Shown piece by piece: positions 1 through 25,201 of a stretch of 25,201 bases of DNA. Position numbers and translations under genes: made by a program. Location: the IMG/VR virus record IMGVR_UViG_3300044613_001132, positions 1 through 25,201 of that record. One strand, written 5' to 3'. The DNA is from a virus. The notes below the pieces were generated by a model, which was not told where the DNA came from, ran no database searches, and saw only the letters and a list, made by a program, of their open reading frames with translations. The first letter of the stretch is position 1. Each line of letters starts with the position of its first letter.

Positions 1-3
1 CAT
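1..3 (-). CDS. Start codon of a further gene running off the left edge
   Basis: The first three bases read as ATG on the minus strand, preceded by AAAAGGAAAATAA, a reasonable Shine-Dalgarno sequence 6-7 nt upstream. It follows the major capsid gene in the same direction, where phages often carry head-completion or connector genes. Only the start codon is visible, so nothing can be said about the product. Confidence 0.4.
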
Positions 4-11
4 TTATTTTC

Positions 12-50
12 CTTTTCTAAGAAAAGAAGGGAGAGCCAATTACGACTCCC
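12..50 (-). terminator. Weak terminator-like and RBS-occluding hairpins after the capsid gene
   Basis: Two small hairpins lie between the capsid stop and the next start. On the minus strand GGGAG (46-50) can pair with CTCCC (29-33), followed by a pyrimidine-rich CTTCTTTTCTT. Then CTTTTC (21-26) pairs with GAAAAG (12-17) over a 3-nt loop, and this stem covers the AAAAGG ribosome binding site of the gene starting at position 3. The first could be a weak or partial terminator; the second could reduce translation of the next gene. Both stems are short. Confidence 0.3.
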
Positions 51-68
51 CCCTCTTTATTGACTTAA

Positions 69-1046
69 TTAAGCGACGATTGTATTCCAGAAGTAACCGA
101 GGTCTGAACCGATTACCTTGTTGTCGAAAGCCATTTCAGCCTCAACGCGAGTCGCCTTGATTGACTCCATACGGAATGATGAAGTTCCGATGTTGGCACC
201 AAGACCACCTGATACGCCAGTCCAATTGAATGTGTATCCAGCAGAAGGAGTTAGAACTCCTGGGTTTGTAGCAACATGGCAAAGAAGTGCGCCCTTGCCG
301 TATGCGAATGAATACGCACCAGCGGCACCTTCGTTGTTAGTAGCCTTTACTGCCTTTGCAACCATAACGCGAGGAATGTCGAACATTGCGGCCAACATAT
401 CGGTTGTGATTGTTTGTGAAGATGTGTACTTGATACGGTCAACTAGGTCAGGGTGGTTCTTCAACTGACGGAATGTTTCGTATCCAAGAACAAGAGTGTT
501 TGCTTCCTGTCCTGTGTTACCAAGAATCTCAGACTTTCCAGCCTCGATGTCGTTGATTGGGTCTGAAGATGAATAATCTGACCATTGCTTTGTCTGTCCT
601 GATGAAGGAGTTCCAGCAACGCCAGTTACATCGTCTGCCCATACACCTGTGGTGAAGAAGTCAGAAACGAACTGAAGTTCCTTGCGAAGTAGCAAGCGGT
701 GTGTTACGAACTCTGAAGCCTCACGAAGTGGGTTCAATGGTGCATCTGAGTTAGCAAGTGTTTGGTCGCCTACATCTTTATGGAATGCCCATACATCAGC
801 GGCGTATGTGCCTGTGGTTAGGTTGTAACCTGAACCTGCTGACTCTGTGGCATCTGCGCGGCGTTGTGCCTCATCGCGGAACCAGTCGTTCTTTGTGTAA
901 ACAAAGTACTTATCTGATTTCTTATCGACAGGGATAACTGGGAAAACCTTATCAGCGATAAAGTTTTCTTGCTTCTGCATGTAAGCAACAGAAATGTTTG
1001 TAAGAATCGCATCAATATGCGAATCGGTTAATGTTGGTTGTGGCAT
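69..1046 (-). CDS. Major capsid protein, HK97-fold type
   Basis: A 325-residue protein with the composition and position of a phage major capsid protein: it is the last gene of the head module, directly after a scaffold-like and a decoration-like protein. It begins MPQPTLTDSHIDAILTNISV; a charged N-terminal segment (YFVYTKNDWFRDEAQRRA, about residues 47-64) and a capsid-like helix rich in RLLLRKELQ (about 117-125) follow. There is no large cleavable scaffold domain, consistent with a separate scaffold gene upstream. AGGAG lies about 10 nt before the ATG. Its shell would enclose the packaged genome. I rely on gene order and overall resemblance rather than a diagnostic motif, but the call is fairly safe. 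Confidence 0.85.
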   Translation of the reverse strand: MPQPTLTDSHIDAILTNISVAYMQKQENFIADKVFPVIPVDKKSDKYFVYTKNDWFRDEAQRRADATESAGSGYNLTTGTYAADVWAFHKDVGDQTLANSDAPLNPLREASEFVTHRLLLRKELQFVSDFFTTGVWADDVTGVAGTPSSGQTKQWSDYSSSDPINDIEAGKSEILGNTGQEANTLVLGYETFRQLKNHPDLVDRIKYTSSQTITTDMLAAMFDIPRVMVAKAVKATNNEGAAGAYSFAYGKGALLCHVATNPGVLTPSAGYTFNWTGVSGGLGANIGTSSFRMESIKATRVEAEMAFDNKVIGSDLGYFWNTIVA

Positions 1047-1060
1047 TTAGATTCGGCTCC

Positions 1061-1459
1061 TTAGTTCGCTCGAGTTGGGTTAGCGCAGTTAATAACTGCG
1101 GCAACGATGTCGCCATCAGCGGCTGGTGCCTCAAGATAAACGCCAAGAACATACTTAGTGGTGTCTGAAACAGCAAGTGTTGCAGCCTTACCAGCAGAAG
1201 ATGTTCCGAAGTTTAGTGCGGTTCCAAGAGTTGCAGCGGCTGAGGCTACAATCTTTGTTCCGCCTACGATTGTTACAGACGCTTCTGCACCTGATGTTGG
1301 ATTGTTTTGTAGAACTCCGATTGGAACATCGGTAGCGGCTGCTGCTGCTACAACCTGTCCTGATGAGTTCAACTTAACAAATGTGTACTGCTTTGTTGAT
1401 AAATCCGCACCAGCAACGAAGGTTGCTCTTACGGAATAGTTATTGATTTCGTATGCCAT
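1061..1459 (-). CDS. Capsid decoration protein, DUF2190-like
   Basis: A 132-residue protein, poor in charged residues and rich in Ala, Gly, Val and Thr, with beta-strand-like segments such as VPIGVLQNNPTSGAEASVTI (about 65-84). The pattern of an exposed-variable followed by PIGVLQ and TSGA is typical of small DUF2190-type capsid decoration or head-fibre proteins that bind the shell at symmetry axes. It sits between the scaffold and the major capsid gene, the usual place. It starts a few bases after the scaffold stop with only a distant GAAGGG as ribosome site, so translation is probably coupled. Confidence 0.7.
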   Translation of the reverse strand: MAYEINNYSVRATFVAGADLSTKQYTFVKLNSSGQVVAAAAATDVPIGVLQNNPTSGAEASVTIVGGTKIVASAAATLGTALNFGTSSAGKAATLAVSDTTKYVLGVYLEAPAADGDIVAAVINCANPTRAN

Positions 1460-1461
1460 GT

Positions 1462-2319
1462 TTACTTAGCACCCTTCTCGGTGAGGTATTGCTTGTAAAG
1501 GTCTGCGTTTGCGATTGCGGCATCAGCCATTGCAACTTCAAATGAAGGTGCTACGCCTGATTCAACTGCCGCCTTTGCTAGAGCAGTAAGACGGTCGTAT
1601 GCATCTGTTGCAGATGAATCAACTGACTTTCCAATTTCAGCAAATAGGTTTGAGGTTTTTGCTTGAGCATTTACGGCTTCAAGAATGCCTTCGATACTCT
1701 TTGTTAATTCTTCATCAATCATTGATAGACGACGAAGTGCTGGACCAACCTTTTCTGCTTCCAAAGGAAGGTTGTTCCAATTCTTTGCTTTAGCGATAGC
1801 ATCAGCATCTGCTCGCTCATCGCGTTCTTTTTGTAGAAGTGCAATTGCTTCATCGGCGCGAGCCTTTTCAACTGCGTATGCCTTTTCAACAGACTCCAAT
1901 GATTTTTCCATTGGCTTCTTCTTTGCATCTTCCATCTTCTTCATACGCTTTGCGTATTCTTCATCTGTTTCGCCGTCCATCTGCTTGTCGCTCAAGAATG
2001 CTGGCATTTTCTTAGCCTTCTCAAGTTCGGCTTCAAGTTCAGCGATTTTTGCATCTTTGTCGTCTGCTGGTGACTCAGTTGTTGATGCTTCAGCGACTGG
2101 CGCTTCCGCAACAACTGCGTCCTCAGTTACAACTGTGCTTTCATCGGACACTGAGTCCTCCTTAGTTATTGTTGTTTCGGTAAGTGAGTTCATTACCGCT
2201 TCGATTTCTTCAGCGTTAGCGGATTTCATAACAAGCCAACCTTCAGAAAGGTGTGCTGGATGGTCCACTCCGCTAGTTTCATCAACAGCAAGGCGTACCA
2301 TCTTTGTTGCCTTTGCCAT
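1462..2319 (-). CDS. Capsid scaffold-like protein
   Basis: A 285-residue acidic protein. The N-terminus carries a DETSGVDHPAHLSEGWLVMK stretch (13-32) of the kind found in phage protease and scaffold fusions. A low-complexity Glu/Thr/Val/Ala linker follows (about 48-88), then long charged helices likely to form coiled coils (about 88-175: AKIAELEAELEKAKK and similar). The C-terminal third is helical (AYDRLTALAKAAVESG). No Ser-His protease motif is visible here; the protease candidate is the separate XkdF-like gene at 4652-6058. The role inferred is templating procapsid assembly. AGGAGG sits 7 nt before the ATG, giving strong initiation at the head of the capsid sub-operon. Confidence 0.7.
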   Translation of the reverse strand: MAKATKMVRLAVDETSGVDHPAHLSEGWLVMKSANAEEIEAVMNSLTETTITKEDSVSDESTVVTEDAVVAEAPVAEASTTESPADDKDAKIAELEAELEKAKKMPAFLSDKQMDGETDEEYAKRMKKMEDAKKKPMEKSLESVEKAYAVEKARADEAIALLQKERDERADADAIAKAKNWNNLPLEAEKVGPALRRLSMIDEELTKSIEGILEAVNAQAKTSNLFAEIGKSVDSSATDAYDRLTALAKAAVESGVAPSFEVAMADAAIANADLYKQYLTEKGAK

Positions 2320-2349
2320 TTATCCTCCTACACCGTTGGGGCATAACAT

Positions 2350-2373
2350 TTTGCGTAAAGACTATTACGCAAA
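2350..2373 (-). repeat. Perfect 9-bp inverted repeat in the leader of the capsid genes
   Basis: TTTGCGTAA and TTACGCAAA flank a 6-nt spacer, 31 nt upstream of the scaffold start and downstream of the terminator at 2449-2477. The mRNA could form a stable 5' hairpin, or the DNA could be an operator. No T-tract follows, so it is not a terminator. Confidence 0.6.
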
Positions 2374-2440
2374 CCCTTTTAGTCGGTGAAAAAAGAGTAA
2401 CACATGGTTCATAATTTCTAAGCGCAACGCCACAAGGGAC

Positions 2441-2477
2441 AAAAGGAAAGACACCCAACAGATTTCGTTGGGTGTCT
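2441..2477 (-). terminator. Intrinsic terminator after the NADAR gene
   Basis: On the minus strand an 11-bp perfect stem, AGACACCCAAC pairing with GTTGGGTGTCT, closes a 7-nt loop and runs into TTCCTTTTG. It lies 35 nt after the NADAR stop and ends the 3.9-2.45 kb cassette. The plus strand also has a pyrimidine-rich tail, but no plus-strand gene uses it. Confidence 0.75.
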
Positions 2478-2511
2478 CTCTTTGCAATCTTCCCCTATTG
2501 CATTTCACAAC

Positions 2512-3105
2512 CTACTGGGTCAAAACAGAGGTGGCAATTCCTAGTCGAATCTTTGCTCGGAGTTCCATCAAGATAGTTCCAAGCCAGTTCTTTCCCTCTC
2601 GTTGTAGAGGGTCTTCGATAATGTCTGTTGAGCCGTCAGGATTAGTTCCTATCAGATTAACTCCCCAAACTGTATCGTGCCAAAAGGTGCCTTCTTGCAG
2701 ATAGGCGTTTCCTGTTCCTAAGAGTGCATCAGTCAGGATTGGATTAGAAAGAAACTTCTCTGCTACGACTGTTTTCATAACATTATATTTAACTTCTTCC
2801 CAATCGTGTCTGATTACTCGGGCAGTTCGACCAAGGGTCTTTGCTTCTTGTGGGTCTGTTGAGGCGGCGATTCGTTTATAGAGTTGTTCATCTACTCCAT
2901 AAACTTTCTGAGCGGCGTAAGCGTGTTCAGAAGTAGCCCATACAGTTCCGTAACATTTGAAGGGCGAACCTTCATAAAAGTTTGATAAGAACGATAAAGG
3001 ATTATTAGTTCCTAAATCATCAAACCAATCAATTAAAACATCAGGGTTCTTATTAAGAACGCCTTCGTAAGTAAAGCCTTTTGATTCTTCTAGTAATTTA
3101 GCCAT
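2512..3105 (-). CDS. NADAR domain protein (YbiA-like)
   Basis: A 197-residue protein with the NADAR signature: PLSFLSNFY (about 36-44), SPFKCYG and WATSEHAYAAQK (about 56-67), DPQEAKTLGR (about 84-93), and a C-terminal KNWLGTILMELR (about 172-183). NADAR proteins act on ADP-ribose-linked or N-glycosidic substrates. YbiA-type members hydrolyse riboflavin-pathway intermediates, and others remove ADP-ribose from guanine in nucleic acids. It is the last gene of a three-gene cassette with its own candidate promoter and terminator. The RBS is AGAGGGG, 7-8 nt before the ATG. In a phage it could counter ADP-ribosyl-transferring or NAD-linked defences; that is inference. The domain call itself is strong. 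Confidence 0.88.
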   Translation of the reverse strand: MAKLLEESKGFTYEGVLNKNPDVLIDWFDDLGTNNPLSFLSNFYEGSPFKCYGTVWATSEHAYAAQKVYGVDEQLYKRIAASTDPQEAKTLGRTARVIRHDWEEVKYNVMKTVVAEKFLSNPILTDALLGTGNAYLQEGTFWHDTVWGVNLIGTNPDGSTDIIEDPLQREGKNWLGTILMELRAKIRLGIATSVLTQ

Positions 3106-3108
3106 TTG

Positions 3109-3564
3109 TTATCCCCTCTTAGGTTCGGAGTTAAGAACATCGGTAGCAAACGCAGTATCGGGACGCTTGCTTTGCATCTTAAGGATTTCTTCCTTAAGTT
3201 TTTCTAGTTCAGCATCATTAAGTCCTAATGCCCAACCTTCATCATCGGTTTTATCTGAAGTGAATACGACATGACCCATAATTACATCTTGAACCATAAA
3301 CTGTCGCATAAACAAAAGAGTGCCATCGAGGTTAGGTAAAACATTATTCTTCAATTTACCTTCCTCATCAAGCCACATCGTTACACCAAAGTTAGGAAGA
3401 TGAACGGCTTCGACAATATTAGTTCCGATAAAGTCATAACATTTCTTTACAAGTTCTTCCTTTTCAAATTCAATAACTGAAATCTCGCCTTTGAGATTTA
3501 GTTCTTGAACAGGGTCATTGGCATCATTAATCTGAGTTAAGCCTTTAACAGCGAGCGCTTTCAT
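3109..3564 (-). CDS. DUF3846-like phage protein
   Basis: A 151-residue acidic protein. The region of about residues 30-110 has the DUF3846 arrangement: a hydrophobic strand, KKCYDFIGTNIVEAVHL, then MWLDEEGKLKNNVLPN, then a DVIMGHVVF strand. DUF3846 proteins are small, of unknown function, and common in phages and plasmids of Gram-positive bacteria. The start overlaps the previous stop by ATGA, and its own stop lies 3 nt before the NADAR start, so the three genes form one translation-coupled unit. The highly charged C-terminus (LEKLKEEILKMQSKRP) is probably helical. Confidence 0.6.
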   Translation of the reverse strand: MKALAVKGLTQINDANDPVQELNLKGEISVIEFEKEELVKKCYDFIGTNIVEAVHLPNFGVTMWLDEEGKLKNNVLPNLDGTLLFMRQFMVQDVIMGHVVFTSDKTDDEGWALGLNDAELEKLKEEILKMQSKRPDTAFATDVLNSEPKRG

Positions 3565-3806
3565 CGTGATACCTCAAGGTTCGCCATGTTGCGAATCTCT
3601 TGGTCAATAAACTTGAGCGTTTGCTCGTAGTTATCAAAGCCGACTTCTTCTTGAATCGTCATAACTAATCCGTGAATAGTTAGATGGAATTCTTCAATCT
3701 TTTCCTTGCTGTCGGCATCATTGGGATTGAATTCAGGTACTTCATTACGAAGTTTCCGAATGGCAGTAATTGCGTCTTGTATAGACGGTCTTGTTGCTTG
3801 AGTCAT
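3561..3806 (-). CDS. Small helical protein of unknown function
   Basis: An 81-residue, mostly helical acidic protein (AITAIRKLRNEVPEF, DSKEKIEEFHLTIHGLVMTI). I do not recognise a family. It is the first gene of the NADAR cassette, preceded by a strong CCCAAGGAGG ribosome site and a candidate promoter at 3892-3920. It overlaps the next gene by ATGA. Strong start signals and coupling support it as a real gene; function cannot be assigned. Confidence 0.7.
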   Translation of the reverse strand: MTQATRPSIQDAITAIRKLRNEVPEFNPNDADSKEKIEEFHLTIHGLVMTIQEEVGFDNYEQTLKFIDQEIRNMANLEVSR

Positions 3807-3811
3807 ACATT

Positions 3812-3821
3812 CCTCCTTGGG
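3812..3821 (-). promoter_or_regulatory. Extended leader motif CCCAAGGAGG
   Basis: This is a ribosome binding site in the context CTAGCCCAAGGAGG, 5 nt before the ATG at 3806. The CCC prefix is shared with five other genes between 14.3 and 18.1 kb. Confidence 0.7.
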
Positions 3822-3891
3822 CTAGGTTTAACTTGCAGGAGTAAGTATCACGCCATTAACGGCGTTGAGAGAACTTCATTAGATGGTTATT

Positions 3892-3920
3892 TTTAAACTG
3901 GGTACGGATTAACTGTACAA
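3892..3920 (-). promoter_or_regulatory. Candidate promoter for the NADAR cassette
   Basis: The minus strand reads TTGTAC, a 17-nt spacer, then TTTAAA. It lies in the 145-nt gene-free gap upstream of the gene at 3561-3806. The leader downstream includes a short ACGCC/GGCGT hairpin (3850-3865). The optimal spacing and the matching terminator at 2441-2477 support an independent transcription unit. Host sigma preference is unknown. Confidence 0.4.
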
Positions 3921-3951
3921 ATTACCTTAAGTATTTTGGCTGTCGCCGGAT

Positions 3952-4356
3952 TTACTTGACTGGTCCGCCACTAATCCACGCATCGCAAGTCCTTGACGAA
4001 GCGCATTTGAAATCGAAGGATTCGCAATAGCCCAATTTGCCAGCGTTGATAACATCCCAAGAGTTTTCACTTCTTTCATCGCCAGTTGCTAATCCTTCTT
4101 TTATACAAGTCAGCATTTGTTTTGTTTGTATAAATGCCGCACAGTTACCACATCGAGATTTCTTTGCTTCTTCAATACTAACATCCCAGCGTTCAGCCTT
4201 TGCATTCCAAAACTCTGTATTGGCTTCTTCAGGATTAAGTGGTCCATAGGCGGCAGTCTTAATTGCCTTCTCGCGGTTCCTTAGATTTGTGGCTACATTT
4301 TTTGTAGCAGTAGGACATTCTGCTTTTGTTACTCGGCGGTGCAGAAGTATCTCCAT
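3952..4356 (-). CDS. Cys-rich head-module protein of unknown function
   Basis: A 134-residue protein with a cysteine pattern in its second half: RCGNCAAF (about 88-95), MLTCIKEGL, GYCESFDFKC and RTCDAWISGGP at the C-terminus. The order CGNCAAF, LGYC, FKC, RTCxxW recurs in uncharacterised structural-region proteins of environmental phages, as far as I recall. The cysteines could bind zinc or an iron-sulphur cluster. It is coupled (TAATG) to the gene upstream and is the last of the head-module string before the promoter at 3892-3920. Function unknown. Confidence 0.7.
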   Translation of the reverse strand: MEILLHRRVTKAECPTATKNVATNLRNREKAIKTAAYGPLNPEEANTEFWNAKAERWDVSIEEAKKSRCGNCAAFIQTKQMLTCIKEGLATGDERSENSWDVINAGKLGYCESFDFKCASSRTCDAWISGGPVK

Positions 4357-4652
4357 TAACCGCCAACTCCCATTCGGCGATTAAGTTCTCCGAAAGCCTC
4401 TTTAGGAGATTTACCAAGAATACCAGCGGCTTCATCAACTATTTGTGTGAACTTCTGACGATACGCTTGAGCCTTAGGAGTGTTCTTACCTGTTCTTACA
4501 TCTAATGGCATTGATTGTTTGTGGTTATACATATCAACAGCAAGAGCGTTCATCTTTTTATCATCAGCGGCAGATAAACCACCACCAGCACCGCCACCTT
4601 TCTTTCCGTGGCTTGCTTGATTATGGCTTCCGTGTTTAGTTACTTCTTCCAT
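4356..4652 (-). CDS. Small basic head-module protein with KHGSHNQASHGKKG motif
   Basis: A 98-residue protein. The N-terminus has KHGSHNQASHGKKG (6-19) followed by a Gly-rich linker, then a helical domain (MNALAVDMYNHKQ and FTQIVDEAAGILGKSPKEAF). The KHG(S/T)H.Q..HG motif is one I recognise from actinobacterial phage head-region proteins, often at the N-terminus or next to protease or MuF genes. Function is not established. It overlaps both neighbours by TAATG, giving tight coupling between the protease-like gene and the Cys-rich gene. Confidence 0.65.
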   Translation of the reverse strand: MEEVTKHGSHNQASHGKKGGGAGGGLSAADDKKMNALAVDMYNHKQSMPLDVRTGKNTPKAQAYRQKFTQIVDEAAGILGKSPKEAFGELNRRMGVGG

Positions 4653-6058
4653 TATTCTTCTCCTTCAGGTAAATCAACAAGAACTCTTTCAGCCTTACCG
4701 CCGATTGAATATCCTGTAAGTTTTCCTTTCTTAACTAACTCCCACGCCCAAGGTTCCCATTGAACGCCCATGAAAACTGTTCCCTTAGGATAAGTAATTT
4801 CATCGATTGTGCCATCTACCTTTGTAACTGGAACAGAAACAGGGTAAGGCCAAGTCATAGTTTCGACCCATTCACCAGCAACAACATTCTTGTTATGTTG
4901 TAAGCGGATACGGCGGTCTCCTGACTTAACATAATTCCAAAGAGCGTTTTGTAGTTCTTCTGAATCAGTCCATTCATTATGAGCATCTGCTTTATCTGGA
5001 ATGTACCAAGGACCTAAAGTAAATCTTTTCTCGTCTGCTTTGAATACTGTTAAAACTTCTCCATAAGACTTTGCTAAATCGTATTGTCTAAATAGTTTAT
5101 CTACCCAAGTCTTCGCCGCAGACCCACCCCAAGCGGCGTACGCAACCCGACCAGGTGACGGAAACCCAGCCTCTCCCGGACTGTAACCTTGACCTTGTGA
5201 ATCGACTGCGTGTCGAGCAAGAAAAGATTTCATTCGAGCGAGTGTGTCTCTTGATACGCCTTCCCCATTTGCTAGTTGAGCGGCGCGAGCACGACCTACA
5301 TCTGTAAAGTTGGCACCAGCGTGTCCATCTTTAATCCATTGTAAGGCGCGTTTTGCTTCTTCTTGTACTCCTTTAGGTGGAACGAAAGTTTTAGGAACTT
5401 CCTTTTCTATCGTAAGTGCTTCATTAACCAATTCCTTGATACGAGTAAGAACGGATTTATCCATTTCCATTTCTTCAGGTTCTTCAGGAGTTTCGATTAT
5501 TTCTTTTGGACGAACAACTATCATGTATCCACCAATGTCTAGCATGTGCAAGACATCAGCGAACTTATAACCATTATCAATACCTGTTTGAATTATTTGT
5601 TTTACTGGGGAAAGAGATTCGTTCTCTGATTTAACAAGAGTTTCTAATTCTGTTTCTACTGAATCAATTACTAAAGGCTCACTCCACTTACCGCAAGAGC
5701 AATCACAGTCTTGTCCTGACTTTAAGATTTCTTCCATAATGTTATGGTGAACAAATAATTGAGCCTCTGAAGGAGTATCTGTTTGTTTGTGTAGTGCTTC
5801 GTGTTGAGTAATGAGCGTATCTACACTCTTAGACAAAGTTGGTTTCTTAACTCGAACACGACCCATACCAGTAGGAACATGAACATCGCTAACAGTCGGT
5901 CCTTCTTTTTGTGTAGCGTCAGGAACATTTGCATACAAGGCTCGTTGATGACCTAATGCATCTTTACGAGAAGTGTGGCAACCAACAGTCTTTCCACCTT
6001 CATCAACTACGGCATAACCTTTACAGTCAGCGGCATTGGTTTCTATTGTGTATGGCAT
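4652..6058 (-). CDS. Prohead protease-like fusion protein (XkdF-like C-terminal domain)
   Basis: A 468-residue protein with three recognisable parts. Residues 1-45 (DCKGYAVVDEGGKTVGCH and following) form a short domain common in phage head proteins. Residues about 228-320 hold a helical module (EAKRALQWIKDG, RARAAQLANGEGVSRDTLARM, GEAGFPSPGRVAYAAWGG) seen in phage proteases and scaffolds. Residues about 339-468 match XkdF-type putative serine proteases: DKADAHNEWTDSEELQNALW, LQHN (His388), GTVFMGVQW and GKLTGYSIGG, with Ser451 as likely nucleophile. The role inferred is processing of scaffold or capsid proteins during prohead maturation. It sits between MuF and scaffold genes. A CDCSCGKW patch (117-124) is an extra metal-binding possibility. 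Confidence 0.72.
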   Translation of the reverse strand: MPYTIETNAADCKGYAVVDEGGKTVGCHTSRKDALGHQRALYANVPDATQKEGPTVSDVHVPTGMGRVRVKKPTLSKSVDTLITQHEALHKQTDTPSEAQLFVHHNIMEEILKSGQDCDCSCGKWSEPLVIDSVETELETLVKSENESLSPVKQIIQTGIDNGYKFADVLHMLDIGGYMIVVRPKEIIETPEEPEEMEMDKSVLTRIKELVNEALTIEKEVPKTFVPPKGVQEEAKRALQWIKDGHAGANFTDVGRARAAQLANGEGVSRDTLARMKSFLARHAVDSQGQGYSPGEAGFPSPGRVAYAAWGGSAAKTWVDKLFRQYDLAKSYGEVLTVFKADEKRFTLGPWYIPDKADAHNEWTDSEELQNALWNYVKSGDRRIRLQHNKNVVAGEWVETMTWPYPVSVPVTKVDGTIDEITYPKGTVFMGVQWEPWAWELVKKGKLTGYSIGGKAERVLVDLPEGEE

Positions 6059-6070
6059 AGGTTTATTCTT

Positions 6071-6391
6071 TCACATACTTCGAGGCTGGAAGGCGAGTAA
6101 CGCCTTAGTGATTACATCTTCTTTTGTAAGTCCTGCTCGGTCAGGGTCTAACTCAACGAGGTCTGCGTCTTTAATTTCCATGCCTCTTAGAGTTATTTCA
6201 TTTTCTGCAAAGTAGCGTTCTCTGTTTCCGTCCCAAAAGACAATTGTTTCATCATCTTCTTGGCGAAGATACATTCCCACTAATCGATTCTTACCTCGTT
6301 CAGCAACGAAAGGTCCGTAGGCTAGAACGCTAGGCGTTTTACCTAAACCCCATAATGGAGGTGTAAGGATTAAATCTTCTGTTAGGTTCAT
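6071..6391 (-). CDS. Hypothetical head-module protein
   Basis: A 106-residue protein, predicted mainly beta in the middle (GPFVAERGKNRLVGMYLRQE, ETIVFWDGNRERYFAENEITLRG). I recognise no family. It overlaps the MuF gene by ATGA and precedes the protease-like gene by 12 nt, so it belongs to the head operon; a small adaptor or accessory virion protein is possible but unproven. Confidence 0.65.
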   Translation of the reverse strand: MNLTEDLILTPPLWGLGKTPSVLAYGPFVAERGKNRLVGMYLRQEDDETIVFWDGNRERYFAENEITLRGMEIKDADLVELDPDRAGLTKEDVITKALLAFQPRSM

Positions 6392-8703
6392 CGATACTCC
6401 TGAGCCAAGATAATCACATCTTCTATTTTACGCCCATACCACTCATCTATACCTAATCCTTTAAGAATTGCGAGCGCACCATCTCGCGTTTCTGGGTCCA
6501 CAACAATTGAATGAATGTCTTTTGTATCGACTGCATCCTGAAACATAACTTCAGCACGACCACTAGGGCTTGTAAGTTCTTCAATATAGTTCAAGTTCTC
6601 TCTGTTGTACCCATTAAAGTAACGACCAAAGTATTTAGGATTCTTTACTCCATAACTATCACCAGCGTATGCAAACCAGTCAGTACGGCGTAGTAGATTC
6701 TCAGGATTAAAAACAATTGTTCCTGAGAAACGACCTGCATCATCTAATCCTTTTGTAGTAGGTCGAATAAAAACATAATCAGCGCCACCTGTTTTAACAT
6801 CTTCTGCTTCAGAGATACCCATACCGCCAGTTCCGCGACCTTTTCGCTGAACATTGGAAAGAAGTTTGGCGTTACCGATAAAGAAGTTTGCAATTCTTTG
6901 GTTCTTTTCATCTTGAGGTATGTCGTAAAGATAACCGCCAAGACTGTGAGTCATAGATTTAACGCCTGTGGTCTTAGCAAGTTCTTTAGCAACTCTTTCA
7001 GGTAAAAGGAAGCGCAAAGCACCGTCAGCATCTAGTTCTGTTACAACTTCATCTAAAGTAAAGCCATAGGTTTTAGTGATTAAATCAATTTGCTTTTTAA
7101 TTTCGATAGGGGCTTTAGTAAGAGTGCTACCGAACTTTGGAGTAAATAAACTAATGATGCGTGCTTGTTTCATGTTCTCAATATCAACATCAGACGGCAA
7201 GCGGTTTGCAGTAACTCCTAGTTCTTTCATAACCGCTTCTATTTGAACTGGAGTCGCTCGCCCCGGAATCATTACTCGAACCATTCCATCGTAAGCGTAA
7301 GCCTCTTTAGATACTACAACCCGAATAGCAGTTCCGTTAGGCATATACCGAGTAAAAGTTTTAGAGGATAAATCTTCATCAACAAAAGAAGCGCCTCCTT
7401 CAGTTGAGTTATAAACAGTTCTGCGAAGGGTATGTCGTTCTGATACATCGGAAGGGATTTCTGCAAAAGTTATTTTCTTTCCTGCTTTTCTATCAATAAG
7501 TAAGAAAGCATCAGCCTTACTCCACATACCATCGTCTTTTGCTATCGACTTTTCTGCGGCTTGAGTTAATCTCGTTTTAGCAGAATCAGTAAGTTTCATT
7601 CTTATTTCAGTATGAGGTGTGCCATTAAAAATAACTGCTTCAGTAGTTACATTTAGGTTTTCAATTTGTCCTGCATCGTATTGAAAAGTGCTTACTCCTG
7701 AGGCTCTGTTATGCGCTTCATCTATTGCGTCTTGTGGTGCTTTCAAATTACCAATCGGAATGGTTGGTAGTAATGGCATTGGAATATCAATAACAGGTGG
7801 GGCTACTTTTGCTGGAGCCATAAAGGATTGCGCCAACGCTGAATCGGGTTCTAATAAAGTCGTAGTACAACGACACATGATATGTGCTGGCTCTCTATAA
7901 ACTCCATTAGGAAAAGGTTCGTTCCATACAACAGACTTACCATTCATTGGACCACAAATCTCACAAGTGCGTTCATCACTAGAAGCAGACCAACGCTTCA
8001 TAGATTTAGGGTGCGCCCAACCTTGTTCAATTGCTTGTTCAAATCCAAGCCAGCGTCCATGTGCTTCTGCCATAGCAATTTCTTGGCGAGCAATCATTTG
8101 ACTTCTATACTTAATCATTTTTTTATACTGAGCGTCAATCATCTTTGCCGCTTGTTGTTCAGTAATAGTTCTAGCCGCTACCTTTTCTGCTAGACCACTT
8201 TCAAACTTTGCAAAACTCATAGCCTGTCGGTCATTAAGTCCAATAAAACGAGAAAGTTTTCTTGCTGTATCTCTAACTGTTACTCCTTGAGTAAAAGACT
8301 CAGCAACAGTCGTGCGAATAATGTTTCTCATATTATCCGTAACCGCAGTTACTAATTGAGCAGATTGATTCTTAGCCCACTCAATAGTTCTAGGGTCTGT
8401 GTAATCGAATCTCCCTTTGAATCCAACTTTAGGAAATCCAGTTCCAATACTGTCTTGAATTACTTGTCCAAAAGTAGAGGCAGTTTGATTTAAAGTTTCT
8501 GCTGTCGAATCCCAAGGGAATGCTTCAACAACTCTTTCTACATTTCGAGCGGCAAGTGCTTCTTGAACAGCATTAGACATAGCCGCAGTTTCAGCATCGG
8601 CAGTATGAGTGCGAATTATTCTTGCGACTTCTTGTTCCATTGGAGTCAAAGGAACATTAGGGCGTGGTTCGTCTTGACGACTTGCCTTTATAACTAAAGG
8701 CAT
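6388..8703 (-). CDS. MuF-like head morphogenesis protein with long C-terminal extension
   Basis: A 771-residue protein. Residues about 110-285 form the MuF domain: helical segments (SRFIGLNDRQAMSFAKFESG) and a terminal zinc-like site, CEIC (247, 250) followed by H274 and CRC (277, 279). MuF proteins bind the portal and enter the capsid in small numbers. Residues about 300-771 are an extension: a linker, a mixed domain (about 350-520), and a C-terminal domain (about 590-771) containing GGADYVFIRP (639-648), LLRRTDWFAYAGDSYG (670-685) and RAEVMF (716-721) followed by DIHSIVVD. The extension resembles ones I recall from actinophages; MuF proteins are known carriers of C-terminal toxins, including ADP-ribosyltransferase-like ones. 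It directly follows the portal gene (TAAATG). Confidence 0.82.
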   Translation of the reverse strand: MPLVIKASRQDEPRPNVPLTPMEQEVARIIRTHTADAETAAMSNAVQEALAARNVERVVEAFPWDSTAETLNQTASTFGQVIQDSIGTGFPKVGFKGRFDYTDPRTIEWAKNQSAQLVTAVTDNMRNIIRTTVAESFTQGVTVRDTARKLSRFIGLNDRQAMSFAKFESGLAEKVAARTITEQQAAKMIDAQYKKMIKYRSQMIARQEIAMAEAHGRWLGFEQAIEQGWAHPKSMKRWSASSDERTCEICGPMNGKSVVWNEPFPNGVYREPAHIMCRCTTTLLEPDSALAQSFMAPAKVAPPVIDIPMPLLPTIPIGNLKAPQDAIDEAHNRASGVSTFQYDAGQIENLNVTTEAVIFNGTPHTEIRMKLTDSAKTRLTQAAEKSIAKDDGMWSKADAFLLIDRKAGKKITFAEIPSDVSERHTLRRTVYNSTEGGASFVDEDLSSKTFTRYMPNGTAIRVVVSKEAYAYDGMVRVMIPGRATPVQIEAVMKELGVTANRLPSDVDIENMKQARIISLFTPKFGSTLTKAPIEIKKQIDLITKTYGFTLDEVVTELDADGALRFLLPERVAKELAKTTGVKSMTHSLGGYLYDIPQDEKNQRIANFFIGNAKLLSNVQRKGRGTGGMGISEAEDVKTGGADYVFIRPTTKGLDDAGRFSGTIVFNPENLLRRTDWFAYAGDSYGVKNPKYFGRYFNGYNRENLNYIEELTSPSGRAEVMFQDAVDTKDIHSIVVDPETRDGALAILKGLGIDEWYGRKIEDVIILAQEYR

Positions 8704-9975
8704 TTAGTCCACCATATTCTCCGCTGGAGGCAATGAAGCCTGTTCACGGAGATAAGCCTCTAACTTCTCGTCAGGCATTAGCGCACCAGCGCCAACAAGT
8801 TTCTGAACATAGTCGCCAAGTTCTCCCAAATCTACTGAAGATACTTCTCCATAAGTTAGGTAAGGGCAAAGTTCTGTATTCATTCCGTTTAACTTTAGAA
8901 GTCTTGGGATTGCGTATTGATTCATAACTTCAGCAATAGATTTAGCAATTGCTTCGACACTCATAGTCCACAAATCCATCTTTTGTGAACCAAGAGCAAA
9001 TGAACCTACTTGTTCGTGTCCAAGAAGAATAAAGTCTGAAAGAACAGACATAGAAATTCGTTGGTCATAACGAGAAATGATTTTATCTGTATCAAACTGA
9101 CGAGAGCCGCCTGATGAAAGAAGTTCTAAAGAGAACATTTCATTATTATTCTCGTCATACATCTTAGGGAAGATAACGCCTTCTTGTTCATTACGCTTAA
9201 TGTTCTGAACGATTTGAGTAATCTCAGCCAATACTGCTTGTTGTGCCGCAGTTGCACCACTTGAAAGATACTCAGGTGGAACCTTTGCAACAGGAAGTCC
9301 TGCTAAGTCACGCTCGATACCGATTGCTTCGATTTCTTCGATACGGCGCTTGTAATACCAAGGACGGAAACAGTTACGAAGTAATGAACGACCTTCAGGG
9401 TTGTTCTTATTTACAGTTGTGCGAAATAGCAATCCTTTATCAATAGGAATCTCTCTGAAGCCGCCACCTGTTGGGTCAATCTGACGGAATCCTTGAATGC
9501 CGCCATCTTGGTCCATCATCCAGTTGTTAAGAGTTTCTTGTGAACGAATTGGGAACTTGCGCCAACCAATCTTTCCATCTGAATGCTTTGACCTACGCTT
9601 AGGGTCTTCAACATCGCCACCACGAATCTTGTAAACAATTTCGTGAAATGAGAATCCGTAAATAAGCATTGAAAGAATTGATGCGAGTGTTTGGTCCCAA
9701 GAGTCGCTCATATCTTCTAAGCACTCGTCAATAAAGTTTGCTAGTTCTTCTGCCTCAGGTGAATCATCAAGAGGGTCAATTCGCCATTCAAGACGAAGAA
9801 TAACTTTTTCAATAGCATAAAGAATCGAACCGATTACTGGGTCGTTGTCTGCCATCTCTCGATAGACAAGAAGTCCTCTGCGACCACGAAGTTGATTTAA
9901 AAATTCTTCTGTGATGAAACCGCCACTACGGCGCAGACCAGTAGTACCTAATTCATTTAAGTCAGGTCTTGGCAT
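8704..9975 (-). CDS. Portal protein (DUF935-like)
   Basis: A 423-residue portal protein. Recognisable features are YREMADNDPVIGSILYAIEK (38-57), LEWRIDPLDD, DSWDQTLASILSMLIYGFSFHEIVYK (about 91-116), a basic stem-like region (YYKRRIEEIEAIGIERDLAGLPVAKVP) and SDFILLGHEQVGSFALGSQ near residue 320. These match DUF935-type portals, which form the dodecameric ring at one capsid vertex through which TerL pumps DNA. It lies next to the MuF gene as usual, but 8.5 kb from the terminase genes. A GTAGGATTC ribosome site lies 6-9 nt before the ATG. Confidence 0.9.
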   Translation of the reverse strand: MPRPDLNELGTTGLRRSGGFITEEFLNQLRGRRGLLVYREMADNDPVIGSILYAIEKVILRLEWRIDPLDDSPEAEELANFIDECLEDMSDSWDQTLASILSMLIYGFSFHEIVYKIRGGDVEDPKRRSKHSDGKIGWRKFPIRSQETLNNWMMDQDGGIQGFRQIDPTGGGFREIPIDKGLLFRTTVNKNNPEGRSLLRNCFRPWYYKRRIEEIEAIGIERDLAGLPVAKVPPEYLSSGATAAQQAVLAEITQIVQNIKRNEQEGVIFPKMYDENNNEMFSLELLSSGGSRQFDTDKIISRYDQRISMSVLSDFILLGHEQVGSFALGSQKMDLWTMSVEAIAKSIAEVMNQYAIPRLLKLNGMNTELCPYLTYGEVSSVDLGELGDYVQKLVGAGALMPDEKLEAYLREQASLPPAENMVD

Positions 9976-9984
9976 AGTTGAATC

Positions 9985-10128
9985 CTACTCACTTGGCTTC
10001 GTCATCTTAGAGATTAAGGATAGTGCCTCGTCCGAAGAAAAACCCCCCTCGAGTAGCGATTTATAGATTTCGTGCAATCTAATTGCCGATACCACAAGAG
10101 GGGTTAATTCTTCAGATTGGATTTCCAT
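9985..10128 (-). CDS. Small protein (47 residues) upstream of portal
   Basis: An ORF of 47 codons beginning MEIQSEELTPLVVSAIRLHE and ending TKPSE. It is helical and amphipathic, with an acidic start and an EGGFSSDEALSLISK segment. It ends 9 nt before the portal start and contains that gene's ribosome site. The gap between SSB and portal is otherwise empty and the reading frame is protein-like, so I consider it real. A hairpin directly upstream (10130-10157) contains its GGAAGGA ribosome site. Function unknown. Confidence 0.65.
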   Translation of the reverse strand: MEIQSEELTPLVVSAIRLHEIYKSLLEGGFSSDEALSLISKMTKPSE

Positions 10129-10129
10129 A

Positions 10130-10157
10130 TTACGAAAGGATAACAGTCCTTCCGTAA
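10130..10157 (-). repeat. Inverted repeat abutting a start codon
   Basis: On the minus strand TTACGGAAGGA and TCCTTTCGTAA form an 11-bp stem with one mismatch and a 6-nt loop, immediately before the ATG at 10128. The stem contains the only purine-rich ribosome site available. There is no U-tract, so it is not a good terminator for SSB; it may control translation or be an operator. Confidence 0.55.
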
Positions 10158-10166
10158 TTAATTTTC

Positions 10167-10628
10167 TTAAAAGGGTGGAATGTCGTCAGATGGCGTTGTC
10201 GCCCAACCGCCACCTTTAGAAGTTACTCCTTGAGACCAAGGGTCGTCATTTGTAGTTGCGACTTTGGCTTGAGCATATCTTTCTACTTTTGCAGTTGCTC
10301 GAGATAATGAAACGGCTACCTTTGTGGCAGTTACTTCAATACGAGAACGAGTTTCTCCTGTGTTCTTATCTTGCCAAGAAGTCGTATAAGCCTTACCGAA
10401 AATAATTACTTCATCGCCTTTACCAATTGTGTCGGCTACATTCTCGGCTTGCTTATCCCAAACAATAATGTTCCAAAAGGTAGTGTTCTTTGAATCCCAA
10501 TTACCTTCAGGGGTTTTAAATCTTTCAGCGGTGGCTACCGAGAACTTCGCTACGGCTTTGCCTTGTGGAGTGAACTTAAGTTCTACATCGGCGGTTAAAT
10601 TGCCGACAATTGTTACTGGTACGGACAT
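10167..10628 (-). CDS. ssb: Single-stranded DNA-binding protein
   Basis: A 153-residue protein with a bacterial SSB-type OB fold: VTIVGNLTADVELKFTPQG (5-23), AKFSVATAERF, FWNIIVWDKQAENVADTIGKGDEVII and an ARSRIEVTA-like last strand (SRIEVTATKV). A short linker (about 110-147) leads to the acidic DDIPPF tip, which in bacterial SSBs recruits replication and repair partners. It would coat ssDNA during phage replication. The RBS is AAAAGGAAACAA before the ATG. It follows whiB and lies upstream of the portal. Confidence 0.95.
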   Translation of the reverse strand: MSVPVTIVGNLTADVELKFTPQGKAVAKFSVATAERFKTPEGNWDSKNTTFWNIIVWDKQAENVADTIGKGDEVIIFGKAYTTSWQDKNTGETRSRIEVTATKVAVSLSRATAKVERYAQAKVATTNDDPWSQGVTSKGGGWATTPSDDIPPF

Positions 10629-10654
10629 TTGTTTCCTTTTCTTCTAGCGAGATA

Positions 10655-10667
10655 GTGCCTAAGGCAC
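10655..10667. repeat. 13-nt perfect palindrome between whiB and ssb
   Basis: GTGCCT and AGGCAC around a single central base, in the 41-nt gap after the WhiB stop and before the SSB ribosome site. The small size and symmetry suit a protein-binding site better than a terminator. Confidence 0.4.
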
Positions 10668-10669
10668 GA

Positions 10670-10984
10670 TTAGTTTGGTAAGAAGTGAGCGAAAGCCTTC
10701 ATTAATTTATAAGGCTCTATCTCATCTCTTTTTTGTATTGCTTTTCTTTCTTTTTCATCTGTGCCACCCCATATACCTTCAACATCTGTGCCGATTGCAT
10801 AAGTGCGACAAGCCAACTGTACGGGACAGGTCCGACAAAGTCCTTTAGCGATTTCAGTAATTTTTATGAAGTTGTTATTTCGTTCAGGAAAGAATAATTC
10901 AGGGTCGGTTATGGCACAAGGTTCATAACCAGTTGTTGATGGATAAGGCGGTGGAGATGATTTCACAGATTGCGTCCGAGCCAC
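10670..10984 (-). CDS. whiB: WhiB-like iron-sulphur transcription regulator
   Basis: A 104-residue Wbl protein. It has the four cluster cysteines, C23 (in CAITDPELFFP), C50, C53 and C59 (LCRTCPVQLAC), followed by the GIWGGT turn (70-75) and a basic KERKAIQKR tail. Wbl proteins bind a [4Fe-4S] cluster and the primary sigma factor to modulate transcription in Actinobacteria; many actinophages carry one, which is the best host clue here. The start is GTG and lies inside the preceding membrane-protein gene, so translation is probably coupled. It may reprogramme host or phage transcription; targets are unknown. Confidence 0.93.
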   Translation of the reverse strand: MARTQSVKSSPPPYPSTTGYEPCAITDPELFFPERNNNFIKITEIAKGLCRTCPVQLACRTYAIGTDVEGIWGGTDEKERKAIQKRDEIEPYKLMKAFAHFLPN

Positions 10985-11085
10985 ATAACAAAGATAAGTG
11001 CTAACGGAACTAATATCAAAATTGGAGGGAAGTAACCTAATCCGTTCTCAAGATACGAATACATTGAGCCGACAGCAGTTCCCAT
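10963..11085 (-). CDS. Small membrane protein (40 residues)
   Basis: An ORF of 40 codons, beginning MGTAVGSMYSYLENGLGYF and continuing with one hydrophobic segment (PPILILVPLALIFVMWLG, about 20-37). The start is 2 nt after the XapX-like stop, and its end overlaps the WhiB start by 22 nt. It is a single-pass membrane peptide of unknown function; location and overlaps support translation. A holin-like or regulatory role is conceivable but not shown. Confidence 0.6.
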   Translation of the reverse strand: MGTAVGSMYSYLENGLGYFPPILILVPLALIFVMWLGRNL

Positions 11086-11087
11086 TA

Positions 11088-11246
11088 CTAATTCCAAAGA
11101 AAATTAATAAATACGAGTCCAAGCCATATACCAACTACGCCTGCAATTCCAGCGGCGTTATTAGGAGCAGGGATTGGAAACTTTAACAATGCAAAGATTG
11201 CACCGACCGCTACTCCAGTTGTTAAACTAAGGATTATCGCCTTCAT
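11088..11246 (-). CDS. XapX-like small membrane protein
   Basis: A 52-residue protein, starting MKAIILSLTTGVAVGAIFAL, with two hydrophobic segments (about 3-20 and 31-50) separated by LKFPIPAPNNAAG. This matches the XapX/DUF1427 pattern (two short helices with a SPAP-like turn). I chose the internal ATG at 11246, because the longer frame to 11312 lies inside the upstream gene. It overlaps that gene by 20 nt. XapX proteins have no settled function and occur in bacteria and phages. Confidence 0.68.
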   Translation of the reverse strand: MKAIILSLTTGVAVGAIFALLKFPIPAPNNAAGIAGVVGIWLGLVFINFLWN

Positions 11247-11496
11247 TTGGTACTCCGTTTTCCATGTAATGTTGCATCGTTCCACTATCGATAGCGTGTT
11301 GCAACATTCCATTCTTTCGCCAGATTGGTAGTTCTGGCTCTGTGTGAGTACTAAACCAGAGATTTCCTTCGCTGTCCATCCACTCGCTGATTAATAGCCA
11401 AGAGGTGCACATCGCTCCTTCTTTGTCGAGAAGGGTTGCGAGACTGTGAACAGCATTATTGACCGCGTCTAATTTTGCTTCTGCTTCGTTGTCCAT
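11227..11496 (-). CDS. Hypothetical acidic protein
   Basis: An 89-residue protein: an N-terminal helix (NEAEAKLDAVNNAVHSLATLL), then a Trp-rich region (CTSWLLISEWMDSEGNLWFST) that looks like a small beta unit. I do not recognise a family with confidence. The RBS GAGAAGGG sits about 7 nt before the ATG, and this segment is one arm of a 13-bp inverted repeat whose other arm is at codons 20-24. It heads the string leading to XapX, membrane protein and WhiB. Confidence 0.65.
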   Translation of the reverse strand: MDNEAEAKLDAVNNAVHSLATLLDKEGAMCTSWLLISEWMDSEGNLWFSTHTEPELPIWRKNGMLQHAIDSGTMQHYMENGVPNEGDNP

Positions 11497-11511
11497 AACA
11501 ACCCTTCTCGA
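11426..11511 (-). repeat. 13-bp inverted repeat pairing a ribosome site with its own coding sequence
   Basis: TCGAGAAGGGTTG (minus strand, 11499-11511) is perfectly complementary to CAACCCTTCTCGA (11426-11438). The first arm contains the GAGAAGGG ribosome site of the gene starting at 11496; the second lies at codons 20-24. The mRNA could fold to hide the ribosome site. Confidence 0.6.
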
Positions 11512-11533
11512 TAAGAAAAGAGTAACTTATAGT

Positions 11534-11644
11534 TCAGCCTTTTTGTTTCTTATAGCGGTTATCAATTATGTCGCAGACCACACACTCTTGGTCGTCATAA
11601 AGCCACTCACCGCACTTACAACGATGAACTTTAGAATCAGCCAT
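11534..11644 (-). CDS. Zinc-ribbon-like micro-protein (36 residues)
   Basis: An ORF of 36 codons beginning MADSKVHRCKCGEWLYDDQE and ending in KKQKG, with C9, C11, C21 and C24 in a zinc-ribbon-like arrangement (CxC...CxxC). The start overlaps the end of the upstream gene by 8 nt and has no ribosome site of its own, suggesting coupled translation. It is followed by a 37-nt gap before the next gene. Small zinc-ribbon proteins in phages often modulate host proteins, but no partner can be named. Confidence 0.6.
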   Translation of the reverse strand: MADSKVHRCKCGEWLYDDQECVVCDIIDNRYKKQKG

Positions 11645-11891
11645 TATTAGGTTTTAATGTATCTGATATTGCCATCATTACGCCAACAACAAAAGGTTGC
11701 ATTTCTGAAGGCTCGACTTGAGTGGCTAAAAAGTTAATGTGCTTGCTAACAGATTTAAGAGCGGCTTCTGCTTCCTCGATATACGAAATCTGCACAGTAG
11801 GAGGCAAGTCTTCGAAATGAGGAAGTCCATCTTTGCCAGCGTATTCATAGATAGAGCGAGCAACATCATGGACGATAAATGGAATAGCCAT
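11637..11891 (-). CDS. Hypothetical helical protein
   Basis: An 84-residue protein rich in helix (HDVARSIYEYAGKDG, ISYIEEAEAALKSVSKHINFLA, MQPFVVGVMMAISDTL). The DLPPTVQISYIEEAEAAL stretch resembles many small actinophage proteins of unknown role. It follows the HslV-like gene by 5 nt and overlaps the zinc-ribbon micro-protein at its end. No obvious ribosome site precedes it closely (AAAAAGG is about 20 nt away). Confidence 0.6.
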   Translation of the reverse strand: MAIPFIVHDVARSIYEYAGKDGLPHFEDLPPTVQISYIEEAEAALKSVSKHINFLATQVEPSEMQPFVVGVMMAISDTLKPNNG

Positions 11892-11896
11892 AAAGA

Positions 11897-12451
11897 TTAT
11901 TTTACAGCCTTTTTCTTTAAAGTTGGTTTCTTTTGAGTATGAAAAGTAAATGGCGGTGCGGTGTATGGGTCTATGTCTGAAGCAATTTGTAATGCAGTTG
12001 GAATGTCTGCCTTTGCTTTAAGTGCGCCAATTGCCAAAGAAGAACCTGAACCAATTCCATAGATTCCGGCGGAGTCTAAGCAAACGGACAAATCATCACT
12101 TACTTCAAACACTTCTCCTTCAATAGCAATTAAGAAAGCAAACTTGGTTTCATCATCTTCGGCATCCCATTTGTATTCATTATCTTTAAAACTCTTTTTT
12201 AAGGAAGGAATAACTACTGAAATCATAAAGTGGTAAAGGTCTTTCTTGTCTGCAACAGTAGGGATAGGCGGTTCCCATATATGTTGAACAATGTCGCAAG
12301 CCGCCACTTCACCACTTCCAGCAATCATGTATGGACCAGTAGTGGTTACTTTGACCATCTTTGGGTGGTTGTATTTCTTGTCGGCAGTAACAAGAGAATC
12401 AGAACCCATAACTACGCCATCAGCGAATTGGACAGCAACGATTGTGGTCAT
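11897..12451 (-). CDS. HslV/proteasome-beta-like Ntn-hydrolase (threonine peptidase)
   Basis: A 184-residue protein beginning MTTIVAVQFADGVVMGSDS. If the initiator Met is removed, the exposed Thr is residue 1, Asp falls at 17 (GSDS) and Lys at 33 (KMVKV): the exact catalytic triad spacing of proteasome beta subunits and HslV. GIGSGSSLAIGALKA (about 133-147) matches the conserved GSG loop near Ser129. There is no propeptide, as in HslV. The C-terminus is a Lys-rich tail (KKPTLKKKAVK). No HslU-like ATPase is visible. It may form a barrel peptidase that remodels virion or host proteins. No clear ribosome site precedes the ATG; an in-frame stop lies 12 codons upstream with no better start between. 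Confidence 0.85.
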   Translation of the reverse strand: MTTIVAVQFADGVVMGSDSLVTADKKYNHPKMVKVTTTGPYMIAGSGEVAACDIVQHIWEPPIPTVADKKDLYHFMISVVIPSLKKSFKDNEYKWDAEDDETKFAFLIAIEGEVFEVSDDLSVCLDSAGIYGIGSGSSLAIGALKAKADIPTALQIASDIDPYTAPPFTFHTQKKPTLKKKAVK

Positions 12452-12523
12452 GCTTGGAAGTCTAAAAGATAAATCCCTTAAAAGTCCCTAGCGACTCCAT
12501 AATTCAAAAAACTGAACTGAAGT

Positions 12524-12973
12524 TTAGTACCAGCGGTTGATTTCCCAAAAGGCTTTTGCCTTGCAAGGGGAGCCGTATCGATGCTTGATGTAGTTGAGTC
12601 CCCAAGTAATTTGAGCAACTGGGTCGGTTTGGAAGGCGTGTATCTCTGCCTTTGAGTTCTTACTCATGTGGCGTTGAGGGATTCCGTGGTCTTTAGTTGG
12701 CGATGAAGCCTTGTAGTTCCACGCTGACTCTTTACCCCACATCCAGTTAAGACACTTCCACTCTTTGGAAGTTATCCAACCGAAGTCGTCTAGTTTGCTT
12801 TTAGCAAGTTTGCGAGCCTGCTCAGGGTTGAGTCCAGTCGGCTCAACTTTCTTGACTACAACAGGAGCCTTTACTACGACTTGTTCTTGATTGAAGTAGC
12901 CACCAATTCCGATTCCGATAATTGTGGCGAGGATTGAAATAACAATAGGGTTTTCATATTTAGTGATGTTCAC
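12524..12973 (-). CDS. Membrane-anchored lysozyme/transglycosylase-like protein
   Basis: A 149-residue protein: a cytoplasmic N-terminus, one membrane segment (about 9-26, IVISILATIIGIGIGGYF), a linker with VVVKAPVVVKKVEP, and an SLT/lysozyme-like domain. The latter has WMWGKESAW (Glu82 as likely catalytic acid), HGIPQ (96-100), PVAQITWGLNYIKHRYGSPC (118-137) and a terminal WY. This pattern is familiar from actinobacterial soluble lytic transglycosylases and Rpf-like enzymes that cleave peptidoglycan. It could act in lysis or in wall penetration. It begins with GTG and lacks its own ribosome site, so it appears coupled to the tiny ORF ending at 12960. Confidence 0.8.
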   Translation of the reverse strand: MNITKYENPIVISILATIIGIGIGGYFNQEQVVVKAPVVVKKVEPTGLNPEQARKLAKSKLDDFGWITSKEWKCLNWMWGKESAWNYKASSPTKDHGIPQRHMSKNSKAEIHAFQTDPVAQITWGLNYIKHRYGSPCKAKAFWEINRWY

Positions 12974-13019
12974 CGTTCACCAATCGACGGAGTTCTTCCA
13001 ATCTTGCTTGTTGGGTCAC
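12960..13019 (-). CDS. Possible tiny ORF coupled to the lysozyme-like gene
   Basis: A frame from GTG at 13019 encodes 19 residues (starting TQQARLEELRRL after the initiator). The same frame is open back to 13097 and reads as protein-like sequence (SARQSHWRRAKVLQPEGTFI) but contains no ATG, GTG or TTG before 13019. It overlaps the GTG start of the lysozyme-like gene, which has no ribosome site of its own. It could be a leader peptide, a remnant of a longer gene, or chance. Low confidence. Confidence 0.25.
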   Translation of the reverse strand: MTQQARLEELRRLVNGEHH

Positions 13020-13124
13020 AAGTCGAAGTATGAAAGTGCCTTCGGGTTGAAGGACTTTTGCTCTACGCCAATGGCTTTGGCGAGCGCTGACTATCTTTTA
13101 CAACCCTAGAATTCTAGCAGTTGT

Positions 13125-13445
13125 TTAAAGACTGAATGTATCTTCTAATCGATAGTCGCCAATTTCAACTACATCATGTCCATGAGCCATCTCTTGTGCT
13201 TTGTGTATTGCATAAGCAAGTGAGCGTGCTTCATCAACAGGTAAATGAAATCGACTTAATGTTTCGTGTACTGCTTTGAGGCAAAGTTCTCCGCCTTCAG
13301 TTTTTAGAACAGCAACAGTTGTCTGCGTGTCGTTATCGTAAGCGGCATTAGCGACTTGTGTGTGGTTCTGTAAAAGGCGTTGCAAAGTTTCTACACCACC
13401 AAGTAAATCAAGTGATGGAACGGCAGTTGTCGAGTACAAGGTCAT
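13125..13445 (-). CDS. Hypothetical protein behind a hairpin-embedded ribosome site
   Basis: A 106-residue protein, beginning MTLYSTTAVPSLDLLGGVET, of mixed alpha/beta character (TVAVLKTEGGELCLKAVHETL, DEARSLAYAIHKAQEMAHGHD). I recognise no family. The start at 13445 is preferred over the upstream ATG at 13466 because CAAGGAGG lies 8 nt before it. That ribosome site is the loop and arm of a near-perfect inverted repeat (13443-13470). Confidence 0.65.
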   Translation of the reverse strand: MTLYSTTAVPSLDLLGGVETLQRLLQNHTQVANAAYDNDTQTTVAVLKTEGGELCLKAVHETLSRFHLPVDEARSLAYAIHKAQEMAHGHDVVEIGDYRLEDTFSL

Positions 13446-13470
13446 TATGCTTCCTCCTTGGAACATAATG
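13443..13470 (-). promoter_or_regulatory. Inverted repeat enclosing the ribosome site and start codon
   Basis: On the minus strand CATTATGTTCC and GGAAGCATAATG pair with a single bulged G, leaving AAGGA as the loop. The second arm ends exactly with the ATG of the gene at 13445. The mRNA could fold with the start codon in the stem; the DNA could also be an operator. Confidence 0.55.
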
Positions 13471-13479
13471 CTAACACTA

Positions 13480-13504
13480 TTTAGAAACTAGGGTTTAGAA
13501 ACTA
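13480..13504. repeat. Two direct 11-bp repeats
   Basis: TTTAGAAACTA occurs twice with a 14-nt period (13480-13490 and 13494-13504), separated by GGG. They lie in the gap upstream of the hairpin at 13443-13470 and may form tandem binding sites. Confidence 0.45.
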
Positions 13505-13521
13505 ACGGCGTGTCGGATTCA

Positions 13522-13800
13522 TCACCTCGGAGAGATTATGTTTCCTGCTCGAGTTCCTTTTGGCGAGAACTCCCACATCATGTCGTTTAACTCGTTGTAG
13601 TCCAAAGCGTTAGCAAAGAACTTGACCCCATCGCCAGTTGATTCAGTACTTAAGTTTGCTTCCGCTAGGAAGTCCTTGTAAGGCGAGATGCCTTGATAGT
13701 TCTCCATAAACTTAGTTATGGCGCTGTAATGTCCATAATCATTCTGAAGCCATAATGCGACATTCCAAGTCTCTCGATTCTTCCATCCGTTGTAAGTCAT
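13522..13800 (-). CDS. DUF7249-like protein
   Basis: A 92-residue protein opening MTYNGWKNRETWNVALWLQN. The NGWxNRETWNVALWLxND signature is widespread in phages and some bacteria, and I associate it with DUF7249 and relatives of unknown function. The remainder is helical (YSAITKFMENY, ALDYNELNDMMWEF). A GGGGGTAACAA ribosome site overlaps the stop of the upstream small gene. It is the most recognisable of the small genes here, but no activity is known. Confidence 0.75.
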   Translation of the reverse strand: MTYNGWKNRETWNVALWLQNDYGHYSAITKFMENYQGISPYKDFLAEANLSTESTGDGVKFFANALDYNELNDMMWEFSPKGTRAGNIISPR

Positions 13801-13803
13801 TTG

Positions 13804-13983
13804 TTACCCCCTATTGAACTGTGGCATGAAAACTGGTTCGACAGTTGTAGTAGGCAAGCAGTTCTTTGCCCATTCCTCTGCCGATTGCTTATCTTCAAAA
13901 ACTCCATAAAGAACATCTTTACCTTCTTCAGGCAAAGGTGTTCGGGTAATCCAGCCTTCTACTTTCATTCCATCGATATCCAT
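13804..13983 (-). CDS. Small protein (59 residues)
   Basis: An ORF of 59 codons beginning MDIDGMKVEGWITRTPLPEE, with a FEDKQSAEEWAKNC helix and a short C-terminal strand (VEPVFMPQF). It looks like a compact beta-alpha domain; SAEEWA is common in small proteins that resemble sporulation-related repeat or YcfA-type folds, but I do not claim either. It overlaps the winged-helix gene by 19 nt and has GGAG 7 nt before the ATG. Its stop lies 4 nt before the DUF7249-like start. Confidence 0.7.
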   Translation of the reverse strand: MDIDGMKVEGWITRTPLPEEGKDVLYGVFEDKQSAEEWAKNCLPTTTVEPVFMPQFNRG

Positions 13984-14339
13984 ACAATCGCTCCATTCCC
14001 TTGAGGTGTTTTTCTTCTTTTGCCTGAATCCATAATCCAGCCATCATTCATAAGTCCGTTTCGGATTGATGAAGCGGATTGATGAAGCCAGCCAGTTAAG
14101 TCTTCAATTTCGTGGTCGCAGAGTCCTACATCGCCTGCCGCCTTAATCAAGTCAAAGACGGTCTTGCGCTTAGTTCCTGTGCGGGGTAAAAGCCGTTCAG
14201 CGGCGATTTGAGAGGTTTTCGGGCTTCTCTTGCCTATCCGTACTGTATTTCGCTCAAGAGGCGCTCTATTCGCCTTGTATGCCTTACAACAGGCACAATG
14301 CTGAATCTCTACTGGTGGGGTGAAATCAAGTTCATCCAT
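13965..14339 (-). CDS. Winged-helix protein with N-terminal Cys cluster
   Basis: A 124-residue basic protein. The N-terminus has HCACC (14-18), a possible metal site. Residues about 60-120 look like a winged helix: RKTVFDLIKAAGDVG, LCDHEIEDLTGW, SASSIRNGLMNDGWIMDSGKR, then a wing ending in AIVW. This is the usual pattern of small phage DNA-binding proteins (helix, turn, recognition helix, wing with G.I.DSG.RR). It may regulate transcription or assist replication. It is preceded by CCCAAGGAGG and followed, with overlap, by a small protein. Confidence 0.68.
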   Translation of the reverse strand: MDELDFTPPVEIQHCACCKAYKANRAPLERNTVRIGKRSPKTSQIAAERLLPRTGTKRKTVFDLIKAAGDVGLCDHEIEDLTGWLHQSASSIRNGLMNDGWIMDSGKRRKTPQGNGAIVWISME

Positions 14340-14347
14340 AATGTTTT

Positions 14348-14357
14348 CCTCCTTGGG
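14348..14357 (-). promoter_or_regulatory. Extended leader motif CCCAAGGAGG
   Basis: Ribosome site in the context TTACCCAAGGAGG, 8 nt before the ATG at 14339. It is one of six similar leaders in the window. Confidence 0.7.
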
Positions 14358-14365
14358 TAAGGGAA

Positions 14366-14713
14366 TTATTTTTTAATGGTTGGTCCGTGAACTTCTCTCC
14401 TACGGATTGGAACAACTGTTCCGTTGCAGTCTGTACAGACTCGTCCTAGAGCCGTCAGGCTTGTTGGCTTCAATAAATTACAACCTTCGCAGATTGTTTG
14501 AACGACTTCCATTGGTGTCGGTAGTGGAGTGCATTCTTTAACTACTGCTGACTCCACCACCGTCACCCCTTCTTCTCCATTTAAGAGTTGAAGTAAATCG
14601 TCATAAAGAAATCCTGAAGGAGGCATTTCAATATCAAAGCCCAACTCCTTCATTTTCTCTTTGTTCATAGAGAACTTAAGGAAGACTGTTGCTCGATATT
14701 GTTGTTCCATCAT
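14366..14713 (-). CDS. Zinc-ribbon protein
   Basis: A 115-residue protein starting MMEQQYRATVFLKF. The first half looks like an alpha/beta unit; the second carries CEGC (75, 78) and CTDC (93, 96), a four-cysteine zinc ribbon, and a basic tail (IRRREVHG, TIKK). The start was placed at 14713 (TAATGATG, overlapping the upstream stop by 1 nt), with CAGGGA just before it; the longer frame to 14761 lies inside the upstream gene. It is probably a nucleic-acid or protein-binding accessory factor; no family is recognised. Confidence 0.65.
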   Translation of the reverse strand: MMEQQYRATVFLKFSMNKEKMKELGFDIEMPPSGFLYDDLLQLLNGEEGVTVVESAVVKECTPLPTPMEVVQTICEGCNLLKPTSLTALGRVCTDCNGTVVPIRRREVHGPTIKK

Positions 14714-14904
14714 TATCCCTGTGTAACAGTTACAGCGATGCGCTCGCCTTCGATAGAACAACTTACCTTTGTGTTGTTACGCTTGGCGGCTTGCCAAAGT
14801 CTTGAACGCAAAGATGAAATCTCTGTCGCAGTACTTGGCTTTTCAATATAAGTAGTGCCAACAGTTGTAGCGATTTCTTTTACCTGTGTCTTTGTTAGTG
14901 CCAT
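14713..14904 (-). CDS. Hypothetical small basic protein
   Basis: A 63-residue protein: a helical N-terminus (TKTQVKEIATTVG), a second helix (ATEISSLRSRLWQAAKR) and a C-terminal strand pair (KVSCSIEGERIAVTV). AGAAGGAAA precedes the ATG by about 9 nt. It overlaps the zinc-ribbon gene by TAATG. Unknown function. Confidence 0.6.
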   Translation of the reverse strand: MALTKTQVKEIATTVGTTYIEKPSTATEISSLRSRLWQAAKRNNTKVSCSIEGERIAVTVTQG

Positions 14905-14922
14905 CTTGGGTTTCCTTCTTTC

Positions 14923-15891
14923 TTATCGGGTGAGTGCATATATTTTGTCGGTTAGAACTAGAGGCTTATCCTCAGGTCCTTTCATAAAAGGTGCAATCCA
15001 AATTCGTTTCCTATCGTCTTGCCCTTTTTCGTTCTTAAATGGTTGCCATCTCCAATGACCACGAACTATCCATCGGTGCGACCATTCAACGGAACTCTCT
15101 CCAACGAATTCTCCTATTGTTTCTGTTCGGCGGTATTGCATTACCGTTACATAACTAGGCAATTCGAATCGCTTCATTGTTCTTGCCAATTTCCTATCAG
15201 CGTGTTCATCTGAAACTTTTACAAGCGTTTGGTCCATTAATAACCAGTAAGCGTGTAAAACTCGAATCAAGTTACCTGAAGGAACAGGGGTGAAGCCTTC
15301 ATTTGTTTCGTATTGATTTATTGTGTATTCATCTTGCTCGATGAAGGGTTTGCCAATCGCTTGTCCATGTCGAGAAGCCAGCATTCCAACAAAACCCCAA
15401 CGACCAATAGTTTCCACAAACTTCTTGGCGTTTGAATCTTCTTGTGCTTGTTCTCTTAACTGATAAGCGACAGGGTCAGGAGTTCTGTATTGGTCGTTCC
15501 ACATATAAACAACCAAGTCATTTTTGTTGGTGAAGTGCCACAACAGAGCGTTTATGTTTAGAGTTGTTCCTCTAAGGTCACTTAAAGGAACAGGCTTTTC
15601 AAAATAAACAAATCCTTGTTTAGTTGGAGCAAGTTCAACATTAACAACATCATCTTCGTCAAGTCGTTCTCCAGCAAAGGTAATCAAATCCGTCATTTCG
15701 GCTTTGACAAAATACATACTCGAAGCGTTTAAGATTGTAGTCATTCCTTCAACCATGTCTCTTGCTTGAGAAATCCTGTCGTGGAAACGAGGGTCTTGAG
15801 TTAGATGAACAGCATGAACTTCTCGGAAGTCGGAATGAGAAAGTTTTGCTTTAAGGTCGTTTGCCAACATTAATGTTTCAACAACTCTCAC
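14923..15891 (-). CDS. Large conserved actinophage/plasmid-type protein, unknown function
   Basis: A 322-residue protein, the largest of region B. The C-terminus carries WSHRWIVRGHWRWQPF (about 269-284) and RIWIAPFMKGPEDKPL (about 295-310). I recognise this HRW.VRGHWR...IW...KGP.D.P pattern from uncharacterised proteins of actinobacterial phages and mobile elements. The middle is mixed alpha/beta (NALLWHFTNKNDLVVYMWND). The start is GTG with a strong AAGGAGGT ribosome site, overlapping the preceding stop by GTGA, so the two genes are coupled. A replication or DNA-transaction role is a guess. Confidence 0.7.
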   Translation of the reverse strand: MRVVETLMLANDLKAKLSHSDFREVHAVHLTQDPRFHDRISQARDMVEGMTTILNASSMYFVKAEMTDLITFAGERLDEDDVVNVELAPTKQGFVYFEKPVPLSDLRGTTLNINALLWHFTNKNDLVVYMWNDQYRTPDPVAYQLREQAQEDSNAKKFVETIGRWGFVGMLASRHGQAIGKPFIEQDEYTINQYETNEGFTPVPSGNLIRVLHAYWLLMDQTLVKVSDEHADRKLARTMKRFELPSYVTVMQYRRTETIGEFVGESSVEWSHRWIVRGHWRWQPFKNEKGQDDRKRIWIAPFMKGPEDKPLVLTDKIYALTR

Positions 15892-16214
15892 TTTGATACC
15901 TCCTTTTCTTTTAGTTGCTTACCAACCAAAGTTAATTCATCGGCGATACGAGTCAAAGAACGAACCGTATCTCTTGCGCTTCGCTTCTCATCTTGGCTCA
16001 ATGGGAGAACCATAATGTCGAACGCAATCATGTTGCGTTGGTCTTGAACAAAGTCGCATAAGCGCAAAGCCCAGTATGAATTGTAGAAATGAATTACTTT
16101 TCCTTTAGCGTTCTTAGAAACTTCTAAGGAAGCAGTTGGAATTGTGTAACCATTTAAATGCTCTTCGATAATATCAAAAGCATTCTTATTGCTTATGAAT
16201 ACATAATTTCTCAT
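15888..16214 (-). CDS. Hypothetical partner of the 322-residue protein
   Basis: A 108-residue protein: an N-terminal alpha/beta region (NYVFISNKNAFDIIEEHL, GKVIHFYNSYWALRLCDF), then charged helices (RSARDTVRSLTRIADELTLVGKQL). It overlaps the preceding zinc-knuckle gene (ATGA) and the following large gene (GTGA). The tight coupling suggests the last two act together. No known family. Confidence 0.65.
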   Translation of the reverse strand: MRNYVFISNKNAFDIIEEHLNGYTIPTASLEVSKNAKGKVIHFYNSYWALRLCDFVQDQRNMIAFDIMVLPLSQDEKRSARDTVRSLTRIADELTLVGKQLKEKEVSK

Positions 16215-16348
16215 TTACGAATCCTCTCTACTGGGTCGTGCGGCTCATCGTGAACGCAAGTGTCGTGACCTAAGCGGTCTTTCCAAATCCAATTAAGCAA
16301 AACAAGTTCCCATCCACACTTAGAACAAATAACCATTGTCTTACTCAT
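16211..16348 (-). CDS. Zinc-binding micro-protein (45 residues)
   Basis: An ORF of 45 codons opening MSKTMVICSKCGWELVLLNW, with C8, C11, C31 and H33 as possible zinc ligands, and a basic end (ERIRK). It overlaps both neighbours by ATGA, which is strong support for translation. It fills the gap between the membrane protein and the 108-residue protein completely. Function unknown. Confidence 0.68.
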   Translation of the reverse strand: MSKTMVICSKCGWELVLLNWIWKDRLGHDTCVHDEPHDPVERIRK

Positions 16349-16530
16349 TGGTTCACCGCCTCATCAATAAAGAGAGTGCAAGAGCCATAACCGAAGAAGT
16401 TTGAATACTCCTTATCGGTTCCAACATAACAAACATCTTTTGTTGCTACTGTAAAGAGAGTTGTAAGGAGAAGAATAACTATCGCTAATACAACTCGCCT
16501 ACGAACTACATACTTTCTTTGCATCTTCAT
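16345..16530 (-). CDS. Single-pass membrane protein
   Basis: A 61-residue protein starting MKMQRKYVVRRRVVLAIVIL. A positively charged N-terminus followed by a hydrophobic segment (about 13-28) predicts an N-in single-span protein with an outside C-terminus containing two cysteines (KDVCYVGTD, YGSCTLF) that could form a disulphide. The start was set at 16530, 5 nt after CCCAAGGAGGAAAT; the longer frame to 16590 would lack a ribosome site. No family recognised. Confidence 0.68.
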   Translation of the reverse strand: MKMQRKYVVRRRVVLAIVILLLTTLFTVATKDVCYVGTDKEYSNFFGYGSCTLFIDEAVNQ

Positions 16531-16534
16531 ATTT

Positions 16535-16544
16535 CCTCCTTGGG
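16535..16544 (-). promoter_or_regulatory. Extended leader motif CCCAAGGAGG
   Basis: Ribosome site in the context CTAACCCAAGGAGG, just before the ATG at 16530. The gap 16531-16596 holds nothing else recognisable. Confidence 0.7.
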
Positions 16545-16596
16545 TTAGGTGATGTAATTTTAGAGCCGAATGCATAACCAAGACAAGCACATTCGC

Positions 16597-17223
16597 TTAT
16601 CCGCGGGCGTTCGAATAAAGAACTGAATACTTGCGCTCGCAGACTGGACCAATTCCTTTGGTTACAGATTCAGCGTCTGTTAGATAACGACCGCAGATAC
16701 AGCAGATTCCAGTTTTGCGTCCGTACTGTTGAGCGACTTCAAGTGAAATCATGTTCTCAACTTTGAGTTCAAAGACCTTTCCAGCAACATAATCCCAACG
16801 AGGATTTTCGCCTTCTGTGGTTATGAGTTGGTAAGCATAAACTCGTTCTGATTGACGAGCCTTGCGAACGCAGTAAATAGTTTCACCTTCACGATAAATA
16901 CCGATTGGTGCTTCTACTCGTGGCGCACGAACTGGTTGTTGGACAGGAACAACTGGTGTTCCGAAGTTCATTTCGCTGGTGCGAATTAAAGATTCAATAA
17001 GTTGAGAAGCCTGACGCTTACTCAATCCATTGTTGGCAAGGTGCTTGCGAATCATCTCGTTTGCACCTAGAGCGCCTCTTGCATCGACAGAATCAATGCC
17101 TTCAGCCTTCTGACCAATCTTGGTCATTAACTTCTCGATAAAGGCAATCTGCTTATCGGTGGCTCCCATAACAGTATCAGTAGCAATCTGAGATGGAACT
17201 TGTGGAAGTGTGTTTGTATTCAT
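16597..17223 (-). CDS. DUF6011-containing protein
   Basis: A 208-residue protein. Residues about 20-85 are helical (ATDKQIAFIEKLMTKIGQKA, LSKRQASQLIESL), a unit frequent in actinobacterial proteins. A Pro-rich linker (about 89-105) and a beta-rich region (IYREGETIYCVRKA) follow. The end is a DUF6011-type zinc motif: CCICGRYLTDAESVTKGIG (174-192) and C195. I chose ATG at 17223, preceded by CCCAAGGAGATAAAA; the frame to 17289 lies inside the upstream gene. Such proteins are common in actinophages; the role is unknown, perhaps nucleic-acid binding. Confidence 0.78.
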   Translation of the reverse strand: MNTNTLPQVPSQIATDTVMGATDKQIAFIEKLMTKIGQKAEGIDSVDARGALGANEMIRKHLANNGLSKRQASQLIESLIRTSEMNFGTPVVPVQQPVRAPRVEAPIGIYREGETIYCVRKARQSERVYAYQLITTEGENPRWDYVAGKVFELKVENMISLEVAQQYGRKTGICCICGRYLTDAESVTKGIGPVCERKYSVLYSNARG

Positions 17224-17229
17224 TTTTAT

Positions 17230-17238
17230 CTCCTTGGG
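17230..17238 (-). promoter_or_regulatory. Extended leader motif CCCAAGGAG
   Basis: Ribosome site in the context CCCAACTACCCAAGGAGAT before the ATG at 17223. The wider CCCAAC.ACCC.AGGAG context is nearly repeated before the internal ATG at 17691. Confidence 0.7.
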
Positions 17239-17248
17239 TAGTTGGGTT

Positions 17249-17401
17249 TTAATCTTGGTGCCAGCAGTCGCAACCGCAACGCTTGGCACAGTATTCGTGG
17301 TCGTTATTTAAACAGCCGTCACATTTTGGAGTCACTACTGTCTTTCCTTTTAAAACAACGAATTTTGGAGTGCCGTTTATATGATAATTAAGTCTAGACA
17401 T
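17249..17401 (-). CDS. Cys-rich micro-protein (50 residues)
   Basis: An ORF of 50 codons beginning MSRLNYHINGTPKFVVLKGK, with C27, C30, C38, C42, C44 and C46 (CDGC, YCAKRCGCDCW). It probably binds one or two metal ions. The start overlaps the previous stop by TAATG and is preceded by AAGGAG 9 nt upstream. A small nucleic-acid- or protein-binding factor is possible; no family recognised. Confidence 0.66.
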   Translation of the reverse strand: MSRLNYHINGTPKFVVLKGKTVVTPKCDGCLNNDHEYCAKRCGCDCWHQD

Positions 17402-17691
17402 TATGCATTCTCCTTATTCATAAACTTGATGAAGTTGCTTGCTGATGCTAGGTCTTCAAGAGAATCAACTTCTGTTGCTAATGTTGTAGCGAATGAGTTG
17501 TAAACGCGTTCTGAATCTGGAGCCATCCAGTTACCAGAAAGACAAACTGGGTTTGCTAGAAGTTCTGTATTGCCATTACGAACACGCTTGACTTCAACGA
17601 AGCCAACAACTTTGCCGTCTTTTGTAATTACAACTGAATCGGCTGAGCCAAGTTCAATTACTGTCGGGCTGAACTTTTGGATTGTATTCAT
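17401..17691 (-). CDS. Possible in-frame internal product (96 residues)
   Basis: The same frame as the 224-residue protein, starting at ATG 17691. The upstream sequence CCCAACACCCGAGGAGAATCAA mirrors the leader of the gene at 17223 (CCCAACTACCCAAGGAGATAAAA), and both products begin MNT. This suggests either independent expression of the C-terminal domain or a past fusion of two genes by loss of a stop codon. Confidence 0.5.
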   Translation of the reverse strand: MNTIQKFSPTVIELGSADSVVITKDGKVVGFVEVKRVRNGNTELLANPVCLSGNWMAPDSERVYNSFATTLATEVDSLEDLASASNFIKFMNKENA

Positions 17692-18075
17692 TTGATTCTC
17701 CTCGGGTGTTGGGATTGGTTCGTTTGAAACTCTTACTTGGCGAGAGATACGACCACTCACCATTTGCATAATGTCGATTCCATCTTTGAAATAAATACGA
17801 GTTACTGAAGTAAGAGAAGGACGAAGAACCTCAATACCGCTTCCGAAGAACTCAAAGCGACCTTTTGCAATTGCACGATTGATATACTTGAGGTGTTTTT
17901 TTACTTCCTCTACTTGGTCTTCGTTTGTTGGATAAAAATAATCTCCATTACATCCACAAGCACATCCGAGGTTTCCTCGGTATGTTTGTTTGATATCTTC
18001 AAAAGAAATCTCTGTGATGTCTGATTGTGTAGTCATTGGTCTTACTGTTGCTCCGAATGGTGTTGTTGTAGTCAT
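17401..18075 (-). CDS. Protein with GCACGC cluster and a possible internal start
   Basis: A 224-residue protein. The N-terminal part (1-128) has YRGNLGCACGCNGDYFYP (about 32-49), a motif I recall from uncharacterised actinobacterial phage proteins, then a helical and beta region. A second part begins at Met129 (MNTIQKFSPTVIELG) and includes beta-rich sequence (VVITKDGKVVGFVEVKR). Met129 (position 17691) has its own CCCGAGGAGAATCAA ribosome site, so a 96-residue second product is likely. CCCAAGGAG precedes the first ATG at 18075. It is the first gene after the operator and candidate promoter at 18.1 kb. Function unknown. Confidence 0.72.
   Translation of the reverse strand: MTTTTPFGATVRPMTTQSDITEISFEDIKQTYRGNLGCACGCNGDYFYPTNEDQVEEVKKHLKYINRAIAKGRFEFFGSGIEVLRPSLTSVTRIYFKDGIDIMQMVSGRISRQVRVSNEPIPTPEENQMNTIQKFSPTVIELGSADSVVITKDGKVVGFVEVKRVRNGNTELLANPVCLSGNWMAPDSERVYNSFATTLATEVDSLEDLASASNFIKFMNKENA
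17698..17706 (-). promoter_or_regulatory. Variant leader motif CCCGAGGAG inside a coding region
   Basis: It matches the shared CCCAAGGAG leader with one change and lies 6 nt before the in-frame ATG at 17691. As coding sequence it reads through part of the linker TPEENQ. Confidence 0.5.
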
Positions 18076-18081
18076 TTTTTT

Positions 18082-18090
18082 CTCCTTGGG
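18082..18090 (-). promoter_or_regulatory. Extended leader motif CCCAAGGAG
   Basis: Ribosome site in the context CTTACCCAAGGAGAAAAAA before the ATG at 18075, just downstream of the dyad at 18098-18116. Confidence 0.7.
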
Positions 18091-18097
18091 TAAGGTC

Positions 18098-18116
18098 GTA
18101 AATCACGATGATTTAC
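18098..18116. promoter_or_regulatory. Perfect operator-like dyad
   Basis: GTAAATCA and TGATTTAC are perfect 8-bp half-sites around a 3-bp centre. The dyad is 22 nt upstream of the ATG at 18075 and just downstream of the candidate promoter, where a bound repressor would overlap the expected transcription start. It has the size and symmetry of a helix-turn-helix dimer site. Confidence 0.55.
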
Positions 18117-18122
18117 AGTCCC

Positions 18123-18152
18123 ACCATACAAACTACATAACCAAGCCGACAA
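18123..18152 (-). promoter_or_regulatory. Candidate promoter for region B
   Basis: The minus strand reads TTGTCG, an 18-nt spacer, then TATGGT, which fits the actinobacterial TAnnnT -10 form. It sits between the terminator at 18266-18299 and the dyad at 18098-18116, where a promoter is expected. Alternative hexamers nearby are possible. Confidence 0.38.
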
Positions 18153-18265
18153 CTACATTTTGGCGCAATTACGGCAGGCAAGCCTCGAATCCCTGCGGGG
18201 AAAAAACGCGTAGGAGCCGATTTGAGCGACTTTGAGGTGATTCAGGGCAAAAGGTGCAGGAACGC

Positions 18266-18299
18266 GAAAAAGCGCCGCTTAGTTTCCGGAGCGGCGCTT
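18266..18299 (-). terminator. Intrinsic terminator after terminase
   Basis: On the minus strand AAGCGCCGCT pairs perfectly with AGCGGCGCTT (10 bp, GC-rich) around a 10-nt loop, and the stem runs into TTTTTCGCG. It is about 140 nt after the large terminase stop and ends the modification/terminase operon. It is the strongest terminator in the window. Confidence 0.85.
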
Positions 18300-18437
18300 C
18301 TTCTCCCAAACGATTTGCTACAGGAACAAGTCGTTACCCAAGGGGACTGGTGATGCCGACTACGACATTCTTACTCGGGTATCATTGCGAACCAGTAAAG
18401 ACATTTAATATCTAATTACAATTAAAGTCAAATTAGT
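18300..18437. other. Gene-free stretch between large terminase and its terminator
   Basis: The whole gene-free gap is 18076-18437. Its left part holds the leader, dyad, promoter and terminator listed separately. In 18300-18437 I see no ORF of note (one minus-strand reading of 14 codons after an unsupported ATG) and only weak pairing (GTCGT 18330-18334 with ACGAC 18362-18366). A packaging site or small RNA cannot be excluded. Confidence 0.4.
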
Positions 18438-20054
18438 TTAAAGATTTTTCCACTCATTCTTTTGAGTTAATGAACCAAAGGTTATGTCGCCATAATGTTG
18501 TCCGGGCGGTTGATAGAAGGCTAAGAGTATGGCTTCCGCTCGGTCAGGAGATTTCATTCCCCTTCGCTTCATATCTTTTTTACTTTCAATAACTATTCGA
18601 CCACTTGAGTCTGATTTATAAGTCGGACCAGATAACTGGGCGAGCGCTTTTGTATCGACATCGAGCCTGATGCTTTGAGTAACTCCTTGGTCGGTGGTAA
18701 TTGGTTGAACAAGTGTTCGAAAGTTCCACCACATCTCAGACCTTTGATTATGAAACTTACCTGAGTCTTTTGCTCGCTCGGCAACATTAACGGCAACAAT
18801 AATTGCTGAGTGCATTTGTTCGTCTCTCCATCGTTTAAGGATTCCAGTTACTCCCCAACCAACTCCAATGGAGTCAATCTTTACAACGACAGGTTCTTTT
18901 ATTTGTCTCTCTCGATGAATCTGTTCGGCTTCTTTTATTTGTTGTAATACCTGTCCAGCCACATCGACAGGATTAGAGTTAGCACTTCCTGATGAACGAT
19001 GACGAACTGTTCCTACATAACCATCAGCCCATGCAATAACGAACTCATCTCCACCATCAGAAGCCACATCCACGCCAAGTTTAATTCTGTTATCGGTTAA
19101 AGGATTATCGTTTTCTGTACAAGCCTCAAGCCAACTATAAGGAATAGTTCGATTTGTGGACATACGAGGAAAGCGAGCATGAACACGAGCCTCGACAAAA
19201 GCAGAGTCGTCTCCAAATTCATTTATAACATCTCTAACCCAAGTTTCATCTACTAAGTGAGAAGAAACAGAATGTTCAGCCACGCTTGCTGGACATGAGC
19301 GACATATACCAGCAGACTCGCCTGTGAAGTTAGGAGTGTCGTATGCACCAATCGGAATTACATTATACAAATCTGAATTACAGGCTCGTTCAAACCAAGA
19401 GTCTTCGTTATCGGTTGGAGGGTTCCCAAGTAATAAAAGTCTTGTGTGTCCACCAGTCATTAGAGATTCAAGTGCAACACCAAGAGTTTGAGAAAGACCG
19501 CCAGCCTCATCAACTACAACTAACAAGTGTGGAGCGTGAATACCCTGAACTGCGGTCTCATCTGTATCGGCAGGAGAAAATCCAAAGGCAACTAACTCGC
19601 CATCTATCTTCCACTCAACCTGATTTACTTCACCGCCAATGTTCGACTTCTTTACAAGTTTTCGAATATGAGGCCAAAGGATATTTTTCACCTGTCGAAA
19701 TGTTGTTGCTGTTGTTACTACTTGAGCGGTTCCAACAGGATGTACTGCAATCCACCAAGCAATAATTCTTGCGGCGATGTGAGATTTTCCGGGAGCGTGG
19801 CAAGCAGGAACGGCGGTTCTTTTATTATCTCGAACGGAAGTAACAATTTCTTTTTGTTTAGTCCAAAGCGTTTCGCCTAAACCTTTTTCAATAAAACCAA
19901 CTGGGTCTTCTTCATAAATCAAATAAGGGTTGTGTAAGTAAGCATCTAAAAGTCGAACAATGTAATTGCGTTCTTCGTCAGTTAAGGTCGCATAGATAGT
20001 CGCTCGCTCAGTCGGAGTCGATGATAGAATCGCCTCCAGATATGGCGTTGGCAT
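18438..20054 (-). CDS. terL: Terminase large subunit
   Basis: A 538-residue DNA-packaging motor. The ATPase domain has a Walker A-type ACHAPGKS (84-91), Walker B LLVVVDEAGG (177-186, Asp182/Glu183) and coupling motif LLLLGNPP (206-213). The nuclease domain has RNase H-fold acids: D329 in LGVDVASDGGDE, D394 in VKIDSIGVGWGV and D504 in SPDRAEAILLAF. It cuts concatemeric DNA and pumps it through the portal. The ATG at 20054 has GGAGG 7 nt upstream and lies inside the end of the small subunit (47-nt overlap). It is the last gene of the operon, followed by a strong terminator. Confidence 0.95.
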   Translation of the reverse strand: MPTPYLEAILSSTPTERATIYATLTDEERNYIVRLLDAYLHNPYLIYEEDPVGFIEKGLGETLWTKQKEIVTSVRDNKRTAVPACHAPGKSHIAARIIAWWIAVHPVGTAQVVTTATTFRQVKNILWPHIRKLVKKSNIGGEVNQVEWKIDGELVAFGFSPADTDETAVQGIHAPHLLVVVDEAGGLSQTLGVALESLMTGGHTRLLLLGNPPTDNEDSWFERACNSDLYNVIPIGAYDTPNFTGESAGICRSCPASVAEHSVSSHLVDETWVRDVINEFGDDSAFVEARVHARFPRMSTNRTIPYSWLEACTENDNPLTDNRIKLGVDVASDGGDEFVIAWADGYVGTVRHRSSGSANSNPVDVAGQVLQQIKEAEQIHRERQIKEPVVVKIDSIGVGWGVTGILKRWRDEQMHSAIIVAVNVAERAKDSGKFHNQRSEMWWNFRTLVQPITTDQGVTQSIRLDVDTKALAQLSGPTYKSDSSGRIVIESKKDMKRRGMKSPDRAEAILLAFYQPPGQHYGDITFGSLTQKNEWKNL

Positions 20055-20508
20055 TACGCGCCTCCAATACTGCTAAAACCTTTTGCTCAAGTGTAACGAC
20101 ATCCACATTCATATTCACTTGAACAGGAGCACCTTCGGCTCCAGTTATTTCAATTCGAGGACTCCATCGGTCAGGGAATCGTCTTGCTAAAAAGTCTTTT
20201 GCCGCTCTCCAATCGCCATCTCTAATAGCGTTCTGCCATTGAGTAACAGACCTTACCTCGGCTGTGTTTTCTGCTTTCTTAACTTGTCGAAAGAACTCAA
20301 CGAAAGGTGCTTCTTTCGCTAAAGGCTTAGAACGAGGATTATTTTCTAATCGAAGGACTTCAGCACTACCTCTAGCCATCCAGTTGTAAATGGTTTGTTC
20401 GGAAACACCAATAAATTCGCAAGCCTGTCTTACGAAAATGCCTTGAGCAATTAACCGAGTAAATTCGTTTTGAACTTCTTCGGTTAGTTTTGTGTTCCGA
20501 CCAGCCAA
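20008..20508 (-). CDS. terS: Terminase small subunit
   Basis: A 166-residue protein with an N-terminal helix-turn-helix (about 8-50: VQNEFTRLIAQGIFVRQACE, GVSEQTIYNWMARG), a charged helical middle (FVEFFRQVKKAENTAEVRSV) and DWRAAKDFLARRFPDRWSPR (about 99-118), a phrase I know from small terminases. It recognises the packaging site and loads TerL. The start is TTG with GGGAG upstream, 1 nt after the FolE stop, so it is translationally linked to the modification genes, an unusual arrangement. Confidence 0.87.
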   Translation of the reverse strand: MAGRNTKLTEEVQNEFTRLIAQGIFVRQACEFIGVSEQTIYNWMARGSAEVLRLENNPRSKPLAKEAPFVEFFRQVKKAENTAEVRSVTQWQNAIRDGDWRAAKDFLARRFPDRWSPRIEITGAEGAPVQVNMNVDVVTLEQKVLAVLEARNANAISGGDSIIDSD

Positions 20509-20509
20509 G

Positions 20510-21070
20510 TTACTCTCCCGTTAGCGTTAGGAATTCTGTTCGTGCCGCTAAGTCTGTTCTCATCAGACCAAGAGTAACAGAGGTAACCATTGTTCCATTC
20601 TTTTTAATTCCTCGGTAACACATACAAGTATGACGAGATTTAACTATCACTCCTACTCCCAATGCGCCAACATGAGTGTTAATAGCATCAGCAATCTCTT
20701 GAGTAAGTCTTTCTTGGACTTGAAGTCGCTTTGCAAAGGTATCTACAACTCGAGCCAACTTTGAAAGTCCTACAACTCGTCCATTGGGAATGTAAGCAAC
20801 TGAAGCCTTACCTTCAAATGGAAGCATGTGATGTTCGCACATACTTACAAAAGGAATGTCTTTAAGAGTTACCATTTGGTCAAAAGGCACATCAAAGTTA
20901 GTTGAAAGAATTGCTTTTGGGTCTTCTCTGTAACCCTCAGTCATTTCGCGTAATGCTTTAGCAACTCTTTTAGGAGTATCTAAAAGTCCATCTCGCTCAG
21001 GGTCTTCTCCAATATATCCAAGCAATACTTTTACTGCTTCTCTTGCTTGCGGTTCTGTTACCTCACTCAT
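20510..21070 (-). CDS. folE: GTP cyclohydrolase I (FolE)
   Basis: A 186-residue enzyme that converts GTP to dihydroneopterin triphosphate, the first step of 7-deazaguanine synthesis. Zinc-site motifs are intact: SMCEHH (77-81, Cys78 and His81) and RHTCM (146-150, Cys149), with catalytic His80 and His147. [20 protein letters not shown] (28-47), [18 protein letters not shown] and [16 protein letters not shown] also match. I placed the start at the internal ATG at 21070 (TAATG overlap with QueE); the longer frame to 21127 would be inside QueE. Its presence with QueD, QueE and DpdA points to DNA modification rather than folate. Confidence 0.95.
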
Positions 21071-21780
21071 TAGTGACCTCTCTTTGCGCCCCAAATGGCG
21101 ACATGGGTTCGTGGAGTTATATTCCAACCGCGAGCAATCGCATCGTTAGCAATAACTTCCATGTGTCTGTTTAACTCCTCAGTACTTCTTCCCTCAGGCA
21201 TAATCCAAATGTTTCGGTCAGGTATCCCTGCCTCTAATTGAATTGCCTCAACCTCATCTAAGCACTCTTTTGATTGGCACACAAACTTAAACGCCACAGG
21301 AGTCCCCGAAGCCATTAATGCTTTGAGAACTTCAGGCTTTCTACGCTTCTTGAGAAGAACGCCGGAATTATTTAATTTAGGAGAACAATTAATTTGAGTT
21401 ATCAAAGGAAAGAGTTCAGGGTCAGGAATAATAGTTCCATTAGTTTCAATTTCAATAGCGATTCCATCAAAAGCAAGAAGTTCAAAGACAGGAACTAATT
21501 CCCTTTTATGCATCATTGGCTCTCCACCTGAGAACACAACTCGCTCAACATCTAACTTTTTGATTGCTTGGTAAATGTCTTCAACAGACATAAATGTTTC
21601 TTCTTTTTCTCGGTCATAAGCAGTTCCATTAAGACCTTTAAAGTCCCATGTGTAAGGCGTATCGCACCAACTACAAGTTAGATTACAAGTCATTAATCGA
21701 ACAAAAGCACATCGCCGACCCGAAGAAGGTCCTTCGCCTTGAATTGTTGGACCAAAGATTTCGCTTACATAGATGCTCAT
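21070..21780 (-). CDS. queE: 7-carboxy-7-deazaguanine synthase (QueE)
   Basis: A 236-residue radical-SAM enzyme that contracts 6-carboxytetrahydropterin to CDG. The cluster motif CNLTCSWC gives C32, C36 and C39; [20 protein letters not shown] (7-26) is the classic QueE N-terminus, and [15 protein letters not shown] holds the GGEP SAM-binding motif. ETNGTI follows. It overlaps QueD by ATGA upstream and FolE by TAATG downstream, so the three are one coupled unit. Confidence 0.95.
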
Positions 21781-22223
21781 GTAGTTACCAACGCAGAATT
21801 GCCATCGTGTTCAGATACTTCAACGCTTACTAAACGAGCACGAGGCGAATAACCTTTTTCATTTAAGTAATCGACTGCCATGTGATAAATGGTTTCAGCA
21901 AAGGCTTCGCAACCGACATTAGGTAATACATTTAAATCTAAAATACCTAATTTGCTTGCTTTCATAAACCATTCCAATTGTGGGTCGTCTTCGGCTACGA
22001 CAGTTTTATGGTCAAAAAGGTTTGCAACTTTTTGTTTCAACTCTTTCAAGTCGCCAAAATCTACTACCCAGTTTCGGTGGTCGAGTTCTTCGGCTTCAAA
22101 AATAAACTTAACCGCTAAGGCGTATCCATGTACAAAGTGGCAGTGACTTTCTGCTCTCCATTGACGAAAGGCGCAAGATAGTCCTTGTTCATGTCCCCAT
22201 CGTTTAGTGCTTTGATATTTCAT
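21777..22223 (-). CDS. queD: 6-carboxytetrahydropterin synthase (QueD), phage type
   Basis: A 148-residue T-fold enzyme that turns dihydroneopterin triphosphate into 6-carboxytetrahydropterin. Motifs: CAFRQWRAESHCHFVHGYAL (17-36) with candidate catalytic Cys28 and ligands His27 and His32; LDHRNWVVDFGDLK (47-60); FDHKTV; GCEAFAETIY (104-113); and SEHDGNSA (137-144) with the conserved Glu. The HGY in place of the usual HGH belongs to a subgroup I have seen in phages and some bacteria. It starts just after the previous stop (TAAATG) and overlaps QueE. Confidence 0.9.
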   Translation of the reverse strand: MKYQSTKRWGHEQGLSCAFRQWRAESHCHFVHGYALAVKFIFEAEELDHRNWVVDFGDLKELKQKVANLFDHKTVVAEDDPQLEWFMKASKLGILDLNVLPNVGCEAFAETIYHMAVDYLNEKGYSPRARLVSVEVSEHDGNSALVTT

Positions 22224-22571
22224 TTACATTCCGTCCCATTGAATTGTTGCGCCTACTTCATTGTCTTCCCATACGGTGCAAGAGTAACTTCTGTCGGGAT
22301 ATTTGTCACGAACCGCTTTAAGAACAACTTCAGCCATATCTTCACAAGAGCGTCTTCCTAGTTCCCCACCAACAGAAGCGGCAGAAGCAAACTCAAGTAA
22401 GTCGTGAAATTCAATTTCTCTATCGTTGTGTCCAACACTTACTGTTAGTTCGTAATAAAATAAATGTCGATGACGAGAGGCAAGATAATCTCTTGTCCCT
22501 TCGGCTTCAGGCCAACAATGCCAACCTTCTCGAGTCCATCTAACTGTAATCCTTCTACTGATTAGTCCCAT
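22224..22571 (-). CDS. Divergent QueD/PTPS-like T-fold protein
   Basis: A 115-residue protein. GWHCWP (16-21) and SRHRHLFYYELTVSVGHND (32-50) line up with the zinc-binding His pattern of the pyruvoyl-tetrahydropterin synthase family (His18, His34, His36). SCEDMAEVV (75-83) matches the conserved T.E region and VWEDNEVGA (100-108) the catalytic-Glu end. The usual active-site Cys just before HxH is missing. It sits between DpdA and QueD and is coupled to DpdA (TAATG). As a canonical QueD is already present, it probably does something else in the pathway. A CDG-modifying step, such as the decarboxylase (DpdL) proposed for phages making 7-deazaguanine, is one possibility; I cannot confirm orthology. 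Confidence 0.65.
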   Translation of the reverse strand: MGLISRRITVRWTREGWHCWPEAEGTRDYLASRHRHLFYYELTVSVGHNDREIEFHDLLEFASAASVGGELGRRSCEDMAEVVLKAVRDKYPDRSYSCTVWEDNEVGATIQWDGM

Positions 22572-23503
22572 TATGCCGATTCCTTTTCGTCTAGTGGTGG
22601 GTAAATAACATCTCCAATTAAATCTGCTCTCCGTTTATAGAAATCTCTCCAACCAATTTGAGCGTGGTTCATAGAGATAGCGGCGGCTTGGAGAATCTTT
22701 CCATCATCATTAATACCAACTTGAACTCTTTCATCTGCCGAATACATTGAACGCCATTCAGGTTCCATGTGTTCAAGGTAAGCATCGTTCATTGCTTGAT
22801 GAGGAAATGAACCCCAACGAACTGGAGCAATCCAAGTTGAAGCGTCAGCACTATCAATACCAATTGCATTAAAAACTTCAGAAGGATTCATACCAAGAAC
22901 ATGAACCCAAAGGTCAGGATACTTACGATGTTTCTCCCAAAGAGTATGAAGAAGTCTTAATCGTGTAGCGGTATTGGCTTGAACGATATTACCAAGACAC
23001 ATACGGTCATAATTTTCAGCAAGTTCATCAAAGTATTCAGCACCATCGTTTAATGGATGCCAAACTGGTATTGGATTGATACCAAGGTCGTGAAGTTTTT
23101 TACGAGTAATCCTTTTGTTCTTTGCGCCACCTTGGTCGAGTTCCATATATCCCCACACTTTGTCGCCAAGTCTTTTATTAACTGCAAGGTATCGGTCCCA
23201 AAGTTTATCGAAGTTATCAATCTCATCAGGCGCAAGAGCAAGCGCTTCGTCCATTGTAATTCCATGCTTGCGTTTGTGTTCATTTGTTAGCCAAAAAATA
23301 CCTGAGTCCAACAACACCTTTGCGCCTTCATCAATTAACTTTTCAACCGCATCAATATCTTTTTGATTATTTAATTCATTAACGGCAATAAGAAACCAGT
23401 CGTGAGTCTTTGGTATGTTTCCTTTTTCGAGGGTTCCAATACTTCCAGCCAACCAAATTACATGGCGGTCATTTGGATTCCATTTACCTCCAGTTTTAAT
23501 CAC
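22571..23503 (-). CDS. dpdA: DNA guanine transglycosylase, DpdA-like
   Basis: A 310-residue TGT-fold enzyme that would exchange guanine in DNA for a 7-deazaguanine. Motifs: LLDSGIFWLTNEHKRKHG (64-81, Asp66), GYMELDQGG (118-126, Asp123), IPVWHPLND, CLGNIVQAN, WVHVLGM and GIDSADASTW (215-224, Asp217). It lacks the zinc-binding cysteine cluster of tRNA-type TGT; C169 is the only cysteine I see. I chose GTG at 23503 (AGAGGG 6 nt upstream; overlap of 8 nt with the previous gene) over TTG at 23554, which would overlap by 59 nt without a ribosome site. Neighbouring FolE, QueD and QueE supply the base. Confidence 0.88.
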   Translation of the reverse strand: MIKTGGKWNPNDRHVIWLAGSIGTLEKGNIPKTHDWFLIAVNELNNQKDIDAVEKLIDEGAKVLLDSGIFWLTNEHKRKHGITMDEALALAPDEIDNFDKLWDRYLAVNKRLGDKVWGYMELDQGGAKNKRITRKKLHDLGINPIPVWHPLNDGAEYFDELAENYDRMCLGNIVQANTATRLRLLHTLWEKHRKYPDLWVHVLGMNPSEVFNAIGIDSADASTWIAPVRWGSFPHQAMNDAYLEHMEPEWRSMYSADERVQVGINDDGKILQAAAISMNHAQIGWRDFYKRRADLIGDVIYPPLDEKESA

Positions 23504-24284
23504 GATGAACCCTCTTTGCTGAGTCAGCACCTCGGACGGCAATATATTTATCAATGATGTGTCCTGCTAAATAAACATTTGGTTGAACCATTATTGCTGG
23601 CGTTTGGTCTAACTTATACGACAAAGCAATATACGGACCGGGATAAGGAAGGAACAAAAGTCCTTTCTCTAAATACTTAACATACTTTTCCCACTCTTTC
23701 ATTACATCAGCAATTACTAAAAGATGAACGCCTAGTTTCCATACATCGCCACTAAACACTTCAGTCTTAGGTTCGCCATAAGCAACATTAAGAAGCGATA
23801 AGAGTTCGCCTCTATCGGGTTGAGATAGTGCGGCTTCTTCTTTTGAACCACCAAGAGATTCTAAAATAACATCAATATCGCCGCTGTTGTATCCAGTTGC
23901 GGCAAACAAATCAGCATCGAAGGCTTCCATCTCTTTCAATAAAAGATTAAGTTCGCCTTCATCGTAAGTTCCAAGGTCGTGTGTTCTGTTATCCGCTAAT
24001 GAAAAAGCCTTAGCGGTGTTCTCATCTTCGTCAATAAATACAACTGCAATCTCTTTCCATTTCAAAGCACGAGCCGCTTCGAGTTGATGATTGCCTGCTG
24101 TAACAGTTCCAGTAGCAAAACCGTTTTCACTTATTCCTAATCGGCGAGCCACAATTGGTTTGCGTTGTCCGAACTTTTCGTAAGAACGCTTTACTGCTTC
24201 AACATCTCCCTTTCGTGGATTACCAGCCATAGGGGTTAAGTTCTCAATAGGAACTGCTAGTGATTTTAAATCGGGAGCAATCAT
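23496..24284 (-). CDS. ParB-like domain protein with methyltransferase-tail-like C-terminus
   Basis: A 262-residue protein. Residues about 10-135 are a ParB/Srx-like nuclease-type domain: IENLTPMAGNPRKGDVEAVK, KFGQRKPIVARR, TAGNHQLEAARALKWKEIAV (the GNHR-like motif), DNRTHDLGTYDEGELNLLL and TGYNSGDIDVIL. The C-terminal part has VFSGDVWKLGVHLLVIADVM and QPNVYLAGHIIDKYIAVRG, which resemble the entrance (GD.W.LG.H.L...D) and the last helix (P.Y...II.R) of ParB-linked DNA methyltransferases, but no DPPY or FxGxG motif is visible. The ATG at 24284 overlaps the previous stop (ATGA). Confidence 0.75.
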   Translation of the reverse strand: MIAPDLKSLAVPIENLTPMAGNPRKGDVEAVKRSYEKFGQRKPIVARRLGISENGFATGTVTAGNHQLEAARALKWKEIAVVFIDEDENTAKAFSLADNRTHDLGTYDEGELNLLLKEMEAFDADLFAATGYNSGDIDVILESLGGSKEEAALSQPDRGELLSLLNVAYGEPKTEVFSGDVWKLGVHLLVIADVMKEWEKYVKYLEKGLLFLPYPGPYIALSYKLDQTPAIMVQPNVYLAGHIIDKYIAVRGADSAKRVHRD

Positions 24285-25201
24285 TGATTTACCTTTCTTA
24301 CTTTCCAGTTTGTTAATAACAGTCGTTCTGCTATTACCTTGCACGCCTCGTCATGGTTTAGAGGAAGTTCATCTTGCCATATTTGGAACTCACTTCTCGA
24401 CACCTTGAATGTTAATGTTCCAACTTGTCCTTTAACCGTCTTTGGTATTGGAGTTCCTTCACTGCCTCGAAGTATTGAGTCCACATCGTCACCATCAAAG
24501 CCTGTTCCACTAAACTCGGTAAGGCTTGCTAGAAGTATTTGTAATTCTTCATCATCATAAGTTGCTAGGTCAGCGGTCTTGTTATCTGATAAAAGGATTC
24601 TTATTGCTTGTTCATCATCAACTTCAATCCAAGTTACTGCTATCTCTTTCCAACCTAAAGAGTAGGCGGCGTGCCAAGTGTGATTACCAATTAAAATAGT
24701 TAGGTCATTTTTATTAACAATAATTGGTCTGTACTGACCTAATGTTTTAAGCGATTCGCTAATCGCTCCCACATCACCTTCTCTTGGATTGCGAGGGTGA
24801 GGTCTAACATTGGTAATCGGTACGACTTCTGTTCCACCCATAATTACATGATGAGGTTCCAAAAGGTTACCTTTTACCACCTGCTCTTTGAATCCTAATC
24901 GTTCTTTAAGGTGTTCGATTTGTCCTTTTTTATCTTTACTTAACTCTCGTAAGCCTTTACTTAAAGAGTTGAGTTCATCTTCATCGGCTTCGATTACATA
25001 AAGTCCAATACGAACAAGGTGTTCTGTTTCGCTTGAAGCAGGAGGCGCAACAGAAGGTTTATCTTCGTCTTTCTCATCTTTTAAATTAGGTAATGGCGCT
25101 TCATAGAGTCCATCCATCTTATCGAAGTCGTCTAAGTTGTATCCAGTTCCGTCCCACGAATCCAATTCTTCTAAAAGTTCTAAAATAAGTTCATCATTAA
25201 A
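24281..25201 (-). CDS. Tandem ParB-like domain protein, 5' end outside the window
   Basis: The frame is open to the window edge, with 306 residues visible. The first visible residues (FNDELILELLEE, then GTGYNLDDFDKM) look like the end of one ParB-like module. After a charged coiled linker (about 35-105), a complete second module follows: VVPITNVRPHPRNPREGDVG, TLGQYRPIIVNKND, LIGNHTWHAAYSLGWKEIAV, LLSDNKTADLATYDDEELQI and GTGFDGDDVDSIL. A C-terminal segment (GTLTFKVSRSEFQIWQDELP) ends it. Together with the next gene this gives three related modules in a row. The likely role is DNA binding or nicking, possibly linked to modification. TTG at 25165 is not needed as a start because upstream sequence continues in frame. 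Confidence 0.78.
   Translation of the reverse strand, partial: FNDELILELLEELDSWDGTGYNLDDFDKMDGLYEAPLPNLKDEKDEDKPSVAPPASSETEHLVRIGLYVIEADEDELNSLSKGLRELSKDKKGQIEHLKERLGFKEQVVKGNLLEPHHVIMGGTEVVPITNVRPHPRNPREGDVGAISESLKTLGQYRPIIVNKNDLTILIGNHTWHAAYSLGWKEIAVTWIEVDDEQAIRILLSDNKTADLATYDDEELQILLASLTEFSGTGFDGDDVDSILRGSEGTPIPKTVKGQVGTLTFKVSRSEFQIWQDELPLNHDEACKVIAERLLLTNWKVRKVNQ

Follow-up and report, generated by a model that had tools for sequence, protein, structure and literature searches.

The conversion of GTP to CDG by FolE, QueD and QueE is an established pathway, and a CDG decarboxylase, DpdL, together with natural dDG, was reportedly described by Cui et al. in 2023. The same CDG enzymes accompany a TGT-like DpdA that modifies the phage DNA in Enterobacteria phage 9g, CAjan and Rosebush, and DpdA exchange into DNA is established for the family (PMC6884629). 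In bacterial Dpd systems, DpdA is paired with DpdB, a ParB-like ATPase (PMC12839542, PMC6392294). The viral cassette described here has the CDG enzymes and a DpdA-like protein in common with the phage systems, but it is without the QueC or Gat-QueC of 9g, CAjan and Rosebush, its DpdA belongs to a different clade from those of 9g and CAjan, and it adjoins the terminase genes, whereas the modification genes of 9g and CAjan adjoin DNA polymerase genes. As in the bacterial Dpd islands, a ParB-superfamily protein stands with DpdA (PMC12839542, PMC6392294); unlike in these islands, no restriction genes were seen here. Mycobacterium phage Bipper has the similar order ParB-DpdA-slot gene-QueD-QueE-FolE-small ORF-terminase, also without QueC. 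However, its slot protein gp4 has no detectable relation to the T-fold family described below, its DpdA falls on the QueC-type side of the tree, and it is without the methyltransferase remnant found here. Cellulophaga phage phi38:2, which has annotated QueC and QueF, was set aside as a reference modified phage, as it is not comparable.

The window, i.e. the whole stretch of DNA analysed, is the entire IMG/VR record of 25,201 bp, itself a fragment, and a near-identity search among known phages returned no match to it. The G+C content of 42% and a WhiB gene encoded in the record suggest an actinobacterial host. The cassette lies on the minus strand, as do all features given below, in the order ParB1, ParB2, DpdA, a 115-aa protein, QueD, QueE, FolE, terS and terL. 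The first ParB-like gene, ParB1 (24281..25165; phrog_8071, E 1e-90), was also found in TerL kin without the cassette and is phage backbone upstream of the unit; ParB2 (23496..24344), directly upstream of DpdA, belongs to the coupled unit.

According to the junction sequences, DpdA starts with a GTG (position 23503) that shares bases with the ParB2 stop, and the ATG of the 115-aa protein gene likewise lies on the stop codon of DpdA. The first base of QueD comes directly after the stop of the 115-aa protein gene, QueE and QueD overlap by 4 bp, and a candidate ATG of FolE overlaps the QueE stop. The TTG of terS follows directly after the FolE stop, and terS and terL overlap, so that the cassette runs straight into the packaging genes, as had been stated in the preliminary description. 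Its account of FolE, QueD, QueE and a DpdA-like protein with intact motifs and coupled starts likewise agrees with the profile matches, conserved residues and junctions. Judging by the gene order, the modification and packaging genes would be co-expressed.

FolE (GTP cyclohydrolase I; 20510..21070) matched PF01227 with 232 bits and TIGR00063 with a score over the NCBIfam equivalog cut-off, and the ATG at 21070 is probably its start, being preferred over the alternative TTG at 21127. QueE (7-carboxy-7-deazaguanine synthase, radical SAM; 21070..21780) was identified by phrog_2076 (E 3e-60), TIGR03365 (E 4e-29) and PDB 5tgs (E 4e-23), and its radical SAM motif CxxxCxxC reads CNLTCSWC. QueD (6-carboxytetrahydropterin synthase; 21777..22223) matched PF01242 (E 7e-19) and phrog_2389 (E 2.8e-40), and its residues C28, H32, D71, H72, E106 and E138 were kept in 64 phage homologues with one gap at C28. 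The predicted enzyme set for making CDG, as in a Dpd system, is hence complete.

The DpdA-like DNA-guanine transglycosylase (22571..23503; 310 aa, GTG start) matched phrog_887 (E 2.6e-20), and a profile of the protein and its relatives matched the solved DNA-guanine transglycosylase PDB 7ui4 (E 2.6e-4). The AF2 model had a pLDDT of 77, with TGTs as the best Foldseek matches (probability 1.0). The NCBIfam DpdA model, with a cut-off of 200 bits, gave just 12 bits, which places the protein in a divergent clade. In a tree of 44 sequences, in which one row labelled QueC-type (L227) is actually without QueC, it fell into a clade of 21 members (support 100/99), to which neither 9g, CAjan and Bipper nor the DpdA of the QueC-bearing contigs belong. 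Placement among DpdA1-4, as had been proposed beforehand, was obtained in relation to DpdA1 (9g, CAjan), with which the protein did not group; DpdA1 is the subfamily for which this tree has references of certain type. By profile, fold and tree, the protein is predicted to be a DpdA-type transglycosylase.

Between DpdA and QueD lies the gene for the 115-aa protein (22224..22571), a member of phrog_17812 (unknown function), which received no Pfam, NCBIfam or PADLOC family name from the model searches; no model named DpdL was present in the libraries searched. Its AF2 model (pLDDT 93) has a bbaabb T-fold, the best Foldseek matches in the PDB were P. horikoshii PTPS and E. coli QueD (E 1e-5, TM 0.76), and hhalign related the family to QueD with 95% probability. 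A PDB sequence search with the profile of the protein returned noise and a weak PTPS match, so the fold comparison was needed, and the prediction of an extra T-fold protein proved correct. The conserved residues of the family are H18, H34, R35, H36, D50, R51, E54, S75-C76-E77, E102 and D103. The predicted bbaabb fold, the conserved His set and the C-terminal Glu point to membership in the QueD/PTPS T-fold superfamily. A QueD enzyme is marked by an Asp-His pair and by a catalytic Cys that the His ligands flank, and the family does not have this pattern: no Cys lies between H18 and H34, and the invariant Cys is instead C76. Because the catalytic Cys is missing and the invariant one is elsewhere, we interpret the protein as a paralogue of QueD with a different reaction.

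The family was present in 22 isolate phage records and in at least 582 IMG/VR stretches. In the isolate phages examined, the T-fold gene was near FolE, QueD or QueE, barring Roos, in which a DpdA-like gene alone was seen near it, and PA5oct, in which QueE was present and FolE absent in the stretch read around the gene. FolE was found in 37 of 50 T-fold contigs. The T-fold gene co-occurs with more than one transglycosylase type, as expected for a base-making enzyme. At most ACP17-type loci, a glycosyltransferase-like gene was near the T-fold gene (56/80 loci), and in one BFVD relative the T-fold domain is joined into a longer protein annotated as alcohol dehydrogenase; these neighbours and this fusion count against a universal decarboxylase.

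No QueC was found in the 25,201-bp record, in line with the preliminary description. This absence means little by itself, the record being a fragment, and it is the relatives that settle the matter. In the QueC-bearing relatives, which are the closest contigs with QueE, the order is DpdA-QueC-QueD-QueE-FolE, versus DpdA-T-fold-QueD-QueE-FolE here; on this gene order, the T-fold gene replaces QueC in its place. The window QueE retrieved 22 contigs; QueC is present in 17, none of which has the T-fold gene. Of 93 viral QueE loci, 57 had QueC only, seven the T-fold gene only, 29 neither and none both (Fisher P 9e-4 for mutual exclusion, uncorrected for kinship). Convincing QueC was found in 0/11 isolate phage genomes with the T-fold gene, in 0/50 T-fold contigs, and in 0/24 further records of up to 97 kb, most of the ParB-DpdA-T-fold type; five of the 24 were already among the 50 contigs, and the T-fold records amount to about 80 overall. 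Partial QueC matches of 16–33 bits in a few T-fold records were judged to be other members of the ATPase superfamily. The records compared are for the most part fragments. At the level of gene content, QueC is systematically missing from the T-fold operon type in the relatives, and neither the record, from an incomplete genome, nor the relatives with the same unit contained the QueC of a preQ0-type system. The slot is empty in one locus (L265; ParB-DpdA-QueD-QueE-FolE), and an enzyme in the slot is accordingly not always needed. In Bipper and one further locus (L298), it is filled by a second small family (35% identical), which is neither QueC nor T-fold.

The upstream gene of the unit, ParB2, encodes a ParB/Srx protein, recognised by its ParB matches, with a shrunken, methyltransferase-derived C-terminal domain. 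The protein matched the PADLOC ParB-MTase model PDLC03229 (E 6e-17), and its short C-terminal domain (GDVWKLGVHLLVIADV...LFLPYPGPY...VQPNVYLAGHIIDKY) aligned with intact MTase domains (hhalign probability 94%, E 1.7e-7) over the beginning of that domain (GD.W.LG.HRL..GDS, DPPY). DPPY and FxGxG were absent from this C-terminus in all 13 loci scanned, and compared to ParB-methyltransferases of the PDLC03229 type, ParB2 has lost the catalytic and SAM motifs and is about 120 aa shorter. The motifs of an N4/N6 DNA methyltransferase, lacking in the ParB2 C-terminus, were present in four cassette-free kin (L121-L124), the TerL of which is 62–65% identical to the window TerL. In these kin, an intact ParB-methyltransferase (DPPY, FxGxG; 404 bits in PADLOC) with the same N-terminal domain as ParB2 occupies the cassette position before terS; in L122 and L124, the kin that were read completely, it leads directly into terS, and that of L122 matched PF01555. 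Since the intact gene lies at the same place in kin, deazaguanine seems to have taken over from methylation in this phage. One DNA-modification module thus appears, on the sequence comparison, to have been swapped for another at the same place with a conserved remnant left, and we infer that the direction was from the methyltransferase to the deazaguanine cassette.

The remnant is closely tied to DpdA. A scan for the protein placed the ParB-pseudo-methyltransferase directly upstream of window-type DpdA in 13/13 loci, with an overlap that is mostly 4 bp across loci, and the ParB2-type domain preceded DpdA in every T-fold locus of the 93-locus QueE set and directly in a Bradyrhizobium chromosome (L199; Bradyrhizobium barranii 1S5, a cultured strain). 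This arrangement was seen at each such DpdA whose record extends far enough upstream. As DpdB is the ParB-like DpdA partner in bacteria, a DpdB-like role is a natural guess, and by this analogy ParB2 may be a DpdA partner of that kind. ParB2 has a ParB domain and is strictly linked to DpdA; DpdB model searches returned no match for it, and unlike the DpdB of bacterial Dpd islands it resembles a cut-down ParB-methyltransferase fusion. The ParB-DpdA link is not wholly new, as bacterial DpdB is already a ParB-like partner.

Downstream of the cassette, terS (terminase small subunit; 20008..20508) matched phrog_4102 (E 7.7e-32) and terL (terminase large subunit; 18438..20054) matched phrog_2 (E 1.5e-31). 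TerL was confirmed downstream in 9 of 10 relatives tested, with best matches to five PHROG families (phrog_15, phrog_2, phrog_38, phrog_9 and phrog_979), and the terminase link therefore recurs across TerL lineages. As ParB-methyltransferases also hold the place adjoining terS, the link may be a legacy of the gene that was exchanged.

ParB2 with its degenerate methyltransferase domain, the separate DpdA clade and the recurrence of the terminase link go beyond the preliminary description, which had listed three fates for CDG: direct insertion, conversion by the T-fold protein, and reliance on host or distant QueC. Because QueC is systematically absent from the relatives, a CDG derivative made by the T-fold protein is the favoured branch, and the other two are less likely. 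On its predicted fold, residues and position, the T-fold protein is most likely a CDG-processing enzyme, and it is probably a CDG decarboxylase, so that the DNA would carry dDG and not dPreQ0 or dCDG. The DpdL of the dDG phages, reportedly a CDG decarboxylase that yields dDG, is probably of this family. In the self-contained cassette so envisaged, to which we assign a probability of about 0.58, FolE, QueD and QueE would make CDG from GTP, the T-fold enzyme, instead of QueC, would strip the CDG carboxyl to yield 7-deazaguanine (DG), and DpdA, assisted by the adjacent ParB protein, would swap guanine in the phage DNA for what is presumably DG. The resulting dDG-type DNA would, by analogy with related phages in which such resistance is established, resist host restriction. 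The cassette would have displaced a functional ParB-methyltransferase upstream of terS-terL, and the methyltransferase half would be a remnant kept with DpdA.

A bolder reading, which we hold tentatively, is that the cassette represents a new subtype of Dpd system: a phage ParB-methyltransferase would have turned into a dedicated DpdA partner, the T-fold protein would stand in for QueC, and the base would be derived from CDG and not be dPreQ0. The conserved module of ~75 residues to which the catalytic half shrank would then recruit or direct the new DpdA clade, and the base could be dDG or one as yet undescribed.

It is possible, if doubtful, that the T-fold enzyme modifies CDG otherwise than by decarboxylation (for example by reduction, amidation or another derivatisation), and that DpdA inserts an undescribed base. 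The invariant Cys76, His18/34/36 and Glu54/77/102 would form a pocket resembling that of QueD or QueF, in which a nucleophile may be present, and the link to an alcohol dehydrogenase-annotated protein is compatible with such a reaction. Bare DG has no obvious sugar handle, and so the glycosyltransferase-like neighbours in ACP17-type phages hint at a different product there. However, no cofactor-binding partner or ligase is present in the cassette, and decarboxylation is the simplest step for one protein, with a reported precedent.

Direct insertion of CDG by DpdA, to give dCDG with the T-fold protein as an accessory, was raised in its first part by Hutinet et al. 2019, who considered CDG for Bipper (PMC6884629), and is consistent with the QueC-less operons without the T-fold gene (L265 and Bipper). 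We consider it unlikely, as it leaves unexplained why a T-fold gene should sit in the QueC slot to the exclusion of QueC itself. Still less probable is that preQ0 comes from host QueC, or from QueC elsewhere in the phage, and yields dPreQ0 or a derivative. The record is a fragment and hosts can supply precursors (PMC6884629), but relatives of 43–97 kb and the isolate genomes with the T-fold gene had no QueC, and WhiB points to an actinobacterial host, of which M. smegmatis at least is without the pathway. That the genes serve host tRNA queuosine or folate, to which pathways FolE, QueD and QueE are common, is scarcely credible, given that the coupled unit also contains a DpdA-type transglycosylase with a ParB partner and that the cassette stands where kin carry a DNA methyltransferase.

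Dpd systems themselves were already known; the novelty is that this one, beside the terminase, does without QueC and combines a T-fold enzyme with a ParB-pseudo-methyltransferase. With decarboxylation by the T-fold protein as the preferred reading, the presence of QueC or the T-fold gene in the slot would be a sequence rule predicting the base of a deazaguanine phage, and a large unnamed family of phage proteins would be tied to the deazaguanine pathway. With the conserved methyltransferase remnant beside DpdA, the way in which DpdA is guided to DNA becomes testable. Methylation and deazaguanine modification appear to exchange at one genomic position beside the packaging genes, and the cassette would show one way in which phages switch between kinds of DNA camouflage.

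The ParB protein encoded immediately upstream of the window-type DpdA clade (in the window at 23496-24344, minus strand) carries a conserved but motif-less remnant of a DNA methyltransferase, which was found in the window and in the compared loci L017, L018, L020-L022, L199 and L292-L311. In the TerL relatives without the cassette (L121-L124), the ParB-methyltransferase is intact, unlike the remnant of the window. The ParB-DpdA-T-fold unit was also located in the Bradyrhizobium barranii 1S5 chromosome (L199, 4383297-4399614), with FolE, QueD and QueE a few kb apart from it, and this locus is possibly a prophage.

A second family of small proteins occupies the QueC slot, between DpdA and QueD, in the QueC-less operons of Mycobacterium phage Bipper (gp4, L219:2047-2472) and L298 (1669-2058); the two are 35% identical, with an HxH motif, and similarity of this family to the T-fold family was not detectable. 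Two exceptions were identified: in L265 the ParB-DpdA unit is present and the slot is empty, and in L003 the window-type DpdA is accompanied by FolE only, within the stretch read. In L017, the closest relative, a GP88-family gene (PF17338, 7296-8006) separates DpdA from the T-fold gene. Phosphoribosyltransferase-like domains occur in several deazaguanine operons, some of which have QueC and some of which lack it; the domains are either fused to FolE or placed between QueD and QueE (L017:9455-10402, L098:10663-11562, L237:8887-9780, L018:3723-4106, L022:11446-11826, L007:3450-3908).

Other window genes, all on the minus strand, encode an HslV/proteasome-family peptidase (11897-12451; phrog_1040, PF00227), a NADAR-domain protein (2512-3105; PF08719, 100 bits) with kinship to riboflavin-intermediate N-glycosidase and anti-phage NADAR families and a possible ADP-ribose or anti-defence role, and a WhiB-like transcription factor (10670-10984), which points to an actinobacterial host.

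In ACP17-type phages (L004, L007, L008, L010, L023-L096), a glycosyltransferase-like gene is commonly, and a larger TGT-like gene (phrog_10773) sometimes, close to the T-fold gene. These neighbours suggest that such phages may have a sugar-bearing base.

Follow-up and report, generated by a model that had tools for sequence, protein, structure and literature searches.

The window, that is, the whole stretch of DNA analysed here, is an entire IMG/VR record of 25.2 kb and thus a genome fragment. The genes discussed below all lie on its minus strand. In order of transcription, they are two ParB-like genes (24281..25165, then 23496..24344), a dpdA-like gene (22571..23554), the gene under study (22224..22571), queD (21777..22223), queE (21070..21780), folE (20510..21067), and the genes for the small (20008..20508) and large (18438..20054) terminase subunits. 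The gene under study, hereafter the T-fold gene, begins with ATG and encodes a 115-aa paralogue of QueD that is Cys-less at the catalytic position. The product of the dpdA-like gene, a putative DNA-guanine transglycosylase of 327 aa, matched the queuine tRNA-ribosyltransferase family phrog_887 (E 3e-20) and carries the TGT-like motifs LLDSG and GIDSAD. QueE (236 aa), the radical SAM synthase of 7-carboxy-7-deazaguanine (CDG), matched phrog_2076 (E 3e-60), and FolE, GTP cyclohydrolase I, matched PF01227 (E 3e-69); a longer folE ORF with a TTG start extends to 21127. The small terminase subunit, encoded 3' of folE, belongs to phrog_4102, and the large subunit, further downstream, to phrog_2. The ParB-like gene located 5' of dpdA has the same placement in actinophage dpd clusters.

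The dpdA stop and the T-fold gene start overlap by 1 nt (TAATG), which bore out the original prediction that the two genes are coupled. The T-fold gene stop abuts the queD start (TAAATG), and queD and queE overlap by 4 nt. Comparison of the T-fold gene with that of a 95% identical locus, L003, revealed 29 synonymous and 6 non-synonymous codon differences (dN 0.023, dS 0.57; dN/dS 0.04), and the reading frame was kept across 139 loci. Because of this synonymous excess and the conserved frame, the ORF goes beyond what chance would leave; it is a genuine gene on which purifying selection acts.

The T-fold genes form a phage gene family present in hundreds of contigs. A tblastn search with the T-fold protein gave matches in 22 of 50,697 phage records, none of them annotated, and a search of viral contigs with the family alignment returned at least 576 matches. 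In GenBank, family members are labelled 'hypothetical protein' throughout. No T-fold relative turned up when 84,980 prokaryote genomes were scanned twice with narrow patterns. In PHROGs v4, the protein falls into phrog_17812, whose function is not assigned and which also contains the proteins of phages ACP17 (an unannotated 127-aa protein) and Roos. A transglycosylase gene of the TGT/DpdA type, represented by four different types, was present at 108 of the 115 non-redundant T-fold loci; 113 of them had one or more of the transglycosylase, folE, queD, and queE genes.

The domain was also observed within longer proteins. In Chryseobacterium phage MA9V-3 (L053:7452-8336), it lies C-terminal to an apparent HNH homing-endonuclease domain, and in Vibrio phage Bakedbeans (L051:7182-8363), it is the C-terminal part of a 393-aa protein. 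Two BFVD entries, A0A6J5LEZ6 (459 aa) and A0A8S5V119 (300 aa), which bear the names alcohol dehydrogenase N-terminal and AAA domain, contain a domain structurally very similar to the T-fold protein and may represent fusions.

Fold and conserved residues

No Pfam or NCBIfam model matched the T-fold protein, and none of 41 family members matched the PF01242 profile at an E-value of 0.1. An AlphaFold2 model based on an alignment of 32 relatives (pLDDT 91.8, pTM 0.83) displayed the beta-beta-alpha-alpha-beta-beta architecture of the T-fold, and its top Foldseek matches were PTPS/QueD structures (2dj6, E 5e-6; QueD 4ntk, E 2e-5). In VIA comparisons, the model aligned with E. coli QueD at Z 12.6 and 2.2 Å over 109 residues, and a QueF-like enzyme was among the structural neighbours (Z 10.3). 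Structure prediction against QueD had been suggested as a check of the original prediction, and it returned a T-fold with QueD/PTPS as the closest relatives. Profile comparison pointed the same way: the family matched a phage QueD alignment with 92.6% probability, compared with 0.4-0.7% for FolE, QueE, and DpdA alignments. Judged from the predicted model, the T-fold protein is a PTPS/QueD-derived paralogue and a putative zinc binder.

Among 116 distinct homologues, H18, L30, H34, H36, R51, E54, S75, E77, and E102 do not vary, and H48, D50, D103, and E105 are nearly fixed. The invariant residues provide a short list for mutagenesis. Alignment and secondary structure would place H18 and H34/H36 where QueD has its zinc ligands, and E77 and E102 where it has the two Glu residues that bind the substrate. 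His18, His34/His36, and the Glu positions named in the original prediction are thus present as claimed, with Glu54, Glu77, and Glu102 as conserved acidic sites, and the predicted lack of a Cys ahead of the HxH motif was confirmed as well: the site of the catalytic Cys, which precedes the first His by four residues (CxxxHGH in QueD), is occupied by Leu30 in 116 of 116 homologues. The Asp-His (LDH) loop of QueD is absent from the family, and in the alignment to the PTPS PH0634 this dyad sits in an insertion. Cys76 is the only near-invariant Cys, with no other conserved Cys in the family; it is replaced by Val in 3 of the 116 sequences, and therefore a thiol is not required. Since the Cys position is always Leu and the Asp-His loop is missing, the family is very unlikely to perform QueD chemistry. 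It appears to have kept the metal and the purine/pterin pocket and to have lost the reaction itself.

The neighbouring QueD, which had been described as canonical, proved to be so only in part. The 148-aa protein is of the QueD type (PF01242, E 7e-19) and keeps Cys28, Asp71-His72, Glu106, and Glu138, but its zinc site is degenerate (R...HGY), with Arg for the first His and HGY for HGH. The two proteins could therefore be seen as complementary, the T-fold protein serving as a non-catalytic subunit of a mixed oligomer that makes CPH4: the window QueD has lost two zinc ligands, the T-fold protein keeps the triad and has lost Cys-Asp-His, and T-fold enzymes such as PTPS build their active sites at subunit interfaces. 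However, many phages encode an HGY-type QueD, whether or not they have QueC, and we rejected the mixed oligomer as the main reading because this type also occurs in QueC-positive phages that have no T-fold paralogue (phiSM and RHEph04). Several carriers of the T-fold gene (L007, L026, L040, and L041) encode an intact HGH QueD, and a mixed oligomer would leave the anticorrelation with QueC described below unexplained. We consider it improbable.

Exclusion of QueC and the proposed reaction

The absence of QueC formed part of the original prediction. Although it is not demonstrable from a 25.2-kb fragment, it held in the complete genomes of relatives. We searched for QueC in the whole records of 11 complete, distinct carriers (ACP17, BUCT-ZZ01, RHph_I1_18, PA5oct, Roos, X1, Phosso, Bakedbeans, D479, MA9V-3, and Ahp1), using 14 QueE-encoding phages without the T-fold gene as controls. 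True QueC was detected in none of the 11 carriers by this whole-record search, compared with 13 of the 14 controls. The T-fold protein, in turn, was found in none of the 14 controls, one marginal 37-residue match being disregarded. The anticorrelation gave a Fisher p of 2.7e-6 for counts that are not phylogenetically independent, and a p of 2e-5, likewise ignoring kinship, when the divergent phage IME-SM1 was added as QueC-negative. At the level of individual loci, queC was near the gene at 0 of 139 T-fold loci, versus 26 of 41 queE loci without the T-fold gene.

Gene order showed where the exchange takes place. The order dpdA-queC-queD-queE-folE occurs in L069 and in the actinophages Laurie and Finch, and the window has dpdA-Tfold-queD-queE-folE, with the T-fold gene in the slot of queC. 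The QueE of L069, 54% identical to that of the window, is the nearest among queC-bearing loci. Among Vibrio phages, D479 has the T-fold gene and no QueC, and PG216 and 6E35-1b show the reverse. A QueC candidate in D479 (32.8 bits), seemingly an unrelated paralogue, was rejected; it scored 21 bits with a phage QueC profile, over the C-terminal part only, compared with 295 bits for a real QueC. PG216 and 6E35-1b contain a similar weak extra QueC match beside their real QueC.

Stenotrophomonas phage IME-SM1 (L198), the nearest relative of ACP17, encodes a divergent QueC-like protein (record 112002-112358; 30.8 bits) that adjoins a transglycosylase-like ORF, and has no normal QueC.

Co-occurrence with a QueE-positive, QueC-negative gene content, also suggested as a check, was likewise observed, as QueE was present in 10 of the 11 complete carriers (Roos being the exception). 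A QueD-type PTPS was present in 9 of the 11; D479 and Roos have no clear QueD. The T-fold protein therefore replaces neither QueD nor QueE. It is hardly credible that the protein is just a diverged 6-carboxytetrahydropterin synthase of the usual kind. QueD/PTPS enzymes have the closest fold, and Cys-less PTPS homologues with Glu instead exist (PTPS-III), but in the T-fold family the nucleophile position is an invariant Leu, neither Glu nor Cys, the Asp-His loop is absent, and the 9 carriers with a QueD already have such an enzyme. Very probably, the T-fold protein is an enzyme by which the 7-deazaguanine DNA pathway bypasses QueC, although hosts may supply QueC, so that absence from the phage is no proof that the pathway skips it.

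A bypass enzyme might still lead to the products of QueC by an alternative amide or nitrile route (CDG to ADG or preQ0), or act on preQ0 in the manner of QueF. The position of the T-fold gene in the queC slot, its exclusion of QueC, and the QueF-like structural neighbour are compatible with such a route. However, all T-fold enzymes score alike in structure searches, the 115-aa protein has no ATP-binding motif, and the replacement of Cys76 by Val in some homologues leaves no obligatory thioimide nucleophile. We regard this route as quite improbable.

The fold, the zinc triad, the loss of the QueD catalytic triad, the operon coupling, and the replacement of queC come directly from the computation. 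Because the base is modified by QueE and not by QueC, and a putative zinc T-fold enzyme stands in QueC's place, a reaction on CDG suggests itself. On balance, we favour a putative zinc T-fold enzyme that acts after QueE on CDG, most likely as a decarboxylase giving 7-deazaguanine. Such an enzyme would take the QueE product into a branch without QueC. In the metal-assisted decarboxylation of CDG to 7-deazaguanine that we envisage, Zn(II) would grip the CDG carboxylate, protonation at C7 could be aided by Arg51 together with the His48-Asp50 loop, which hardly varies, and Glu77/Glu102 may hold the pyrimidine ring. Decarboxylation of this kind needs neither a cofactor nor a thiol, and it would fit the invariant residues. 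The product would be the base for the neighbouring DpdA to insert into phage DNA. By swapping guanine for 7-deazaguanine, DpdA would deprive the DNA of N7 and make it resistant to restriction enzymes.

The original prediction had envisaged a repurposed paralogue acting on a 7-deazaguanine, for example as a CDG decarboxylase. The T-fold, the zinc triad, the missing Cys-Asp-His, the coupling to dpdA, and the occurrence in QueE-positive, QueC-negative phages agree with a repurposed paralogue, whereas decarboxylation of CDG is the most economical reading of its reaction. The family likely determines whether guanine modification follows the QueC-type or the QueC-free course, and the presence of the T-fold gene would allow direct prediction of which base a phage carries.

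The coupled glycosyltransferase

A GT4-like glycosyltransferase of the GT-B type (PF00534, up to E 8e-12) was found near the T-fold gene at 97 of 139 loci, compared with 1 of 41 queE loci without the T-fold gene. In whole-record searches, it was present in 5 of 11 complete carriers versus 0 of 15 non-carriers (p 0.007). The glycosyltransferase gene overlaps or abuts the T-fold gene in L040 (L040:4976-6007), L041 (L041:6317-7483), ACP17 (L044:6969-7997), Phosso (L050:8363-9454), and BUCT-ZZ01, and a further GT4-like gene is located at L045:8358-9524. In ACP17, the glycosyltransferase is the 342-aa protein and the transglycosylase is its 424-aa neighbour.

Downstream in glycosyltransferase-bearing loci, we also observed cytidylyltransferase-like genes (27 loci) and NAD-dependent epimerase-like genes (20 loci), a gene content that would suit local synthesis of sugar nucleotides; examples are L132:10804-11295 and L167:11385-12365.

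Plain 7-deazaguanine without a C7 group does not explain the coupled glycosyltransferase, as it offers no obvious sugar site. Either the glycosyltransferase acts on another base, or the product in those phages may bear a group. It is conceivable, if unlikely, that the T-fold protein is a post-QueE enzyme but no simple decarboxylase, and that it provides a C7 group (e.g. a hydroxyl, or a carboxylate activated or retained) that the GT4-like enzyme then glycosylates. Phages without the glycosyltransferase, such as the close kin of the window, which have no coupled copy, would carry the unglycosylated base. The enrichment near the T-fold gene and among complete carriers speaks for such a group, as does the overlapping or abutting arrangement in several lineages. 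On the other hand, the glycosyltransferase follows particular transglycosylase types: it accompanies two of them at 63 of 70 and 9 of 9 loci, and the other two at 3 of 14 (the type of the window) and 0 of 15. About half of the complete carriers lack it, as does the window group, which indicates that the T-fold protein works without it, and the glycosyltransferase may have another base as its substrate.

We are doubtful of a QueC-independent branch that ends, in many large phages, in a glycosylated 7-deazaguanine. In such a branch, the base made by the T-fold enzyme would be a 7-deazaguanine with a sugar-accepting C7 group; the transglycosylase would insert this base, and the GT4-like glycosyltransferase would then add the sugar. 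To our knowledge, DNA has not been reported to contain a glycosylated 7-deazaguanine. The repeated occurrence of the glycosyltransferase hints at a possible additional level of phage DNA modification that would bear on how phages evade restriction enzymes.

Comparison with known systems

The T-fold family resembles QueD (PTPS family, PF01242) in its fold, the three putative zinc His residues, the pterin-anchoring Glu positions, and the pathway context. It differs from QueD in having Leu for Cys, in lacking the Asp-His loop and any PF01242 match, and in possessing a new invariant Arg51 and an HND loop, and it occurs in addition to QueD. With QueC (PF06508), the family has in common the slot between dpdA and queD, and the two genes are mutually exclusive; QueC, however, has an unrelated fold (N-type ATP pyrophosphatase) and is ATP-dependent. 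QueF and QueF-like enzymes have an obligatory catalytic Cys, unlike the T-fold family.

In phages Bipper and Typha, whose dpd cluster has no QueC, the dpdA-queD slot is taken by the 141-aa gp4, a protein with an HxH motif. In the low-confidence model of gp4 from Mycobacterium phage Bipper (L199:2047-2469; pLDDT 64.5), T-fold proteins topped both structure searches, which suggests a second, independent T-fold replacement in the dpdA-queD slot. Sequence homology of Bipper gp4 to the T-fold protein found no support (hhalign 0.2%).

DpdL reportedly has been proposed as the CDG decarboxylase of dDG phages, and both dDG and dCDG are said to occur in phages, ACP17 being among those studied. The T-fold protein shares with DpdL a QueE-positive, QueC-negative phage context with DpdA, and the proposed function of DpdL fits the slot that the T-fold gene occupies. 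The T-fold protein may plausibly be DpdL.
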